In this document: piece after piece, positions 1 through 64,000 of the stretch
How the letters are laid out: every line of letters starts with the position of its first letter
Position numbering within the stretch: the stretch's first letter is position 1
Assembly (NCBI RefSeq): GCF_000494755.1
Contig: NC_022657.1
Location: forward strand, 879,501 to 943,500
Reading direction: 5' to 3'
Length of the DNA stretch: 64,000 nucleotides
From: Amorphoplanes friuliensis DSM 7358
Lineage (GTDB): Bacteria; Actinomycetota; Actinomycetes; Mycobacteriales; Micromonosporaceae
Made by a program: the position numbers and the translations under genes
The notes under the pieces: model-generated
Told to the model about the DNA's origin: nothing
Seen by the model: only the letters and a program-made list of their open reading frames with translations
The model's database searches: none

Positions 1-1046
1 GCGGGATGAGCGACCCCGTCGTGGACATCTCCGCCGGGCGGGACGCGACGTGCGCGACAACTGCGGGCGGGACGGCCTTCTGCTGGGGCTCCGACGCGTA
101 CGAGCAACTGGGCACCGCCGGGCACGGTGACCGCGACGAGCCGATGGCCGTCGCCGCGGACGGGCCGATGCGCGGCAAGATCCGCGAGGTCGGCGTCGGT
201 GGCATGCAGGCGTGCGCGATCGACGCCGACGGCCTGGCCTTCTGCTGGGGAACCCACGCGCTCGGCTCCGGAACGGTGAAGCCCAAGGTCGAGCCGGTCG
301 CCGTCGGCGTCACCGGAACGCTGAGCACCATCACGGCCGGCGGCGAGCACACCTGCGGTCTCGACGGTCGCGGCCAGGCGTTCTGCTGGGGCGAAGGCGC
401 CGGGGGAGCGTCACGGCGGGCGGTGCCGGTCGGCGTCCGGACCGCCTCGGCCCTGCGCGACCTCGACGCCGGTGACGAGCACAGTTGTGCGTTCGACACC
501 CGGGGTGTTGTGGTCTGCTGGGGTGCGGGCGCTGACGGTCAGCTCGGGACGGGTAGTACGTCTGCTGCCGCCGTACCGGTGGAAGTGAAGGGTCTGCCGC
601 GGCCACCCGCCGCGCCGGAGGGTGTGCAGGTGCGGGCGCTCGACGGTGGCCTGCGGGTCTTCTGGCGGCCGCCGGCGGACATGGGCTCGGGGGAGTTCCT
701 GTATTTCTGGGCGACGACCGCCGACTACGGCTCGACCTGCACGCTGGCTGTCGCCACCGCGGACGGCTGTGAGCTGGTGGATCTGGAGAACGGGCGGCAG
801 TACGACGTCGCGGTGGTGGTCCGGACCCGCGACGGGATCACGGTGAGCGATCTGGTCACGGCCGCACCGGCCGCTGTTGCGCCGCTGCCCTCGGACACTC
901 CGGAGCCGCGCCGGATGGCCGTGTCGGTGCTGCCCGGCGCCGGTGGTGGCCTGCCGGTCACGGGGCTGAGCCCGATCGCGCTGACCGCCATCGGCACGCT
1001 GTTGCTCGGTGGTGGACTCGCCGCGCTGCTGGTCAGGAAGCGGTAG
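1..1046 (+). CDS. Cell-wall anchored RCC1-repeat / fibronectin III protein (5' end missing)
   Basis: Surface protein cut by the left end of the window. The frame is open to base 1; the first ATG (base 6) already lies inside an RCC1-like repeat and no signal peptide precedes it, so the true start is upstream. Four RCC1-type blade repeats, each with a Cys and a C-W-G motif (up to about residue 200), are followed by a fibronectin type III-like domain (about 205-290). The C-terminus is a sorting signal: LPVTG, a hydrophobic segment and a final RKR, as in sortase-anchored proteins. RCC1 propellers usually bind proteins; the partner here is unknown. The 3' end overlaps the convergent next gene by 14 bp. 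Confidence 0.85.
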   Translation, partial: GMSDPVVDISAGRDATCATTAGGTAFCWGSDAYEQLGTAGHGDRDEPMAVAADGPMRGKIREVGVGGMQACAIDADGLAFCWGTHALGSGTVKPKVEPVAVGVTGTLSTITAGGEHTCGLDGRGQAFCWGEGAGGASRRAVPVGVRTASALRDLDAGDEHSCAFDTRGVVVCWGAGADGQLGTGSTSAAAVPVEVKGLPRPPAAPEGVQVRALDGGLRVFWRPPADMGSGEFLYFWATTADYGSTCTLAVATADGCELVDLENGRQYDVAVVVRTRDGITVSDLVTAAPAAVAPLPSDTPEPRRMAVSVLPGAGGGLPVTGLSPIALTAIGTLLLGGGLAALLVRKR

Positions 1047-3192
1047 CCGTCTCCAGCGCGGCGTCGCGGAACACGTCGGCGCCCTGCTTGAGCCGCTCGG
1101 TGTAGTACGGGCGGTTCCAGTTCGTCCAGGTCACGTGCCCGGTGGTCTGGTCCGTGCCGGTGGCCGACGCGGTCACCCCGATGCCCGGGCTGGCCTGCAT
1201 CGTCAGCTTGCGGTCCACGGGCAGACCGACCATGTGCTTCGACGGGTCGGCAAAACCGAGCATCGCCCACGGCACCCGGACCATCAGACTGTCGCCGTCG
1301 CGCTCCCACAGGGCACGGCTGTCCACGGTGCTGCTGCCGTACCGGAGAAAGCCGGCGTTCTGCAGCTCGGCCGGGAGTTTTTCGCCGGTCGTCGGGACCG
1401 TCAGGTCGCGGTCCACGATCAGTTCGAAACGCTGCCAGCCGATCGGTGCGGGCCCGCGGGCGGCGACCGGCACGGTGACGTCCAGCGGCAGCGGGTCGAG
1501 CTGTTTGCGCAGGTAGGCCTGCCCGGTGCGGGCGGTGAGATCGAGGAAGAAGGCGGCGTCGGCGGCCCGGTTGGCGGAACCCGGTGCGGGCGGCCCGGTC
1601 AGCCCGGGCAAGACGTCAAAACCGAGCGTGAGCGTGCCCGGCGCCGGCGTGCCGAGGGCGATCCGCAGACGCACGAACGCCTCGTCGACGCGCGAGGTGA
1701 TGCGCCGGACAGGCCAGCCGTCCTCGTCGTCCAGCAGATATTGCGTCGCAGCGTCCGGCGAACCGGCCGCGTCCATGGCGATCAGGCCGAAGTGCTGCTC
1801 GTTGGTGAGCGGGTCGTGCCAGAGCTGGCGGCGCTCGGGATCCTGGTGCTCGATGGTGTTCCAGGTGAACTTGAACCACTCGTCGACCCAGCCGAAGAGA
1901 AAAGCGCCCGCGAGACCCTGCTCCTTGATCAGCCGCAGCAGCTCGGCGTCGATCCGCATGGCCTCCTGCTCGCTGTGGTCACCCTGCGTACGCCCCAGCG
2001 GGCTGTTGTGCGCCGAACCGAGGGACGACGGCACGCCGAACTCGGTGATCATCGTGGGCATGGTCCGGTGGTGCCGCTTCAGGGCGGTGACGTAACCCGC
2101 GTACGGGTCGGGGCGTCCTGCGTACCGGAAGGTCTGGAGGGCGGGCTCGTGCCGCTGGAAGTCCGGGTAGTAGGGGTAGGCGTGGTAGCTGGCGAACGTT
2201 CCCGCCGGCCACGCCGCTGTCGGCTGCACGTGGTTGGCGTCGAGCTGGTACAGATCCTCCTGCTCGAGCGGCTCCTCGGGGTGACGCAGCGGGTCGGTGG
2301 TCGGCCAGTTGACAAAGGCGATCGGCTGGCTGAGCCCGTCGGCGGCCTCGGCGGTGGCGAGCTCGTCCATGCGGGCGGCCAGCCAGCGTTCGGTCGGCGA
2401 CGCCTGCGGGGTGCTGCGGAAGAACTTCCCGCGCACGGCGGGCGCCGAGGCGTTGCGCTGGTCGGAGGCGGTGGCCGCGGACGGGTCGAGCTCGGCGCCG
2501 ATGATCCAGCCGGCCAGCCACGATGTGACGTCCGTGCGCCAGGTGCCGCTCGCCCGTCCGCGCTGCGGCTCCCGGCTGAGACGGCCCCGCACGGCCTCGG
2601 CCGCGTCCAGCAGCTCGGTTCGGAACGCCTCGGTGACGGCCCGGTCGAAGAGGTTCCGCTTGGACTCGTCGGGCGGATAGACGCCCTGCATCAGATAGAG
2701 CGGCCGGTCGGGGTTCGCGCGGTTGTGGGCGGCGAGCTCGGTGTAGAAGGCGGGCGGATGGATGGTGTAGATCCGCACGACACGGATCCCCAGCCAGCTC
2801 ATCGCCGCGAACCAGGTCCGGTACTGCGCGGCGCTGATCGACAACTCACCCGGCTGATATCCCGGGGTGGTGCTGCCGAGGTTGACACCCGGCAGGAACG
2901 TCACGTCCCCACCGGCCGTGTGCAGGGCGAACTCCTGCCCGGCCGCCGTGGCGACACTGCTCAGCCCGGCCGTCGATGCCGGGCTCGGCGCCCAGGACCG
3001 CCCGGCCGGCGGTGAACCGATTCCCGTCATCCCCGCGATGGCAAAGGCAGGGGACCGCAGCGCCGGCCGCGGCACGGCACCAGCAAGGAAGAGGCACATG
3101 GCGAGTGTCACGACACCGATCAGCAGCGCCTTGCCACGCCCGAAACGGGGACGCGGCGGAGCCTGGACCAGATGAAGCGGGAAGTCGCCCAC
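1033..3192 (-). CDS. Membrane-anchored TIM-barrel glycoside hydrolase-like protein (clan GH-A type)
   Basis: 719 residues with one N-terminal membrane segment or uncleaved signal (about 20-45), so the body is outside. The middle resembles a clan GH-A (beta/alpha)8 barrel: an early NLGSTTPGYQPGE stretch, G-A-E-L-D-P as candidate acid/base loop (Glu234) and I-T-E-F-G-V as candidate nucleophile strand (Glu384). About 300 further residues look beta-rich. The substrate cannot be read. The GTG start lies 6 nt from a CAGAAT hexamer (3199-3204, minus strand), suggesting a leaderless transcript. An alternative is a non-catalytic GH-like sugar-binding protein. Confidence 0.7.
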   Translation of the reverse strand: MGDFPLHLVQAPPRPRFGRGKALLIGVVTLAMCLFLAGAVPRPALRSPAFAIAGMTGIGSPPAGRSWAPSPASTAGLSSVATAAGQEFALHTAGGDVTFLPGVNLGSTTPGYQPGELSISAAQYRTWFAAMSWLGIRVVRIYTIHPPAFYTELAAHNRANPDRPLYLMQGVYPPDESKRNLFDRAVTEAFRTELLDAAEAVRGRLSREPQRGRASGTWRTDVTSWLAGWIIGAELDPSAATASDQRNASAPAVRGKFFRSTPQASPTERWLAARMDELATAEAADGLSQPIAFVNWPTTDPLRHPEEPLEQEDLYQLDANHVQPTAAWPAGTFASYHAYPYYPDFQRHEPALQTFRYAGRPDPYAGYVTALKRHHRTMPTMITEFGVPSSLGSAHNSPLGRTQGDHSEQEAMRIDAELLRLIKEQGLAGAFLFGWVDEWFKFTWNTIEHQDPERRQLWHDPLTNEQHFGLIAMDAAGSPDAATQYLLDDEDGWPVRRITSRVDEAFVRLRIALGTPAPGTLTLGFDVLPGLTGPPAPGSANRAADAAFFLDLTARTGQAYLRKQLDPLPLDVTVPVAARGPAPIGWQRFELIVDRDLTVPTTGEKLPAELQNAGFLRYGSSTVDSRALWERDGDSLMVRVPWAMLGFADPSKHMVGLPVDRKLTMQASPGIGVTASATGTDQTTGHVTWTNWNRPYYTERLKQGADVFRDAALETATAS

Positions 3193-3328
3193 CCCGGCAT
3201 TCTGTGCCGCGAGGGTTGCGGATTACGGCGTTTTGTCGGGAAGCTGGGGGCAGCGGAACACTCGCCGTACGACCGATGTTGTGCCAGCGTTGGTTCAAGA
3301 CGGCGGCGCGAGCGTGGGGAGCGGGTTC

Positions 3329-3700
3329 GTGGATCTTCTCGAGGAGTACCGCAGGGCCACCTTCATCTTCGAGTCCGGCGACCCGCTCGGTGCCGCCCGC
3401 CTCCTCGAGCCCATAGTCGAGGCCGAGCCGCACAACGCCGCCGTGCGGCAGCTGCTGGCCCGTGCCTACTTCAACTCCGCGCAGCTCAAGCGGGCCGAGG
3501 CGCAGCTGCGCCTGCTGGTCGAGCACGACCCGTCGGACCACTACGCCCACCACGTGCTGGGCCGCACGCTGGAACGCGCCGGTCGCTTCCGCGAGGCGCT
3601 GCCGCACCTGCGCCTGGCGGCGGCGATGAAAAAACAGGACGACTACCTCGACGCGGTCCGCCGCGCCGAGACGTGGCTGGGCAAGAACGAGGCCGTTTAG
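3329..3700 (+). CDS. Tetratricopeptide repeat protein
   Basis: Small helical-repeat protein of 123 residues. Two to three TPR units are visible, with the usual spaced Ala/Leu/Gly/Tyr positions (for example A-R-A-Y-F-N-S-A-Q and H-H-V-L-G-R-T-L-E-R-A-G). TPR proteins are protein-binding scaffolds; no enzyme domain is present. The frame is open from 3233, but the GTG at 3329 has a purine-rich GGGGAGCGGG just upstream and gives a protein that begins at the first helix, so it is preferred. The Smr-domain gene follows after 10 bp. Confidence 0.8.
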   Translation: MDLLEEYRRATFIFESGDPLGAARLLEPIVEAEPHNAAVRQLLARAYFNSAQLKRAEAQLRLLVEHDPSDHYAHHVLGRTLERAGRFREALPHLRLAAAMKKQDDYLDAVRRAETWLGKNEAV

Positions 3701-3710
3701 GATCACGAAG

Positions 3711-3995
3711 GTGAAGCTCAAGCTGGATCTGCACGACATCTTCAACAAGGGCACCGAGATCGACAAGGCGCTCCGCGGGATCATCGACGAGGCGATCCAG
3801 AAGAAGGCGACCCTGGTCGAGATCATCCCGGGGAAGGGGTCGGGCGCCCTGAAAAAGAAGGTGCTCCGCTTCCTGGACCAGAGGGAGATCAAACAGCTCT
3901 ACCACCGCGTCGAAAAAGACGGCGACAACTGGGGGAGGCTGTTCATCCACTTCAAGTTCGAGTCGTCGCAAGGCAAGGGCAGACGCGGGCGTTAG
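3711..3995 (+). CDS. Stand-alone Smr (MutS2 C-terminal) domain protein
   Basis: A 94-residue protein that is essentially one Smr domain. It carries the N-terminal L-D-L-H element and the central V-E-I-I-P-G-K-G-S-G-A-L-K-K signature, which corresponds to the H-G-K-G-T-G-x-L loop of Smr proteins, here with Pro in place of His. Smr domains bind branched DNA or RNA and some are endonucleases; losing the loop His may weaken nuclease activity. The tail is basic (GKGRRGR). TAGGAT (3698-3703) overlaps the stop of the TPR gene and lies 7 nt before the GTG start, suggesting a leaderless transcript of its own. Confidence 0.85.
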   Translation: MKLKLDLHDIFNKGTEIDKALRGIIDEAIQKKATLVEIIPGKGSGALKKKVLRFLDQREIKQLYHRVEKDGDNWGRLFIHFKFESSQGKGRRGR

Positions 3996-4104
3996 GTCTC
4001 GCTACCCAAGATCAAGGTCAAGGTCTGGATCATGTCGTGCCTGGTTGCATGGTTCTGACCGTCGCTCCCGCCGATTGCCGGCTGCGTGCTTGGTAAAACC
4101 CTGG

Positions 4105-6462
4105 TCAGAACGTGTAGGTGTGGGCTACGGCCAGCATTTCTGAGCTGTGCGAGCCCGTTACGCCGACGTCGGACGGGCGTGGCTTGAAGCCCGGGAGGGC
4201 TGTGAGGCCGTCGCTGGCGTCCATGGCTCGGAGCTTGAGTGGGGTTGTGCCGGTCAAGGTGAGCGTGATTTCCACGCCGGTGGTGGGTGGGGCGTGGAAG
4301 ATGAAGCCGAACCCCCAGGGGCCGCCCGCGGTTTTGTCCGTGGGGACCGGCTGACCTTCGACTGTTGCCGCGGTGACCTTCGTGTCGGCGCCTACGTGCA
4401 GAGTGGCCAGGCGGACCGGGCGTTGCGGTGTCAGGCGCAGGCGCACTGTACGCACGGCGCCCGCGGTGGTGTCGCTTTCCTTGGTCAGCTGTGGGGCCGG
4501 GAGGGTGGCTGCGGTGGCGGGGCCGGTGAGCAGCTTCTCGTCGCCGAACGCGGGCAGGGTGTCGGTCACGGTGGTGGGTGCGCCGGAGACGTACTGGGCG
4601 GTCCACTCGCGGGGTGAGGACTCGGCGCTCAGCCAGCGGGCCTGACCGGTGTCGGTGTCCAGGGCGTACATGAGCTGCGTCGGCGCCGGGTGGGCCGCGT
4701 CGAAACGGTCCACGACCAGGCCGACCACCGTGAAGACCACCACGGCCGTCGCCGCGGCGAAGGTCGGCAGCGCACCGAGCCGGCGGGCACGCAGGGCGAC
4801 GAGTCCGCGTTGACCGCCCGCCTCCGGGTGCAGCAGGTCGACCACCGGCAGCAGCGCCAGGGCCAGCAGTGTGGCGATGAACGCCCCCGAGCCTGCCAGG
4901 TTCAGGCCCAGCGCCGGGAAGAACATGATCACCGTTGGGAGCAGCACCACCACCGCGATCGCCGCGCCGGCCGTCACGAGCAGCACCGGCCACCAGCCGC
5001 GGAGCAGGACGGCGGCGATGCCCGTGAGTGCACCGGCCAGCGCCGGCAACGACCCGAGGTAGGACCCGCCCGGTGCCAGAGCGGCCAGCGTCAGGCCCAG
5101 CACCGCCAGCCAGCCCAGGCCGCCGATCGCCAGCGCCGCCGGGCCCAGGCGGCGGCGCAGGAGCGCGTACCAGGCGAAGACGACCGTGGTGGTCAGCGCG
5201 AGGATCGCCAGGCGGTACCAGAGAGGGCGGTACGGGTCGATGAGCTGTTCGGCGTACCCGGGGCGGATGATTTTGAGCAGTGCCCAGAAAAGCTGGGCCA
5301 GCACCGGGACCACGATGATCGGCACGAGGGCCAGCCCGAAGCCGCCGGCCAGGCGCCCGCTCGTGGCGAGACCGCGGCGCCGGGCCAGCCAGCCGAGCGC
5401 CAGCACGGCGAGCAGCGCGACGGCGGCGAGCGGCCAGGTCAGCGAGCCCGGATAGACGGCCAGCCCGCCGGGGATCGGGAAGTACGTCGCGTCGCCGCCG
5501 GACTTCAGTGTCGGCAAGTCGCGATTGCCCAGCTCACGGGCCAGGGCCAGCGCGTTGTCGCCGTGGTGCTGCAGGCTGTCCCGGTTCATCGTCGCCGGGG
5601 TGTCCGTCGGCGCGTGATAGACCGCGGCACCGTCGATGTAGGCGGTGTTCAGCCCGGTGAAACCCTTCTCCCGGAACGCCGTGAAGTCCGTGTCGTTCGG
5701 CAGCAGGCGGTAGATCTCCACCGCGAACGAGGTGCCCACCGGCTTCGGCGCCGTCGCGTACGCCCCGATCAGGCCCGCGTTGTCCGCCGCGGTCTCGAAC
5801 ATGATCGCCGGGCCGGTGCTGCCGCGGGCCTCCAGGTTGAGCGCCACACCACCGTCGCGGGCCAGCGGGTGCTGGTCGACGAAGGCCTTCGCCCCGCACA
5901 GGCAGGCCTCCTCGGCGTCGGTCAGCACAAAGACGACGTCGTTCTTCAGGCGTGGGCCCTGGGCCAGCGCACGGGCCGTCTCCAGTACCGTCGCGGTGCC
6001 GGCGGCGTCGTCGTTGCCGCCCGGCCCGGTCTGCGCCGAGTCGTAGTGCGCCACCAGGAAGATCCGGCCCGTCGACGCCGTACCCGGCAGCAGGGCCACC
6101 ACGTTGCGGACCTGCGCCAGGCCGGTGCCGCCCGCGCTGGACGACAGCTGCCCGCCCTGCACCGAGACGGTGTCCTGGACCTCCGGGTCGAGACCGGCGG
6201 CCCGCAGCGTCGCGAGCACGTGGTCGCGGACCGCCGAGTTGGCCGCGCTCCCGGCCACGTGCGGCTCGGTGGCGATCGCGCGGACCTGCTCGAACGCGCG
6301 ACCGGCGCTGAAGTCCGAGGCCGGTACGCCCGCCGATCGGGCCGCGGGCGGGCGCACCGACTGCAGGGCGGCCACCGCGACCACCACGAGCAGCAGCACC
6401 GCGGCCAGGGCAGCCCAGGCCCGCCGGGCAGGACGTGTCAGGGCCCGCGACGCCGTATCCAT
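4105..6462 (-). CDS. Multi-pass membrane M28-family zinc aminopeptidase
   Basis: Metallopeptidase of about 785 residues. After one N-terminal membrane helix comes an extracytoplasmic M28 domain with the co-catalytic zinc ligands in order: V-A-H-Y-D-S, N-D-D-A-A-G, D-A-E-E and Y-H-A-P-T-D-T. The second half has about eight membrane helices and then a soluble beta-rich C-terminal domain. The layout recalls eukaryotic ERMP1-type peptidases. The frame opens at 6555, but the ATG at 6462 has GGGAGG 9 nt upstream and begins directly before the first membrane helix. Likely role is trimming of extracytoplasmic peptides; the substrate is unknown. Confidence 0.88.
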   Translation of the reverse strand: MDTASRALTRPARRAWAALAAVLLLVVVAVAALQSVRPPAARSAGVPASDFSAGRAFEQVRAIATEPHVAGSAANSAVRDHVLATLRAAGLDPEVQDTVSVQGGQLSSSAGGTGLAQVRNVVALLPGTASTGRIFLVAHYDSAQTGPGGNDDAAGTATVLETARALAQGPRLKNDVVFVLTDAEEACLCGAKAFVDQHPLARDGGVALNLEARGSTGPAIMFETAADNAGLIGAYATAPKPVGTSFAVEIYRLLPNDTDFTAFREKGFTGLNTAYIDGAAVYHAPTDTPATMNRDSLQHHGDNALALARELGNRDLPTLKSGGDATYFPIPGGLAVYPGSLTWPLAAVALLAVLALGWLARRRGLATSGRLAGGFGLALVPIIVVPVLAQLFWALLKIIRPGYAEQLIDPYRPLWYRLAILALTTTVVFAWYALLRRRLGPAALAIGGLGWLAVLGLTLAALAPGGSYLGSLPALAGALTGIAAVLLRGWWPVLLVTAGAAIAVVVLLPTVIMFFPALGLNLAGSGAFIATLLALALLPVVDLLHPEAGGQRGLVALRARRLGALPTFAAATAVVVFTVVGLVVDRFDAAHPAPTQLMYALDTDTGQARWLSAESSPREWTAQYVSGAPTTVTDTLPAFGDEKLLTGPATAATLPAPQLTKESDTTAGAVRTVRLRLTPQRPVRLATLHVGADTKVTAATVEGQPVPTDKTAGGPWGFGFIFHAPPTTGVEITLTLTGTTPLKLRAMDASDGLTALPGFKPRPSDVGVTGSHSSEMLAVAHTYTF

Positions 6463-6566
6463 CCGGAACAACCTCCCGATCATGGTGTGTCGACTGCCAT
6501 CTAAGCGTCTGCGACCCGTGGCGGGTACCCCGGTGATCTTCGCGGCCGGTGGCATAACTTTGTCCG

Positions 6567-6914
6567 GTGACCGTCCCGCTCGACCCCCCAGCCGTCTTCG
6601 CCGAGTTCATCGAACGGGTCGCCTGTTACGACCCCACGCCCGAGAGCGGTCCCGTTGCGGTGCTCGGCCTGCGTACGGCCCTGGGGGAGGCGACGTTCCA
6701 GGTCAGCGATCATGTCGTGCGGGCGATGTGCCGGGCCCTGGAGGCGTACCGGGATCCGGAGGACCGGGGTGTCTGCATCTCCTGCCGGGGCCGCCGGCTG
6801 GACGAAAATCTGCACTGCCGCGACTGCGGGCGCCTGCACGGCATCCTCGGTGAGGTGATCGCCGAGCACGCCCGCCGAGTCGCCGCCGATCCCTCCTACG
6901 ACCCGCCGGCGTGA
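6567..6914 (+). CDS. Small protein with a CxxC-CxxC zinc ribbon
   Basis: 115 residues, family not recognised. A helical N-terminal two thirds is followed by a compact treble-clef or zinc-ribbon motif, C-I-S-C-(x)11-C-R-D-C (residues about 70-88), able to bind one zinc, and then a C-terminal helix. No membrane segment or signal peptide. TAACTT (6555-6560) lies 6 nt before the GTG start, pointing to a leaderless transcript. It is divergent from the M28 peptidase gene with about 100 bp between the starts. A nucleic-acid or protein-binding adaptor role is possible but is inference. Confidence 0.7.
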   Translation: MTVPLDPPAVFAEFIERVACYDPTPESGPVAVLGLRTALGEATFQVSDHVVRAMCRALEAYRDPEDRGVCISCRGRRLDENLHCRDCGRLHGILGEVIAEHARRVAADPSYDPPA

Positions 6915-7062
6915 GGCGCGCCTCCGGCACGGGTGGTCAGAGTTGTGCACCCGCAGCCCGTGGTGGACTATCAGCGGGTCACGCCCGAAGGAGTCGAGCC
7001 ATCAAGCGTCCCCACAGCGCCGGTGCACCTGTCTCGCGCACCCCGTCGTGCGGGGAGACGCG

Positions 7063-8249
7063 GTGACTGAGCGTTCCCATGCCGCTACTGCGCTGAAGAT
7101 TCCCGAGCGGCTGCGCATCCTGCTCGTCGAGGACGACGAGGGTGACGCCTTTCTGGTCCGGGAGCTGCTCGCCGAGGCCGGCGCCTCCTTCGACCTGCAG
7201 GTGGCGACCAGTCTGCGCGAGGCGCGGCCGATGATGCAGGGCGTTCAGTGCGTCCTGCTCGACCTGGGACTGCCGGACGCCGAGGGCATCGACGGGCTGC
7301 GCAAGCTGCTCGCGGTGGCGGGCAGTGCCGCGGTGTGCGTGCTGACCGGCCGCTCCGACGAGCACCTGGGTGTCGCAGCCGTCGCCGAGGGTGCCCAGGA
7401 CTACCTGGTCAAGGGCCAGGTCGACGGGGTGCTGCTGGTCCGGGCGCTGCGTTACGCCGTCGAGCGCAAACGCTCCGACGAGAACACCCAGCGGCTGCGC
7501 GAGGTCGAGCTGCGCCAGGCCGAGTCGGCCCGTCTCGAACGCGGCCTGCTGCCGCAGCCACTGATGCAGACCACCGAGGTCGCGGTCCACACGTTCTACC
7601 GGTCCGGGCGCGCGATGGGCCTGCTAGGCGGTGACTTCTTCGACGTGGTGCAGGTCGGCCCCGACCGCCTCCACGTGATCGTCGGCGACGTCTGCGGGCA
7701 CAGCGTCGACGAGGCCGCCCTGGGTGTCGAGCTCCGGGTCGCCTGGCGGGCGCTGGTGCTCGGCGGCGTCGCGGAGGACAAGATCCTCGGCGCGCTCGAG
7801 CAGGTGCTGATGAGCGAGCGCCGCGCCCGTGAAGTTTTCGCCACGGTCGCCTCAGTCGTTATCGACCTCACGAACAACCGCGCGACCGTACGCCTGGCCG
7901 GGCATCCGCCGCCGGTGCTGCTCTCCGGCGACCGGGCCGAGCCCGTGGCCGCGCGTACGGGCATCGTCCTGGGCGTCAAGCCCACCCCCACCCCCGCAAC
8001 CGACGTGGAGTTCCCCGGCGATGACTGGTCCCTGCTGATGTACACCGACGGACTGATCGAGGGCCGCACCGGCGTGGGCAACGAACGCCTCGATGTCGAC
8101 GGCCTGTGCGGGGTGCTCGGTGAGCCGGCCGCCAAGGAGGTGCCGCTCCCGGCACTGCCGGCGTGGCTGGTCGGCCGGGCCGAGCAGGGCAACGGTGGCC
8201 CGCTCGCCGACGACGTCGCCATGCTCCTGATCTCCCGCGGGGGTGGCCG

Positions 8250-8253
<4 letters not shown>
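7063..8253 (+). CDS. Response regulator with PP2C-type (SpoIIE/RsbU-like) phosphatase output
   Basis: 396 residues: an N-terminal receiver domain (E-D-D acidic pocket about residues 23-25, phosphoacceptor Asp67 in L-L-D-L-G-L-P), a short coiled linker (about 140-175), and a SpoIIE/PP2C phosphatase domain with the metal-binding motifs G-G-D-F-F-D, V-G-D-V-C-G-H, Y-T-D-G-L-I-E and A-D-D-V. Such proteins dephosphorylate anti-sigma-factor antagonists in partner-switching systems. The frame is open further upstream, but GTG 7063 has GGGGAG just before it. The stop overlaps the kinase ATG by 4 bp, so the two are translationally coupled. The target antagonist is not in the window. Confidence 0.92.
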
Positions 8254-9841
<1,588 letters not shown>

Positions 9842-9845
<4 letters not shown>

Positions 9846-10297
9846 CGGGTCCGACGCGGCAGGACGGGACGCCGATCGAGGTGCTGCTCGTCGAGGACGA
9901 CCCCGGCGACGTGCTGATGACCCAGGAGGCGTTCGAGGAGCACAAGGTCCGCAACCGCCTCACCGTGGTCTCCGACGGCGCCGAGGCCCTGTCCTACCTG
10001 CGCCGCGAGCCACCGTACGAAAAAGCGGTCCGCCCCGACCTGATCCTGCTCGACCTGAACCTCCCGCGCCGTGACGGCCGCGAGGTGCTCGAGGAGGTCA
10101 AGAAGGACGACCAGCTGTGCCGCATCCCGGTGGTCGTGCTGACCACCTCCGCGGCCGACGAGGACATCCTGCGCAGCTACCAGCTGCACGCGAACGCCTA
10201 CGTCACCAAGCCGGTGGACTTCGACCGTTTCATCTCGGTCATCCGGCAGATCGACGAGTTCTTCGTCAGCGTCGTGAAGTTGCCGCCGCGTGCGTGA
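9842..10297 (+). CDS. Single-domain response regulator (Rcp1-like)
   Basis: 151 residues forming one receiver domain and no output domain. The acidic pair Asp19/Asp20 in V-E-D-D, phosphoacceptor Asp71 in L-L-D-L-N-L-P, the Thr of V-V-L-T-T-S and the Lys of T-K-P-V-D are present. It resembles the Rcp1 group that accepts phosphate from bacteriophytochrome-type kinases. It starts inside the kinase gene (ATGA overlap) and ends inside the next gene, so it is the third member of a coupled operon. It probably relays phosphate or acts by protein contact; the downstream partner is not evident. Confidence 0.92.
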
Positions 10298-11096
10298 CGA
10301 CCTGATCGACCAGGTGACCACGCTCGTCCGCGAGGTGGCGCAGACCATCGTGCTGCCCCGGTGGCGGCACCTCAGCGACGCCGAGATCCACCAGAAGTCG
10401 CCCGGCGACCTGGTGACCATCGCCGACCAGGAGTCCGAGGTCGCGCTGACCGCCGGCCTGACCGCGCTGCTGCCCGGCTCGCAGGTTGTCGGCGAGGAAG
10501 CTGTGGCCGCGGACCCGTCAGTGCTCAGCCACGTCGGTGACGGCGGCGCGATCTGGGTTGTCGACCCGGTCGACGGCACCAACAACTTCGCCGCGGGCAA
10601 GACACCGTTCGCGGTGATGGTCGCGTTGCTGCGTGACGGTGAGCCGGCCGCGTCCTGGATCCTCGACGTGGTCGACGACCGGATGACCGTCGCCGAGGCC
10701 GGCAGCGGCGCGTTCGTGGACGGTCTGCGGGTCAAGGCCCGGACCGACAACCCCGGCGCGGCCGCCCTGAGCGGCACGGTCTCCCGCAACTACTTCCCGG
10801 ACGACCTGCGCGACCGTGTCGAAGCGGCCGCGAGCGGGCTAGGCACCGTCACCGGCGGGCATCACTGCGCCGGTTACGAATATCCGGCGGTCGTCAGCGA
10901 CGAGCAGCAGTTCGCGACGTTCTGGCGAATCCTGCCGTGGGACCACATCCCGGGCTCGCTGATCGTCACCGAGGCCGGCGGCACGGTCCTGCATCTGGAC
11001 GGCTCGGCGTACCGGCCGGCGGACTCCGGCCGGGGTCTGCTGGTCGCCGCCAACGAGGACATCTGGCGGACGGTGCACACCACGCTCTTCGCCTAG
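10290..11096 (+). CDS. Inositol monophosphatase-family phosphatase
   Basis: 268 residues with the metal-dependent sugar-phosphatase signature: the G-E-E loop at V-V-G-E-E and the metal site [12 protein letters not shown], plus the C-terminal W-D-H-I-P-G motif. Family members hydrolyse inositol-1-phosphate, fructose-1,6-bisphosphate, histidinol phosphate or PAP, and this sequence alone does not decide. The GTG start overlaps the response-regulator gene by 8 bp, placing it last in the signalling operon. Its role there is unclear. Its end overlaps the convergent VOC gene by 4 bp. Confidence 0.88.
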
Positions 11097-11440
11097 AGGC
11101 GGGACAGCAGCAGGATCTTGTGGCCCGCCGGGTCCACCAGCCGCGCGCTGCGCTCACCCCACGGCTGGTCGGTGGGCTCCTCGACGAGCTCGGCACCCGC
11201 CTCGCGCAGGGTCGCCGCGGCTTCGTCGCAGTCGTCGGCATAAACGCACAGCTCGAAGCCGGCGGTGGCCTCGGCGCCGATGCCCAGCTCACTCGTCCCG
11301 AGCTTGAGCGTCACGAAGACCGGCTCACCCTCCGGCGGGAACCGGTAGACCTGCTGGAACCCCATCGCATCCCGGTAGAACGCGAGAGCAGCGGGCAGGT
11401 CGGCGACCGTGATGATGGGAAACGCCTCGGTGAACGCCAT
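11093..11440 (-). CDS. VOC-superfamily (glyoxalase/bleomycin-resistance fold) protein
   Basis: 115 residues with paired beta-alpha-beta-beta-beta modules of the vicinal oxygen chelate fold: the L-A-F-Y-R-D-A-M-G-F-Q start motif and the terminal R-L-V-D-P-A-G-H-K-I-L-L end motif. Family members are glyoxalases, dioxygenases or drug-binding proteins; the substrate cannot be assigned. Start ATG at 11440: TAATAT (11448-11453, minus strand) lies 7 nt upstream, so the transcript is probably leaderless. Its promoter overlaps that of the divergent SDR gene. Confidence 0.85.
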   Translation of the reverse strand: MAFTEAFPIITVADLPAALAFYRDAMGFQQVYRFPPEGEPVFVTLKLGTSELGIGAEATAGFELCVYADDCDEAAATLREAGAELVEEPTDQPWGERSARLVDPAGHKILLLSRL

Positions 11441-11464
11441 CCCTCCGATATTAGGGTTTGGCGC
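11441..11464. promoter_or_regulatory. Overlapping divergent leaderless promoters
   Basis: Only 24 bp separate two divergent start codons. TAATAT on the minus strand (11448-11453) is 7 nt from the VOC ATG, and TAGGGT on the plus strand (11452-11457) is 7 nt from the SDR ATG. The two -10 hexamers share two base pairs, so polymerase binding should be mutually exclusive. No clear -35 element was seen for either. Confidence 0.6.
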
Positions 11465-12238
11465 ATGTCTGCGTACTTGGAGAAGCTCTTCGGCCTGGCC
11501 GGGCGGACCGCCGTCGTGACGGGTGGGAGTTCCGGGATCGGGCGGGCGATGGCCGGTGCTCTAGGCCGGGCCGGCGCCCGGATCGTGCTGGTCGCCCGGC
11601 GTCCCGATCCGCTGGAGGAGACCGTCAAGGAGCTGTCGGCCGACGGCGTGCAGGCCGACGCGGTCAGCGCGGACCTCGCCGACCGTGCGGCGCTCACGGT
11701 CGCCGTCGACACGATCATCTCCCGGTACGGGCACCCGGACGTGCTCGTGAACGCGGCCGCGGTCAACCGGCGACCGCCGATGGACGAGCTGACCGACGAC
11801 GACTGGGACGTCACCCTCGCCGCCAACCTGACCGCGCCGTTCCTGCTGGGGCAGCGTTTTGCCCCGGCGATGGCCGACCGCGGCTGGGGTCGCATCATCA
11901 ACGTCGTCTCCCAGCAGGCGTTCCGCGCGTACGGGAACAGCGGCGCCTACGGGGTGGCGAAAGCGGGGCTGGTGGCGCTGACCCGGTCGCAGGCGGAGGC
12001 GTGGTCGAGCCGCGGTGTCTGCTGCAACGCCGTCGCCCCGGGAGTGGTCCACACTCCGCTGACCGAGCCGGTGTTCTCCGACCCCGAGAAGGTGGCCGCG
12101 CACGCTCGGCGCACCATGATCGGGCGTAACGGCGTACCCGAGGATTTTGCCGGTTGTGCCGTTTATCTGGCGAGTGCTGCTAGCGCTGCGGTGACGGGCC
12201 AGACACTCTTCGTCGACGGTGGATATTCGGCGACTTGA
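11465..12238 (+). CDS. Short-chain dehydrogenase/reductase (SDR)
   Basis: 257-residue classical SDR: NAD(P)-binding T-G-G-S-S-G-I-G near residue 18, the N-A-A-A-V loop in place of the usual N-N-A-G, catalytic Ser (in V-V-S-Q-Q), Tyr and Lys in the Y-G-V-A-K motif, and the C-terminal V-D-G-G-Y end. The substrate is unknown; gluconate 5-dehydrogenase- and FabG-like enzymes are the nearest in style. The ATG at 11465 lies 7 nt after TAGGGT, supporting this start over upstream in-frame codons that run through the VOC gene. Confidence 0.9.
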   Translation: MSAYLEKLFGLAGRTAVVTGGSSGIGRAMAGALGRAGARIVLVARRPDPLEETVKELSADGVQADAVSADLADRAALTVAVDTIISRYGHPDVLVNAAAVNRRPPMDELTDDDWDVTLAANLTAPFLLGQRFAPAMADRGWGRIINVVSQQAFRAYGNSGAYGVAKAGLVALTRSQAEAWSSRGVCCNAVAPGVVHTPLTEPVFSDPEKVAAHARRTMIGRNGVPEDFAGCAVYLASAASAAVTGQTLFVDGGYSAT

Positions 12239-12302
12239 TCGAGGTGCCTTTCTCTCGTGCGGCGGGGTAAAGTCACCGCGCTCACGACTTGGGAGGTAGA
12301 CC

Positions 12303-13313
12303 GTGGCGGCGACTCTCCTGCGCCGGCTCCAGCCTGTCCTGGCACTGTTCGCTGCCATCGCCGTCCTGGTCGTGGCCGCACCCGCCGCGCACGCGGACCC
12401 CGACGAAGAGGGCGGGACCAAAACGCTGCGGTCGGCCCTCGAGTCGGCGGCGAAGGGTCACATCGAGGCCAAGGCCAAGCTCGAGTCCTCGAAGAAGCGC
12501 CAGGTCAAGCTGAACGAGACGCTGAAGCAGTCCAAGCTGAAGGCAACCACGCTGGAGGCCCGGGTCGGCGAGATCGCCAACCGGTCCTACCGGCAGGGCC
12601 GCTTCAACACCATGACGCTGCTGCTCAACAGCACCTCGCCGGACACGTTCATGGAACGCGCGCTGCGCCTCGACCAGATGGCGCAGGTCGACGGCAAGGC
12701 GCTGACCGGTTATCAGGACGCCGTCGTCACCGCCCAGCAGGCCAAAACTGCCATTGATCTCGAGGTCAAGGAGCAGAAGAAGCAGGTCACGGTGATGGCC
12801 AAGAAGAAGCAGCAGGCCGAGCAGGCGCTGGCCAGTGTCGGCGGCGGTGCCGTGGCCGGCGGCTTCATCAACGCGAACTCCCCGCTGGCCAAGGCGGCGC
12901 CGCGCAACTCCGACGGCTCCTGGCCGAAGGAGTCGTGCACGGTCAACGACCCGACCACGTCCGGGTGCATCACGCCGCGGCTGCTGAACTCCTATCAGCA
13001 GTCCACTAACGCGGGCTTCAAGCGGTACACATCGTGCTTCAGCGAGCGCGCCTCCGGTGAGCACCCCAAGGGCCGGGCCTGCGACTTCTCCGCGGCCAAG
13101 GGCGGCTTCGAGAACGTGAACGCCAGCGGCGGCGACCGCACCTACGGCAACAACCTCGCGGCGTACCTCGTGAAGAACGCCTCGCGGCTCGGCGTGCTCT
13201 ACGTGATCTGGTACAGGCAGATCTGGCATCCGGGCACCGGCTGGCGGGCGTACAGCGGTTCGGGTGGGCCCGCCGCCACGCACACCAACCACGTGCACCT
13301 ATCAGTGATCTGA
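12303..13313 (+). CDS. Secreted coiled-coil protein with LAS/M15-like zinc peptidase domain
   Basis: 336 residues. A signal peptide (about 1-36, ending A-H-A) is followed by a long Lys/Gln/Ala-rich coiled coil (about 45-175), then a C-terminal domain (about 200-336) with a possible zinc triad: His in G-E-H-P-K-G-R-A-C-D, the Asp of that motif and H-V-H near the end, spaced as in LAS peptidases (VanY/M15 group). Two Cys pairs may form disulfides. It probably acts on peptidoglycan peptides outside the cell, with the coiled coil as localisation or autoinhibition element. The GTG start has GGGAGG at 12291-12296. Confidence 0.8.
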   Translation: MAATLLRRLQPVLALFAAIAVLVVAAPAAHADPDEEGGTKTLRSALESAAKGHIEAKAKLESSKKRQVKLNETLKQSKLKATTLEARVGEIANRSYRQGRFNTMTLLLNSTSPDTFMERALRLDQMAQVDGKALTGYQDAVVTAQQAKTAIDLEVKEQKKQVTVMAKKKQQAEQALASVGGGAVAGGFINANSPLAKAAPRNSDGSWPKESCTVNDPTTSGCITPRLLNSYQQSTNAGFKRYTSCFSERASGEHPKGRACDFSAAKGGFENVNASGGDRTYGNNLAAYLVKNASRLGVLYVIWYRQIWHPGTGWRAYSGSGGPAATHTNHVHLSVI

Positions 13314-13340
13314 CAGGGACCCGCCGGTAGCATCCGCGCG

Positions 13341-14852
13341 ATGGAGACCTCCCCGCCGCGTGCCCTGCCGTCCGGTCTTGCCACCGGGCTGGTGTTCTTC
13401 GCCAGCGGCGCCGTCCTGGTCCTGGAGATCGTCGCGCTGCGGCTGGTCGGCCCGTACGTCGGCGTGACCCTGCAGGTGAGCAGCTCGGTCATCGGCATCT
13501 CGCTCGCCGCGATCGCCTACGGGACCTGGCTCGGCGGCCGGCTCGCCGACAAGTACGACCCGCGGGTGCTGCTCGCCCCGGCCCTGCTGCTCGCCGCGAT
13601 CACCACGGCGATCACTCTGCCGCTGGTCCGCTGGGGCGGCGAGATCCTGCGCGGCGGTGCGGCGCCGGCGGTTCTGATGCTCGCCGCGCTCGCCGTTTTC
13701 CTCCCGGCCTTTCTCCTGGCCGGCATCACCCCGCTGACCGTCAAACTGCAGCTCGGCGATCTGCGCCGCACCGGCGAGGTGGTCGGCCGGCTCTCCAGCT
13801 TCGGTACGCTCGGCGCGATCACCGCCACCCTCGGCACCGGCTTCATCTTCGTCGCGGCGATGCCGAGCAGCTGGATCGTGCTGACGCTGGCCGGTGTGCT
13901 GGCCGTCGCCGGTTTCGGCCTCGGCTGGTGGCTGCGCCGCACCAACCCCGACCTGCCGCAGCCGGGCAAACCGCGGACCCGGGCCGTCGTGGTCACCATC
14001 GGGCTGTTCGGGGCCGGGCTGGGGGCGTCGGCGCCGACACCGTGCGACATCGAGACGGCGTACCACTGCGCGCGGGTCGACACCGATCCGAGCAGGGCCG
14101 GTGGGCGGACGCTCGTCCTGAACTCGGCGCGGCACTCCTACGTCGACCTGAACGATCCGACACATCTGGAGTTCGCGTACGTGCAGTGGCTCGGTGCGCT
14201 GGTCGACGTGTCGAAGGCCGGTGGCGCCCCGATCGACGCCCTGCACCTGGGCGGGGGCGGGTTCACCGTCCCCGAGTACGTCGCGAAGACCCGTCCGGGC
14301 AGCGATCAGCTGGTCCTCGAGCTCGACGGCGGTCTGGTCGACCTCGACAAGCAGGAGCTCGGCCTGCGGACCGGCCCGCAGCTGCGGGTCCGCGTCGGAG
14401 ACGCCCGCGTCGGGCTTGCCGAGCAGGCCACCGGCGCGTACGACGTGGTGGTCGGCGACGCGTTCGGTCACCTGGTCGTCCCGTGGCACCTGGCGACCAA
14501 GGAGATGGCCGCCGACATCTCGCGGGTGCTGCGCGACGACGGCTTCTACGCCCAGAACGTCATCGACTACCCGCCGAACCGTTTCATCCGCGCCGAGCTG
14601 GCCACGGTCGCCTCGGTCTTCCCGCACGTCGCGCTGATCGCGCCGCAGGAGGCCCTCGACGGTGGGGCCGGGTCGAACTTCGTGATCGTGGCCTCGCGGT
14701 CGCCGATCCCGGCCGACGAGATCCGCACCCACCTGGACCTGGTCGACGAGCCGGTGGTGCTGCTCGACGGCCCGCGGCTCGAGGAGTTCATCAGTGACGC
14801 GCGGGTGCTGACCGACGACTACGCCCCGGTGGATCAGTTGCTGGCCGGCTGA
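13341..14852 (+). CDS. Membrane-fused spermidine synthase-like protein
   Basis: 503 residues. About seven N-terminal membrane helices (to about residue 225) are joined to a cytoplasmic Rossmann domain of the spermine/spermidine synthase fold: L-H-L-G-G-G-G-F-T for the nucleotide-thioether loop, V-L-E-L-D-G-G after strand 2 and V-V-V-G-D-A-F-G in place of the D-x-x-D-P motif of true polyamine synthases. Loss of that second acidic pair suggests a substrate other than putrescine. TAGCAT (13328-13333) stands 7 nt before the ATG, indicating a leaderless transcript. Confidence 0.82.
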   Translation: METSPPRALPSGLATGLVFFASGAVLVLEIVALRLVGPYVGVTLQVSSSVIGISLAAIAYGTWLGGRLADKYDPRVLLAPALLLAAITTAITLPLVRWGGEILRGGAAPAVLMLAALAVFLPAFLLAGITPLTVKLQLGDLRRTGEVVGRLSSFGTLGAITATLGTGFIFVAAMPSSWIVLTLAGVLAVAGFGLGWWLRRTNPDLPQPGKPRTRAVVVTIGLFGAGLGASAPTPCDIETAYHCARVDTDPSRAGGRTLVLNSARHSYVDLNDPTHLEFAYVQWLGALVDVSKAGGAPIDALHLGGGGFTVPEYVAKTRPGSDQLVLELDGGLVDLDKQELGLRTGPQLRVRVGDARVGLAEQATGAYDVVVGDAFGHLVVPWHLATKEMAADISRVLRDDGFYAQNVIDYPPNRFIRAELATVASVFPHVALIAPQEALDGGAGSNFVIVASRSPIPADEIRTHLDLVDEPVVLLDGPRLEEFISDARVLTDDYAPVDQLLAG

Positions 14853-14953
14853 TTTCGGACAAACCGCGTTGTGGTGGTCAGAGCACGTGAAAGGCGTGAA
14901 GTGATTTCCGGGACCCCCCATGAACAGGCCGTCCCGCGGGCAACAATCGGCTC

Positions 14954-16672
14954 ATGGGATGGCTGGCGACCGGCAGACGAGGCGGCCGGGTCGGCGACCG
15001 GTACCGGCTGATCGAACGGCTCGGCACGGGCGGCATGTCCGTGGTGTGGCGGGCCCACGACGAGGTTCTGGGCCGGGCCGTCGCCGTCAAGGTGCTCTCC
15101 CCGCAGCTCGCCACGGACTCGCGGTTCCGCGACCGGCTGCGGCAGGAGGCGCTCGCCGCCGCGCGGCTCTGCCACCCGCACATCACCGGCATCTTCGACT
15201 TCGGTGAGTCGCCGCTCGACGAGCACCTGACCGTCCCGTACGTGGTGATGGAACTCAACGACGGCGAGTCGGCCTCCGCGCGGCTGCGCCGGCAGGGCCC
15301 GTTCCCGTGGCGCGACGCCGTGGTCATCGCCGCCGAGGTCGCCTCCGCGCTCGCCACCGCCCACGCCCGCGGTGTCGTGCACCGCGACGTGACACCGGCC
15401 AACGTCATGCTCACCGGCGCCGGAGCCAAGGTTGTCGACTTCGGCATCTCCGCCCTCGTCGGCCAGCGCGACTCCGCACCGGACGGCAGCCTGCTCGGCA
15501 CCCCGGCCTACCTGGCGCCCGAACGGCTCAGCGGTGGCCAGGTCTCACCCGCCACCGACGTGTACGCGCTCGGCCTGCTGCTCTACCGCATCCTCACCGG
15601 GCGCTTCCCGTGGCCCGCGGGGAACACCGCCGAGGCGTTGCGGGCGCACCTGTTCGCGGATCCTGAGCCCGTACCGTCGCTGCCCGGCATGCCCGCCGAG
15701 GTGGCCGACCTGTGCCTGGGCTGCCTGGCCAAGGACCCGGAACGCCGGCCGTCCGCGGCGGAGCTGGCCGGGGCGCTGGCGGCGCTGGTCGGTCTCCAGC
15801 CGATCATCCCGCCGGTCGTGGCCCGCGACGCCACCCCGGGCTTCCGCCCCTCACCCCACCCCGTTCCGCGTCCGGGCGCGCGGGCCATCCGGGCTCCGGG
15901 CTTCCGGGTACGCACAGGCCTGCGGGTCGCCCGGGCCCTGCGAGTGGGCGGACCGCAACCACTCGGCGGCGGCCTCTTCCGCGGCGGCGTGCTCGTCCCC
16001 GACCTGTTCACCGGCGGCAGACTGCGCGACGCCGTGCTCGCCGGCCGTCACCGCCTCCAGGCCGGCGTGGCCACGGTCATCCTGATCGCGGCGCTCGGAC
16101 TGGTCTGGTCGTCGACCCGCGAACCCGTCGACGTCGGCCCGGCGCAGGCCGCAGCGGCCGGCGCCGGCCAGATCGCCCTGCACAGCACCGGCTGCAAGGT
16201 CCGCTACCGGGTCCAGCGCGATTCCGGTACGGACTTCGGCGCGCAGGTGACAGTCATCAACACCGGGGAACACGTGCTGTCGGCGTGGCGGCTCGAGTTC
16301 GCCTTCGTGGGTGGCCAGCGGCTCACCGACTCACCGAAACGTCTCAGCCAGCGGGGTCGCAAGCTGGTCCTGCGGGCCAAGAACGGCACCGAGCTGCGGC
16401 CCGGCCGGTCGGCGACGGTCACGCTCAGCGGCAGCTACCGGGTCAGCAACCCGCTGCCGCTGGCGTTCACGCTCAACGGCAACCAGTGCAAGGCCGAGGT
16501 CATGGGCGCGGTGATCACGCCGCCCACCTCGTCCGCGCCGGTTCTCAAGAAGCCCGCGGCCTCACCGGCACCGTCGCCGTCCTCGTCCTCGCCTTCCTCG
16601 AAGCGGACCCGGAAGCCGTCGCCGGCCCCGAAGAAGGACCCGCCCAAGTCGGGCTTCTCGGTCGCGATCTAG
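14954..16672 (+). CDS. Transmembrane Ser/Thr protein kinase with extracellular CBM2-like domain
   Basis: 572 residues. Kinase domain (about 16-275): glycine loop L-G-T-G-G-M-S, V-A-V-K lysine, catalytic loop H-R-D-V-T-P-A-N-V (Thr where most kinases have Lys), D-F-G-I-S and A-P-E-R. A proline/arginine juxtamembrane stretch leads to one membrane helix (about 370-388). Outside is a domain resembling carbohydrate-binding module 2 (about 400-515, two Cys at its ends, N-T-G-E-H-V-L-S-A-W), then a Pro/Ser/Lys-rich tail. This suggests a PknB-type kinase that senses polysaccharide. AACAAT (14942-14947) lies 6 nt before the ATG. Confidence 0.85.
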   Translation: MGWLATGRRGGRVGDRYRLIERLGTGGMSVVWRAHDEVLGRAVAVKVLSPQLATDSRFRDRLRQEALAAARLCHPHITGIFDFGESPLDEHLTVPYVVMELNDGESASARLRRQGPFPWRDAVVIAAEVASALATAHARGVVHRDVTPANVMLTGAGAKVVDFGISALVGQRDSAPDGSLLGTPAYLAPERLSGGQVSPATDVYALGLLLYRILTGRFPWPAGNTAEALRAHLFADPEPVPSLPGMPAEVADLCLGCLAKDPERRPSAAELAGALAALVGLQPIIPPVVARDATPGFRPSPHPVPRPGARAIRAPGFRVRTGLRVARALRVGGPQPLGGGLFRGGVLVPDLFTGGRLRDAVLAGRHRLQAGVATVILIAALGLVWSSTREPVDVGPAQAAAAGAGQIALHSTGCKVRYRVQRDSGTDFGAQVTVINTGEHVLSAWRLEFAFVGGQRLTDSPKRLSQRGRKLVLRAKNGTELRPGRSATVTLSGSYRVSNPLPLAFTLNGNQCKAEVMGAVITPPTSSAPVLKKPAASPAPSPSSSSPSSKRTRKPSPAPKKDPPKSGFSVAI

Positions 16673-17391
16673 GTCTCGGCGGCGAACCGCTCCACCTTGG
16701 AGGTGTCGCCGGCCACGATCAGGATGCAGCCCGGCGGCACGACCGTCTCGGGTCGTGCGTACGTGAAGTCCTCGCCCGGCAGTTTGATGCCGACCACCGT
16801 GACACCCCACTTGGTCCGCAGGGAGGTGTCCGCGAGCGTGCGGCCGATCGCCTCCTGGGGGGAGCGGACCTTCGCGATCGCAAAACCGTCGTCGAACTCG
16901 ATGTAGTCGAGCATCCGGCCCGTGATCAGGTGCGCGACCCGCTCACCCATCTCCGACTCCGGGAAGATGACGTGGCGGGCGCCGACCGAGGACAGGATCT
17001 TGCCGTGCTTGACGCTGATCGCCTTGGCCCAGATCTCCGGTACGCCGATCTCGGCGAGCGTCAGCACCGTCAGCACACTGGCCTCGAGGTGCGTGCCGAT
17101 GCCGACCACGGCCCGCGAGAAGTCCTGCACACCGAGCTGGCGCATCGCCTCGGTGTCGGTCGCGTCCGCCTCGACAACATGGGTCAGCCGGTCGGACCAG
17201 TCCTGCACGATGTGCGCGTTGCTGTCGATGCCCAGCACCTCGTGGCCGAGGTTCACCAGCGAGTCGGCCACGGCGCCGCCGAAGCGGCCCAGGCCGATCA
17301 CCACGACGTTGTCGGGGCCGGTGCCCGGCTTCTTCTCCGCGTTCTTCGCCGCGTTCCTGTCCGCGTTCTTGTCAGCGTTCTTGTCAGCCAA
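16669..17391 (-). CDS. ktrA: KtrA/TrkA-type potassium channel regulatory subunit
   Basis: 240 residues. An RCK-N Rossmann domain (about 28-150) with G-L-G-R-F-G-G-A-V for NAD(H)/ATP binding and an acidic end of strand 2 (G-I-D-S) is followed by an RCK-C domain (about 160-240). This cytoplasmic ring gates the KtrB translocator encoded just upstream (8-bp overlap). The first 20 residues are an odd Lys/Asn/Ala repeat (A-D-K-N units) encoded by near-perfect 12-bp repeats and not typical of the family. It could also be called trkA. Confidence 0.9.
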   Translation of the reverse strand: MADKNADKNADRNAAKNAEKKPGTGPDNVVVIGLGRFGGAVADSLVNLGHEVLGIDSNAHIVQDWSDRLTHVVEADATDTEAMRQLGVQDFSRAVVGIGTHLEASVLTVLTLAEIGVPEIWAKAISVKHGKILSSVGARHVIFPESEMGERVAHLITGRMLDYIEFDDGFAIAKVRSPQEAIGRTLADTSLRTKWGVTVVGIKLPGEDFTYARPETVVPPGCILIVAGDTSKVERFAAET

Positions 17392-18724
17392 CGAGGGGTC
17401 GCTCCTCCGGGTATCGGTAGAGCCGGCGGCGGGTGTTCAGCGCGATCGCCGTACCCACGGCGATCGTGCCGACGCGGCCGACATACATCAGGATGACGAG
17501 CACCACCTGAGCCGATTGCGGCAGGGTGGGGGTGATGCCGGTGCTCAGCCCGACGGTGGCGAACGCCGAGGTCACCTCGAAGAGCGCCCGGTCGAACGGC
17601 ACGTGGTCGGTCAGCCCGATCAGGGCCAGTGTGCCCGAGGCGACCAGGGCCACCCCGAGCAGCGCGACGGTCATCGCCTGCCGCTGAGTCTCCTCGGCGA
17701 TGCGACGCTTACGGATCACCACGTCGGGTTCACCTCGCAGCTCCGCCCAGATCACGAACGCCAGCAGCAGGAACGTGGTGACCTTGATGCCACCGGCCGT
17801 ACTGGCGCTGCCGCCGCCGATGAACATCATGCCGTTCGTGACGGCGATCGTCTCGGTGTTCATCCCGCCGAGATTGATGCTGTTGAAACCCCCGGACCGC
17901 GTCATGACGTCCTGCGTGAACGCGGCCAGCACCTTCGCCGGGGTGCCGAGCGGCCCGAGCGTGTTGGGGTTGGTCCACTCGAACGTGAGGAACACCAGAA
18001 AGCCGGTGAGGCTGAGCAGCAGCGTGCCCCACACGGTCAGCCGCGTGTGGGTCGACCAGTACCCGGGCTTCCGCCACTCGCGGGCCAGCTCGAACAGCAC
18101 CGGGAAGCCGATCGAGCCCGCCAGCACACCCAGCGACAGCGGCACGCAGATCCACCAGTCGCCGACGAACCGGACCAGGCTGTCGGGGTAGAGCGCAAAA
18201 CCGGCGTTGTTGAAGGCCTGCACCGCGTGGAAGACGGCCTCCCAGACCGCCCGCCCGAACGGGTAGTCGTAGTGCAGCCAGAACCGCAACGTCAGCACGA
18301 TGCTGATGGCGGTCTCCGACGCGAACATCACGATCGCCACACGGATGAGCACACCGCCGACGTTGCCGCCCAGCAGCCCCGAGCTCTCGGCCTGCGCCAT
18401 CAACCGGCTGCGCAGGCCCAGCTGCCGCGACACGAGCAGGCTCAGCAGCGTCGCCAGCGTCATGATCCCGAAGCCGCCGATCTGCGACAGCACGGTGAGC
18501 AGCACCTGCCCGAAACCGGACCAGTACGTCGGTGTGTCCACGACCGCGAGCCCGGTGACACAGACCGCGCTGGTCGCCGTGAAGAGCGCGGTGACAAACG
18601 GGGCGTTCCCCGGCTCCGCCCGTGCCGCCGGCAACATCATCAGCAGCGTGCCGATCAGGATGGCACCGAGGAAAGCAACGGGAACGATCCGGGCCGGATA
18701 ACGCCACGGTGAACGGCTCCGCAC
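17384..18724 (-). CDS. ktrB: KtrB/TrkH-type potassium translocator subunit
   Basis: 446 residues with the four M1-P-M2 pore repeats of the Trk/Ktr/HKT superfamily. Selectivity-filter regions are visible as T-S-A-V-C-V-T-G-L, F-N-N-A-G-F, R-S-G-G-F-N-S and the final A-T-V-G-L-S-T-G, along with the G-G-G-S-A-S-T-A-G-G-I-K segment. The length matches KtrB. It forms the K+ uptake pore with the overlapping KtrA. The GTG start follows a GGAGGGGG-type ribosome site; TAGATC further upstream is a possible -10. Confidence 0.92.
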   Translation of the reverse strand: MRSRSPWRYPARIVPVAFLGAILIGTLLMMLPAARAEPGNAPFVTALFTATSAVCVTGLAVVDTPTYWSGFGQVLLTVLSQIGGFGIMTLATLLSLLVSRQLGLRSRLMAQAESSGLLGGNVGGVLIRVAIVMFASETAISIVLTLRFWLHYDYPFGRAVWEAVFHAVQAFNNAGFALYPDSLVRFVGDWWICVPLSLGVLAGSIGFPVLFELAREWRKPGYWSTHTRLTVWGTLLLSLTGFLVFLTFEWTNPNTLGPLGTPAKVLAAFTQDVMTRSGGFNSINLGGMNTETIAVTNGMMFIGGGSASTAGGIKVTTFLLLAFVIWAELRGEPDVVIRKRRIAEETQRQAMTVALLGVALVASGTLALIGLTDHVPFDRALFEVTSAFATVGLSTGITPTLPQSAQVVLVILMYVGRVGTIAVGTAIALNTRRRLYRYPEERPLVG

Positions 18725-18907
18725 CCCGTACCCCCTCCTCGTTTCGATCTAGACTGCATCATCCGCCGGCAGAAAGGGTGCGTGATGCAACTCGACATGG
18801 CCACGGTCTTCGCCCCCACGCGAGGACGCGCCGCTTAGTTTGCCTGGGCCCGTCGCTCCTCGCTCGGGGCGGTCATCGACCGTTTCCCTCTGGCTCGAGG
18901 AGCAGTT

Positions 18908-20128
18908 TTGCGTGCCCTTTTCCCGCGCCTCGGCGCGGACTTCAGCAAACTCTGGACCGCGTCCGCGGTCTCCAATCTCGGCGACGGCATCACCATGGCG
19001 GCAGGCCCGCTGCTGGTCGCCTCGATCACCACCGACCCCGCGGCAGTGGCCGGGGCGGTGTTTGCCCAGCAGCTTCCCTGGCTGCTGTTCGCCCTGCTCA
19101 GCGGGGCCTGGGCCGATCGTCTGGACCGCCGTCGCCTGGTGGTGACGGTCAACCTGGTCCGCGCGGCGGCGCTGGCCGGGCTGGTCGCCGCCACAGCAAC
19201 CGACCAGGTGACGGTCCCGGTCATCTACGCTGTGTTCTTCCTGCTCGGCACCGGTGAGACCCTGTCCGACACGGCGTCGTCGGCGTTCGTCCCGGCCCTC
19301 GTCCCGAGCGATCGCCTCCCGACCGCCAACGCCTGGCTGGGTGCCACCTTCACCGTCATCAACCAGTTCGCGGCAAAACCCCTGGGGGCATGGCTGTTTG
19401 TCATCGCGGCGGCCGTGCCGTTCGGGGTGAACGCCCTGACGTTCGCGGCCTCGGCGGCACTCATCGCGAGCATCCGGTCCCTGCCGGCGCCACCCGCGCG
19501 TACGCGGACCAGCCTGCGTGCGGACATCGCGGAAGGTGTCCGCTGGCTGTGGCGGCATCGTCTGTTGCGCACCCTGGCCGTGACGATGGCCTTCAGCAAC
19601 GTGATCTACTGCGCGGCCTTCGCGATCTTTGTCCTGTACGCGTTCGAACGCCTCGGCCTCGGCCAGGTCGGTTACGGGGTGCTGCTCACGGCCTTCGCCG
19701 TCGGTGGCCTGGCCGGAACGGTCGTGGCACCCCGCCTCCTGACCACGGTCGACACGACCCTGCTCCTGCGAGCCGGGCTGTTCGTCGAGGTCGCACTGCA
19801 CGGCACGCTGGCGCTGACCCGGAACCCGTTCGTGGCCGCCGCGATGATCGTCGTTTTTGGCGTCCACACGATGATCTGGGGAAACATCGTCATCACCCTG
19901 CGCCAGCGGGCGGTCCCGGCGGCTCTCTACGGCCGCGTCACCAGCGTGTATTCGTTGCTCGACCTGGGCGGCGCGGCACTCGGCTCGCTGCTGGGCGGCG
20001 CGGTGGCCCAGGCGTACGGGATCGTGGCGACCTTCGGAACAGCCTCCGCGGCGATGGCAGTCGTCCTGCTGCTGGCCTGGCGCTCCCTCGGCGCCGGCGT
20101 TCCGGGCGGTCATATAGTCACGCGGTGA
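18908..20128 (+). CDS. MFS transporter (drug efflux type)
   Basis: 406 residues, about 12 membrane helices. The loop A-D-R-L-D-R-R between helices 2 and 3 is the MFS A-motif variant common in actinobacterial drug exporters of the DHA3/MefA-like group. The start is TTG (18908) with CGAGGAGCAG just upstream; no ATG or GTG fits as well. The stop overlaps the GTG of a methyltransferase (GTGA), so the two are co-translated. Substrate unknown; an exporter-plus-methyltransferase pair could serve self-resistance, but that is inference. Confidence 0.85.
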   Translation: MRALFPRLGADFSKLWTASAVSNLGDGITMAAGPLLVASITTDPAAVAGAVFAQQLPWLLFALLSGAWADRLDRRRLVVTVNLVRAAALAGLVAATATDQVTVPVIYAVFFLLGTGETLSDTASSAFVPALVPSDRLPTANAWLGATFTVINQFAAKPLGAWLFVIAAAVPFGVNALTFAASAALIASIRSLPAPPARTRTSLRADIAEGVRWLWRHRLLRTLAVTMAFSNVIYCAAFAIFVLYAFERLGLGQVGYGVLLTAFAVGGLAGTVVAPRLLTTVDTTLLLRAGLFVEVALHGTLALTRNPFVAAAMIVVFGVHTMIWGNIVITLRQRAVPAALYGRVTSVYSLLDLGGAALGSLLGGAVAQAYGIVATFGTASAAMAVVLLLAWRSLGAGVPGGHIVTR

Positions 20129-20727
20129 AATTCGACGAGGTGCGCGACGCCTACTCCTCCGTAGCGGGCCTCTACATCGAACTGTTCGGCACCAGCGGGC
20201 AGGTGCACGCCGAGGACCTCGAGTTCATCGGCGGGCACCTGTCCGTGCCGTCCGGGACCGTGCTCGACCTGGGCTGCGGACCCGGCCAGATCACCGGACA
20301 CCTCCGGTCCCTCGGGGTCGACGCCCGGGGGATCGACATGGTCCCGGAGTTCATCGCCCACGCCCGGGCCGCCCACCCGGCAGGTGATTTCCAGCTCGGT
20401 TCGATGAGCAACCTGGACGCGGCAGACTCGTCCATCGCCGGCATCCTGGCCTGGTACTCGCTGATCCACCTGACACCGCCGGACCTCGACAGCGTCCTCG
20501 CCGAGTTTCGCCGGGTTCTGATCCCGGACGGCAAGCTGGTGGTCGGCTTCTTCGACGGCGACGCCTTTTCGGCTTTCGACCACAAGGTCATCACGGCCTA
20601 TCGCTGGTCGGTCGACGGCTTCGCCGAACGACTGGCGCAGGCCGGCTTCACCGAGGTCGAACGCCGCCGCCGTCCCACCGACGGCACCCACCGCCCCCAC
20701 GCAGCGCTCGCGGCCCAGCTCCGATGA
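20125..20727 (+). CDS. Class I SAM-dependent methyltransferase
   Basis: 200 residues, Rossmann methyltransferase fold (methyltransf_11/25 type). SAM motif I is L-D-L-G-C-G-P-G-Q, with the acidic residue after strand 2 in G-I-D-M-V and motif IV-like I-L-A-W-Y-S-L-I-H. The C-terminal third has F-F-D-G-D-A-F and a basic end. The substrate is unknown. The GTG at 20125 overlaps the stop of the MFS gene by 4 bp and starts exactly at the family N-terminus, so it is preferred over upstream in-frame codons. Confidence 0.88.
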   Translation: MKFDEVRDAYSSVAGLYIELFGTSGQVHAEDLEFIGGHLSVPSGTVLDLGCGPGQITGHLRSLGVDARGIDMVPEFIAHARAAHPAGDFQLGSMSNLDAADSSIAGILAWYSLIHLTPPDLDSVLAEFRRVLIPDGKLVVGFFDGDAFSAFDHKVITAYRWSVDGFAERLAQAGFTEVERRRRPTDGTHRPHAALAAQLR

Positions 20728-21006
20728 TCAACGCCGTTCTCCTTCACCGTCGGCGTCGGCGTCGGCGGCACGGCTCGCGACGGGTTCCGCGAGTTCGCGA
20801 CCTGGGCTGACTGGCTGGGCCTCCCTCGGGTCTCAGCGCAGCGTGGGTTTGTCTGGTTCGAGGGCGACCACTCACGCAGACGGCAGGGAGCGCAGCGATC
20901 CGACCTCGGCGGGAGCGACGGTCAGCGCCCTGCAACCAGGCACGACAGGCCCTGGATCTTGATCCGCAGGAAGTGAGCCGTCTCCCTCCTCGCTTAGAGT
21001 TGGACC
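20728..21006. other. 279-bp intergenic stretch with leaderless promoter at its end
   Basis: No convincing gene. A short open stretch (translating in part as F-R-E-F-A-T-W-A-D-W-L-G) may be a decayed fragment but is too short to assign. Near the right end TAGAGT (20995-21000) lies 6 nt before the ATG of the next SDR gene and is the likely -10 of a leaderless promoter. Confidence 0.45.
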
Positions 21007-21729
21007 ATGAGGCTTGCGGTGGTCAGTGGTGGCGGGACGGGGATCGGGCGGGCGACGGCCGGGATGCTGGCGGGGGAGGGTTACGACGTCATCATCGTCG
21101 GCCGCCGCGCTGAGGTGCTGGCCGACGCGGTGAAGTGGATCGGCCCGCAGGCGTCGGCCGTGCAGGCGGACCTGGCGGACCCGTCGCAGACCGCCGCGGT
21201 GGTCGAGGCCGTAGCCGGCCGTCCCGTCGATGTCCTGGTCAACAACGCGGGTGCCTTCGTGAGCGGCGACGACTCCACGCCGGACGGCCTGGCGGCCCGC
21301 TGGCGTGCCACCTTCGACTCGAACGTCATCACGGCCGTGCTGCTCACCAACGCCCTGCTGCCGTTGCTGCGCCGCCCGGGCGGCCGGATCATCCTGACCA
21401 GCTCGATCGCGGCGCAGCGAGGAGGTGGCGGTCCGTACTCGGCGGCGAAGGCCGCCCTGCACGGCTACGGCCTGGACCTGGCCACGCAGCTGAGCTCCGA
21501 AGGCATCACCACCAACGTGATCGCGCCGGGCTACGTGACCGACAGCGAGTTCTTCGACGGCCGCATGACCGAGGAAGGCCACGCCACCCGCGTGGCAGCC
21601 ACCCTGGTGAAGCGAGCCGGCATCCCCAGCGACATCGCCGAGGCGGTGCGCTGGCTGGTCGGTCCCGGCGGCAGCTTCGTCACCGGCCAGATCATCAACG
21701 TGAACGGCGGCTCCGTCCTGGGCCGCTGA
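21007..21729 (+). CDS. Short-chain dehydrogenase/reductase (SDR)
   Basis: 240 residues, classical SDR. S-G-G-G-T-G-I-G near the N-terminus, N-N-A-G-A, catalytic Ser in I-L-T-S-S-I, Y-S-A-A-K with catalytic Tyr and Lys, and the V-N-G-G-S-V C-terminal motif. The R of G-R-R after strand 2 suggests NADP preference. The ATG follows TAGAGT by 6 nt. It is convergent with the SnoaL-like gene, 8 bp apart. Substrate not assignable. Confidence 0.9.
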   Translation: MRLAVVSGGGTGIGRATAGMLAGEGYDVIIVGRRAEVLADAVKWIGPQASAVQADLADPSQTAAVVEAVAGRPVDVLVNNAGAFVSGDDSTPDGLAARWRATFDSNVITAVLLTNALLPLLRRPGGRIILTSSIAAQRGGGGPYSAAKAALHGYGLDLATQLSSEGITTNVIAPGYVTDSEFFDGRMTEEGHATRVAATLVKRAGIPSDIAEAVRWLVGPGGSFVTGQIINVNGGSVLGR

Positions 21730-21737
21730 CCAGGCCG

Positions 21738-22073
21738 TCAGGCAATCTTGCTGATCACGTCCTTGGCGACGATCAGCCCGTCGCGCACGGTGTAGACGTC
21801 GACACCCCGCAACGTGCTGCCGTCCTCGGCCACGGGATACGAGAAGTAGCCGAAGCCCCGCTCGCCCCGCACAGCGATCGGTTCGATCACCAGGTCAGGG
21901 TCACCCCCGAGCTGATCGGCGAACACTGCGGCCACGGCGACCCGCCCCCGTACGGTCGAGCCGTCGGAGCCACAGAGCACGACATCCTCGGCGAGGCAGT
22001 CGGTCACACCCGCCAGATCCTGGCCGTTCCAAGCGGTGAGGAAACGGTCAAGAAGTGCAGCAGTGTCCGACAT
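21738..22073 (-). CDS. SnoaL-like / NTF2-fold protein
   Basis: 111 residues with the NTF2-like cone fold pattern: a first helix A-A-L-L-D-R-F-L-T-A-W-N-G-Q-D, D-C-L-A-E-D-V-V, then curved strands ending in G-V-D-V-Y-T-V-R-D-G. Members are polyketide cyclases, ketosteroid isomerases, or proteins that only bind ligands. No catalytic assignment is possible. The ATG at 22073 lies 7 nt from TAGGGT (22081-22086, minus strand), so a leaderless transcript is likely. Confidence 0.82.
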   Translation of the reverse strand: MSDTAALLDRFLTAWNGQDLAGVTDCLAEDVVLCGSDGSTVRGRVAVAAVFADQLGGDPDLVIEPIAVRGERGFGYFSYPVAEDGSTLRGVDVYTVRDGLIVAKDVISKIA

Positions 22074-22188
22074 GGCTGAGACCCTAACGACCCAGTCCCC
22101 TCCCAAGCGACCCCATTTCCAACCCGTGGCGCCCCACTCCCGCCCCCACCGCCAGGCCCGGCCTGGGATCTGGTGCTGTTCGGCTTGG

Positions 22189-22587
22189 CTACTTTGCGCC
22201 GCCGGTGAAGCGGGCTTCGTCGGGGCGGTTGGCGCGGAAGCGGAGGGCTGACCAGTGGTCGTCGATGGCGACCTGGCCGTTCGGGCGCATGTTGAAGTCG
22301 GCGACGATGGGCCAGAGGGTGTCGCGGTTGATGTCCGCCTTGTTGCCCTTGGGGTAGGCGACCCAGAGCACGGCCGGTTTGGCGAGGTCTTCGGTGTGCT
22401 GCTCGAGCAGTTTGCGCGCGCTCGCCGCGTCGTCAGCGAAGAGGATCGCCGTGCTTGCCGTAGCGAGGCCTTCGCTCTCGCGCACTCCCTCAGGCATGGG
22501 CGTGAGCAGCGGCAAGTGCTCCGGGTGTGACAACCAGACCGTGGTGTTCGGCTTGATCTGGAGCTTCTCGGCGATCGTCTTTGACAT
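22189..22587 (-). CDS. DUF3052-family protein
   Basis: 132 residues. It matches the DUF3052 pattern: I-A-E-K-L-Q-I-K-P-N-T-T-V-W-L-S near the start, a small Rossmann-like core and W-V-A-Y-P-K-G-N-K-A-D-I-N-R-D followed by W-S-A-L-R-F-R. The family is of unknown function and is common in actinobacteria. The ATG at 22587 has a purine-rich GGGGG site just upstream. It is divergent from recQ with about 115 bp between starts. Confidence 0.82.
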   Translation of the reverse strand: MSKTIAEKLQIKPNTTVWLSHPEHLPLLTPMPEGVRESEGLATASTAILFADDAASARKLLEQHTEDLAKPAVLWVAYPKGNKADINRDTLWPIVADFNMRPNGQVAIDDHWSALRFRANRPDEARFTGGAK

Positions 22588-22636
22588 GCCCCCAACGCTG
22601 CCACCGACAAGAAAAGTTGTCAAGGATTCTTCCTCC

Positions 22637-22666
22637 GCCTGTGGATAACCCGAGCCTGTGGATAAC
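22637..22666 (+). promoter_or_regulatory. Two direct-repeat DnaA boxes upstream of recQ
   Basis: The 13-mer GCCTGTGGATAAC occurs twice (22637-22649 and 22654-22666) with a 17-bp period. Each holds TGTGGATAA, the exact reverse complement of the DnaA box TTATCCACA. Both face the same way and lie 40-65 bp before the recQ-like start, where DnaA binding could control the promoter or the divergent DUF3052 promoter. Confidence 0.6.
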
Positions 22667-22702
22667 TCCGGTCTTGTCGGTCCCGGCTGGTAGACATGCT
22701 GC

Positions 22703-24868
22703 GTGGTGGAAATGACGCGGGACAAGGTGAGCGAAGCCGAGCGGCTGGCGGTGCGCGAGTGCGCCGAGGAAGTGCTGCGCCGGCTCGCCGGTGAGCATGC
22801 GGTGCTGCGGGAGGACCAGTGGCGGGCGATCGAGGCGCTCGTGGTCGATCGGCGGCGGGTGCTCTGCGTGCAGCGCACCGGCTGGGGCAAGTCGGCGGTC
22901 TACTTCGTCGCCACGGCACTGCTGCGGGACGGCATCACCGCCGAGCCAGGCGACCCGCCGGCCGGGCCGACCGTCATCGTGTCGCCGCTGCTGGCCCTCA
23001 TGCGTAACCAGGTGGAGGCCGCCGCCCGCGCCGGCATCCGGGCCCGCACGATCAACTCGGCGAACCTCGACGAGTGGGGCGAGATCACCGCCGAGATCCG
23101 TAACGGTGAGGTCGACGTTCTGCTGATCAGCCCCGAGCGGCTCAACAACCCGGACTTCCGCGACAACGTGCTGCCCGGTCTCGCCGCGAGCACCGGCCTG
23201 TTGGTGGTCGACGAGGCGCACTGCGTCTCCGACTGGGGTCACGACTTCCGGCCGGACTATCGGCGGCTGCGCACGTTCCTGGCCGGGCTGCCCGGCCTCA
23301 CGCCGGTGCTGGCGACCACCGCCACGGCCAACTCTCGCGTCACCGCCGACGTCGCCGAGCAGCTGGGTGACGCACTTGTCCTGCGGGGCACGCTCGAGCG
23401 CGATTCGCTGCGTCTTGCGGTTCTTGACCTTCCGAATCCCGCACACCGGCTGGGCTGGCTCGCCGATCACCTCGACCGGCTGACGGGCTCCGGCATCATC
23501 TACACACTGACCGTTGCCGCGGCGACCGAGACCGCGGAGTTCCTGCGGTCACGGGGCTTCCCGGTCGCGTCTTACACCGGCCAGGTCGAGGACTCCGACC
23601 GCCGAGCTGCCGAGCAGGACCTCCTGGACAACAAGATCAAGGCGCTGGTCGCCACGTCGGCGCTGGGCATGGGCTTCGACAAACCCGACCTCGGCTTTGT
23701 GGTGCACCTCGGTGCGCCGCCGTCACCGATCGCCTACTACCAGCAGGTCGGCCGGGCAGGCCGGGCCGTCGAGCACGCCGAGGTGGTGCTGCTGCCCGGC
23801 GCCGAGGACGTCGCGATCTGGCGCTACTTCGCATCGCTGGCGTTCCCACCGGAGGAGCAGGTGCGCTCGGTTCTGGCCGCCCTGTCACCCGACCGACCGC
23901 TGTCCACCCAGGCGCTCGAGCCCATCGTGGACCTGCGCCGCGCCCGCCTCGAGCTGATGCTGAAAGTCCTCGACGTGGACGGCGCCGTCCGCCGCACCCG
24001 CGGCGGCTGGACGGTCACCGGCGAGCCCTGGACCTACGACACCGCCAGGCTCCGCCGCGTCGCCGAGGCCCGCACGACCGAGCAGCAAACCATGATCGAG
24101 TACGCGAGAACGACCAGTTGCCGCATGGAGTTCCTCCGCCGCTGCCTCGACGACCCGGAGGCCAAAGCCTGCGGCCGCTGCGACAACTGTGCCGATCCTC
24201 TCTTCGACGCAGAGGTCTCACCGGAGGCACTGACGGCAGCTCAGGCGTTCCTGGGTCACGCCGGCGTGGACATCTCCCCGAAAAAGCTCTGGCCCACCGG
24301 CCTTGCCGCAGCCGGCGTCTCCGTCAAAGGCAAGATCGGCCCGTCAGAGCAGATCCTCCCCGGTCGCGCTGTAGGCCGCCTGTCCGACCTCGGCTGGGGC
24401 GGTCGCCTCCGCGCACTGGTTGCGCCTGACGCCCCCGACGCCGAACTCCCGGACGACCTGGCCGCCGCAGTCGTCGAAGTTCTCAAGGCCTGGTCCCACG
24501 GTGACAACAGCTGGGACCAACGCCCCGCCGCAGTGGTCTCGGTCGCCTCAAATCGCCACCCGCGCCTGGTGGCCAGCATCGCCGACCGCATCGCCAAGGT
24601 CGGCCGCCTCCCCATGCTGGGCACCCTCACCTCCACCCACCAGGGCGACGATGGGCCGCGCGGCAACAGCGCCCAGCGGGTCTTGGCACTGCACGACGCC
24701 TTCTCGGTGCCCCCGGAGGTCGCCGAGTCCCTCAAGGACCTGACAGGCCCGGTCCTGCTCGTCGACGACCTCGCCGACTCCGGCTGGACGATGGTCCTGG
24801 CCGGCCGAGCCCTCCGCAAAGCCGGCGCCCCGGCCGTCCTACCGTTCGCCCTGGCCGTCGCAGGCTGA
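22703..24868 (+). CDS. RecQ-family DNA helicase fused to a phosphoribosyltransferase-like domain
   Basis: 721 residues. Superfamily 2 helicase core: Walker A T-G-W-G-K-S (Lys63), D-E-A-H (Asp170-His173), T-A-T-A-N motif III, S-A-L-G-M-G-F-D and Q-x-x-G-R-A-G-R motif VI. A RecQ zinc-binding cluster follows from Cys473 (C-x7-C ... C-G-R-C-D-N-C). The last ~160 residues resemble a type I phosphoribosyltransferase, with V-D-D-L-A-D-S-G-W-T (from Val687) matching the PRPP loop. The helicase should unwind recombination or replication intermediates 3'-5'; the PRTase part may bind a nucleotide. GTG 22703 and GTG 22706 are both possible starts. Confidence 0.9.
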   Translation: MVEMTRDKVSEAERLAVRECAEEVLRRLAGEHAVLREDQWRAIEALVVDRRRVLCVQRTGWGKSAVYFVATALLRDGITAEPGDPPAGPTVIVSPLLALMRNQVEAAARAGIRARTINSANLDEWGEITAEIRNGEVDVLLISPERLNNPDFRDNVLPGLAASTGLLVVDEAHCVSDWGHDFRPDYRRLRTFLAGLPGLTPVLATTATANSRVTADVAEQLGDALVLRGTLERDSLRLAVLDLPNPAHRLGWLADHLDRLTGSGIIYTLTVAAATETAEFLRSRGFPVASYTGQVEDSDRRAAEQDLLDNKIKALVATSALGMGFDKPDLGFVVHLGAPPSPIAYYQQVGRAGRAVEHAEVVLLPGAEDVAIWRYFASLAFPPEEQVRSVLAALSPDRPLSTQALEPIVDLRRARLELMLKVLDVDGAVRRTRGGWTVTGEPWTYDTARLRRVAEARTTEQQTMIEYARTTSCRMEFLRRCLDDPEAKACGRCDNCADPLFDAEVSPEALTAAQAFLGHAGVDISPKKLWPTGLAAAGVSVKGKIGPSEQILPGRAVGRLSDLGWGGRLRALVAPDAPDAELPDDLAAAVVEVLKAWSHGDNSWDQRPAAVVSVASNRHPRLVASIADRIAKVGRLPMLGTLTSTHQGDDGPRGNSAQRVLALHDAFSVPPEVAESLKDLTGPVLLVDDLADSGWTMVLAGRALRKAGAPAVLPFALAVAG

Positions 24869-24908
24869 TCCCTTCGACGGAAACAAAACACCGGCGCAGG
24901 CTGATAGC

Positions 24909-25270
24909 GCGACGCAATCCGGTGGGGCGACGCGAGCTGGCGGCGCGCCGCAGGCTGGCGGCGCGACGCAACGTGGCAGCGTGACGCAACCTGGTGGGGC
25001 GACGCGAGTTGGCGGGCGACCCGGGTTGGCAGGCGACGCGAGCTGGCAGGCGACCCGGGTTGGCAGGCGACCCGGGTTGGCAGGCGACGCGAGCTGGCGG
25101 GCGACCCGGGTTGGCAGGCGACCCGGGTTGGCAGGCGACGCGAGCTGGCGGGCGACCCGGGTTGGCAGGCGACGCGAGCTGGCAGGCGACCCGGGTTGGC
25201 AGGCGACCCGGGCTGGCAGGCGACGCGAGCTGGCAGGCGACCCGGGCTGGCAGGCGACCCGAGCTGGCAG
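24909..25270. repeat. GC-rich minisatellite: 5 units of 18-bp period, then 16 units of 17-bp period
   Basis: Fills most of the 443-bp gene-free gap 24869-25311 between convergent genes. From 24999 to 25270 there are 16 uninterrupted 17-bp units of two main types, A (gcgacgcgagctggcag) and B (gcgacccgggttggcag), in mixed A/B order with several ABB triplets. Five more diverged units at 24909-24998 have 18-bp spacing. A 17-bp period shifts frame at each unit, so the open frames crossing it are not genes. The rest of the gap (24869-24908 and 25271-25311) shows nothing recognisable. Confidence 0.9.
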
Positions 25271-25311
25271 CGCCGCGTTACCTGGCGGCCAGTTGGCCGG
25301 CAGGGCATGGG

Positions 25312-26283
25312 TTAGCCGGGGCGGCCGAAGCCGTGGATGGGTTGCGTGTCGATACTGGAGACGCGCACGTTTTCGCCGTACTCCGGCGCGTGGATCATGT
25401 TGCCGCCTCCGATGTAGACGCCGACGTGGCTGATAGGGCCGTAGAAGAACACCAGGTCACCAGGGCGAAGGTCGGATCGGCTGATGTGGGCCATCGAGCC
25501 GTACTGGCGTGCAGCGTTGTGCGGTAAGCCGACGCCGGCGGTGTTCCAGGCGGCGAGGGTCAAGCCCGAGCAGTCGTAGGAGTTCGGGCCGGCCGCACCC
25601 CAGCGGTAAGGCTTGCCCAGCTGGGCGAACGCGAACGCCACCACTCGTCCGGCGCGGCCGGGGATGAAGTCGGGCATGGGGACGTCCGAGCTGACCCCGT
25701 ATCGGGAGCCGCCGCCGTAGGCGATCGCGCGCATCTGCTTGAGCGCGCCGATCTCGCCCTCGACCGTCGCCTTGCGGGCGCGGAGCTGGAACTGCTGGCG
25801 GCGCTGCTGGGCGGCCAACGCGTTCAGCATTTTGCGGGTTTGGACGACCTTCGAGCGGGCCGCCCGGAGTTCGGCGACCGCGCGTTGTTCGGAGGTGGCG
25901 AGCTGGTGCAGCACCAGCAACTTGTCGACGAACAGCTGCGGCTGGTCGGCCGCGAAGAGCGCAACAGTCGGGCCGTTGCGGGTGCGCTGGTACGTGCGGG
26001 ACGCGAGGTCGGCCATGACTTCCTGCTGCTGGTTCAGTTCGCGGGTCATCGGGCCGAGCCGGCCACCGAGATGCTTCGTCTGCATTCGGGTCGCGTTCAG
26101 GTCTTCGCGGGAGTTGTTGTACTGCTCGACCAGGACCTCCAGCTGCCGCGACGCTGCCGTGATGCGTTTGTCGAGTTCGGCGGCGGTGGGGCGGTCGGCG
26201 CCGGCAGCGGGTGCAGGGGAGAGGCCCAGGAGCAGCAGTACCGGCACCAGGGCGACAATGATCTTTCGGGGGGTGAGCGGCAC
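25312..26283 (-). CDS. Secreted NlpC/P60 peptidoglycan endopeptidase with coiled coil
   Basis: 323 residues. Signal peptide (about 1-29, A-P-A-A-G-A), a long coiled coil (about 35-190), then an NlpC/P60 domain with catalytic Cys in Y-D-C-S-G-L-T, His in S-H-V-G-V-Y and a third polar residue in the N-M-I-H-A-P region. It resembles mycobacterial RipA-type and other actinobacterial D,L-endopeptidases that cut peptidoglycan stems during cell separation. GTG start at 26283. It is divergent from csoR. The final G-F-G-R-P-G is complete, so the gene is intact next to the minisatellite. Confidence 0.92.
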   Translation of the reverse strand: MPLTPRKIIVALVPVLLLLGLSPAPAAGADRPTAAELDKRITAASRQLEVLVEQYNNSREDLNATRMQTKHLGGRLGPMTRELNQQQEVMADLASRTYQRTRNGPTVALFAADQPQLFVDKLLVLHQLATSEQRAVAELRAARSKVVQTRKMLNALAAQQRRQQFQLRARKATVEGEIGALKQMRAIAYGGGSRYGVSSDVPMPDFIPGRAGRVVAFAFAQLGKPYRWGAAGPNSYDCSGLTLAAWNTAGVGLPHNAARQYGSMAHISRSDLRPGDLVFFYGPISHVGVYIGGGNMIHAPEYGENVRVSSIDTQPIHGFGRPG

Positions 26284-26321
26284 ATCGCCTCTAACGAGAC
26301 AAATGGTGTAAAAGCGACGGC

Positions 26322-26341
26322 ATACGGGTGGGGGGTATGCT
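26322..26341 (+). promoter_or_regulatory. Putative CsoR operator overlapping a leaderless -10
   Basis: ATACGGGTGGGGGGTAT (26322-26338) has ATAC/GTAT ends around a G-rich core, like known CsoR sites (ATAC or TACC ends with C/G runs), though the left half is degenerate. Its right end merges with TATGCT (26336-26341), which lies 7 nt before the csoR ATG. Apo-CsoR bound here would block the promoter, giving autorepression released by Cu(I). Confidence 0.55.
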
Positions 26342-26348
26342 GTCTGGC

Positions 26349-26651
26349 ATGACCACCGACCACGAACACTCCGGGCCGCACGGCTATTCGGGGGACAAGG
26401 CCGCTCTGCTCGGGCGCCTGCGCCGCATCGAGGGCCAGATCCGCGGCCTGCAGCGGATGGTCGACGAGGACACGTACTGCATCGATGTTCTCACGCAGAT
26501 CTCCGCCGCGAAGAGTGCGTTGCAGGCTGTGGCCGTGGGCCTGCTCGAGGACCATCTGGCCCACTGCGTTGTCGACGCCGCCCGCGCCGGTGACCCGACC
26601 GCCAAGGTCAAAGAAGCTTCAGACGCGATCGCCCGCCTCGTCCGCTCCTAA
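26349..26651 (+). CDS. csoR: CsoR-family copper-sensing repressor
   Basis: 100 residues, all-helical CsoR/RcnR (DUF156) protein. The Cu(I) ligand set Cys44, His69, Cys73 is intact (D-T-Y-C-I-D-V and D-H-L-A-H-C), and the R-R-I-E-G-Q-I-R-G-L helix is typical. The His-rich start may add metal affinity. ATG 26349 is 7 nt after TATGCT; an in-frame ATG at 26337 lies inside the operator and is less likely. The copZ-like gene follows after 14 bp, so the regulator controls its own copper-handling operon. Confidence 0.93.
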   Translation: MTTDHEHSGPHGYSGDKAALLGRLRRIEGQIRGLQRMVDEDTYCIDVLTQISAAKSALQAVAVGLLEDHLAHCVVDAARAGDPTAKVKEASDAIARLVRS

Positions 26652-26665
26652 CCAAAGGGACAGTA

Positions 26666-26878
26666 ATGCCAGTCACCTCCACCTACACCGTCAGCGGCAT
26701 GACCTGCAGCCACTGCGTTCAGGCCGTCACCAGCGAGATCTCCGGGCTGCCCGGCGTCGACGCCGTTCAGGTTGACCTCGCCACCGGTGCCGTCACCGTG
26801 ACCAGTGAGGCTCTCCTCGCCGAGGATGCCGTGCGCGCCGCGGTCGACGAGGCCGGCTACGAGCTCGCCGATGCCTGA
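26666..26878 (+). CDS. copZ: CopZ-like copper chaperone (HMA domain)
   Basis: A 70-residue single heavy-metal-associated domain with the Cu(I) site G-M-T-C-S-H-C (Cys14, Cys17) and the ferredoxin-like V-D-L-A-T-G-A-V-T-V strand. It shuttles Cu(I) in the cytoplasm, normally to a CopA-type ATPase or to CsoR. Sits between csoR and a membrane protein gene whose ATG lies within its last codons. No P1B-type ATPase gene is in the window. Confidence 0.92.
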   Translation: MPVTSTYTVSGMTCSHCVQAVTSEISGLPGVDAVQVDLATGAVTVTSEALLAEDAVRAAVDEAGYELADA

Positions 26879-27860
26879 CACGCTCGAGCAGGCGCCGGCC
26901 GAGCCGAAGTCGGATCGGGCGAGTTTCCGGCTCGCGGCGTTCGGTGCGGTGGTCGTGCTGGTCCTCTTCGCGGGCTACGGCATCGGTCGTCTCAACAATT
27001 CCGTCGAGCAGGCGCAGGCCGCGCCGGTGCCGGTGCCGGCCGCCGACGGGCACGGCGCCCACAGTGCGGTCAGTGCCGCGCCGCACGACGACACCGGGAC
27101 GGCGCCGCACCAGCACAACGCCGACGGCACGGTTTCCCAAGGCGCTCTGAATGCGGACAGTGTCGGCGGGCTGGCGGTCACCGCGGCCGGTCTGACGCTC
27201 ACGCCCGAGGCGACCACGTTCAAGGCCGGGGAGCGGCAGGCGTTCAAGTTCAAGATCGCCGGTCCCGGTGGTGCGCCGATCACCACGTACGCCGTGGTGC
27301 ACGACAAGCCGTTGCACTTCGTGGTGGTGCGCCGCGATCTCACCGGCTTCCAGCACCTGCATCCGACGATGGCGCCCGACGGCACCTGGAGCATCGACCT
27401 GGCGCTGGCGGCGCCCGGCAGCTACCGCGCGATCACCGACTTCACCGCGGTGGTCGGCGGCCAGCAGACGCCGGTCACGCTCGGTGTCGACCTCACCGTC
27501 ACCGGCAACTACGTCCCGGTCGCGCTCCCCGCTCCTGTCACCGAGGCGACCGCCGACGGCTTCAAGATTTCGTACGCCGGTACGCCCAAGACAGGCGCAA
27601 CCCAGCCGCTGCTGATGTCAGTGCAGGGGCCGGACGGCAAACCGGCCACGCTGGAGCCGTACTTGGCAGCGTTCGGGCACCTGGTGGTGCTCCGCGAGGG
27701 TGACGTCGGTTACGTCCACGTGCACCCGGAGCCGCAGCTCGTCGACGGTGCCGTCAAGTTCTGGCTGGCCGCGCCGGGACCGGGCCGCTACCGGATGTTC
27801 TTCGATTTCCAGGTCGCGGGCCAGGTCCACACGGCCGCCTTCACCACAGTCGTCAAATAA
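26871..27860 (+). CDS. Membrane-anchored His-rich protein of copper operon
   Basis: 329 residues. One membrane helix near the N-terminus (about 22-42) leaves the rest outside. It is followed by a His-rich linker (D-G-H-G-A-H-S, P-H-D-D, P-H-Q-H-N) and two Ig-like beta domains, each with His clusters (F-Q-H-L-H-P and F-G-H-L-V ... V-H-V-H-P-E-P) that could bind copper. Resembles uncharacterised actinobacterial proteins found with CsoR/CopZ and copper ATPases. The ATG overlaps copZ by 8 bp. Likely role is extracytoplasmic copper binding; this is inference from context and His placement. Confidence 0.78.
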   Translation: MPDTLEQAPAEPKSDRASFRLAAFGAVVVLVLFAGYGIGRLNNSVEQAQAAPVPVPAADGHGAHSAVSAAPHDDTGTAPHQHNADGTVSQGALNADSVGGLAVTAAGLTLTPEATTFKAGERQAFKFKIAGPGGAPITTYAVVHDKPLHFVVVRRDLTGFQHLHPTMAPDGTWSIDLALAAPGSYRAITDFTAVVGGQQTPVTLGVDLTVTGNYVPVALPAPVTEATADGFKISYAGTPKTGATQPLLMSVQGPDGKPATLEPYLAAFGHLVVLREGDVGYVHVHPEPQLVDGAVKFWLAAPGPGRYRMFFDFQVAGQVHTAAFTTVVK

Positions 27861-27862
27861 GG

Positions 27863-28999
27863 TCAGCTGAGCAACTTCTCCAACGCCGGGGTGACACCCC
27901 ACTGAGCGGTCAGCGCGTCGTATTCGGCGCGCTGACCCTCGTCCGGCGCCGCACCGGTCAGCCGTGCGCGCAGCAGCAGGTTGCGCGGCGTGTGCGCGGA
28001 GTCCACGAACTCCACCACCTCGACCTTGTAACCCCGCAGACGCAGGAGCGCCGATCGCAGCGAGTCGGTGAGGACGTCCGCGAAGCGCTCCCGCAGGATC
28101 GCATTCCGGGTGATCTCCGCGTACGGGGAAGGGGCGGTGTTGCCCTTGAGCTGCGCGGCGATGTCGTGGTGGCAGCACGGGGCTGCCAGCACCCACTTTG
28201 CGTTCCAGTTGACGGCCCGGGCGAGTGCCTGGTCGGTTGCCGTGTCGCAGGCGTGCAGGGCCAGCACCAGGTCGGGCGCTTCGTCGACGACGGCGTCCTC
28301 GATCGTGCCCGCGACAAACGTCACCGCCTCGGCGCAGCCCAATTGCTCGGCGACGGCGGAATTGCGGACGCGCTGGTCCTCGCGGACGTCGACTCCCACG
28401 ACCCGGACCGTCACGCCGCGGTCGGCTAGGTAGCGGTAGGCCGCGAAGGTCAGATACGCGTTTCCGCAGCCCAGGTCGACGACGCGCAGGGTCTGCGGCA
28501 GTTCGTCGGGCAGTGTTGCGGCCAGCGCGCGCAGGAAGGCGTCGACCTGCCGCCGCTTGGCTGCCGTGCCACCGACCACCGTGAACAGCGGGTCGCCCGG
28601 GTCCAGCAGCCACTGCTTGGCCCGATCGTGACTTTGTGTCACCGTTGGCCCGGCGGTCGCCGCCCGGTGGATCTGCGCGTCACCCTTCTTGGTCACCCGC
28701 ACCTGTACGGTCTCAGCCGCCGTCTCCACGTGCCAGTTCCCGAACGGTTCCGCCAGCAGGGCATCCACGGCCTCGGCCGCCTCGGCACCGGGCGCGACGT
28801 TCCGGGTGTACGGCCGGGAGCCGTCATCGGTCACGATCTGCAACCGCGGTCCGCCTTTGAGGGCGACCGGCCGCAACTCCGCGCGGGTGACCGAAGGAGT
28901 GAAACCGCGACGCTTACCCGCGGCGACCGCCCGCGTGAGAGCGGGGTCGAGCAGCAGGTCACGCACTTCGGCGAGGACGGCGTCCAGTGGTTGGGGCAT
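27863..28999 (-). CDS. SAM-dependent methyltransferase (Methyltransf_32-like)
   Basis: 378 residues. A ~140-residue N-terminal region is followed by a Rossmann methyltransferase: V-V-D-L-G-C-G-N-A-Y-L-T, G-V-D-V-R-E after strand 2 and L-A-L-H-A-C-D-T-A-T-D at strand 4, then the striking A-P-C-C-H-H-D motif. That pattern recalls the Methyltransf_32 group (eukaryotic GSTCD and METTL25 domains). Substrate unknown. The ATG at 28999 is 6 nt from CAGAAT (29006-29011, minus strand). It ends 2 bp from the convergent His-rich protein gene. Confidence 0.82.
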   Translation of the reverse strand: MPQPLDAVLAEVRDLLLDPALTRAVAAGKRRGFTPSVTRAELRPVALKGGPRLQIVTDDGSRPYTRNVAPGAEAAEAVDALLAEPFGNWHVETAAETVQVRVTKKGDAQIHRAATAGPTVTQSHDRAKQWLLDPGDPLFTVVGGTAAKRRQVDAFLRALAATLPDELPQTLRVVDLGCGNAYLTFAAYRYLADRGVTVRVVGVDVREDQRVRNSAVAEQLGCAEAVTFVAGTIEDAVVDEAPDLVLALHACDTATDQALARAVNWNAKWVLAAPCCHHDIAAQLKGNTAPSPYAEITRNAILRERFADVLTDSLRSALLRLRGYKVEVVEFVDSAHTPRNLLLRARLTGAAPDEGQRAEYDALTAQWGVTPALEKLLS

Positions 29000-29046
29000 C
29001 CTTCCATTCTGCCTCGCCAGAATTGATGATCTACAAAGCCGTCCCG

Positions 29047-29065
29047 CTTTGTTAGGCTCACCTAA
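29047..29065 (+). promoter_or_regulatory. DtxR/IdeR iron box before heme oxygenase
   Basis: CTTTGTTAGGCTCACCTAA matches the 19-bp iron box TTAGGTTAGSCTAACCTAA at 14 of 19 positions. Its core GTTAGG-ctca-CCTAAC (29051-29066) is a perfect inverted repeat. It lies 22 bp before the heme oxygenase ATG, so iron-loaded IdeR/DtxR should repress the operon. The divergent methyltransferase start is about 50 bp away and could also be affected. Confidence 0.8.
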
Positions 29066-29087
29066 CTCAAGGCCTGGAGGTGCCGAG

Positions 29088-29729
29088 ATGACGCTGGCTG
29101 ATCCGATGGAAAAGCTCTCCGTCCGGCTGCGCACCGGCACGCGGATGGATCATGACGCGGCCCAGGGCAGCGGCTTCCTCGACCGGCTCGCCGCGGGTGA
29201 GTTGCCGCGGCAGGCCTACGCCGATCTGGCCACGCAGCACTGGTTCATCTACGAGACGCTGGAGCAGGCGGCCGCGGTGATGGCCACCGACTCCGTGGCC
29301 GGCAGTTTTGTCTTCCCGGAGCTGACCCGGTTGCCGGCGCTGACCGACGACCTCGAGACACTGCTCGGTCCGGGGCCGCAGCTCACGCCGCTGCCCGCCA
29401 CCACGGAATACTGCGCCCGGCTGCGTGCGGTCGCGTTCGACCACCCGTGGGGTTTTGTCGCGCATCACTACACGCGGTATCTCGGCGACCTGTCCGGCGG
29501 TCAGTACCTCGGCCCGGCCATCGCCAAGGCGTACGCCCTGAACGGCGCCGGCCACCGGTTCTTCGTCTTCGAGGGTGTCTCGCCGCCCGCGTTCCGCACC
29601 CGTTACCGCGAATTGCTCGACCAGGCAGCATTTGCCCCGGACGATGAACAGAAATTCCTCGCCGAGGTGACCGAGGCCTACCGGCTCAACATCGCGGTGC
29701 TGCGAGAGCTCAAGGAGCGCTGGGCATGA
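29088..29729 (+). CDS. hmuO: Biliverdin-producing heme oxygenase
   Basis: 213 residues, the normal length of bacterial HmuO. Proximal heme ligand His22 in T-R-M-D-H-D and the flexible distal helix G-D-L-S-G-G-Q-Y-L-G are present. It opens heme to biliverdin, CO and Fe2+, releasing iron in the cytoplasm. RBS CTGGAGG precedes the ATG. The upstream iron box indicates induction in iron starvation. The stop overlaps the DUF2470 ATG (ATGA), so both products are made together. Electrons may come from a ferredoxin or flavoprotein encoded elsewhere. Confidence 0.93.
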   Translation: MTLADPMEKLSVRLRTGTRMDHDAAQGSGFLDRLAAGELPRQAYADLATQHWFIYETLEQAAAVMATDSVAGSFVFPELTRLPALTDDLETLLGPGPQLTPLPATTEYCARLRAVAFDHPWGFVAHHYTRYLGDLSGGQYLGPAIAKAYALNGAGHRFFVFEGVSPPAFRTRYRELLDQAAFAPDDEQKFLAEVTEAYRLNIAVLRELKERWA

Positions 29730-30019
29730 CTTTCACCCCGGACGTGGTGGCGCAGATCGCCCGCCACATGAACGACGACCACGCCGACGATAACGTGCTG
29801 ATCGTCCGCGGTCTCGGTGGCATCGACACCGCGAGCGCGGCCCGCATGTCCGGCCTGGACGCGGACGGCATGGACTTCGAGGCGACCGTCAACGGCATCG
29901 CCGTCCCGGTGCGGATCCCGTTCAGCGAACACCTGACCGAACGCCGCCAGGTACGTACGGAAGCGGTCCGGATGTATCAGCAGGCCTGCGCCGCTTTGGG
30001 CGTCGAACCCACGCACTAA
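29726..30019 (+). CDS. DUF2470 heme-utilisation domain protein
   Basis: A 97-residue stand-alone DUF2470 domain: I-A-R-H-M-N-D-D-H-A-D-D-N near the N-terminus, the G-M-D-F-E-A-T-V strand and the basic L-T-E-R-R-Q-V-R-T-E helix. In other proteins this domain forms the C-terminal part of HugZ/HutZ-like heme-degrading or flavin-fold proteins. Here it is separate and co-translated with heme oxygenase (4-bp overlap), so a role in heme delivery, product release or oxygenase stability is likely. Exact activity unknown. Confidence 0.85.
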   Translation: MTFTPDVVAQIARHMNDDHADDNVLIVRGLGGIDTASAARMSGLDADGMDFEATVNGIAVPVRIPFSEHLTERRQVRTEAVRMYQQACAALGVEPTH

Positions 30020-30020
30020 G

Positions 30021-30098
30021 GCCTGTCCTGCCGATCTTGACGGCCCGCGCCGGGCCCAGCTTCCGCCTCGCTGCGCGGGCCGGATCGGCAGGATAGGC
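30021..30098. repeat. Large imperfect dyad (16 bp plus 10 bp stems)
   Basis: Arms 30021-30036 and 30083-30098 pair over 16 bp with one G-U type mismatch; inner arms 30041-30050 and 30073-30082 pair perfectly over 10 bp. A 4-nt bulge (ttga) sits on the left side and a 22-nt loop is closed. Directly follows the DUF2470 stop. Could stop transcription, stabilise the hemO operon mRNA, or be a mobile palindromic element. Confidence 0.7.
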
Positions 30099-30110
30099 CC
30101 TGGAAAGCAG

Positions 30111-30144
30111 AACGGGTGCCTCGCCTGTCGGCGGGGCACCCGTT
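30111..30144. terminator. Bidirectional hairpin terminator
   Basis: 15-bp stem (30111-30125 with 30130-30144, one wobble pair) and a 4-nt loop, followed by TGTTG on the plus side. It lies between the convergent DUF2470 and RNA helicase genes and can end both transcripts. Confidence 0.8.
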
Positions 30145-30158
30145 GTTGCTGGTCAGGG

Positions 30159-31973
<1,815 letters not shown>

Positions 31974-32124
31974 GAAGTTCTACGGGTGCCTCTCGTGGTG
32001 CGCCCGTCGAATTCCTGGGGCGCGGTCTGGATAGGGCGCGGGCCACACGCGAGATGCTCGCGGGCCGCACGCGCGTCGCCGCGGCGACTCGAATTGACGA
32101 GCCGACGTCGACGGCGACAGGAGA

Positions 32125-32130
32125 AGTCTA
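32125..32130 (-). promoter_or_regulatory. Predicted -10 of rhlE; gene-free leader 31974-32120
   Basis: TAGACT on the minus strand is the best hexamer in the 260-bp gap before rhlE and would give a leader of about 145 nt with several GC-rich inverted segments. Long leaders are common for DEAD-box genes under cold or autogenous control. No riboswitch class was recognised. Confidence 0.4.
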
Positions 32131-32181
32131 CCCGACAGAGAGATTCCGCACCTCAGGGCGAAGGTGACGGTGCTGTATAGA

Positions 32182-32217
32182 AACGGCAGGACACCCTGGA
32201 GCGGGCACCCTGCCGTT
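32182..32217 (-). terminator. Hairpin terminator after DUF3107 gene
   Basis: AACGGCAGG (32182-32190) pairs with CCTGCCGTT (32209-32217), with a smaller CCC/GGG pairing inside the loop. On the minus strand it lies 16 nt past the DUF3107 stop and is followed by a short T-rich stretch (TTTCT). Confidence 0.7.
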
Positions 32218-32233
32218 CTGTCGCGCGTCGTGA

Positions 32234-32458
32234 CTATCGAGTGGTGAAGCCGAACGGCCGCTCGGACTTCTCGGCGATCTCCACGTAGGCCACCTTGGCG
32301 ATCGGAACGATCACCTTGCGGCCCTTCTCGTCGGTCAGGGTGAGAACGCCGTCCTTGGCCATTGCCTCGGTCACGGCCTGCTCGACCTCGGCCTGAGTCT
32401 GCGCGCTCTCCAGCACCAGCTCGCGCTGGGCGTACTGCACGCCGATCTTGACCTCCAC
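32234..32458 (-). CDS. DUF3107 family small protein
   Basis: 74 residues, full length for DUF3107 (the family of mycobacterial TB9.4). It begins V-E-V-K-I-G-V-Q and ends P-F-G-F. A beta-alpha-beta layout with an acidic helix (A-E-V-E-Q-A-V-T-E-A). GTG start at 32458 chosen because AGGGAGGA stands 5 nt upstream; the longer open frame runs into the TetR gene. Function unknown; the neighbour order with TetR and a RhlE helicase is shared with mycobacteria (recalled synteny). Confidence 0.85.
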   Translation of the reverse strand: MEVKIGVQYAQRELVLESAQTQAEVEQAVTEAMAKDGVLTLTDEKGRKVIVPIAKVAYVEIAEKSERPFGFTTR

Positions 32459-32495
32459 GGGGGTCCTCCCTTTCAGATGGCTACCGATATGAAGG

Positions 32496-33158
32496 CTAGC
32501 CGATTTCCCCGGACGTACCGGGCGTTGACTCACCCTGCAGCGGGAAGCTGGCGATACCCCGCCAGATCAGGGCGGCGACCAGGGCTTCCGCCTCGGCCTT
32601 GGGCGTCTGCCGTCCGGTGGCGAGCCAGTACTGCGCCGCCTGGCCGGCCGCGCCGACGAGCCCCGATGCCAGCAACTCGGCGTTGGCGGTGTTCTGACCG
32701 GTGTCCGAGACGACCGTGTCGGTGACCGCGGCGATGCAGCCCTGCTCGACCCGCTCGACACGTTCGCGGACCTGCGGGTCGTTGCGCAGGTCGGACTCGA
32801 AGACCAGCCGGAACGCCTCGCTCTCGTGGTCGACGAAGTCGAAGTAGGCCTGGACGGCCCCCTTGACGCGTTCCTTGTTGTCCGGAGTCGCCAGCATCGC
32901 ACCACGCACCTTGGCGATTATCGCGTCGCAGTGGGTGTCCAGCAGGGCCAGGTAGAGCTCCAGCTTGCCGGGGAAGTGCTGGTAGAGCACGGGTTTGGAG
33001 ACGCCGGCCCGTTCGGCGATCTCGTCCATGGCGGCGGCGTGGTAGCCCTGTGCCACGAAGATCTGCTGCGCGGCGGCAAGCAGTTGCTTACGGCGCGCGG
33101 AGCGCGGCAGACGCGTAGGGCGCCCCGCCGTCTGTGCTCCGCCTGACGCAGCGGTCAT
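32496..33158 (-). CDS. TetR-family transcriptional regulator
   Basis: 220 residues. The N-terminal HTH is clear (D-E-I-A-E-R-A-G-V-S-K-P-V-L-Y-Q-H-F about 47-65) and the C-terminal helical domain is of the ligand-binding, dimerising type. ATG 33158 has GGAGG 5 nt upstream; the frame is open further but codes for a shadow of the next gene. It is divergent from the proline-rich protein gene. An inverted repeat (33199-33238) in the shared upstream region is a possible operator. Its ligand is unknown. Confidence 0.9.
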   Translation of the reverse strand: MTAASGGAQTAGRPTRLPRSARRKQLLAAAQQIFVAQGYHAAAMDEIAERAGVSKPVLYQHFPGKLELYLALLDTHCDAIIAKVRGAMLATPDNKERVKGAVQAYFDFVDHESEAFRLVFESDLRNDPQVRERVERVEQGCIAAVTDTVVSDTGQNTANAELLASGLVGAAGQAAQYWLATGRQTPKAEAEALVAALIWRGIASFPLQGESTPGTSGEIG

Positions 33159-33198
33159 GTCAACCTCCGAGACTTGTTCCCCCGCGCCTTGGGCGCAG

Positions 33199-33238
33199 AT
33201 TGCCCGGTTCGCCGTCTGTCGCATTCCGGGCGGGCAAT
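33199..33238. promoter_or_regulatory. Inverted repeat upstream of tetR
   Basis: ATTGCCCG (33199-33206) is matched exactly by CGGGCAAT (33231-33238), 24 bp apart, in the 153-bp gap between divergent genes. A second feature is the direct repeat CTGCAAC around 33249-33272 just before TAGCCT (33279-33284), a possible -10 for the plus-strand gene. The wide spacing makes operator function uncertain. Confidence 0.35.
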
Positions 33239-33311
33239 TGTCGCGACGCTGCAACTTATCGCCACTGCAACCACACGGTAGCCTCAGCGGGGGGCAAGCG
33301 AGGAGCGCGCG

Positions 33312-35351
33312 GTGGACGAAACAGGGCATTCCGGGGACACCGGTGCGGCCGAGGGCGGCACTGGTGCTGAGTCGCGTGACCGCACCCTGCTGAACGGATG
33401 GGCCTCGCGTGAGAGCCCGTGGTCCAACGCGGGCTCCGCCCTGGACCCGGAGACCGAGGTCCCGGCCTGGCGCCGGCCCGGCACCGAGGTCCGGCCGTTC
33501 ACCCAGGAGAGGCCCCTTCCGACGGACACTCCTTCGGGGGAGATCCGGCCCTTCGCCACTCCACCGCCACCGCCGTCCTTCTCCCCGGCCAGCCCGGCCT
33601 CCACACCGCCGGCGCCGTCCGGCCCGCCGCGGACGGAGAACGCCGCGGCACCCCGCTGGTCCGACAGCCGGTCCCGCTATCAGGACCTGCTGTCCCACCT
33701 GTCACCCAACGGCAGCGAGCCCCGGCAGAACGAGCCGCCCCGCGCCGCGGAGCCTCCGCAGCCCGTACGCCCCGATCCGCTCTCGCCGGAGTTGCTGCGG
33801 CCGGACGCGCAGGACACCAGCGAGCTGCGCGCCGTCAACGGCAACCTGCCCGCCAGCGCCCCGCCGTACCCGTACGAGGGTGATCTCGACGATGTCCGGC
33901 GGGAGCCACCACGCCCGTCCGCCGGCCAGCAGCGTGCGGCTGTGCCCGCCGAGCGGCCGTTCCCGGCGGTGCGTCCCGCGACGCCCGGCGGACGCCGCGC
34001 CGACTGGGCGACCTCGGAGTCCGCACGGCACGCCCTCGACCCGCCGACACCCATGGAAGGCCTGCCCAGGGTGTCCAAGCCCGTGGCTACCGACCAGTCA
34101 CGTTCCGGCGATCAAGGCGTGAGCCGGCCGTCGTACGATCCCTCCAGCTTCCCCCGCCGGCTGCCGTACGAGAGCGCTGACACCCCTGCCGGTTACGCCC
34201 GCCCGGCCGGAGACCCCGGTGCCGCGGGCGCGGGGGAGCAGTCGTTCCCCGCGTTGCCGCAGCGCGTACCGGCCCAGCCGGACGTGCCCACCGTCCCGGA
34301 GCCGCCGTCCGTGGAGCCACCCGCCGAGACCCCCGCGCTGGCCCGCATCGCGACGCACCTGCGCCGCGATGACGTGCTGTCGTCGCAGGAGCGGCAGGAA
34401 GGGTTCGATGTGAACGCCATCCTGGAGGCCGTGCGTGAGGTCGAGGGGGTCCGCGACGCGTCGCTGCGGTCGACCCCGGCCGGGGCGCACAGCCTGCGGC
34501 TGGACCTCTCCGAGGGCGCCGACCCCGCCGAGGTGAGCCGCCAGGTCGCGCGGCTGCTGCAGGACAGGATGGGTCTGGACGCCGCGATGCAGGGCGCGAC
34601 CCCGCTGCCCGGCTCGCAGACGCCGGTCGCCGCACCACGGTCCGCCCCGCCCGCGCCGACACCGATGTCACCGCCGGCTCCGGCACCCCGGTCGGCCCCT
34701 CCGTCGTACGTTCCGCGGCCCCAGCAGGCTCCGCCGGCCGCGCAGGCGTCCGGGCCACCCGCTGCTCAGGCCTCCGCGCCGCCCGCGCCGCCCGCCCCGG
34801 CGGCGCCGTTCGTGCCGAGCCAGCCCAACCCGGCCGGCCGCGCGGCACCGGGTTATGCCACCGGCGCCACGTCCGGGTTCACCGAGTCGGTCCCGAGCAA
34901 CGTCGAGCCCGCGCCGCCGCGCCCGCTCGACCCGGGTGAGCGCCCCGGCCCGCGCGTGATGATCGAGAGCGTGCAGGTCAACACGTTCGGCACCGAGGCG
35001 ACCGTCGAGGTCCGGCTCACCGTCAACGGCCTGATCACCTCGGGGGAGGCGACCGGTCCCGCCGTCGACGGCTACCTGCTGCGGCTCTGCGCGATGGCCA
35101 CCGCCAGTGCGGTCGACGAGCTGCTCACCCACTCCGACCACGCCGACGGGCCCGCCAAGTGCTTCGTCGAGCACGCGGGTTCCGTACCGTTCGGATCCAT
35201 GCAGGTTGCTGTGGTTGTTTTGCTGCTGTCGGTCGGTGGCTGGGTCGAGCAGCTCTCCGGCTCCGCGGTGATCACCGGGGACGACCGCCAGGCCATGGTC
35301 CGCGCCACACTCGCCGCGATAAACCGCCGTCTTGAGGCACTGTTGTCCTGA
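33312..35351 (+). CDS. Large proline-rich protein with conserved C-terminal domain, function unknown
   Basis: 679 residues, not recognised. Residues 1-350 are a disordered Pro/Ala/Arg/Glu-rich stretch. A small folded domain (about 365-430, with G-F-D-V-N-A-I-L-E-A-V-R-E-V) follows, then a second Pro/Ala linker, and a final domain (about 555-679) with alternating strands (V-Q-V-N-T-F-G-T-E-A-T-V-E-V-R) and a Gly/Ala helix. The strand pattern faintly recalls the regulatory domain of LeuA-like enzymes, but that is weak. No signal peptide or membrane helix. The stop overlaps the hydrolase ATG (TGATG), so the two are co-translated. Confidence 0.72.
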   Translation: MDETGHSGDTGAAEGGTGAESRDRTLLNGWASRESPWSNAGSALDPETEVPAWRRPGTEVRPFTQERPLPTDTPSGEIRPFATPPPPPSFSPASPASTPPAPSGPPRTENAAAPRWSDSRSRYQDLLSHLSPNGSEPRQNEPPRAAEPPQPVRPDPLSPELLRPDAQDTSELRAVNGNLPASAPPYPYEGDLDDVRREPPRPSAGQQRAAVPAERPFPAVRPATPGGRRADWATSESARHALDPPTPMEGLPRVSKPVATDQSRSGDQGVSRPSYDPSSFPRRLPYESADTPAGYARPAGDPGAAGAGEQSFPALPQRVPAQPDVPTVPEPPSVEPPAETPALARIATHLRRDDVLSSQERQEGFDVNAILEAVREVEGVRDASLRSTPAGAHSLRLDLSEGADPAEVSRQVARLLQDRMGLDAAMQGATPLPGSQTPVAAPRSAPPAPTPMSPPAPAPRSAPPSYVPRPQQAPPAAQASGPPAAQASAPPAPPAPAAPFVPSQPNPAGRAAPGYATGATSGFTESVPSNVEPAPPRPLDPGERPGPRVMIESVQVNTFGTEATVEVRLTVNGLITSGEATGPAVDGYLLRLCAMATASAVDELLTHSDHADGPAKCFVEHAGSVPFGSMQVAVVVLLLSVGGWVEQLSGSAVITGDDRQAMVRATLAAINRRLEALLS

Positions 35352-36310
35352 TGAAGGGTGCAATCCTCGCGGCGGACGACGTCCTGCCGCCCGAAGGCGA
35401 CGGCCCGCCGCCGTGGCCCGCGCGTCGCGTCACGATCGACGGCGAGATGCTCCACATCCGTGACACCCCGGCGACAGCCCCGGGCGCCGAGCCGGCGGTC
35501 TTCGTGCACGGCCTCGGCGGCTCCTCGCAGAACTGGACGGACTTCGCCTCGCTGTTGTCCGACCGCTTCGACGCCCAGGCCGTCGACCTGCCCGGATTCG
35601 GCTACAGCGACCCCACCCGGCGCTACTCCATCCCGTCGTTCGCCGACAAACTCATCGGCTACCTCGAATACGCCGACCGCGGCCCGGTCCATCTCGTCGG
35701 CAACTCCCTCGGCGGTTCGATCTCGGTACGCGTGGCAGCGCTGCGCCCCGACCTGATCAAGACGCTCACGCTGATCTCGCCGGCCATGCCCTTCCTCGAC
35801 CCCCGGCGGACGGCCCAGGGCCCGATGCTGCCCCTGCTCGCTCTGCCCCGCGCCGAACGCCTCTTCGCGTGGGGCCTCGCCCGCCTCACCCCCGAGCAGA
35901 TGGCCGAGCAGGTGCTGCTGGCCTGCTTCGGCGACACCACCAAGGTCAGCCCGCAGCGCCGCGTCGAGGCCATCGAGGAGATCAAGCTCCGGCACACCGT
36001 CGCCCACTACCCCAAGGCCTACCTCGGTACGCTGCGCGGGCTCGTGTCCAGCTTCCTCCGGGCGTACCTGCCGGGGGTTAACTCGCAGTGGCGTCTGGCC
36101 GCCCGGATCACCGCGCCCACCCTGGTCATCGGCGGTCTGAAGGACGAGCTGGTCGACCCGCGCGTGCCCGCCCAGGTCGCCAAGGTCATCCCGGACAGCC
36201 GCCTGCTGATCCTCCCCGGCGTCGGCCACGTCGCCCAGATGGAAGTCCCCCGCCTGGTCGCGCGCGGGGTCGTCGGCATGCTCGAGGACGTCAACTCGCC
36301 GATCGGCTGA
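35351..36310 (+). CDS. Alpha/beta hydrolase
   Basis: 319 residues with the complete alpha/beta-hydrolase pattern: oxyanion H-G-L-G-G-S, nucleophile elbow G-N-S-L-G-G, an acid in the G-G-L-K-D-E-L-V-D region and the catalytic His of G-V-G-H-V-A-Q. It is an esterase, lipase or C-C hydrolase-like enzyme; specificity not readable. Translationally coupled to the proline-rich protein upstream. Mycobacteria carry a lipase-type hydrolase near the same conserved block (recalled, not checked). Confidence 0.88.
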   Translation: MKGAILAADDVLPPEGDGPPPWPARRVTIDGEMLHIRDTPATAPGAEPAVFVHGLGGSSQNWTDFASLLSDRFDAQAVDLPGFGYSDPTRRYSIPSFADKLIGYLEYADRGPVHLVGNSLGGSISVRVAALRPDLIKTLTLISPAMPFLDPRRTAQGPMLPLLALPRAERLFAWGLARLTPEQMAEQVLLACFGDTTKVSPQRRVEAIEEIKLRHTVAHYPKAYLGTLRGLVSSFLRAYLPGVNSQWRLAARITAPTLVIGGLKDELVDPRVPAQVAKVIPDSRLLILPGVGHVAQMEVPRLVARGVVGMLEDVNSPIG

Positions 36311-36367
36311 AGCCCGGCGTGACGCACGTCGCCCAGAACATTCCTGCGGCACCCGCACCCCTGTGCG

Positions 36368-36383
36368 CTGTGGCACTCTGACG
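36368..36383 (+). repeat. Upstream motif shared by the two DUF3152 genes (copy 1)
   Basis: ctgtggcactctgacg lies 4 bp before the ATG of the short DUF3152 gene. It matches ctctggcactctggcg (37336-37351) before the long paralogue at 14 of 16 positions, though the coding starts differ. It may be a common promoter (CACTCT as -10-like hexamer) kept from the duplication. Confidence 0.6.
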
Positions 36384-36387
36384 CCTG

Positions 36388-37257
36388 ATGATCCAGACCC
36401 GCATCCCGCTGAGGCCTGCCGCCGCGCCCGACAACGGACGCGAGCGGCTGCGCCGGTGGTGGATCGCGGCCCTGGTCATCGCCGTCCTGGCGATCGCGGG
36501 CGCGGCGCTCCTCCCGTCCTTCCTGCGGCCCGCAGCGGCGCCCGTCGCTGCACCGCCCTCAGCCTTGCCCTCTGTCTCGCCGTCGCCCTCTTTGTCGCCG
36601 TCGCCGTCACCTTCGGTTTCCGCCACCTCCGTCTCCGCGCCGCAGGATCTCCTGCTCCTCCCCGGCCGGGTGCCCACGCGCGGTTCGGGCAAGTTCGCGT
36701 ACGCGCCGGGCCGCGGCAAGGTGCTCGGCTCCAAAGGGCAGCTCAAACGCTTCCGCGTCGCGGTCGAACAGGGCAGCAACGAGGACGTGGCCGCCTTCGC
36801 CGCGCAGGTCGAGGCGACACTCGGCGACAAACGCAGCTGGATCGGCGACGGGCAACTCCGGCTGCAGCGTGTGCCCGGCAACGAGTCCGCGACCTTCACC
36901 GTGTACCTGGCGACCCGCGAAACCGCCGGCAAAATGTGCCGCCGCGGCGGAGTCAACATCACGGTCGCCGGCCGCCCGTACACGTCGTGCCGCGCCACCG
37001 GCCAGGCGATCATCAACCTCGACCGGTGGCGGCTGTCGTCCCGGCCGTACCTCACGGCGAAGATCCCCCTCGCGGTCTACCGCCAGTACGTCCTGAACCA
37101 CGAAGTCGGCCACGAACTCGGCCGCCACCACGAAGGCTGCCCCAAACGCGGCGGCCCGGCCCCGGTGATGGTCCAGCAGACCCTGACCCTGCGCGGTTGC
37201 GTCCCCTATGCGTGGCCCCGTCGGGGAAACCACCGTTTTGTGGGCCCAAGCCTCTGA
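36388..37257 (+). CDS. DUF3152 metzincin-like membrane-anchored protease (short paralogue)
   Basis: 289 residues. One membrane helix (about 27-48) is followed by a Ser/Pro-rich stalk and an extracellular DUF3152 domain (about 100-289). The zinc motif H-E-V-G-H-E-L-G-R-H-H (His238, His242, His248, Glu239) fits HExxHxxGxxH of metzincin-type peptidases, and P-V-M-V-Q-Q downstream can be a Met-turn. Cys pairs suggest disulfides outside the cell. Substrate unknown. A second, much longer paralogue follows about 100 bp downstream. Confidence 0.85.
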   Translation: MIQTRIPLRPAAAPDNGRERLRRWWIAALVIAVLAIAGAALLPSFLRPAAAPVAAPPSALPSVSPSPSLSPSPSPSVSATSVSAPQDLLLLPGRVPTRGSGKFAYAPGRGKVLGSKGQLKRFRVAVEQGSNEDVAAFAAQVEATLGDKRSWIGDGQLRLQRVPGNESATFTVYLATRETAGKMCRRGGVNITVAGRPYTSCRATGQAIINLDRWRLSSRPYLTAKIPLAVYRQYVLNHEVGHELGRHHEGCPKRGGPAPVMVQQTLTLRGCVPYAWPRRGNHRFVGPSL

Positions 37258-37335
37258 CCTGGCACCTCAACCGTTCGGTCGGCCTCCACCGTGGTTCTGA
37301 GGAGGTCTCGCGAAACGCCTGTGACGCCCGCCCGC

Positions 37336-37351
37336 CTCTGGCACTCTGGCG
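37336..37351 (+). repeat. Upstream motif shared by the two DUF3152 genes (copy 2)
   Basis: ctctggcactctggcg, the partner of the motif at 36368-36383 (14 of 16 bases equal). It ends 6 bp before the ATG at 37358; TATGTT follows directly before that ATG. Confidence 0.6.
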
Positions 37352-37357
37352 TATGTT

Positions 37358-40300
37358 ATGGCAAAAGCGACAAAAGGTTCCGCAGCTCCTCGGGCCGCCG
37401 CTGAGGACCTGCCCACCCGGGACCAGACGACGGCGACCGTCCGGCGCAACCCGCCACCCTCCGCGGGCAAACCGCCAGTCTCCGCACGCCGTAAGTCGGC
37501 CTCCGCGCCTGACCCGGCGGTTACCGCGCTCAACCCGGCGGCCTCTGCTTTCGGCCAGGCGGCGTCCGTCCTTGATCCGGCGGCCCCCGTGCTGGGCCCG
37601 GCGGCGTCCGTCCTTGATCCGGCGGCCTCTGCGCTCGGCCCGGCGGGCTCCGCGCGCAAGGCGGTAGCTGCGGGGCGCAACGCCCGTCGGCCGAGTGCCA
37701 CCGCAGCCGGCCGTGCCCAGAATGCATCCCCACTCAACCCCACGGGGACACCCGCCATGCCCGAATCACCTGACACCGCCGCACCCACGTCTGCTGCCTC
37801 GCCCGCGTCCACCGCCTTGCTTGCGTCAGGTGCTGCCGAGGCGAGTCCTGCTGCCCGCACGCGCCGGACCGCCGCCGCGGCAGGTGCCGAGCCGACGCCC
37901 ATCCGGCGCCGGAAGCCGGCCGCCGTCAAGGCCGCCGCAGCGCCCGCTGCCGAAGCTCCGAGTCCTGACGCTCTGGTTACCGAGGCCGCCAAGGCAGCGA
38001 CAAAGGTCGCAGGCCGGCCCCGCTCGCCGAAGGAACCGGAATCGCCGAAGCCGATCAGCGCGGCCCGGCCGGGCGCGAAGTCGGCCGGCCTGGCGTCCAA
38101 CCCCGAAACGTCCGGCGTGGCCGAGGTTTCGGGACCAGCCCTGCCCGCCGCGAAGCCAGCACGCCAGGCCAGGCCTGCGGCCGCGAAATCTGCCGATCCG
38201 GTCGTGCTCGCGACCGCGAAGTCATCCGACCCAGCGAGGTCTGCGGTCGCGAAGTCCGCTGGCCCGGCCAGGTCTGCGACCGCGAAGTCGGCTGGTTCGG
38301 CCAGGTCTGCGGCGACGAAGTCGGCTGGTCCGACGGGCTCGGCCGCGGTGTCTGACGTTGCGAAGTCGGCTGCAGCTTCGGGGATGACGTCGATCGGCTC
38401 GGTGAGGGCTGCTCGTGTGACCCGGTCGAGTCTGCCCGCCGAATCAACCGGGACCGGCGCGGGGACCCCCGCACGGGCGGTTGCGGCCAGGTCTACGCCG
38501 AACAAGTCCGCCGTGACTGAGCGAACGACGCCACCGGCGAAGTCGGCCCGGGCCGGTGCAGGGCCTGCCAAGTCAGCCGCCTCGGCTGGGCGGGCAGCCA
38601 CCAAAGCTGCTGCGACCAAGAGCACGGGGTCGAGCAGGTCGGCGACTGCGGGAGCTACCGCCGGCAGGACGACGGCTGGCTCGGCGGCATCGTCGGCGGC
38701 GGCGAAGGCTGCCCCCGTGAAGACCGCTGCCGGAACGCGGGCGCCTGCAAAGTCGGCTGCTGCCTCGGCTACCGGTGCGAAGCCGACGGCGGCGAAAGCC
38801 GCGACCACGAAGGTGGCAGGGACAACGGCCGCTCCCGGCAAAGCTGCCGCAGCGAAGGCTGTATCGGCCAAGACCCCGGCCACCAAGGCCACACCTGCCA
38901 AGACCGCGACGGCCAGGACCGCGACCACAAAGACTGCGACGGCAAAGGGCACGACGGTAAGGGCCGCGACGGCAAAGGCCGCGCCTGCGAAGACGGCCGC
39001 GACGAAAACCGCCACGACCGGAACCGCCACGACCGGAACCGCCACGACCGGAACCGCCACGACCGGAACCGCCACGACCGGAACCGCCACGACCGGAACC
39101 GCCGGGACCAAAACCGCCGGGACCAAAACCGCCGTCACCAAGGCGGCACCGACGAAGGCTGCGGCGGCAAAGGCAGCATCCGCAAAGACCACTGCGACGA
39201 AGGCAGCACCCGCGAAGGCAGCGCCCGCAAAGACCACAGCGGCCAAGGCAACCAGCGCTTCACCATCCAACGCTGCGCCTTCCAAAGCCGCGGCGGCGCA
39301 CTCTGCTCCCGCCAAAGCTGCGGCGACAAACGCTGCTCCCGCCAAAGCTGCGGCGACAAACGCTGGTCCTGCCAAAGCTGCGGCGACGAACGGTGGTTCT
39401 GCCAGGGCCGCGGCTACAAATGCCGCTCCTGCCAACGCGGCAACGACGAACGTCGGTTCTGCCAAGGCCGCCCCGGCGAACGCCGCGCCTTCCGACGCTG
39501 CGACGACAAACGCTGGTCTGGGCAAGGCGACCGTGACTAACGCCGCGTCTGCCAACGCGGCGGAGACAAACGTTGGTTCTGCCAAGGGCACCGCGACGAA
39601 TGCCGCTCCCACCAACGCGGCGGGGACGAACGTTGGGTCTGCCAAGCCCGCGGCGACGAATACTGGACCCGCCAAGGCTGCGGCGACGAATCCTGCGCCG
39701 GCCAGGACTGCCCCGACCAAGGCCGGCCCGGCCAAGGGTGCGCCCGACGCGGTTGCGCCGGCCACGGCCGTGTCCGCCGAGGGCGCGGGCTCGAAGGTTG
39801 CTCCGGCGAAGGCGCCGGCCAAGGCTGCACCCAGCAGGTCGGCAGTCGCCAAGCCCGATCAGCCGCCCGCCCCGAAGGCCGCGCGGACCACGGCGACATC
39901 CGCACAGGCCAAGGCGACGACGGCGCAGGGTCCCGCGACGGCGACAAACACCTCCACTGACGCGACACCAACAACATCGGACGATCCTGCAAAGGCAGCA
40001 ACTCCCGCAAAGCCTGCTGCGCCGACGTTCGCAAAAGCCACTTCCCCGAAAGCCGCTGCTGCCCCGACCGGGACCGCTGCGCACGACAGCACGGCAAGTC
40101 AGGCTGCTTCCGGCGGGGAACAGAGCGTCGGAGCCGCCACGCAGGAGCCGGCGGCAAAGCTCGACCCCGCGTTGAACACACCCAACCCCGAGCTCCGGGA
40201 CCCCGACGGAACAGCTCCCGGCGGCGGGCAGGCAACGGTCAAGCCGGAAACCCCGCCGAAGCGACCCCGCCGAACCCCGCCCAAGGACCCGAAACCGACA

Positions 40301-41554
40301 ACGTTCACCGCAGCCGGCGAAGCGGGTAGCGGAACGACGACTAAGCGCGCCGGCAAAGCAAAAGCGGAACCGGTGAATGTCGACTCGGCCATCGCCGCAG
40401 CGGCTGGTAGCGCCGACACCCAGGCCGCCTTCGGACGACCCGCAGCAGCCGAAACCGCCGAACTGGCCGAGATCGTCGAGGCAGCGAACCACCCCGGCAG
40501 CAGGTCAGGCGGGGTGGCCACAGCAGGAAACCGGCCCGCGGACAGCGACAGCGCCACCCTGCAACTGCCGGTCGTTCCGCGGATTCCGTCCGCGGAGCCG
40601 CCGCCCGCCGCCGGGCCGCCGATGATCATTCCGCCGCCGCTGGTGATGCCGCCGGATGCGGATGCTGTCATCGAGGGGGAGGCTTCCGACACCGTTGTGC
40701 TGGCGCCGCCCGCTACGCGGATGTACCAGAAGCGGCGTCGTGCGGCCGTCCTGGTTTTCCTGATTCTTGCGACCGCCGTCCTCGTGGTAGGCCAGATCAT
40801 GCGTAACGAAGGCAGTGACCAGTCGTCCCGGGTCGTGCCGGCGGCCTCCGTGCTGCCGCCGCTGGTGGGACCGGCGACCGGGGGAAACCTGGAGCCGACG
40901 TCCGCCGCGAGCACCGCGCCGGCCCGGCGTACGGCTCCCGCGGTGCCGCCGGACGCGGCTGACAAGGCGCCGACCAGGTCCACCCTGGCCGCGTCGAGTG
41001 GTGGGTTCGTGTTTGCCGGTGGGTACGGGCCGGTGCTCGGGTCGACGGGTACGTTGCGGCGTTTCAAGGTTGCTGTGGAGAAGACGCTGGGTCAGGGGAA
41101 CGGTGGGAAGTTCGCCGACGAGGTCGACCGGGTGCTGGGGGATCCGCGGAGCTGGATCGCCGGGCGGCAGTTCCGGTTGCAGCGGGTGCCGCAGTCGGCT
41201 GCCTCCGAGTTCACGATCTACCTGGCGTCGGCGAAGACGTCCGAGCGGATGTGCTCCGACGGCGGGTTGAAGACCAAGGGGTTCACCTCGTGCCGGCTGC
41301 CGGGGCAGGTGGTCATCAATCAGGACCGGTGGCAGGACGCCGTGCCGGACTACGACGCGCCGCTCGAGGTCTACCGGGCATACGCGATCAACCATGAGGT
41401 GGGGCACCAGCTCGGCCACGGTCACGAGGCTTGTGCCGGTAAGGGTGAGCCCGCGCCGGTCATGATGCAGCAGACTTACGGCCTCAAGGGGTGTGTGGCG
41501 AACTCCTGGCCGTACCTGGACGGGAAGCGCTACGCGGGCAACCCCATCGACTGA
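37358..41554 (+). CDS. Giant DUF3152 protein with histone-H1-like cytoplasmic tail
   Basis: 1,398 residues. Residues 1 to about 1,120 are Ala/Lys/Thr/Pro-rich and disordered, with A-A-K, K-A-A-P-A-K and K-T-A blocks like histone H1 or HupB-type tails, a T-A-T-T-G run (about 552-590) and 12-residue A-P-A-K-A-A-A-T-N repeats. One membrane helix (about 1,128-1,146) is preceded by K-R-R-R, placing the tail inside. Outside is a DUF3152 domain with H-E-V-G-H-Q-L-G-H-G-H (His1346, 1350, 1356) and P-V-M-M-Q-Q. The tail may bind nucleic acid; the outer domain probably cleaves or binds wall protein. Confidence 0.85.
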   Translation: MAKATKGSAAPRAAAEDLPTRDQTTATVRRNPPPSAGKPPVSARRKSASAPDPAVTALNPAASAFGQAASVLDPAAPVLGPAASVLDPAASALGPAGSARKAVAAGRNARRPSATAAGRAQNASPLNPTGTPAMPESPDTAAPTSAASPASTALLASGAAEASPAARTRRTAAAAGAEPTPIRRRKPAAVKAAAAPAAEAPSPDALVTEAAKAATKVAGRPRSPKEPESPKPISAARPGAKSAGLASNPETSGVAEVSGPALPAAKPARQARPAAAKSADPVVLATAKSSDPARSAVAKSAGPARSATAKSAGSARSAATKSAGPTGSAAVSDVAKSAAASGMTSIGSVRAARVTRSSLPAESTGTGAGTPARAVAARSTPNKSAVTERTTPPAKSARAGAGPAKSAASAGRAATKAAATKSTGSSRSATAGATAGRTTAGSAASSAAAKAAPVKTAAGTRAPAKSAAASATGAKPTAAKAATTKVAGTTAAPGKAAAAKAVSAKTPATKATPAKTATARTATTKTATAKGTTVRAATAKAAPAKTAATKTATTGTATTGTATTGTATTGTATTGTATTGTAGTKTAGTKTAVTKAAPTKAAAAKAASAKTTATKAAPAKAAPAKTTAAKATSASPSNAAPSKAAAAHSAPAKAAATNAAPAKAAATNAGPAKAAATNGGSARAAATNAAPANAATTNVGSAKAAPANAAPSDAATTNAGLGKATVTNAASANAAETNVGSAKGTATNAAPTNAAGTNVGSAKPAATNTGPAKAAATNPAPARTAPTKAGPAKGAPDAVAPATAVSAEGAGSKVAPAKAPAKAAPSRSAVAKPDQPPAPKAARTTATSAQAKATTAQGPATATNTSTDATPTTSDDPAKAATPAKPAAPTFAKATSPKAAAAPTGTAAHDSTASQAASGGEQSVGAATQEPAAKLDPALNTPNPELRDPDGTAPGGGQATVKPETPPKRPRRTPPKDPKPTTFTAAGEAGSGTTTKRAGKAKAEPVNVDSAIAAAAGSADTQAAFGRPAAAETAELAEIVEAANHPGSRSGGVATAGNRPADSDSATLQLPVVPRIPSAEPPPAAGPPMIIPPPLVMPPDADAVIEGEASDTVVLAPPATRMYQKRRRAAVLVFLILATAVLVVGQIMRNEGSDQSSRVVPAASVLPPLVGPATGGNLEPTSAASTAPARRTAPAVPPDAADKAPTRSTLAASSGGFVFAGGYGPVLGSTGTLRRFKVAVEKTLGQGNGGKFADEVDRVLGDPRSWIAGRQFRLQRVPQSAASEFTIYLASAKTSERMCSDGGLKTKGFTSCRLPGQVVINQDRWQDAVPDYDAPLEVYRAYAINHEVGHQLGHGHEACAGKGEPAPVMMQQTYGLKGCVANSWPYLDGKRYAGNPID
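39011..39130 (+). repeat. In-frame 15-bp coding minisatellite (TATTG repeats)
   Basis: Six perfect copies of gccacgaccggaacc (39011-39100) and two variant copies (39101-39130) inside the giant DUF3152 gene. As 15 is a multiple of three, gain or loss of units keeps frame and changes tail length. Longer 36-bp degenerate units follow at about 39290-39700. Confidence 0.85.
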
Positions 41555-41667
41555 CGGCTAATTCCCTCGTCCCGCATGTCGGGCCGGTGTTCCACGTCAT
41601 GTCCATTCCGGCGGGGAACGAGCAACAATGGGTGGCGCACCTTACCGCCGATCCCGGGGAGTTCACC

Positions 41668-42849
41668 GTGTCACTGCCCCCGCTCGTCGAGCCGGCCCCA
41701 GAGCTGAGCGTCGACGAGATCCGCCGCTATTCGCGTCACCTGATCATCCCCGACGTCGGGATGGACGGGCAGAAGCGGCTGAAGAACGCCAAGGTCCTGG
41801 CCGTCGGCGCGGGTGGTCTCGGCTCTCCCGCGCTGCTCTACCTGGCCGCGGCCGGTGTCGGCACGCTCGGCATCATCGACTTCGACACCGTCGACGAGTC
41901 CAACCTTCAGCGGCAGATCATCCACGGCATGTCCGACGTGGGCCGGCCCAAGGCCGAGTCCGCCGCCGACAGCATCCGGGAGATCAACCCGCTGGTGAAC
42001 GTGGTCATCCACAACACCGCGCTGGACCGTGACAACGTCAAGGACATCTTCAGCCAGTACGACCTGATCGTCGACGGCACCGACAACTTCGCGACCCGCT
42101 ACATGGTCAACGACGCTGCGGTGCTGCTCGGCAAGCCGTACGTGTGGGGTTCGATCTACCGCTTCGACGGCCAGGCGTCCGTCTTCTGGGAGGAGCACGG
42201 TCCCTGCTACCGCTGCCTCTACCCGGAGCCGCCGCCGCCCGGCATGGTTCCGTCCTGCGCCGAGGGTGGCGTCCTCGGTGTGCTCTGCGCGTCGATCGGC
42301 TCGATCCAGGTCAACGAGGCCATCAAGCTGATCACGGGCATCGGTGAGCCGCTGGTCGGCAAGCTGATGGTCTACGACGCGCTGGAGATGGAATACCGCA
42401 AGATCAAGGTTCGCAAGGACCCGAACTGCGCGCTCTGCGGCGAGAACCCGACGGTCACCGACCTGCTCGAGGACTACGACGACTTCTGCGGCGCGGTCTC
42501 CGAGGAGGCTCAGGAGGCGACGCTCAACGCCACGATCACGGCGCGTGAGCTCAAGGACTGGCAGGACTCCGGCAAGGACCTGTTCCTGGTCGACGTCCGC
42601 GAGCCCGCCGAGTTCGAGATCGTCAGCATCCCGGGTGCGACCCTGATCCCCAAGGGCGAGATCCTGTCCGGCGAGGCGCTCTCGCGCTTCCCGCAGGACC
42701 GGCAGATCGTGCTGCACTGCAAGTCGGGTGTGCGGTCGGCCGAGGCCCTCGCGGCGCTCAAGGCGGCCGGCTTCAAGGACGCCGTGCACGTCCAGGGTGG
42801 CGTGGTCTCCTGGGTCAACACCGTGGACCCGTCACTCCCGTCCTACTGA
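41668..42849 (+). CDS. moeZ: MoeZ adenylyltransferase/sulfurtransferase
   Basis: 393 residues. N-terminal ThiF/MoeB-like E1 domain: G-A-G-G-L-G-S-P nucleotide loop, S-N-L-Q-R-Q, paired zinc ligands C-Y-R-C and C-A-L-C and the active Cys in S-C-A-E-G-G-V-L-G. C-terminal rhodanese domain with C-K-S-G-V-R-S. It activates the C-terminus of sulfur-carrier proteins (MoaD, CysO type) and thiocarboxylates it for molybdopterin, cysteine or related synthesis. GTG 41668 gives the family start M-S-L-P-P-L-V-E-P and has GGGGAG 6 nt upstream. Confidence 0.96.
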   Translation: MSLPPLVEPAPELSVDEIRRYSRHLIIPDVGMDGQKRLKNAKVLAVGAGGLGSPALLYLAAAGVGTLGIIDFDTVDESNLQRQIIHGMSDVGRPKAESAADSIREINPLVNVVIHNTALDRDNVKDIFSQYDLIVDGTDNFATRYMVNDAAVLLGKPYVWGSIYRFDGQASVFWEEHGPCYRCLYPEPPPPGMVPSCAEGGVLGVLCASIGSIQVNEAIKLITGIGEPLVGKLMVYDALEMEYRKIKVRKDPNCALCGENPTVTDLLEDYDDFCGAVSEEAQEATLNATITARELKDWQDSGKDLFLVDVREPAEFEIVSIPGATLIPKGEILSGEALSRFPQDRQIVLHCKSGVRSAEALAALKAAGFKDAVHVQGGVVSWVNTVDPSLPSY

Positions 42850-42863
42850 GCCAGCGAACGCCG

Positions 42864-42899
42864 GAACGGCCGTCATCCGTACAGGGGTGACGGCCGTTC
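42864..42899 (+). terminator. Terminator after moeZ
   Basis: 12-bp perfect stem (42864-42875 with 42888-42899), 12-nt loop, then TGGTT. Begins 14 bp after the moeZ stop. Confidence 0.85.
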
Positions 42900-42996
42900 T
42901 GGTTACTCGGAGCGACCGCAAAGGACGGATACGACCTAAAAGACAGTTGACTCGACAGCGCAGCGGAACCGTCAGCTGAGCTGTAGCGTCACGGTC

Positions 42997-43806
42997 GTGG
43001 TCGATATCGACGCCGCCATCAGGTACGTCGTGACAAACGGCGATCCTGTGGAGCGGGCGAGACTTGCCTACCTGCGGGCCGGCACACCGCCCCCGCCGCC
43101 CGCCCTCGTACGCCTCGAGGCGGACCAGACGGCGGCGGGTGGCTGGCCGGCGGGCGGTGACAGCACCGTGCCGTCGATCGATGCGACCTGTTTCCGCCTC
43201 GCCGAGCTGGATGATCTCGGCGGTCTCCACGGCGCGCAGGTCGACCGCGCTCTGGCCTGGCTGGCGGCGGTGCAGCACAACGACGGCTCCTGGCAGGAGG
43301 ACCAGTCCCTGGCGGCCGAGGCCCCGGCCTGGGCCATGCCCGGTGACCCGGAGGCGACGCTCTACCTGACCGCGGTCGCGGGCTTCTGGATCACCGTTGC
43401 CGAGGTCGAGGCGCACCCGCATCACGAGGTGCCGCCGACCTACGAGCGCACGCTGGCGGCCGCGACCCGTTTTGTGGCCGCACAGCTGCGCCCGGACGGC
43501 AGCTGGCCGTCCTTCCTGGCCGCCGGCTGGCACGCGGCGGGGCTGCTCCACGAGCAGCAGCACTTCTACGAGTCGGCGCGGGTGCAGCTCGTCCTGGGTG
43601 ATCGTATGGAGGACATGTCACCGGCCGAGGTCGCGAACATGGCCGCGGCACTGCGCAGGGTCAACCTCGGTGATGACTGGCTGTTGCAGAGCGCCCGCAA
43701 ACGCCTCGGGGAGACTCAGCGTAAGGACGGCGGCTGGGACAGCGACGAGGGCCCGCTCTTCGACGTGAACACGACCCTGATCGCCATTCGAGCCTGCAAA
43801 ACCTGA
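42997..43806 (+). CDS. Prenyltransferase/squalene-cyclase-fold protein
   Basis: 269 residues of alpha/alpha toroid repeats with QW-like motifs: Q-H-N-D-G-S-W, R-P-D-G-S-W and Q-R-K-D-G-G-W-D. It is about half the size of squalene-hopene cyclase and lacks an obvious D-x-D-D acid motif, so a non-cyclising or binding role is likely. TAGCGT (42984-42989) is 7 nt before the GTG start, giving a leaderless transcript separate from moeZ, which has its own terminator. Similar genes follow moeZ in related actinomycetes (recalled). Confidence 0.78.
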   Translation: MVDIDAAIRYVVTNGDPVERARLAYLRAGTPPPPPALVRLEADQTAAGGWPAGGDSTVPSIDATCFRLAELDDLGGLHGAQVDRALAWLAAVQHNDGSWQEDQSLAAEAPAWAMPGDPEATLYLTAVAGFWITVAEVEAHPHHEVPPTYERTLAAATRFVAAQLRPDGSWPSFLAAGWHAAGLLHEQQHFYESARVQLVLGDRMEDMSPAEVANMAAALRRVNLGDDWLLQSARKRLGETQRKDGGWDSDEGPLFDVNTTLIAIRACKT

Positions 43807-43870
43807 GGTCAAGAGCTTGTTTGCCACGGTCCGTGCATGGCCCGGACCGCCGCTCCCGCGGGGACCGGGC

Positions 43871-43912
43871 GCGGGCGGCCACTCGCCCAGGGGCTCGTGA
43901 ACGGCCGCCCGC
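43871..43912. terminator. Hairpin between convergent genes
   Basis: GCGGGCGGCC (43871-43880) and GGCCGCCCGC (43903-43912) form a perfect 10-bp stem with a 22-nt loop, between the prenyltransferase-fold gene and proA. No T-run follows, so termination strength is uncertain. Confidence 0.55.
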
Positions 43913-43945
43913 ACCCTGCCAGGTCCGTGCTCGGCAAGACCAAAA

Positions 43946-45184
43946 TCAGCGTGTGTGACCGTTGCCGGTGACGATGTACTTCGTGGAGGTCAGCTCCGGG
44001 AGGCCCATCGGCCCGCGGGCGTGGAGCTTCTGGGTGCTGATGCCGATCTCCGCGCCGAAGCCGAACTCGCCGCCGTCGGTGAACCGCGTCGAGGCGTTGA
44101 TCATCACGGCGGCGGCGTCGACCCGGGCCGAGAAGCGGCGGGCCGCCGCGAGGTTCTCGGTCACGATCGCCTCGGTGTGCCCGGTGCCGTAGCGCCGGAT
44201 GTGGTCGAGGGCGTCGTCCAGCGAGTCGACCACGGCGACCGAGATGTCCGCGGACAGGTATTCCGTGCCCCAGTCCTCATCCGTCGCCGGGACCACACCG
44301 TCGAGGCCGGCGACCCGGGGATCACCGTGCACGGTCACACCGGCGGCGATCAGCTCCTCGACGACCAGCGGCAGGAAGGACGAGGCCAGCGTCGCGTGCA
44401 CCAGCAGCGACTCCGCGGTGTTGCACGTCGACAGGCGCTGCGTCTTCGAGTTCAGCACCACCCCGAGGGCTTTTTCGAGGTCGGCGCCCTCGTCCACGTA
44501 CACATGGCAGTTGCCGACGCCGGTTTCGATCACCGGGACCGTCGACTCCTCCACGACCGCCTTGATCAGCGACGCGCCGCCGCGGGGGATCAGGACGTCG
44601 ACCAGGCCGCGGGCCCGCATCAGCTCCTTGACCGAGTCGCGGGTCGTGGCGTCCAGCAGCTGGATCGCGTTCGCCGGCAGGTTCGAGTCGGCGACGGCCT
44701 TGCGCAGCACCGACACGATCGCGGCGTTCGAGCTGAACGCCGAGCCGGAACCCCGCAGCAGCACGGCGTTGCCGGACTTCAGGCAGATGCCGGCGGCGTC
44801 GGCGGTCACGTTGGGCCGGCCCTCGTAGATGATGCCGACCACGCCGAACGGCACGCGGACCTGCCGCAGCTCCAGACCGTTGGCCAGGGTGGACCCGCGC
44901 ACCACGTCTCCGACCGGGTCGGGCAGCGCGGCCAGCTGCCGCAGACCTTCGGCCATCGCGGCAACCCGCTCGGTGGTCAGCGTCAGCCTGTCGATCATGG
45001 CCTCGGACAACCCCCCGGCACGGGCGTTCTCCACGTCCACGGCGTTGGCGGTGACGATGTCGCCGGCCCGCTCGACGAGCCGGTCCGCCATCAGCAGCAA
45101 CGCGGCGTCCTTGTCGGCGCGGGTCGCGGTGGCCAGGTCGATCGCGGCCACCCGGGCCTCGGCGGCCTGCTCAAGCACAGTCAT
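43946..45184 (-). CDS. proA: Glutamate-5-semialdehyde dehydrogenase (gamma-glutamyl phosphate reductase)
   Basis: 412 residues, aldehyde dehydrogenase superfamily. Reduces gamma-glutamyl phosphate to glutamate-5-semialdehyde with NADPH in proline synthesis. Catalytic Cys lies in S-T-C-N-T-A-E-S; cofactor-site motifs include I-Y-E-G-R-P-N-V-T and P-R-G-G. ATG 45184 has AGGGAG upstream; the frame opens 14 codons earlier without a site. Follows proB by 55 bp on the same strand, so the two form an operon reversed relative to its neighbours. Confidence 0.96.
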
Positions 45185-45239
45185 GACGACTCCCTGATCG
45201 TTGTGCCGCGGCGGAGACTGCACCACCGCGCGGTCGGAA

Positions 45240-46361
45240 CTACAGCAGCACGAGGTCGTCGCGGTGGACGACCTCTCGTTCGTACCCGGGGCCGAGAGCC
45301 GCCGCCAACTCGGGTGTCGAGCGGCCCAGCAACGCCGGGATCTCCACAGCGTCGTAGTTGACCAGCCCGCGCGCGACCGGCGCGCCGGAGTCGGCGTCGA
45401 TCAGGTCGACCGGGTCACCGGCCGCGAAGGAGCCGTCGACCGCGGTGATCCCGGCCGGCAGCAGCGACTTGCGCCGGGCGACAACGGCGGCGACAGCGCC
45501 GGGGTCCAGGTGCAGGCGCCCGCGCGGCGTGGTGGCGTGGGCCAGCCAGAAGAGCCGGGCCGCCGGCCGGTGCTCGACCGCGTGGAAGAGCGTGCCCACC
45601 TCGTCGCCGTCGAGGGCGGCGGCGGCCAGCGGTGCCGCGGTGAGCACAACGGGGATGCCGAAACCGGTGGCGATCCGGGCCGCCTCGACCTTGGTGACCA
45701 TGCCGCCGGTGCCGACACCGGACTTGCCGGCCGTGCCGATGGAGACGTCGGCGAGATCGGCGTCGGAGAGGACAACCGGGATGCGGCGGGAGCCGGGCGC
45801 CGACGGGCTTCCGGTGTAGAGCGCGTCCACGTCGGAGAGCAGGACCAGCAGATCGGCTTGCACCAGCACCGCCACCAGGGCGGCCAGCCGGTCGTTGTCA
45901 CCGAACCGGATCTCCTCGGTGGCGACGGTGTCGTTCTCGTTGACGATCGGCAGCGCGCCCAGGTCGAGCAGCTTGCGCAACGTCCTGTACGCGTTCCGGT
46001 AGTGCGCCCGCCGCGTCACGTCGTCCACGGTCAGCAGCACCTGCCCGACGGTGAGCCCGTGTTTCGCGAAGCCCTGGGCGTACCGGCCGATCAGAAGGCC
46101 CTGGCCCACGGAGGCCGCGGCCTGCTGGGTGGCCAGGTCGCGCGGACGCCGGCGCAGTTTGAGCGGGGAGAGCCCGGCGGCGATCGCGCCGCTGGAGACG
46201 AGCACCACCTCGCGGCCCTGCGCGGCCAGACCGCCGAGGACGTCCACGAGGGCGTCGACGCGCTGTTCGTCGATTCCGCCGGATGCGGTGGTCAGCGAGG
46301 ACGACCCCACCTTGACCACGATCCGGCGCGCGCCGGTCACCTGTTCACGCACCTGGCCCAT
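45240..46361 (-). CDS. proB: Glutamate 5-kinase
   Basis: 373 residues: amino-acid kinase domain (K-V-G-S-S-S-L near the start, [22 protein letters not shown]) plus a C-terminal PUA domain. Phosphorylates glutamate, the first and proline-inhibited step of proline synthesis. ATG 46361 starts at the family N-terminus; the frame is open 40 codons further but runs into the divergent ATL gene, so that extension is rejected. It is first gene of proBA. Confidence 0.96.
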
Positions 46362-46400
46362 TCTGCTCGCCGGGCGCTGCGCAGCCGGGATGCGATCCCA

Positions 46401-46406
46401 TATCGT
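46401..46406 (+). promoter_or_regulatory. -10 hexamer of leaderless ATL gene
   Basis: TATCGT ends 7 nt before GTG 46414. It decides between three possible starts (46390, 46405, 46414): the first two would lie upstream of the predicted transcription start. Confidence 0.6.
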
Positions 46407-46413
46407 GGCGTCG

Positions 46414-46716
46414 GTGACACCGCAGGAGTACGTGGAAGAGGTTCTCCGGCTCGTGGAGAGCATCCCCGAGGGCAGAGTCATGTCCTACGGGGCGATCGCC
46501 GACGTGCTGGCCGACCGGTCGGGGCGTAACTCGGCGCGGCAGGTCGGCACGATCATGGCCCGCAACGGCGGGGGTGTCCCGTGGCACCGGGTCGTGACCA
46601 GCGCCGGGCGGATGCCGCCGGGTCACGAGCAGGAGGCACGGCAGCGGCTGCTCAGCGAGGGTGTGCCGGTGAAGGGGGAGCACGTGGACATGACCCGCGC
46701 GAGCTGGCTGCCCTGA
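46414..46716 (+). CDS. Alkyltransferase-like protein (ATL)
   Basis: 100 residues, the C-terminal MGMT fold alone. The MGMT active Cys is replaced by Trp in V-P-W-H-R-V-V (MGMT has P-C-H-R-V), which defines ATLs. They bind O6-alkylguanine without repair and hand the lesion to nucleotide excision repair. The winged-helix Arg finger region (S-A-R-Q-V-G-T-I-M) is intact. The stop overlaps the next ATG (TGATG). GTG 46414 is supported by the promoter at 46401. Confidence 0.9.
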   Translation: MTPQEYVEEVLRLVESIPEGRVMSYGAIADVLADRSGRNSARQVGTIMARNGGGVPWHRVVTSAGRMPPGHEQEARQRLLSEGVPVKGEHVDMTRASWLP

Positions 46717-47516
46717 TGGAGACGGGACAGCCGAGCCGGACGGCGTTCAGCGCGGCCCGTTACCGGGCGGCCCATCAGCTCATCGAGGGCGGCGAGATCT
46801 TCTCCGATCCGCTGGCCGTCCGCATCCTCGGGGTGCCACCGGATGCCGAGGAGGCACCGGGCCGCCGGGCGATGCGGTTGTTCATCGCCGCCCGCACCCG
46901 TTTTGCCGAGGACGCGCTGGCCGAGGCGGTGCGGAACGGCACCCGGCAGCTGGTGGTCCTGGGGGCCGGGCTGGACACGTTCGCCTACCGCAATCCGTGG
47001 CCCGAGCTGCACGTCTTCGAGGTCGACCACCCGGACACGCAGGCCTTCAAGCGTCAGCGGCTGGCCGAGGCCGGCATCGCGGTGCCGGAGGGCGTGACCT
47101 ACGTGCCGGTGGATTTCGAGCGGGAGAAGCTGACCCTGCCGGTCGGCCCGCAGGCGTTTTTCCTCTGGCTCGGAGTTGTTCCGTACCTGACGCGCACCGG
47201 CTTCGACGAGACGCTGGGCCTGATCGCGGCGACACCGCGGTCCGAGGTCGTCTTCGACTACGCCATGCCGCCGTCGTCGATGGCCACGCCGGAGAAGCAG
47301 GCCGCGCTGGAGGTCCGGGCGGCCCGCGTGGCGCGTCTCGGTGAGCCCTGGCAGACGTACTTCCTGCCGGACGACCTCGCCGCCGAGCTGCGCAAACTCG
47401 GTTTCGACCAGCTCGAGGACCTCGGGCCGTCCGAGCTCGCGGCGCGCTGGTTCGGCCGCCCCGACGTCCCGAAGGACACCCCGGGCGGCCACGTCGTGCA
47501 CGCCCGTCAGACCTGA
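46716..47516 (+). CDS. LCM-type SAM-dependent methyltransferase
   Basis: 266 residues of the leucine carboxyl methyltransferase (PPM1/LCMT, DUF large family in actinobacteria): S-R-T-A-F near the start, V-V-L-G-A-G-L-D-T-F-A-Y-R, V-F-E-V-D-H-P and Y-L-T-R. Substrate unknown; such genes often methylate secondary metabolites or polyketides. The ATG overlaps the ATL stop by 1 bp, so the two are co-translated, and the C-terminus overlaps the convergent tetR by 10 bp. Confidence 0.88.
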   Translation: METGQPSRTAFSAARYRAAHQLIEGGEIFSDPLAVRILGVPPDAEEAPGRRAMRLFIAARTRFAEDALAEAVRNGTRQLVVLGAGLDTFAYRNPWPELHVFEVDHPDTQAFKRQRLAEAGIAVPEGVTYVPVDFEREKLTLPVGPQAFFLWLGVVPYLTRTGFDETLGLIAATPRSEVVFDYAMPPSSMATPEKQAALEVRAARVARLGEPWQTYFLPDDLAAELRKLGFDQLEDLGPSELAARWFGRPDVPKDTPGGHVVHARQT

Positions 47517-48190
47517 CGGAAGCCGATCAGCGTCGCCGCACCGCGCATCTGGAAGTCGAAGAACTCCCGGCGCTGATCGATCGTATTGTTGAGCTGGCCG
47601 AACAGCTCAGCATTGATCGCGCCGCACATGTGGATCCATGCGGCGAGGCTGCGGGCGACGGCCTGCGGTGGCGCGCCCTGAGCGGCCTGCTCGGCGACCA
47701 CCCGGAGCTCGTCGCCGAGCTTGCCGGCGATCGGCTCCCCGATGTCGACGCCGCCGGCCAGGACGGCGTCACGCACGATCGCGCCGATCAGCAGGATCAC
47801 CCGGATGGCCGGCCCTACGGTGTCGGTCGGCGCCTGATACCCGGGGACCGGACTGCCGTAGATCAGCGCCCACTCGTGCGGGTTGGCCAGAGCCCAGTCG
47901 CGCACCGCGTGACAGACCGCGAGGAACCGGTCGAGGAAGCCCGCGGAGGGGTCGACCGCCTGCTCGGCGGCCGCGCCCACCGCGTCGTACGCGTCGATGA
48001 TCAGCGCCGTGAGCAGCTCGTCCCGGCTGGCGAAGTAGCGGTAGACCGCTGACGAGGCCATGCCGAGGTCACGGGCGACCGCGCGCAGCGACAGGTTGGC
48101 CCCGTCGGTGGCGAGGTGGCGCCGGGCCACGGCTTTGATCTCGTCGGTCATCTCGGCACGCACCCGGGCCCGGATCGAAGCAGCGGTCAT
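47507..48190 (-). CDS. TetR-family regulator (WHG-type C-terminal domain)
   Basis: 227 residues. HTH (L-S-L-R-A-V-A-R-D-L-G-M-A-S-S-A-V-Y-R-Y-F about 33-53) and a helical effector domain like TetR_C_13/WHG. ATG 48190 begins the family N-terminus; the longer open frame is not supported. It is divergent from the epimerase gene, 102 bp apart, with two matching operator palindromes between them, so it probably represses both genes until a ligand binds. Confidence 0.9.
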   Translation of the reverse strand: MTAASIRARVRAEMTDEIKAVARRHLATDGANLSLRAVARDLGMASSAVYRYFASRDELLTALIIDAYDAVGAAAEQAVDPSAGFLDRFLAVCHAVRDWALANPHEWALIYGSPVPGYQAPTDTVGPAIRVILLIGAIVRDAVLAGGVDIGEPIAGKLGDELRVVAEQAAQGAPPQAVARSLAAWIHMCGAINAELFGQLNNTIDQRREFFDFQMRGAATLIGFRQV

Positions 48191-48212
48191 GTCGCCAAGT
48201 GTGCCACAAAAG

Positions 48213-48277
48213 AGAGCACTGCTCTTGCGGTCGAGCCGAGAGAGTGGCATCGTTGTTCTCAACAGAGAGCAGTGCTC
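48213..48277. promoter_or_regulatory. Twin TetR operators
   Basis: AGAGCACTGCTCT (48213-48225) is a perfect 13-bp palindrome around a central C, and GAGCAGTGCTC (48267-48277) repeats it around a central G. Centres are 53 bp apart (about five helical turns), so dimers would sit on one face. The second site overlaps the region just before the epimerase ribosome site (AAGGAGAA, 48281-48288). Confidence 0.75.
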
Positions 48278-48292
48278 ACAAAGGAGAACGTC

Positions 48293-49222
48293 ATGTCGCA
48301 TCACGTGATCGTCGGCGCCGGACCGATCGGCTCGGCCGTGGCCCACCAACTCGTTGACCAGGGAAAATCAGTCCGGATGGTGACCCGCAGCGGCAGCGGC
48401 CCCGAGCACCCGCTGATCGAGCGGGTGGCCGCCGACGCCACCGACGCGGCGAAGCTCACCGAGCTGACCCGCGGCGCAGAGGCGATCTACAACTGCGCCA
48501 ACCCGAAGTACACGCAGTGGGAGGCGCTCTGGCCGCCGCTCTCCGGCGCGATGCTCACCGCCGCCCGCGAGACCGGCGCGGTCCTGGCCACCACCGGCAA
48601 CCTGTACGTCTACGGTCCGGTCCCCGGCGGCCGCATGACCGAGCGCAGCCCGCTCGCCGCCACCGGCCGCAAGGGCCGCGTCCGCATCAAGATGTGGCAG
48701 GAGGCGCTGGCGAGTGGCGTCCGTACGGTCGAGGTCCGCGGTGCGGACTACGTCGGTGCGGGTGCGGCCTCGATCTTCTCCGCCGTGCTGCTCCCGGCGA
48801 TCGCCAAGGGCCGCACAGCGTGGGCGCCGGCCGACATCGACGCACCGCACACGTTCACCTACACCGGCGACATGGCCCGCGCTCTGGTGCAGCTGGCCGC
48901 CGACGAGCGGGCCCACGGCCGCGCCTGGCACGTCCCGTCGCCGGCCCCGATCAGCATCCGCGAGCTGGCGCAGCGCTACTACGCCGTCAGTGGCGCCAAG
49001 CCCGTGCCTCTGCGCCCGCTGCCGCGCTTCGTGATGCGGACGGCCGGTCTGGCGATCCCGATGGCCCGCGAGATGGCCGAGATGGACTACCAGTTCTACG
49101 CGCCGTTCATCATGGACAGCACCGAGACCGAGCAGACCTTCGGCCTGACCCCGACCGACCTGGACACGGCCCTGCGGGAGGTCGCCGCCGATGCCGAGGC
49201 CACGGCCAGCCGGACTATGTAG
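48293..49222 (+). CDS. NAD-dependent epimerase/dehydratase-like protein
   Basis: 309 residues, extended SDR/NmrA-like Rossmann fold with V-G-A-G-P-I-G-S near residue 6 and N-L-Y-V-Y-G-P in the middle. The usual Y-x-x-x-K catalytic pair is not evident (the N-L-Y-V-Y position is followed by Pro), so it may be a reductase or regulator. ATG 48293 has AAGGAG upstream. Controlled by the adjacent TetR (twin operators). The stop overlaps the convergent ggt gene by 8 bp. Confidence 0.85.
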   Translation: MSHHVIVGAGPIGSAVAHQLVDQGKSVRMVTRSGSGPEHPLIERVAADATDAAKLTELTRGAEAIYNCANPKYTQWEALWPPLSGAMLTAARETGAVLATTGNLYVYGPVPGGRMTERSPLAATGRKGRVRIKMWQEALASGVRTVEVRGADYVGAGAASIFSAVLLPAIAKGRTAWAPADIDAPHTFTYTGDMARALVQLAADERAHGRAWHVPSPAPISIRELAQRYYAVSGAKPVPLRPLPRFVMRTAGLAIPMAREMAEMDYQFYAPFIMDSTETEQTFGLTPTDLDTALREVAADAEATASRTM

Positions 49223-50639
49223 CCAGCAGCAGACCGACACCGTCGCGGCGGGGGTCACCGGCGGCACCGCCGACCCCCACCGCCGTGACACCACCGAAGT
49301 AGTGGTTGATCTCCGGCCACTCGTTGATCGTCCAACCGGCGTCGGCCAGCGCGTCCAGCTCGTCGCGGGGAAGGCCCGGCTCGGCGTGGACCGTGTCGTC
49401 GACGACGTGGAAGCGCGGACGGGAGGTCGCCGCCGGCATGTCCAGCCCGTCGACCAGTACACCCAGCAGGGTGTCGACCAGCGCGGTCCGGATCCTCGAA
49501 GCACCCGCGGACCCGGCGGCGACGGCCAGGTCCCCGGCCGCGTCGATGACCACCAGCGGGCACATGTTCGACGACATCCGGACGCCGGGCGCCAGATCGT
49601 CGGTGATCAGCTCACCCTCGCCGAGCATGGAGTTGAGGTTGACGCCGAGACCGGGCAGCCAGACCGCGGCGCCCAGGCCCATCGTCGTGGTGATCACGCA
49701 GGCGTTGCCGTCGGCGTCGACGACGGAGACGTTGGTCGTGTCGCCGATCTTCTGCCGGCCCCGGTCGCGCAGGGCGGCCGCGACCGCCACGGCCCGGGCC
49801 GGACGCTTCAGGTCCGTCAGGTTGCCGGGCAGGGCGGCGATCGTGTCGACCGTACGGTTGAGATCGTGCCGGGCCCGCACCCTGTACGCCCCCAGCGTCG
49901 CGTGGTCCACCGGCGTCTCCAGCACCCGGTACGCGGCCAGATCCAGCGGCCCGAGCGCCCCACCACCGGCCCGCACGGTGTCGACCAGCAGCGACGCGTA
50001 CGCACCCGTGTAGAAGAGTCCGGGCCCTTCGGAGGCGAGGCCTTCCAGCGCCGCCGCCAGTCCCGGGTGGAAGAGCAGGTCGCCGCCCTGGAGCAGCTTG
50101 CCGTTCGGTGCGTAGATCGCGGCACCCTCGCCGTACGCGAGAGCCGGTGCGCACGCCTCCAGGGTCCGGGCGTGCGCGGCCGGGAGGATCGCACCCGTCC
50201 TGGCCAGGCCGATCGCCGGCGCGACCAGGTCCGCCCAGGGGAGCCGCCCCCAGCGCCGGTGCACCTCACCGCAGCCGGCCGGGACGCCGGGCACGGCCAC
50301 GCTGGCGCCGCCGATCGAGTAGACCTGCGGCATCCCGCCGAAGAAGACGTCGATCGCGATCATCGGACCGGCCTGCCGGTCGCCGTCGGTGCCGGGCACC
50401 GAGACGAAGAAGTCGAGGCACGTCACCGAGCCGGTCGCGGCGTCGAAGTAGGTGGCGAACCCGCCGCCGCCCAGCCCGGTGTAGATGGTCTCGGTGACGC
50501 AGGTGGCGAGCACGGCGGCCACGGCGGCGTCGGCCGCCGAGCCTCCGGCCCGGAGGATCTGCATCCCGGCTTCGGCCGTCGCCGGATGGCTCGCGGCGAC
50601 GCCGGCGGCGACCCCAGACGCTCGTGGGGAAATCTCCAT
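49215..50639 (-). CDS. Gamma-glutamyltransferase-family protein (atypical)
   Basis: 474 residues, shorter than the usual 550-600. Ntn-hydrolase fold; self-cleavage Thr in G-D-T-T-N-V-S-V-V-D, where the normal T-T-H becomes T-T-N. R-M-S-S-N-M fits the usual S-S-M region, but the oxyanion loop is G-S-A-G-A-S instead of G-S-P-G-G-S. Probable N-terminal nucleophile hydrolase of gamma-glutamyl or related amides; no signal peptide seen, so likely cytoplasmic. TACGCT (50647-50652, minus strand) is 7 nt before ATG 50639, giving a leaderless transcript. Confidence 0.82.
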   Translation of the reverse strand: MEISPRASGVAAGVAASHPATAEAGMQILRAGGSAADAAVAAVLATCVTETIYTGLGGGGFATYFDAATGSVTCLDFFVSVPGTDGDRQAGPMIAIDVFFGGMPQVYSIGGASVAVPGVPAGCGEVHRRWGRLPWADLVAPAIGLARTGAILPAAHARTLEACAPALAYGEGAAIYAPNGKLLQGGDLLFHPGLAAALEGLASEGPGLFYTGAYASLLVDTVRAGGGALGPLDLAAYRVLETPVDHATLGAYRVRARHDLNRTVDTIAALPGNLTDLKRPARAVAVAAALRDRGRQKIGDTTNVSVVDADGNACVITTTMGLGAAVWLPGLGVNLNSMLGEGELITDDLAPGVRMSSNMCPLVVIDAAGDLAVAAGSAGASRIRTALVDTLLGVLVDGLDMPAATSRPRFHVVDDTVHAEPGLPRDELDALADAGWTINEWPEINHYFGGVTAVGVGGAAGDPRRDGVGLLLAT

Positions 50640-50646
50640 TCGGCGA

Positions 50647-50684
50647 AGCGTAGGCCCCACGGCCCGCGGATGGTTACCATCCGC
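50647..50684. promoter_or_regulatory. Divergent promoter region with 19-bp palindrome
   Basis: GCGGATGG-TTA-CCATCCGC (50666-50684) is a perfect 8-bp inverted repeat. TACCAT inside it (50675-50680) could be the -10 of the MFS gene (8 nt to ATG 50689), and TACGCT on the minus strand (50647-50652) is the -10 of the ggt-like gene. A regulator bound here would control both. Confidence 0.65.
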
Positions 50685-50688
50685 GTCC

Positions 50689-52008
50689 ATGACGGTCGCT
50701 GGTCCCTCGCAGGACGTACGCCTCCCGCGGCGTGTTGTCGCCGGATATTCGCTGGGCTCGCTGGTGACCGGACCTTTCGGGACAGTGCCTGGTCTGCTCC
50801 TTCTGCCCTATCTGACCGACACGCTCGGTGTGACCGCCGGTGTGGCCGGTCTGCTCGTGCTGCTGCCCAAGGCCTGGGACGTGCTCGTCAATCCGATCGC
50901 CGGCCGGATCTCCGACCGCAGCGGTGATCGGCGGGCCTTCCTGCTCGGCGCGGGCCTCGCCCTCGGTGTCCTCTTCGCGGCGATCTTCGCCGGGCCGTTC
51001 GCCACCGGGGCCGCGGCCGGCGCCTACGTCGCCGTCGCGTTCCTCGCCGCGGCCACGGCGTTCGCGTTCTTCCAGGTCCCGTTCGTGGCGATGCCCGCCG
51101 AGATCACCTCCGGCTACGCCGAGCGCACCCGCCTGATGACCTGGCGTGTCGCCGTCCTGGCCCTGGCCATCCTGGCCTCCGGCGCGCTGGCCCCGCTGGT
51201 CGTCGACCTCGGCGGCGGCGGCCTGACCGGCCACCGGTGGTCCGGCGCGTTTGTCGGCGCCCTCATCGTCGTGGGCACCCTGGGCGTCTTCGCCGGTACG
51301 CGTACAGCCCCGTCCCGTTCCCCGGCCGAGCAGGAGCCGAGCCTCCGCGCCCAGCTGAGGATCGCCGCGGCGAACAGGTCGTTCCGGGTCCTGCTGCTCT
51401 GCTACATCGTCCAGGCCGCCGGCATCGGCACGATGCTCGCCGGTGTCCAGTACTTCGCCGACCACATCATCGACCAGGACGCCGGTGCGACGTTCCTCTT
51501 CGCGGCCTTCGTCGGCCCGGCCCTGCTGGTGATGCCGGTGTGGAGCCGGGTCGGCGCTCGCCACGGCAAGCTGCGCGGCCTGATCGCCGCTTCACTGCTG
51601 TTCGCCGCCGGCGCGCTGGCCCTGCTGCTGTCACCGGCACTGCCCGCCGTGCCGATCTACCTGATCGTCGCCCTGGTCGGCTGCGGCTACGCCGGCCAGC
51701 AGGTGTTCTCGCTGGCGATGCTGCCCGACCTGATCGAGCAGGACACCGTCCGCACGGGCCGCCGCCAGGCCGGCGTCTTCACCGGCCTCTGGACCGCCGG
51801 CGAGACGCTCGGCCTGGCCCTGGGCCCGGGCATCTACGCCCTGATCCTCCAGCTCTTCGGTTATGTCTCGTCGTCGACGGGCGAGGCCGCAGCCCAGGAC
51901 TCGACGGCCCGCCTCGGTGTCCTGCTCGGCTTCACGCTCGTCCCCGCCCTCCTCGTGGGCGCTGCGGTCACCCTGCTCCGCCGGTTCTCACCGCCGGACG
52001 CGGCGTGA
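50689..52008 (+). CDS. MFS transporter (GPH sugar:cation symporter type)
   Basis: 439 residues, about 12 membrane helices. The loop between helices 2 and 3, R-I-S-D-R-S-G-D-R-R, and the first-helix pattern fit glycoside-pentoside-hexuronide symporters rather than drug exporters. Likely a solute importer; substrate unknown. The stop overlaps the GTG of a kinase gene (GTGA), suggesting import coupled to phosphorylation. The operator-like palindrome lies just before the start. Confidence 0.85.
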   Translation: MTVAGPSQDVRLPRRVVAGYSLGSLVTGPFGTVPGLLLLPYLTDTLGVTAGVAGLLVLLPKAWDVLVNPIAGRISDRSGDRRAFLLGAGLALGVLFAAIFAGPFATGAAAGAYVAVAFLAAATAFAFFQVPFVAMPAEITSGYAERTRLMTWRVAVLALAILASGALAPLVVDLGGGGLTGHRWSGAFVGALIVVGTLGVFAGTRTAPSRSPAEQEPSLRAQLRIAAANRSFRVLLLCYIVQAAGIGTMLAGVQYFADHIIDQDAGATFLFAAFVGPALLVMPVWSRVGARHGKLRGLIAASLLFAAGALALLLSPALPAVPIYLIVALVGCGYAGQQVFSLAMLPDLIEQDTVRTGRRQAGVFTGLWTAGETLGLALGPGIYALILQLFGYVSSSTGEAAAQDSTARLGVLLGFTLVPALLVGAAVTLLRRFSPPDAA

Positions 52009-52928
52009 CCTTCACCCCTCGAACCCGGTGGGCCGACGCGCCGGACTCGATCCGGACGGCGGTTGCCGAGGCCCTCGGGTCCGCGGTGGTCGACCACACC
52101 GACCTGCACGGCGGCATGTCGCCCGGCCCGGCCGTGAGACTGCGCCTGGCCGACGGACGCCAGTCCTTCGTCAAGGCCGTCTCCGCCGAGGTCCGAGCCC
52201 ACAACCACCGGATGATCGCTCAGGAGTCGGCGATCCTGGACATCCTGCCGCCCTCGGTCTCCGCGCCCCGGCGCCTCGCGACCGTCGAACGCGGCCCCTG
52301 GATCGCCCTCGCCACGACCTGGGCCACCGGCACAACCCCGGAGCTGTGGACCGACGTGTCGATCGAGGCTGTTGCGCGGGCCTGCCGGACCGCGAACGGT
52401 CACGAGGCGCCGCGCACACTGCCGCCGGTCGTGCAGCGCATCTTCGACTTCGACGGCTGGCTGCGCGTCCGCGAGCTGGGCACGGCCGACGACTGGGAGG
52501 CGTCCCACGCGGGCCCGGCGGCCGAGGTGGTGGCGGGTTGGGAACGGTGGACGGCCGGCGACGCGCTGGTCCACCGGGACCTCCGCCTCGACAACACGGC
52601 AGTCGACGCGGAGGCAGGCTCGGCGGTGCTGCTCGACTGGGCGTACGCCTCGGCCGGCGCCCCGTGGATCGATCTCGCCCAGCTGGCGGCGGACGTGGTC
52701 GCCACCGGACACGCTTCCGGCGAGCGCGTGGCCACGGATCGGGCCTACGGACTGCTGGGGACACTCCCGCCCGAGGCCTCGCGGTTTGTCGTGGCGCTGG
52801 CCGGGATGTGGAGCATCCGCGCCGCGACGGTCACGAGTTCGGTCATGCCGGGCATCGCTGCCTGGCGCCGCGCGAGGACAGCCGCGTTGCGTCCCCTGGT
52901 GTCCCGGCTGATCGCCGACCTGTCGTAA
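52005..52928 (+). CDS. APH-family small-molecule phosphotransferase
   Basis: 307 residues, aminoglycoside phosphotransferase/choline kinase fold. Brenner motif H-R-D-L-R-L-D-N (catalytic Asp, Asn) and metal-binding L-L-D-W are clear; the ATP-binding Lys is in S-F-V-K-A-V. Substrate could be a sugar, amino alcohol or antibiotic. The GTG overlaps the transporter stop, so it probably acts on the imported compound. No resistance function should be assumed. Confidence 0.85.
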   Translation: MTFTPRTRWADAPDSIRTAVAEALGSAVVDHTDLHGGMSPGPAVRLRLADGRQSFVKAVSAEVRAHNHRMIAQESAILDILPPSVSAPRRLATVERGPWIALATTWATGTTPELWTDVSIEAVARACRTANGHEAPRTLPPVVQRIFDFDGWLRVRELGTADDWEASHAGPAAEVVAGWERWTAGDALVHRDLRLDNTAVDAEAGSAVLLDWAYASAGAPWIDLAQLAADVVATGHASGERVATDRAYGLLGTLPPEASRFVVALAGMWSIRAATVTSSVMPGIAAWRRARTAALRPLVSRLIADLS

Positions 52929-52970
52929 TCGGATTGCCGGGCCGCACGATTCGCAGGGACGATCGGCGGC

Positions 52971-53645
52971 GTGACGATCGTGGGTCTGGGTGACGAGGTT
53001 CCGAGCGGTGCCGTTGTGGTTGTCGTTGATGTGATCCGCGCCTTCACGACCGCGGCGGTTGCTTTCGAGCGGGGCGTGACGGACATCGTCTGCGTGCCGT
53101 CGGTGCAGGCGGGGCGGGGTTTGCGGGCGCAGCATCCGGACCGGCTGCTGGTCGGTGAGAGCCATGGGCTGCGGCCGGCGGACTACGACTTCGGCAACTC
53201 ACCGGCCGACCTGGCCGCCGCCGAGCTCGACGGTCGCGGGCTGATCCAGGCGACCTCGAACGGCACGCGGGGGCTCGCTCAGTACCCGGATCCGGCCGCG
53301 TTGCTCGCGGTCGCGGCGGTGAACGTCGGTGCCACCGCGCGGTGGATCAGACAGCATCACCCCGCCGTCCCGTACGCGATTGTCTGCACCGGCTCGACGG
53401 CCGAGGACCGGGCCTGTGCGCGCCACCTGAGCGCTCTGATCGACGGGCTCGAGCCGAGGCGGGAGGACCTGGTCGCCGGGATCGAGGAGGGCGCGGCCCA
53501 GCACGCCGCGGCGTACGCCCGGAAGCCCGCCGCCGATCGTGTCGACCTGTCCCGGGACCTGCCGTTCTGTCGCGAGGTCGACCGGTCGGACTTCGCGATG
53601 GTCGGTGAGATTCGTGACGGCCACGTCAGGCTGCTGAAGGTCTAG
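52971..53645 (+). CDS. comB: 2-phosphosulfolactate phosphatase (ComB family)
   Basis: 224 residues with the ComB signatures V-V-D-V-I-R-A-F-T-T near the start, G-E-S-H-G and D-F-G-N-S-P, and S-N-G-T-R-G. ComB dephosphorylates 2-phospho-3-sulfolactate. In actinobacteria the pathway context is often missing, so the true substrate is unsure. GTG start at 52971. The PLP decarboxylase follows after 9 bp. Confidence 0.85.
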   Translation: MTIVGLGDEVPSGAVVVVVDVIRAFTTAAVAFERGVTDIVCVPSVQAGRGLRAQHPDRLLVGESHGLRPADYDFGNSPADLAAAELDGRGLIQATSNGTRGLAQYPDPAALLAVAAVNVGATARWIRQHHPAVPYAIVCTGSTAEDRACARHLSALIDGLEPRREDLVAGIEEGAAQHAAAYARKPAADRVDLSRDLPFCREVDRSDFAMVGEIRDGHVRLLKV

Positions 53646-53654
53646 GTTCGAAGC

Positions 53655-55106
53655 ATGATCGAAGCGTTGCCGTCGACGGGTGTTCCGGCCGGGCAGGTGC
53701 TGGCCGAGCTGCAGGAGTTGCGGACGGCCGACCTGCCCACGCACGGCGGGCGGCTCTTCGCGTACGTCTACGACCCGGACGTCGATGGGCTGGACGAGCT
53801 CGCGCGGGCCGCGTACGCGATCTCGGCGCACGTCAACGGTCTGGACCCGACCGCCTTCCCGTCGCTGCTGGCGATGGAGAACGCCCTGGTCACCTCGGCC
53901 GCACGGCTGCTCGGTGCCGGGCCGGGCACCACCGCGCCGGACGTGGTCGGCAGTGTCACCAGCGGGGGCACCGAGTCGCTGATCCTGGCGGTGAAGGCGG
54001 CCCGCGACGCCCACCCGGAGATCACCGAGCCGCGGCTCGTGGTCCCGTCGACCGCCCACGCGGCGTTCGCCAAGGCCGCGCACTACCTGCGGGTCGCGCT
54101 CGACGTCGTGCCCGTCGGACCCGACCTGCGGGCCGACTCCGTCGCGATGGCGGCGGCGATCCGGCCCGAGACCGTGCTGGTCGCGGCGTCGGCACCCTCG
54201 TACGCCCACGGTGTGGTCGATCCGATCACGGCGATCGCCGCCGCGGCCGCCGAGCGGGGTGTCCGCTTCCACGTCGACGCCTGCTTCGGGGGCTGGGTCC
54301 TGCCGTACCTGAGGCGGCTCGGCGCCGAGTTGCCCGAGTTCGACTTCGGCGTCCCGGGTGTCACCAGCATCTCGGTCGACCTGCACAAGTACGCGTACGC
54401 GCCCAAGGGTGTCTCGGTTCTGCTGCACCGGGACGCGGGGCTGCGGATGCCGCAGTTCTTCGCCTACGCGGACTGGCCCGGATACACGATGGTGAACCCG
54501 GTCATCTCGTCGACGCGCTCCGGCGGCCCGATCGCGGCGGCCGTAGCCACCCTGCGGCACCTCGGTGACGACGGCTACCTGCGGCTGGCCGGGAAGACCC
54601 GTGACGCTGTCGGTGTGCTGGCGGACGCGGTCGAGGCCACCGACGGCGTACGCCTCTTCGCGCCCCCGGAGACCACCGTCGTGTGCCTGACCACGACCGA
54701 CGGCGTCGACCTGTTCGTCCTGGCCGACGAGCTGGCGGCGCGGGGGTGGCACACGCAGCCTCAGCTCGCGTACGCGGAGCTGCCCGCGACCATCCACCTG
54801 ACCGTGACCGCCGCGGTGGGAGCGACCGCCGCGGAGTTCGCGAAGGATCTGGCCGCAGCGGTGAGCGCGACGCGCGACCGCGGCCCGATCGACCTCCCGC
54901 CCGCGCTGCTCGAAGCCGCCGGGGCGCTGACCCCGGCGATGGTCACGCCCGAGCTGATCGAAGGGCTGGCCGCCGGCCTGGGGCTGGGCGACAACATCGC
55001 GGGCAGCATGGCCTCGGTGAACTCCCTGCTGAACATCGCGCCGGCGCCGCTGCGGGAGGCGTTGCTCGCCGGCTTCCTGAGCCTGCTCCAGCGGCCCACC
55101 TGGTAG
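53655..55106 (+). CDS. PLP-dependent decarboxylase / sphingosine-phosphate-lyase-like enzyme
   Basis: 483 residues, group II decarboxylase fold. S-G-G-T-E-S binds the cofactor phosphate, H-V-D-A-C-F-G-G has the PLP-N1 Asp, and the Schiff-base Lys is in D-L-H-K-Y-A-Y-A-P-K-G. Closest in style to bacterial sphingosine-1-phosphate lyase-like or tyrosine decarboxylase-like proteins. TAGGTT (53643-53648) is 6 nt before the ATG, so it has its own leaderless promoter although only 9 bp follow comB. Confidence 0.85.
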   Translation: MIEALPSTGVPAGQVLAELQELRTADLPTHGGRLFAYVYDPDVDGLDELARAAYAISAHVNGLDPTAFPSLLAMENALVTSAARLLGAGPGTTAPDVVGSVTSGGTESLILAVKAARDAHPEITEPRLVVPSTAHAAFAKAAHYLRVALDVVPVGPDLRADSVAMAAAIRPETVLVAASAPSYAHGVVDPITAIAAAAAERGVRFHVDACFGGWVLPYLRRLGAELPEFDFGVPGVTSISVDLHKYAYAPKGVSVLLHRDAGLRMPQFFAYADWPGYTMVNPVISSTRSGGPIAAAVATLRHLGDDGYLRLAGKTRDAVGVLADAVEATDGVRLFAPPETTVVCLTTTDGVDLFVLADELAARGWHTQPQLAYAELPATIHLTVTAAVGATAAEFAKDLAAAVSATRDRGPIDLPPALLEAAGALTPAMVTPELIEGLAAGLGLGDNIAGSMASVNSLLNIAPAPLREALLAGFLSLLQRPTW

Positions 55107-55110
55107 GGGG

Positions 55111-55116
55111 TAGGTT
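55111..55116 (+). promoter_or_regulatory. -10 hexamer of leaderless nuoB
   Basis: TAGGTT ends 6 nt before the GTG start of nuoB (55123). It lies just past the stop of the decarboxylase gene. No RBS is needed if the transcript starts at the GTG. Confidence 0.55.
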
Positions 55117-55122
55117 GGCCAC

Positions 55123-55683
55123 GTGTCCGGTCTGCCAGGAGTGCTCGGGGATCCCATCAAGTTCGTGCTGAACTGGGGTCGCCGCTACTCGCTGTGGGTC
55201 TTCAACTTCGGTCTGGCCTGCTGCGCCATCGAGTTCATCGCGACCAGCATGAGCCGGCACGACTTCATGCGGATGGGCGTGATCCCGTTTGCGCACGGTC
55301 CGCGCCAGGCCGACCTGATGGTCGTCTCCGGCACGGTCACCGACAAGATGGCCCCGGCGATCAAGCGGCTGTACGACCAGATGCCCGAGCCCAAGTACGT
55401 GATCTCGTTCGGTTCCTGCTCCAACTGCGGCGGGCCGTACTGGGACTCGTACTCGGTGACCAAGGGTGTCGACCAGCTGATCCCGGTCGACGTCTACGTG
55501 CCCGGCTGCCCGCCGCGGCCCGAGGCGCTGCTGCACGGCATCCTGCGCCTGCAGGAGAAGATCGCCGCCGAGCAGTCCGGGCTGGGTGGCGTGCCGCGCC
55601 CCGACCCGCTGATCCCCGGGCCGCCCGCGCAGCCGCGTGACGCCGCTTCGCTGACAGCTCCGGCGGTCAAACGCCCGATCTGA
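55123..55683 (+). CDS. nuoB: NADH-quinone oxidoreductase subunit B
   Basis: 186 residues. Peripheral-arm subunit of Complex I holding the N2 [4Fe-4S] cluster: Cys33-Cys34 (A-C-C-A-I-E-F), Cys99 in G-S-C-S-N-C-G-G and the Cys of P-G-C-P-P-R-P. Passes electrons to the quinone near subunit D. The last ~30 residues are a Pro-rich extension. Normally flanked by nuoA and nuoC/D; here the previous gene is a decarboxylase and nuoC lies 3 kb on. Likely a secondary or partial nuo set. Confidence 0.95.
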
Positions 55684-55720
55684 GTCGTGTCTGTGGCATA
55701 CAGCTATCGACTCCGAGGGC

Positions 55721-55726
55721 TAGTGT
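55721..55726 (+). promoter_or_regulatory. -10 hexamer of leaderless DUF2252 gene
   Basis: TAGTGT ends 7 nt before ATG 55734 and includes the first bases of the alternative GTG start (55725), which would be upstream of the predicted transcription start. Supports ATG 55734. Confidence 0.55.
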
Positions 55727-55733
55727 GCGAATC

Positions 55734-57038
55734 ATGAGCGAGCAGAGCCGCGCGGACTTCATCATCGACGTGCTGACCAGGGAATTCGGCGCATTGATGG
55801 CCCTGGATCCCGCGGCCTTCCGGCGCAAGTTCCGCAAGATGGCGGCCTCGCCGTTCGCGTTCTACCGGGGCAGCGCCTCGCTCTTCTACGCCGACCAGAC
55901 CGGCGCCTACCGCGACGACCGCTTCCTCGACGAGCACACCAGCCGGGTGTGGATCCACGGCGACCTCCACGCCGAGAACTTCGGCACCTACATGAACTCG
56001 TCCGGCCAGCTGGTCTTCAACGTCAACGACTTCGACGAGGCGTACGTCGGGCCGTTCATCTGGGACCTCAAGCGGTTCAGTGCCAGCGTCGCCCTCATCG
56101 GTTACAGCAAGGCGCTCTCCGACGACGTGATCTCCCAGCTGGTGACGACGTTCGCTCAGGCGTACCTGACCGAGTTGCGTGCGATCGCGGCCGGCGGTGA
56201 CGACGCGATCGGGTCCATCACCCTGGAGAACGCCGACGGGGTCCTGCGCCGGGTGCTGCAGGAGGCGCGGCTCAACACCCGCGTCGACCTGCTCGCCGGC
56301 CAGACCGTCATCGACGACTACGAGCGCCGCTTTTCGCTCGGCGACGGTGTCTACGACGTCGACGAGGAGACCGCGGCCACGGTCACGGCGGCCTTCAAGG
56401 ACTATCTCGAGACGATCCCGTCGCACGGCGCCTCGGTGTCGACGACCATCAAGGACATCAAGCTGCGCAAGGGTGTCGGCATCGGCTCGGCCGGGCTCCC
56501 GTCGTACAACATGCTGCTCGAGGGGCACACCCAGGCGCTCGAGAACGACGTGATCATCTACATGAAGCAGGCGCAGGTCCCGGCCGTCGCCCGCTGGGTC
56601 GACGACGAACGGGTCCGCGGCTACTTCAAGCACCAGGGTCACCGCACCGCCGAGTCGCAGCGGGCCCTGCAGGCGCACGCCGACCCCTGGCTGGGGTACA
56701 CCGAGCTCAACGGTGTCGGCCAGCTCGTCGCCGAGGTCTCGCCCTACGCCGCCGACCTCGACTGGGCCGACGTCAACGAGCCCGAGGAGCTCACCGGAGT
56801 CATCGCCGACCTGGGTCGTGCGGTCGCCCGCATGCACTCGGTCGCCGACGACGAGTCCAGCCACGACCTCGTCGACTTCTCCACCGAGGAGGCCATCGTG
56901 GCCGAGGTCGACAAGGACGAGGCCGGTTTTGTCGCGGTCCTGGTCGACTTCGCCCACAAGTACGGTGACCAGGCCCGCGAGGACCACCAGGACTTCGTCG
57001 ACCTGTTCCGCAACGGCCGCCTCCCGGGCCTGCAATAA
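55734..57038 (+). CDS. DUF2252 family protein (kinase-like fold)
   Basis: 434 residues. Kinase-like motifs: H-G-D-L-H-A-E-N-F-G (as in APH-type kinases, H-x-D-x-x-x-x-N) and N-D-F-D-E-A (in place of D-F-D). DUF2252 proteins are distant relatives of aminoglycoside phosphotransferases; function unknown. Its insertion between nuoB and nuoC is unusual. It has its own leaderless promoter, so it need not belong to the nuo unit. Confidence 0.82.
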   Translation: MSEQSRADFIIDVLTREFGALMALDPAAFRRKFRKMAASPFAFYRGSASLFYADQTGAYRDDRFLDEHTSRVWIHGDLHAENFGTYMNSSGQLVFNVNDFDEAYVGPFIWDLKRFSASVALIGYSKALSDDVISQLVTTFAQAYLTELRAIAAGGDDAIGSITLENADGVLRRVLQEARLNTRVDLLAGQTVIDDYERRFSLGDGVYDVDEETAATVTAAFKDYLETIPSHGASVSTTIKDIKLRKGVGIGSAGLPSYNMLLEGHTQALENDVIIYMKQAQVPAVARWVDDERVRGYFKHQGHRTAESQRALQAHADPWLGYTELNGVGQLVAEVSPYAADLDWADVNEPEELTGVIADLGRAVARMHSVADDESSHDLVDFSTEEAIVAEVDKDEAGFVAVLVDFAHKYGDQAREDHQDFVDLFRNGRLPGLQ

Positions 57039-57042
57039 AACC

Positions 57043-58053
57043 TCAGACCGGGGTCACCCGGTACGCCCACCCGGCGCGGTTCCACGCGGCCTGATCGGGC
57101 ACCGTGACGATCAGCAGCGTTGTTCCCTTCGGCAGCGACAGGATGTCGTTCAGGCTGGTTGCGGGATCGACGTTGCAGGGAACCTCGGCCGTGACGAGGG
57201 CCTGGCTGTCAGCCGTCAGGTCGCCGCCCGGTGGCACCGCCCCCACGGTCATGGTCAGGTTGCCGGGTCCGGAGCAGACGACCTGCAGCTCGAAGTCGCC
57301 GGTCCGGCTGTAACCGGTGGCCTCCTCACCCCGCAGCTGCTCGGTCGTCACCTGCACCGGCACACCCGCACCGCCCTGAGGGAACACCGCCGCGGCGCGC
57401 CCGGCGTTCCAGCTCGACTCGTCCGACGGCACAGCATCGGGGTCGTAGAGGGCACCCTCCGGCCGGTAGTCGCCGCTGCCGTCGCCGTCGCCGAGCTCCA
57501 GGGCGTACGCGGAGTGGCCCGCCGCGGACCCGTCGCCCTCGGCGGTGATCACCACAGGGCCTCGGTCCGGCAGCCGGAACGTCATGACGGAGACGAGCGC
57601 GTCGTGGGCGCAGGAAACGATCTGGCCACCCAGCACGGCCGTCTCCTCGGCGCTGCGGACCAGCTCGGCGTCGACGCGGACCGATCCGGCCCCGGCGCAG
57701 GTCACCGCCAGGGTGTAGCCGCCCGCCGCGAGATCCGGGAACGTCAGCCTTCCCTCGGCCTCGACCGCGCCGGTCCGCAGGCGGCCCGTCAGTTTCGGCA
57801 GCTGACTGTCGAGGGCCAGCCTCGCGGACCCGGTCAGGTCGGCCGGCGACTCCTGCCGTTCCGGGGTGCGGGGCAGATTGATCGCGACCACACCGCCGGT
57901 GACGGCCAGCGCGGCAGTAGCGGCGGCAACAACGGTCCGGGTGGTCCGGCGGCGGCGCACGGTGTGGCGGGCGGCCGCGGTGCCGGGCGGGCGGACCTCG
58001 GGCAGGACCCCGGCGCGCAGGTCGGTGAAGAGCTTCTCGAGCTGATCAGGCAC
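57043..58053 (-). CDS. Membrane-spanning anti-sigma-like protein
   Basis: 336 residues. A cytoplasmic N-terminus of about 50 residues (D-Q-L-E-K-L-F-T-D-L-R), one membrane helix (about 52-72) and a large beta-rich extracellular part with two Ig-like domains and spaced Cys. Begins inside the sigma-factor gene (8-bp overlap), the usual arrangement for a cognate anti-sigma factor. GTG start with AGGAGG 6 nt upstream. The zinc motif of ZAS proteins is absent, so the anti-sigma role rests on context. Confidence 0.75.
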   Translation of the reverse strand: MPDQLEKLFTDLRAGVLPEVRPPGTAAARHTVRRRRTTRTVVAAATAALAVTGGVVAINLPRTPERQESPADLTGSARLALDSQLPKLTGRLRTGAVEAEGRLTFPDLAAGGYTLAVTCAGAGSVRVDAELVRSAEETAVLGGQIVSCAHDALVSVMTFRLPDRGPVVITAEGDGSAAGHSAYALELGDGDGSGDYRPEGALYDPDAVPSDESSWNAGRAAAVFPQGGAGVPVQVTTEQLRGEEATGYSRTGDFELQVVCSGPGNLTMTVGAVPPGGDLTADSQALVTAEVPCNVDPATSLNDILSLPKGTTLLIVTVPDQAAWNRAGWAYRVTPV

Positions 58054-58603
58054 GGCGCACCTCCTGGTGGGTCGTCTCGGTGGGAGCAAGCTGGGCGGCC
58101 AGGGAGGCGCGGGCCCGGTGCAGCCAGGACTTCACGGTGCCCTCGGCGACACCCTCACGCTCGGCGATCTCGGCAACCGTCAGATCGGCGAGGTAGCGCA
58201 GCACCATCGCGCGGCGCTGAGCCGGCGGCAACGTGCCGAGCGCGGCGACGAGGGCCACCCGCTCGGGGCTCGGCCCGGCCACCTGCGCCTCGGTCACCCG
58301 CTGCCTGCGCAGGAAGCCCAGCGCCGTACGGGTGCGGCGCCACTTGCTGACGGCCAGGTTCCAGGCGACCCGGCGGATCCAGGCGACCGGATCGTCGTAG
58401 CGGGAGACGGTGCGCCAGCGGGCGAGGGCACGGCAGAACGCCTCCTGGACCACGTCCTGGGCTTCCTGCCGGTCCCCGAAGTACGCGTACAGCTGCACGG
58501 TCAGGTCGCCGTAGTGCGCGGCGTACAGCTCGTCGAACGACACTGGGCTGTCCGGCACGGCTGCGTGCGTCTCCGGTCTGATGGCTGTTGCCTCCGATGT
58601 CAC
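58046..58603 (-). CDS. ECF sigma factor (SigE-like)
   Basis: 185 residues with sigma region 2 (F-D-E-L-Y-A-A-H-Y-G-D-L, D-V-V-Q-E-A-F-C-R-A-L, W-I-R-R-V-A-W-N) and region 4 (L-P-P-A-Q-R-R-A-M-V-L-R-Y, G-V-A-E-G-T-V-K-S-W-L-H-R-A-R). No region 3 and no extra domain, as in ECF sigma factors. Transcribed together with the anti-sigma gene, opposite to the nuo genes and between nuoB and nuoC. GTG start at 58603. Confidence 0.9.
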   Translation of the reverse strand: MTSEATAIRPETHAAVPDSPVSFDELYAAHYGDLTVQLYAYFGDRQEAQDVVQEAFCRALARWRTVSRYDDPVAWIRRVAWNLAVSKWRRTRTALGFLRRQRVTEAQVAGPSPERVALVAALGTLPPAQRRAMVLRYLADLTVAEIAEREGVAEGTVKSWLHRARASLAAQLAPTETTHQEVRRA

Positions 58604-58667
58604 GGCGACAACACGCCCCGATCCATCGAAGGGTTGCAGTCGGCCGGGGCAGATCTTCGCCGGATCA

Positions 58668-58673
58668 TAGGAT
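58668..58673 (+). promoter_or_regulatory. -10 hexamer of leaderless nuoC
   Basis: TAGGAT ends 7 nt before ATG 58681 and thus rejects the in-frame ATG at 58672. It gives the nuoC-nuoH pair a promoter of its own, separate from nuoB. Confidence 0.6.
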
Positions 58674-58680
58674 GTGCGGC

Positions 58681-59775
58681 ATGACGCCCGAAGAGGTCGG
58701 CGAGCGGATGGTCGCGCTGCTGACGGCCGCCGAAACCGACGCCCCCGCCGAGGGCGAGATCACCGCCGGTGTCTCCGGTGGTGGTCCGGGCCACGAGCGG
58801 GCCGTCGTGGACGTTCCGGCCGCCCGCTGGTGGGCCGCGCTCGACGCCGCCCGCGACCCGGGCGCGCTGGGCTGCGACTTCTTCGACTGGCTCTCGGCCG
58901 TCGACGAGCTGGACGAGGGCTTCACGGTCGTCGCCCACCTGTGGTCCAGCCGCCGCAAGCACGGCCTGCTGCTGCGCGCCCGCCTGAGCCGGGAGAACCC
59001 CGTCGTCGAGTCGGTGATCGACCTCTTCCCGGGTGCCGCCTGGCACGAGCGGGAGACGCACGAGATGTTCGGCATCAGCTTCTCCCGGCACCCCGACCTG
59101 CGGCCGCTGCTGCTGCCGCCGGGCTTCGAGGGCAATCCGCTGCGCAAGGAGTTCGTGCTGGCCTCCCGGGTCGCGAAGGCCTGGCCCGGTGCCAAGGAGC
59201 CGGGGGAGTCCGAGGCCGGCACGGCCAAGCGCGCCCCGATGCGCCCGCCGGGTGTGCCCGATCCGAACGAGTGGGGCCCGATGAAGGGCAAGGTCCCGCC
59301 ACCCGAGACCCGGGCCCGCCGCGTCCCCGGCGACCGCCCGGCCCGTCCTGCGGCCGGCGACCGCCCGGTGCGTGCGCCAGGCGACCGTCCGGCGCGCCCA
59401 GCTTCCGGTGACCGCCCGGCCCGGCCACCCCGCGAAGACGCAGAAACGCCCGCGGCAGCGCTGACGCCCCCGGAAACCCCGGCCGCGCCGGACGCCCCCG
59501 CCGCGTCGCAAACGCCGGCCGCGTCGCAAACGCCGGCCGAGACTCCGGCCGCTGAGACCGCGGCGGCCGCTGCCGCGCAGGTCAGAGCCGACGAAGCCGC
59601 GGCCGCGAAGGCGCCGCCCGTGCAGGCCGCCGCCGCCGAGAGCGCCGCCTCCGAGGCCGCCGCGACACAAGCAGCCGCCGAAAAGGCCGCCGCGGACGAG
59701 ACCCCGGCACCCGAGGCCTCCGGCACACCGCCGGAGACCGGAACGCCGCCGAAGACCGGCGGAGAGGACGCCTGA
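58681..59775 (+). CDS. nuoC: NADH-quinone oxidoreductase subunit C with long disordered tail
   Basis: 364 residues. The first ~175 residues are NuoC (F-D-W-L-S-A-V-D, H-E-R-E-T-H-E-M-F-G, G-F-E-G-N-P-L-R-K-E-F). The rest is a low-complexity tail of G-D-R-P-A-R-P repeats and Ala/Glu/Pro-rich A-A-A-E blocks. NuoC normally ends near here or is fused to NuoD; here neither a fused nor a separate nuoD follows. The stop overlaps the nuoH ATG (TGATG). Confidence 0.9.
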   Translation: MTPEEVGERMVALLTAAETDAPAEGEITAGVSGGGPGHERAVVDVPAARWWAALDAARDPGALGCDFFDWLSAVDELDEGFTVVAHLWSSRRKHGLLLRARLSRENPVVESVIDLFPGAAWHERETHEMFGISFSRHPDLRPLLLPPGFEGNPLRKEFVLASRVAKAWPGAKEPGESEAGTAKRAPMRPPGVPDPNEWGPMKGKVPPPETRARRVPGDRPARPAAGDRPVRAPGDRPARPASGDRPARPPREDAETPAAALTPPETPAAPDAPAASQTPAASQTPAETPAAETAAAAAAQVRADEAAAAKAPPVQAAAAESAASEAAATQAAAEKAAADETPAPEASGTPPETGTPPKTGGEDA

Positions 59776-60734
59776 TGCCGCTCTGGCTCGACCTTCTCGT
59801 CCGCGTGGTCGCCGTTGTCGCGGCCTTCCTGGTGCTGCCGCTGGTCGTCGGTCAGGCCGAGCACAAGGTCATGGCGCACATGCAGGGCCGCCTCGGTCCG
59901 ATGTACGCGGGTGGCTTCCACGGCTGGGCCCAGCTCGTCGCCGACGGCGTGAAGTTCGTGCAGAAGGAGGACATCACCCCGCGGGACGCCGACCGGCGGG
60001 TGTTCCAGCTGGCCCCGATCGTCGCGCTGTTCCCGTACCTGATCGTGCTCCTGGCGATCCCGCTGGGACCCGGCGGCCTGGTCGCTCAGCGTCTGGACAT
60101 CGGGTTGTTCTTCGTCCTGGCCGTGCTCGGTGTGGGTGTGGTCGCCGTGCTGATGTCCGCGTGGGCGTCGGCCAACAAGTACAGCCTGCTCGGCGGGCTG
60201 CGGGGCGCCGCGCAGCTGCTCGGTTACGAGTTGCCGCTGGTCCTCTCGGCGGCGAGTGTCGCCATGGCCGCGGGCACGCTGAGCCTGTCCGGCATCGTCG
60301 AGGCGTGGACGCCGTGGTGGCTGCTCTGGCAGGCGCCCGCCGCGCTGGTCTTCTTCGTGTCCGGCCTGGCGGAGATCCGGCGTCCCCCGTTCGACATGCC
60401 GATCGCCGACTCGGAGCTCGTCTTCGGATACCTGACCGAGTACACGGGCCTGCGGTTCGCGTTCTTCCTGCTCGCGGAGTACGTCGGGATCGTGGTGATC
60501 GCCGCGCTGACCACCGTGCTGTTCCTCGGTGGCTGGCACGGGCCGGCAGCCGAGCACCTCGGCTGGCTCTGGACGCTGGTGAAGATCTTCGCCGTGTCGT
60601 TCGTGGTCATCTGGCTGCGGGTCACCTATCCGCGGCTGCGCGAGGATCAGTTGCAGCGGCTCTGCTGGCTGGTCCTGGTGCCGGTCGCGCTGGCCCAGCT
60701 GGTGCTGACCGCGGCGGTCAAGGTGGCGATGTAA
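59775..60734 (+). CDS. nuoH: NADH-quinone oxidoreductase subunit H
   Basis: 319 residues, about eight membrane helices. Quinone-site features E-H-K-V-M-A-H-M-Q-G-R-L-G-P, K-E-D-I-T-P and the loop A-E-I-R-R-P-P-F-D are present. It links the quinone site to the proton-pumping arm of Complex I. Translationally coupled to nuoC. After it the cluster is broken by a serine hydrolase gene. Confidence 0.95.
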   Translation: MPLWLDLLVRVVAVVAAFLVLPLVVGQAEHKVMAHMQGRLGPMYAGGFHGWAQLVADGVKFVQKEDITPRDADRRVFQLAPIVALFPYLIVLLAIPLGPGGLVAQRLDIGLFFVLAVLGVGVVAVLMSAWASANKYSLLGGLRGAAQLLGYELPLVLSAASVAMAAGTLSLSGIVEAWTPWWLLWQAPAALVFFVSGLAEIRRPPFDMPIADSELVFGYLTEYTGLRFAFFLLAEYVGIVVIAALTTVLFLGGWHGPAAEHLGWLWTLVKIFAVSFVVIWLRVTYPRLREDQLQRLCWLVLVPVALAQLVLTAAVKVAM

Positions 60735-60841
60735 GAGGGGGGCCAGCCCTACCTCGATACGCCCACTGGCCGGATCGAATCGAAGGCCGCGCACCGGAAG
60801 GCTCGAAGGGTCCCGACAACAAGACCCCGAGGAGTTCTTTC

Positions 60842-61939
60842 ATGTCTCTGCGACACCTGGTGGCGGCGGCCGTCGTCACCGCGTGCGTCATCGGCACCGC
60901 CCAGCCCGTCAGCGCGGCGCCGCGGGATCCGGTCCGGCAGGAGCTGCGGGCTCTGGTCAGCGAGCATGGCTTCCCCGGTGCACTGGCCGCTGTCCGGGAG
61001 CGTGACGGCGACACCCGCGATCTGACCGCCGGTCCGAACGTGCCGGTCAACGGTCAGGTACGCATCGGCAGCAACACGAAGACGTTCGTGTCGGTCGTGG
61101 TTCTGCAGCTCGTGGCCGAGAAGAAGGTCGAGCTGGACGCGCCCGTCGAGAAGTACCTGCCGGGGCTGGTCCGCGGTGAGGGGATCGACGGCCGGAAGAT
61201 CACCGTCCGGCAGCTGCTGCAGCACACCAGCGGGCTGCCGAACTACACCGAGTACCTCGACACCGACGGGTCGTTCGCGCTGCAGCACACGTACTGGGAG
61301 CCGCGGGACCTGCTGGACCTGGCGCTCGCCCACCCGGCGGTGTTCGCGCCCGGCGCGAAGTGGGAGTACAGCAACACGAACTACGTGGTGGCGGGGCTGC
61401 TCGTCCAGAAGGTGACCGGTCGGCCGATCGCCGAGCAGATCACCGATCGGGTGATCCGCAAGGCCGGTCTGCGGCACACGTACTTCCCCGGCGTCGGCGA
61501 CCAGTCCATCCGGGAGCGGCACCCGCACGGGTACCACCCGGACGAGTCCGGCGAGCTGGTCGACGTGACGGTCCTCGACCCGTCCTGGGGCTGGGCGGCC
61601 GGTCAGATGATCGGTACGCCGGAGGACCTGAACAGCTTCTTCCGCGCCCTGGTCGGAGGCCGGTTGCTCCCGCCCGCGCAGCTGAAGGAGATGCGTACCA
61701 CGGTGGAGGCCCCGGAGATGTGGCCCGGAGCCCGGTACGGCCTGGGGATCATGAGCTTCCCGCTGAGCTGCGGCGGCGTCGCCTGGGGTCATGGCGGTGA
61801 CATCCCCGGGTACGAAACGCGGGGTGGTGTCACCGAGGACGGCCGGGGTGTGTCGGTGGCGGTGACCGCGATGCCGTCCGAGGAGGTCGCGCACAACGCG
61901 GTCCTGAAGACCGTCGACACGGCGCTCTGCTCGCACTGA
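60842..61939 (+). CDS. Secreted serine hydrolase (class C beta-lactamase / D,D-peptidase family)
   Basis: 365 residues with a signal peptide (about 1-26, V-S-A-A-P). Catalytic S-N-T-K (SxxK), Y-S-N (YxN) and H-G-G motifs occur in the order of serine penicillin-binding proteins and class C beta-lactamases; closest in layout to Streptomyces R61 D,D-carboxypeptidase. Likely a D-Ala-D-Ala carboxypeptidase or esterase. ATG has GGAG upstream. Inserted in the nuo cluster without functional link that can be seen. Confidence 0.9.
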   Translation: MSLRHLVAAAVVTACVIGTAQPVSAAPRDPVRQELRALVSEHGFPGALAAVRERDGDTRDLTAGPNVPVNGQVRIGSNTKTFVSVVVLQLVAEKKVELDAPVEKYLPGLVRGEGIDGRKITVRQLLQHTSGLPNYTEYLDTDGSFALQHTYWEPRDLLDLALAHPAVFAPGAKWEYSNTNYVVAGLLVQKVTGRPIAEQITDRVIRKAGLRHTYFPGVGDQSIRERHPHGYHPDESGELVDVTVLDPSWGWAAGQMIGTPEDLNSFFRALVGGRLLPPAQLKEMRTTVEAPEMWPGARYGLGIMSFPLSCGGVAWGHGGDIPGYETRGGVTEDGRGVSVAVTAMPSEEVAHNAVLKTVDTALCSH

Positions 61940-61950
61940 CAGCCGGGGCC

Positions 61951-61977
61951 GCCGGGCGCCCGTACGGGGCGCCCGGC
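61951..61977. terminator. Bidirectional terminator
   Basis: GCCGGGCGCCC (61951-61961) and GGGCGCCCGGC (61967-61977) form a perfect 11-bp stem with a 5-nt loop. It lies between the convergent serine hydrolase and small secreted protein genes and would block read-through into nuoI from the hydrolase. Confidence 0.85.
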
Positions 61978-61986
61978 AGCATCCGA

Positions 61987-62403
61987 TCAGGTCAGCAGGG
62001 TGACCGTGTAGTTCAGCGTGGTGCCGCTGGCCGTGTACGTGGCCGTCTGCCCGTTGGTGCAGTACGACACGAAGTTGTTACCGAGCACGTCGTCACCGGC
62101 GGTGGCGTGCACGAGCGGGCGCACGTCGACACCCTCGGCGAGCGGTGTGGAGGTCAGGTCGACGAGGCGCCACTGGTTGACCGGGTAGTCGTCGGTCGGG
62201 GCCGAGAGCTGCCCGTCACGGGTCGTGACCTGGAAGTTCATCACAAAACCGCCGTTGTTGACGACGGCGATCTTCTGCACGCACGGGGTCGCCAGCGCGC
62301 TGGGGGCGGCGGCCGCGGGCTGCGCGGCCGCGCCGAGCAGTCCGGCGAGGCCGGCGGTGGCGAGCGCGGCGGTCGTGGCCGCGCGGGGTGCGATGCGGGT
62401 CAT
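61987..62403 (-). CDS. Small secreted protein
   Basis: 138 residues. Signal peptide (about 1-33, A-A-A-A-P), then a ~100-residue beta-rich mature domain with two Cys (T-P-C-V and S-Y-C-T) that may pair. Family not recognised; the mature part recalls short actinobacterial secreted proteins of unknown role. ATG 62403 has GGAGGA upstream. An AT-rich promoter region with a palindrome lies behind it. Confidence 0.78.
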   Translation of the reverse strand: MTRIAPRAATTAALATAGLAGLLGAAAQPAAAAPSALATPCVQKIAVVNNGGFVMNFQVTTRDGQLSAPTDDYPVNQWRLVDLTSTPLAEGVDVRPLVHATAGDDVLGNNFVSYCTNGQTATYTASGTTLNYTVTLLT

Positions 62404-62517
62404 CGGGTGTCCTCCAATGTGGTGGGTGAGGAACTGTCGACCGCACTGGTAACCGGACACGACGGCATCAAACCGCTGTTCGTCAATATAAAGGACTTTA
62501 AATGTTATAGCCCTGAA

Positions 62518-62529
62518 CAATGATCATTG
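62518..62529. promoter_or_regulatory. Palindrome in AT-rich island upstream of the secreted protein gene
   Basis: CAATGATCATTG is a perfect 12-bp palindrome beside a stretch unusually rich in A and T (62484-62515, including AATATAAAGG). Lies between the divergent secreted-protein and nuoI genes and may be a regulator site. Confidence 0.45.
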
Positions 62530-62636
62530 GTGCAGACGGGAACTACCAGGTCAGGACCCCTCGACCCGGACACGATGCGGGACAAGAACGGGGGTGTGCT
62601 CGCCTCCGTCCGCGGGACCGGGCAGGATATGCGTTC

Positions 62637-63221
62637 ATGAGCGACCACGGAGAGCGGCCGACGCCGGGTAAGGGCCTGATCAACGGCCTCGCCGTCACGC
62701 TCAAGACGCTGGTCAAGCCCACGATCACGCAGCAGTACCCCGACGTCGAGCCCGATCTGCCGCCGCGCTCCCGGGGCGTCATCGCCCTGCTCGAGGAGAA
62801 CTGCACGGTCTGCATGCTGTGCGCCCGCGAGTGCCCGGACTGGTGCATCTACATCGACTCGCACAAGGAAGAGGTCGTCGTCCCCGGCGCGGCCCGCGCC
62901 CGGCAGCGCAACGTGCTCGACAAGTTCGACATCGACTTCTCCCTGTGCATGTACTGCGGCATCTGCATCGAGGTCTGCCCGTTCGACGCGCTGCACTGGA
63001 CCCCCGAGTTCGAGTACGCCGAGACCGACGTCCTCGACCTGCTCCACGACAAGAACCGCCTCGGCGACTGGATGCAGACCGTGCCGCCGCCGCCCGCCCA
63101 CGACGTGCTCGGTGAGCCCTCGAAGGAGGAGTCCACCGCCGCCCGCAAGGCCGCCGGCCCGGGCACGGCCACCCCGGCGCAGACCGCCCGCCCGCCCGTA
63201 CGCCGGGAGCAGGCACCGTGA
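62637..63221 (+). CDS. nuoI: NADH-quinone oxidoreductase subunit I
   Basis: 194 residues. Ferredoxin-like subunit with two [4Fe-4S] sites: [12 protein letters not shown] and [12 protein letters not shown]. Carries electrons between the NADH arm and NuoB. The C-terminal ~45 residues are a disordered Pro/Ala-rich tail. The stop overlaps the nuoJ GTG by 4 bp (GTGA), restoring the normal nuoI-J-K order. Confidence 0.95.
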
Positions 63222-63745
63222 CCGTCGCCGACGTGTTGTTGCTGGCGCTCGGAGCTGTCGCGGTCGGTTCGGGTGCTGCCGTCGTCACCACCAGCCACCT
63301 GGTCCGCGCCGGCCTCTACCTGGTGATCAGCCTGGGCGCGACGGCCGGCCTCTACCTCGTCCTCGGCGCGGAGCTGGTCGCCTGGGTGCAGATCCTCGTG
63401 TACGTCGGAGCGGTCGTCGTCCTGCTGCTCTTCGCCGTCATGCTGACCCGCGCCCCGATCGGCGCGTCCAAGGATCTCGACCGGCCGGCCTGGCCCGCGC
63501 TGATCGTCGGCGGCGGTGTCGGCCTCGGCCTGGCGGCGCTGCTGGCCGACGCGTTCCGCTGGACGCTCTACGACCTGCCCCCGCCGGGCACCGCCGAGCG
63601 GATGGGCACCGAGATCTTCGGGCAGTGGGTGCTGCCGTTCGAGGTGCTCTCGATCCTGCTGCTGTCCGCTCTGGTCGGCGCGATCGTCCTGTCTAGGCCC
63701 GACCTCGGCGCGCGCCAGGATCTCCGCGAGGGGGACAACGCCTGA
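63218..63745 (+). CDS. nuoJ: NADH-quinone oxidoreductase subunit J
   Basis: 175 residues, five membrane helices expected; the [24 protein letters not shown] motif in helix 3 is typical of NuoJ. Part of the proton-pumping membrane arm. Overlaps nuoI at its start and nuoK at its stop (TGATG), so the three are co-translated. Confidence 0.93.
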
Positions 63746-64000
63746 TGCACGCGGTCATCCCCTACGTGACGGCTGCCCTGCTCTTCGGGCTCGGCGTCTA
63801 CGGCGTCCTGCGCCGGCGCAACGCGATCCTGGTGCTGATGGCGGTCGAGCTGATGCTGAACGCCATCAACCTGATCTTCATCACGGCCGACGCCTCGGTC
63901 CGCGCCGCGCTCGTCGGCGTCCAGATCGAGGCCTGGGCCTACCCGAACGGCGAACCCCCGGGGTACTCCGGCGGCGTGTTCGCCCTGTTCATCATCGTGC
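63745..64000 (+). CDS. nuoK: NADH-quinone oxidoreductase subunit K (3' end beyond the window)
   Basis: First 85 codons; the window ends before the stop. Three-helix NuoK with conserved Glu in [10 protein letters not shown], needed for proton pumping. The P-N-G-E-P-P-G-Y loop before the last helix is slightly longer than usual. The cluster probably goes on with nuoL, M and N outside the window. Confidence 0.93.

Follow-up and report, generated by a model that had tools for sequence, protein, structure and literature searches.

The closest known system to the array described here is the rnc-fpg1 repeat of Mycobacterium tuberculosis (ETR-F / VNTR3239; PMC2734929), a likeness of layout. According to the parts of that paper considered here, the rnc-fpg1 spacer measures 279-358 bp in M. 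tuberculosis while other mycobacteria have at most 54 bp there, and its repeats vary among strains and correlate with fpg1 expression. Intergenic satellites have been described more widely in prokaryotes, with several actinobacteria among the species tabulated in the passages at hand (PMC6749651). Planctomycete intergenic tandem repeats have been linked with structural variants (PMC9426551), and heptamer repeats have been described in Xanthomonas and Nostoc (PMC4692102). The genome paper of Actinoplanes SE50/110 mentions short repetitive elements in passing, as far as the sections consulted go (PMC3364876). Among the papers listed by searches of an open-access library, we recognised none devoted to recurrent arrays in the convergent spacers of Actinoplanes.

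Here we describe such an array in Amorphoplanes friuliensis DSM 7358, within a window that comprises the whole analysed stretch of 64,000 nucleotides. Lying between the 3' ends of two convergent genes, the array runs from 24893 to 25273, consists of about 22 GC-rich units arranged head to tail, and occupies most of the 443-bp gap (Table 1). With a unit of 10-200 nt, at least four head-to-tail copies and a regularity above chance, it qualifies as a bacterial minisatellite or satellite. It is not a CRISPR array, a candidate that we rejected, as its units abut and no unique spacers separate the repeats.

Table 1. Features of the array and its surroundings (positions within the window).
Feature	Position	Strand	Basis or remark
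RecQ-like DEAD/DEAH helicase gene, 721 aa	22703..24868	+	ORF list; 3' end faces the array
3' end and stop codon of the helicase gene, possible seed (weak)	24857..24874	+	resembles the first 18-mer
Convergent spacer holding the array	24869..25311	.	443 bp
Six diverged 18-bp units, older part	24893..25000	.	Tandem Repeats Finder and unit splitting
Fifteen 17-bp units, types A and B, mainly ABB = 51 bp	25001..25255	.	
Closing 18-bp unit, A/B hybrid, GACCCGAGCTGGCAGCGC	25256..25273	.	matrix score 16.2; background maximum 15.5
Possible extra decayed 18-mer, in register (weak)	25274..25291	.	empirical tail 0.0068 there
NlpC/P60 family gene (323 aa), pointing towards the helicase gene	25312..26283	-	Pfam NLPC_P60, 3.8e-25

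Three periods overlap in the array. According to Tandem Repeats Finder, 24907-25020 repeats every 18 bp (6.4 copies, score 102), 24998-25270 every 17 bp (16.1 copies, score 364) and 24926-25270 every 51 bp (score 416). The top score over 1000 dinucleotide shuffles of the spacer was 87 against the 416 observed, and chance can therefore be ruled out. Unit boundaries were set by splitting at the GAC core, which yields steps of 18 bp over 24893-25000 and of 17 bp over 25001-25255. The 17-mers fall into a type A, GACGCGAG[C/T]TGGC[A/G]GGC, and a type B, GACCCGGG[T/C]TGGCAGGC, which differ mainly by GCGAG/CCGGG, and they follow one another as A B A B B A B B A B A B B' A B' before a hybrid unit closes the series. 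This mainly ABB order accounts for the 51-bp period, and self-identity within 24998-25270 accordingly climbs from 86% at lag 17 through 90% at lag 34 to 94% at lag 51. When scored with a matrix built from the left-hand units, the closing unit outscores all 1,259,694 background windows sampled elsewhere in the genome (one strand). The 18-mer thus returns at the right edge, which shows that the 17-bp form expanded within an older 18-bp array and was not joined to its end. An earlier sequence-only reading had proposed a minisatellite that switches from an 18-bp to a 17-bp period, and both Tandem Repeats Finder and unit splitting bear this out. Its count of five diverged 18-bp units has to be raised to six, the first beginning at 24893; of its 16 clean 17-bp units fifteen are indeed 17-mers and the sixteenth (25256-25273) is an 18-mer; and the two types that it saw are real, their order being mainly A-B-B instead of the alternation it described.

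As an array, the unit is found only at this locus, as the search of the genome that the same reading had called for now establishes. The array region as DNA matches itself alone in its own genome; a degenerate pattern of the unit has 20 exact matches there, 17 of them inside the array; and the B unit at up to two mismatches has 14, of which 10 belong to the array and the other 4 occur singly at scattered places. Plasmid records gave no match to the array. A REP or BIME was considered and set aside on dispersal, the unit being confined to one locus; as to stem-loops, hairpins are predicted on the + strand and the - strand folds no better than shuffled sequence.

The array adjoins a helicase gene, as the earlier reading had it: the RecQ-like gene at 22703-24868 (+), whose 3' end faces the repeats. 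Pfam finds DEAD (2e-20), Helicase_C (4.8e-17) and RecQ_Zn_bind (1.2e-5) in its product, and the C-terminal region bears a weak phosphoribosyltransferase similarity (Pribosyltran, 9.6e-4, below the Pfam cut-off). A codon-usage caller starts the gene at 22712 rather than at the 22703 of the ORF list. The best named matches come from Paractinoplanes and Actinoplanes, with 79-83% identity over the best segment; Micromonospora is close behind at 78-80%. The gene end may itself have provided the first unit. The window 24855-24872 is identical to the first 18-mer at 15 of 18 positions and stands in register two 18-bp steps upstream; windows with at least 14 of 18 are expected 0.0014 times in 60 bp, for a likeness that was sought after the fact, and a local-alignment test gives only p = 0.055. 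Such seeding does not amount to a general rule, an idea that we tried and rejected since few spacers are significant: 47 of 67 spacers behind recQ were long enough to test, and against shuffles p is 0.01 or lower in 5 of these and 0.05 or lower in 9, whereas with the tails of other species as control 3 spacers reach 0.05. Among the candidates one (G009) is striking and three (G047, G065, G025) are plausible by eye. In G009 (L157), a 35-bp array 3' of recQ includes the final 48 bases of the helicase gene in diverged form, and this suggests that seeding by a gene end can occur.

The helicase is present in all 67 genomes of the genus in our comparison set, the present one included. The DNA behind recQ was extracted from every one of them and analysed by program, and 34 of the sequences were also read directly. 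A recQ tree built from 30 of these genomes places G050 as the sister of our species (support 99/95; helicase 85% identical over 221 aa), and there NlpC follows recQ after 41-54 bp with no array between them. In the other genomes the called gap behind recQ ranges from nothing to about 1 kb; in G043 and G065, where the stretches are short, no called gene closes the spacer. A single threshold was applied to spacers of at least 150 bp (score 70, 1.9 copies, 45 bp). Repeats are present in 19 of the 24 convergent spacers (3 of 240 shuffles), or in 17 and 16 of the 24 at stricter cuts of 2.5 and 3 copies, against 4 of 17 co-directional spacers at each cut (1 of 170 shuffles). The corresponding Fisher tests give 0.001, 0.004 and 0.011 with increasing stringency, and leaving out our own genome (18 of 23 convergent) again gives 0.001. 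Both spacers without a called next gene carry repeats too (shuffles 1 of 20).

These arrays share a place and mostly little else. Their periods include 16, 17, 18, 24, 46, 51 and 65 bp, and their units are mostly unrelated: pairwise comparison of 20 arrays (30 shuffles per pair, one strand) gave z above 5 in 2 of 190 pairs, one of the two being the sister pair G012/G055, and the best partner of our own array reaches z 1.2. Within that sister pair recQ is nearly identical and both arrays advance by 18 bp, yet they differ in length and in unit sequence. Repeats behind recQ thus seem to arise and to be replaced quickly. A search of the genus with our array returned matches in 30 of 60 genomes, its own included, that is in 29 of 59 others, and all of these were weak. 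From 19 matching loci that were fetched, 17 overlap a tandem repeat with a different unit, three of these lying within called genes and one having just two copies; the remaining 2 lie in called genes without a repeat. A homologous array elsewhere in the genus was therefore rejected, the weak matches falling mostly on repeats with other units. The sequence-only reading had further proposed a local and recent expansion, which is supported by the nesting, the 94% identity at lag 51, the absence from G050, the confinement to one locus and the position between convergent genes.

Beyond recQ the effect of gene orientation is uneven, and this counts against a neutral reading of the array in so far as such a reading leans on a general excess in convergent spacers. 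We scanned 1.324 Mb (14%) of our own genome for arrays of at least 2.5 copies in spacers of at least 150 bp. The yield was 17 of 50 for convergent spacers, 17 of 142 for co-directional ones and 3 of 113 for divergent ones, compared with one array in total from three shuffles per spacer. The convergent excess is strong (17/50 against 20/255 in the rest, p 5e-6), but by our reading of the consensus units 9 of the 17 convergent arrays belong to a separate hairpin family, and without that family and without the window the counts become 7/49 against 16/254 (p 0.07). Under the same copy-number cut, the excess is present in G069 of the same family (6/18 against 11/94, p 0.03) and not significant in G050 (4/17 against 13/87, p 0.47) or in 64 Streptomyces-type loci (4/46 against 13/235, p 0.49). 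Convergent enrichment as a universal rule was rejected on these counts; the orientation effect is firm only for our own genome with the hairpin family included, and for the recQ spacer.

Two further loci were picked because our own genome has arrays at both. They lie behind genes judged from their sequences to be lexA-like and aroA-like, and 30 loci were tested for each, drawn from 67 and 32 genomes with a match. At the 1.9-copy cut used for all three surveyed genes, arrays occupy 14 of 16 spacers of at least 150 bp behind the lexA-like gene and 13 of 16 behind the aroA-like gene, our own genome included in both. As many as 17 of these 32 long spacers end without a called gene and so have no assigned orientation, and the spacers of known orientation reveal no orientation effect. 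Behind the lexA-like gene (L329-L358, 30 genomes of the genus), 10 of 30 loci have no called gene over the entire 1497 bp. The arrays there are species-specific, as in G018 (L344), with a 17-bp unit, 8.2 copies and 100% matches; in G050 the corresponding gap is 18 bp. The most economical interpretation is that repeats are free to grow where a spacer holds no promoter. Genes in these surveys come from a home-made codon-usage caller that missed some of them: in several co-directional spacers csoR, located by tblastn, precedes the first called gene, and a number of the arrays assigned to long "co-directional spacers" are probably repetitive genes that the caller passed over.

Our own genome also harbours other repeats. 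The dispersed hairpin family, GCCCRACTTC-NNN-GAAGTYGGGC, has 159 exact sites in this genome, with none in 66 other genomes of the genus, in viral contigs or in the window; examples are L257 9137-9327, L226 1896-2148 and G000:C1 1622228-1622979. Within the 1.324 Mb it numbers 131 sites at up to two mismatches, distributed over 19 loci of which 13 are convergent spacers, and 62 of 112 successive distances measure 40-42 bp, about four helical turns. This family is REP-like and closer to REPs than the array is. Four partial matches of the Y1-transposase type were seen in the same genome. Inside the window, 37497-39746 is dense with tandem repeats whose periods (mostly 15, 21, 30, 33, 42, 45, 60 and 90 bp) are multiples of 3, apart from a few overlapping Tandem Repeats Finder consensus words that are one base longer or shorter; it is probably a repetitive coding region missed by the codon-usage caller. 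Several adjacent arrays with different units (39 bp; 18 bp with 97% matches; 15/30/45 bp) fill about 2 kb at L199 17163-19180 (G000:C1 near 2.018 Mb).

Several alternatives to a non-coding repeat have to be weighed. GC-rich tandem repeats collapse easily, so that the period switch or the copy number might be an artefact of assembly or basecalling. The genome (9.38 Mb) is, however, a single contig with completeness 100 and contamination 0.5; a uniform indel error would not produce 17-mers with distributed variants, a three-unit pattern and an 18-mer returning at the right edge; and comparable arrays occupy the same place in other genomes of the genus. We regard an artefact as highly improbable. 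Less credible still is a protein-coding repeat of 17 residues per 51 bp, although the array is crossed by long open reading frames on both strands, 24981-25433 (+), 24994-25527 (+) and 24256-25308 (-). The codon-usage caller, again home-made, calls no gene in the array; neither 24994-25527 (+) nor 24256-25308 (-), the two frames scanned, has a Pfam match at 0.001; the array is absent from the nearest relative, and the units of other species are mostly unrelated; and GC-rich units without stop triplets yield open frames on their own. The first reading had deduced the non-coding nature from the 17-bp step, which rotates the frame. Its conclusion holds, but the argument is unsound, given that three units (51 bp) restore the frame.

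A function in transcription is a more serious contender, albeit an unlikely one. Hairpins formed by neighbouring B units could terminate or shield the helicase mRNA and curb antisense transcription, as the array stands exactly between two converging 3' ends and repeats behind recQ are commoner in convergent than in co-directional spacers. RNA of the spacer on the + (recQ) strand does fold better than shuffles (z -2.99, with 12-bp hairpins), and a structural role is conceivable on that account, but RNA of the - strand does not (z 1.13). For 23 arrays located behind recQ, with coordinates chosen by hand and three of them in co-directional spacers, z on the recQ strand is overdispersed around a mean of -1.0 (-6.2 to +3.1): 7 of 23 fall below -2, in favour of a terminator or insulator, but 3 of 23 exceed 2.5; on the other strand 3 of 23 fall below -2. 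With no consistent sign on either strand, a conserved RNA function was rejected. Rfam has no match at gathering score in 22000-28000, and a scan of 24800-25400 for intrinsic terminators, defined as a GC hairpin with a T run and hence not covering U-less ones, gave no site. The gap is array-free in the nearest relative, G050, which thus manages without the array, and a function of the array appears unlikely on this sequence comparison.

We therefore consider it very probable that the array is a non-coding minisatellite specific to this locus, which slippage or unequal exchange enlarged in a convergent spacer under weak constraint. An 18-bp array would have arisen first in the 3'-to-3' spacer of the two genes, its seed perhaps, though this is tentative, a duplicate of the last codons of the helicase gene. 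One unit would then have dropped a single base from its tail, as a comparison of GGCGGCGC-type tails with GGCGGGC suggests, giving the 17-mer. Replication slippage or unequal exchange, which we infer to be the motor, could have multiplied the 17-mer form, and later the three-unit ABB block, within the array, leaving diverged 18-mers on both flanks. Promoters and ribosome binding sites are presumably absent from such a spacer, which would then tolerate growth and loss and let related species grow different arrays in the same gap; the growth was probably neutral. A bolder extension, which we hold only as a doubtful speculation, is that 3'-to-3' spacers of conserved genes in Actinoplanes and its kin are recurrent birthplaces of minisatellites, formed anew in each species and partly from the 3' end of the gene, and that the arrays as a class, and not their sequence, buffer converging transcription.

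The array is ordinary in kind; it stands out for the uncommon clarity with which its internal history can be read and for what the comparison with related species can teach. It offers a clean case of nested repeat growth, in which an 18-mer array, the putative loss of one base, the spread of the 17-mer and the spread of ABB can be told apart, and the genus supplies a series in which the birth and loss of bacterial minisatellites can be followed at one fixed place. Such sites might serve for strain typing. If transcript ends are influenced by the arrays as a class, related species with and without an array can be compared at the recQ spacer.

Compared with the systems introduced above, the locus resembles the rnc-fpg1 repeats in that direct repeats restricted to a lineage occupy the gap next to a gene for DNA repair; the rnc-fpg1 repeats, however, begin behind rnc and extend as far as the fpg1 start, and so lie upstream of fpg1, whereas recQ and the NlpC gene converge (PMC2734929). 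Judged by unit length and copy number, it agrees with prokaryotic satellites (10-200 nt, at least four copies), but the passages at hand do not treat gene orientation or recurrent birth at one orthologous spacer (PMC6749651). REP and other palindromic repeats, which in the account available occur mostly between convergent and unidirectional ORFs, share this preference of place with the array, but they are palindromic and dispersed in many copies while its unit is confined to one locus (PMC3733652).

Follow-up and report, generated by a model that had tools for sequence, protein, structure and literature searches.

Why should a membrane-anchored protein with an enzyme-like outer domain carry more than a thousand residues of low-complexity chain at its N-terminus? 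The question is raised by a pair of adjacent genes in a 64,000-nucleotide stretch (the window) of the complete 9.38 Mb chromosome of Amorphoplanes friuliensis DSM 7358, which GTDB places in the genus Actinoplanes. The original prediction for this locus was that a histone-H1-like tail on the inner face could keep nucleoid DNA or RNA at the membrane, with a wall-sensing, protease-like domain on the outside. Here, we examine the two proteins, their relatives and the other lysine repeats of the host genome.

A tandem pair of DUF3152 genes upstream of moeZ

Two DUF3152 paralogues, P1 and P2, lie in tandem between the genes for an alpha/beta hydrolase and MoeZ (Table 1). Both score far above the curated Pfam cut-off for DUF3152 (PF11350; 116.2 bits for P1 and 121.5 bits for P2, compared with 25.1 bits), and their ectodomains are 48% identical. 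Each contains the HExxHxxGxxH zinc signature of the metzincins in the form HEVGHxLGxxH, as expected from the side-by-side paralogues with such an outer domain that had been proposed. A third DUF3152 gene is found in the host genome away from the tandem pair. On the other side of the hydrolase gene, between it and a gene for a TetR regulator, lies a 679-residue Pro/Ala-rich open reading frame (33312–35351) with a folded-looking C-terminal part, for which a Pfam search gave no match.

The P2 start itself is kept across the genus as MA[KN]AT[KN] (with an ATG codon and the residues MAKATKG in the window), and the approximately 50 bp immediately 5′ of it are kept at about 40 orthologous loci (L064–L112). 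This block shows neither a sigma-70 match nor a clear Shine–Dalgarno sequence, and may be considered a candidate promoter or operator of unknown type.

Table 1. Positions of the features of the DUF3152 locus in the window (aa, residues of P2 unless stated otherwise).
Feature	Coordinates	Strand	Basis
Upstream neighbour, alpha/beta hydrolase	35351..36310	+	Conserved synteny
P1, DUF3152 paralogue, 289 aa, with an N-terminal cytoplasmic segment of ~24 aa	36388..37257	+	ORF, motif, Pfam
P1 membrane helix (approximate)	36457..36513	+	Hydropathy scan
P1 zinc-site motif, HEVGHELGRHH	37099..37131	+	
Conserved block abutting the P2 start: CGAAAnnCCTGTGAC ... TGGCAnnCTGGC ... TGTT/TTGCT-ATG	37306..37357	+	Genus-wide comparison
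P2, long-tailed DUF3152 protein, 1398 aa	37358..41554	+	ORF, motif, Pfam
Tail, distal basic segment (aa 1-1002; net charge +86), opening with the conserved MAKATKG	37358..40363	+	Charge count
Block with Lys at every fifth residue, aa 431-660, resembling the host HU C-terminal tail	38648..39337	+	Repeat count
Tail, segment next to the membrane (aa 1003-1121; net charge -10)	40364..40720	+	Charge count
KRRR positive-inside cluster	40730..40741	+	Sequence, orthologues
Single P2 membrane helix, aa 1129-1149	40742..40804	+	Sequence; AF2 confidence
P2 DUF3152 domain, aa 1212-1377, predicted metzincin-like fold	40991..41488	+	Pfam; AF2; Foldseek
P2 zinc-site motif, HEVGHQLGHGH, followed by a conserved Met (APVM) at ~41462	41393..41425	+	Homologue comparison
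Downstream neighbour, MoeZ-type protein (ThiF+rhodanese; approximate start)	41578..42849	+	Conserved synteny

The outer domain is probably metzincin-like

The DUF3152 domain of P2 is modelled confidently by AF2 (pLDDT 90.8, pTM 0.88). The top Foldseek matches of this model are YbeY, matrix metalloproteases (MMPs), ADAMTS and snake venom metalloproteases, the best with an E-value of 0.016, and no PDB match was found at E ≤ 0.001. Profile comparisons with the PDB and Pfam likewise gave matches that all remain below threshold and that are mostly metzincins or other zinc HxxxH proteins, among them alkaline protease/serralysin, MMPs, snake venom metalloproteases, and the reprolysin and matrixin models. 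The HExGH motif, the third histidine and APVM are invariant among 43 homologues, and several cysteines are invariant or nearly so; in a MAG homologue (L148) the glycine of HxxG is missing.

DUF3152 shares with the matrixins, reprolysins and serralysins the HExxHxxGxxH motif, a conserved methionine further along and a weak similarity of profile and fold, whereas it scores below the thresholds of these families and has conserved cysteine and tryptophan positions of its own. Motif and model make a metzincin-like zinc enzyme of divergent type the best candidate for the outer domain. In P2 it would most likely act as a peptidase in the wall space, as judged from its motif and fold.

P2 is predicted to expose a long disordered tail to the cytoplasm

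In P2, about 1,125 residues precede the KRRR cluster, which is followed by one hydrophobic helix and then by the outer domain. A KRRR or RRRRR cluster is present on the N-terminal side of the helix across orthologues, which is the positive-inside arrangement of a type II protein. P2 is accordingly predicted to be a single-pass membrane protein of type II (N-in/C-out) and, as some 1,125 residues lie N-terminal to KRRR and the single helix, its tail should be cytoplasmic. The inner tail of about 1,120 residues, the single membrane helix and the signals of the N-in orientation on which the original prediction was built are all recovered by this analysis.

The tail is composed of 31% Ala, 13% Thr, 11% Pro, 8% Ser, 7% Lys and 5% Arg. 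Because the charge–hydropathy test is indecisive for such Ala-rich tails, we used the AF2 confidence profile to assess disorder: pLDDT is below 50 for 1101 of the 1151 residues of tail plus helix, the confident part being the membrane helix only. By this prediction, the tail is intrinsically disordered.

Ala/Lys/Thr repeats had been described for the whole of this tail. The K-x4 spacing exceeds chance in the block of residues 431–660, which contains 19 K-x4-K pentads, compared with 1.7 expected in shuffled sequences (shuffle maximum 8), but the Lys repeats lie mainly in this region (residues ~430–660), where Lys reaches 12%, compared with only 7% for the full tail. At the DNA level the tail contains tandem repeats of 15, 30, 45, 60 and 90 bp, and the Lys block rests on the 15 bp units.

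Tail length and lysine content vary at a syntenic locus

DUF3152 was found in all 151 sampled genomes of the family to which the host belongs and in 42 of 246 in the wider phylum. Its adjacency to moeZ recurs in Dactylosporangium and at two further actinobacterial loci. Within the genus, a P2-type orthologue is present in 48 of 61 genomes, and at ten loci checked P1 lies directly ahead of moeZ with P2 absent.

We collected 50 syntenic P2 loci, of which L095 and L088 (N runs) and L069 (contig end) were excluded from the tail counts. Among the 47 readable tails, 34 are long (312–1171 residues) and 13 are short, with an overall range of 20–1171 residues, so that most P2 orthologues do share the long tail, as the original prediction needed them to. 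The N-terminal segment of P1 is short at nearly all loci. It should be noted that stop-to-stop ORF length was not taken as tail length, since several of the very long ORFs inspected in other genera are read-throughs that extend upstream of a start which is short or of lipoprotein type.

Eight of the 34 readable long tails are Lys-rich (K ≥ 5%), namely those of the window and of L084–L087, L089, L092 and L096, and all eight belong to the subclade of the window; the remaining 26 contain 0–4.5% Lys. On the ectodomain tree, the deep forks of which are moderately supported, a minimum of two changes is required for the long or short state of the tail and one for the Lys-rich or Lys-poor state. Two of the excluded loci also carry lysine-rich tails. 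That of L088 (Actinoplanes sp. TFC3) is long and interrupted by an N run, and that of L095 (Mangrovihabitans endophyticus) contains true PAKKA repeats, clear runs of which occur in no other orthologue. The L095 tail can be taken for a very Arg-rich one, which is an artefact of its frame-shifting N run; the two proper frames give the PAKKA repeats. As the N runs shift the frame inside both tails, automatic annotation will misread both proteins.

Long tails share a basic-distal, acidic-proximal charge order

All 34 long tails are more basic in their distal than in their proximal half, with shuffle p-values of at most 0.03 in 32 of them. When both ends are trimmed, the distal half is still net basic in 34 of 34 and the proximal half is net acidic in 30 of 34. 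The most basic 200-residue stretch of the window tail has a net charge of +31. These 34 tails share ancestry and therefore do not amount to 34 independent tests. The same order is seen in DUF3152 proteins of Streptomyces type (a genus label inferred from sequence), whose N-in disordered tails of ~200–340 residues are unrelated in sequence and, as in P2, run from basic to acidic: the basic-distal order holds in all seven sampled, with p < 0.05 in six. As a rough control, low-hydrophobic N-tails of the host genome, drawn from 40 sampled 20 kb stretches, the window and three further stretches, show this order in ten of 19 cases, many of their starts being mis-called. The charge order is the clearest trait common to the long tails.

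The Streptomyces-type tails carry repeats of their own (VGRHSRRGPAPK... and DGTPAHGVPR). At loci L178–L184, the DUF3152 proteins begin with VGRHSR(R/K)G, and several of them have FPDGTPAHGVPR-type cytoplasmic-tail repeats in variable copy number.

Starting from the domains, topology signals, predicted disorder, charge order and coding constraint observed in P2, we infer catalysis, polyanion contact and positioning, and our preferred, tentative reading is that P2 is a type II ecto-enzyme, probably a zinc protease, whose cytoplasmic tail works as an electrostatic arm for positioning. The tail would lengthen and shorten by repeat slippage while its electrostatic plan remains fixed (a basic end, a more acidic stretch, KRRR and the helix). 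The basic far end may contact polyanions of the cytoplasm, be it the DNA of the nucleoid, RNA or ribosomes, and the proximal stretch, being acidic, may hold the arm off the anionic membrane; the most likely job of such an arm would be to place the outer enzyme or to gather it into clusters. DNA contact is plausible in the subclade of the window, since the basic end is built there of HU-type Lys pentads. Counting against a positioning arm are the low charge density of most tails, the short tails of 13 of the 47 orthologues and the lack of P2 in 13 of the 61 genomes.

Conserved modules and possible repeat slippage

A rather doubtful alternative is that the tail serves as a scaffold of docking motifs, with modules that bring in one particular partner from the cytoplasm, such as a polar or divisome scaffold, the charge and composition of the spacers being incidental. 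Indeed, three modules (MTRGI[LV]ELAAER[LV]AASR, GLPxSxRLPAELPDNLWPP and PDFLPSVL) are kept in a 26-member clade despite tails of 312–1171 residues and widely varying spacers, while the Lys-rich clade keeps VAEAYAAGKADAAA and PPMIIPPP, the former of which is also present in two 57-residue tails. There is also a precedent in Mycobacterium tuberculosis Rv3852, a membrane-anchored protein that binds Wag31 and combines PAKK repeats with a membrane helix at its C-terminus (PMC8233713). However, the modules are not alike between clades, no convincing second module-bearing protein was found in the three genomes searched, and docking leaves the charge order common with Streptomyces unexplained.

It is unlikely that the tail consists for the most part of neutral, low-complexity sequence, produced by slippage of GC-rich 15 bp repeats and tolerated as a disordered N-terminus that does no harm. 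Neutral expansion would account for the tandem repeats, for the 20–1171-residue range of the orthologue tails and for the short tails at no fewer than two places on the tree. It would also fit the dN/dS ratios between close pairs, which are higher for the tail (0.27–0.59) than for the domain (0.03–0.32) in every pair. Those same tail values nevertheless argue against it, together with the more than 1,000 codons kept in frame, the conserved start and modules and the charge order of 34 of 34 tails. Finally, antisense ORFs are also long in this GC-rich DNA, and we considered whether the tail might be a chance open frame. This was ruled out because the start and the modules are conserved, the dN/dS of the tail is below 1 and the frame survives over 312–1171 codons in the orthologues though indels are many.

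Lysine repeats and possible contact with DNA

The sole HU-type protein of the host has a tail of ~210 residues made of similar K-x4 Ala/Thr/Pro pentads, and the P2 block scores 388 against it in a Smith–Waterman alignment, compared with 282 ± 13 for shuffled sequences. Lysine repeats serve DNA binding in TopA, HupS/HupB and HbhA (PMC7398561, PMC10665949). P2 resembles the HU (HupB/HupS) tails and the TopA repeats in having such repeats, which in the host HU take the form of K-x4 pentads. The HU tail differs in being ~21% Lys, compared with 12% for the P2 block and 7% for the P2 tail, and in belonging to a soluble protein in which it is joined to a DNA-binding domain. An origin in the HU gene was considered for the P2 tail and not retained: the DNA identity of 67% over 298 bases is indecisive for low-complexity repeats.

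A triple-pentad DNA pattern occurs at four loci only in the genome, those of HU, of an HC2/H1-like protein, of an S11 carboxypeptidase and of P2. The H1-like protein (L231:4760-6352, at ~1.949 Mb) has 531 residues, consists almost entirely of Lys/Ala/Ser/Thr pentads and has a net charge of +110. The S11 enzyme (L232:5596-7020) is a secreted-looking D-Ala-D-Ala carboxypeptidase, with its Lys pentads right behind a signal-like segment. As the K-x4 repeat is thus present in an apparently exported enzyme, the repeat alone is no sign of DNA binding, and its value as a DNA-binding signature is weakened.

The HC2 profile (PF07382) gives 49 bits for the host H1-like protein and 20.5 bits for the host HU protein, and no match to the P2 tail even at E ≤ 10, which rules out an H1-like tail by profile in the window. 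The window tail contains no KK doublets and none of the PAKKA/AKKA doublet-Lys repeats that mark H1-like nucleoproteins. What stands of the histone-H1-like description is the K-x4 pattern shared with the host HU tail, the HC2 match and the KK doublets being absent. As a family-wide trait the description is not supported: the tails are Lys-rich in one subclade and one lineage, 13 orthologues are short-tailed, and P1 is short nearly everywhere.

Nucleoid tethering would be possible for the tails of the Lys-rich clade. In a broader version, to which we give only a small chance, P2 would be a tethered ecto-protease, the tail of which binds the nucleoid or other polyanions directly, so that the position of the chromosome would control the site of the protease on the wall side. 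This would be consistent with the basic-distal/acidic-proximal plan, its repetition in Streptomyces-type tails and the HU-type Lys pentad in the clade of the window. The strict form of the original prediction, in which the tail secures nucleoid DNA at the membrane under a wall-sensing protease-like domain and relays a signal, is quite improbable: the HU-like block, the PAKKA repeats of the Mangrovihabitans tail and the example of Rv3852, which shows that Lys repeats, a membrane anchor and DNA binding can go together in one protein (PMC4433263), speak for it, but the window tail is only 7% Lys, with neither KK nor an HC2 match, and Lys-rich tails are confined to one subclade and one lineage.

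Relation to known proteins and meaning of the tail

It had been stated that this layout has no described example, which is too strong, Rv3852 having been overlooked. A smaller membrane-anchored, histone-like Lys-repeat protein with demonstrated DNA binding is already known in Rv3852 (PMC8233713, PMC4433263). As described there, it is like P2 in that its Lys-rich repeats lie on one side and are followed towards the C-terminus by one membrane helix (membrane insertion being predicted for P2), and it differs in its PAKK repeats and DNA binding and in having no described outer enzyme domain. It shows no evident homology to P2. The outer domain of P2, on the other hand, is shared with DUF3152 proteins such as M. 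tuberculosis Rv3207c, and in our full-text literature search DUF3152 was named only through this protein, as a listed entry (PMC3726780). The second Actinoplanes copy differs from other DUF3152 proteins by tails of up to 1,171 residues, that of the window being rich in Lys/Ala/Thr pentads. As far as our searches reach in the literature, the new elements are the pairing of a Lys-repeat tail with a metzincin-like domain on the outside, tails of extreme and varying length at a single syntenic locus, and the charge order that these tails keep.

DUF3152 is widespread across the family of the host, yet it is without a known function. Should the tail act as a positioning arm, the inside of the cell would be connected with an enzyme on the outside by a disordered chain, the sequence of which is free to change while its charge order is fixed. 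The natural series of tail lengths at this one syntenic locus, from 20 to 1,171 residues, makes the idea of a positioning arm directly testable.
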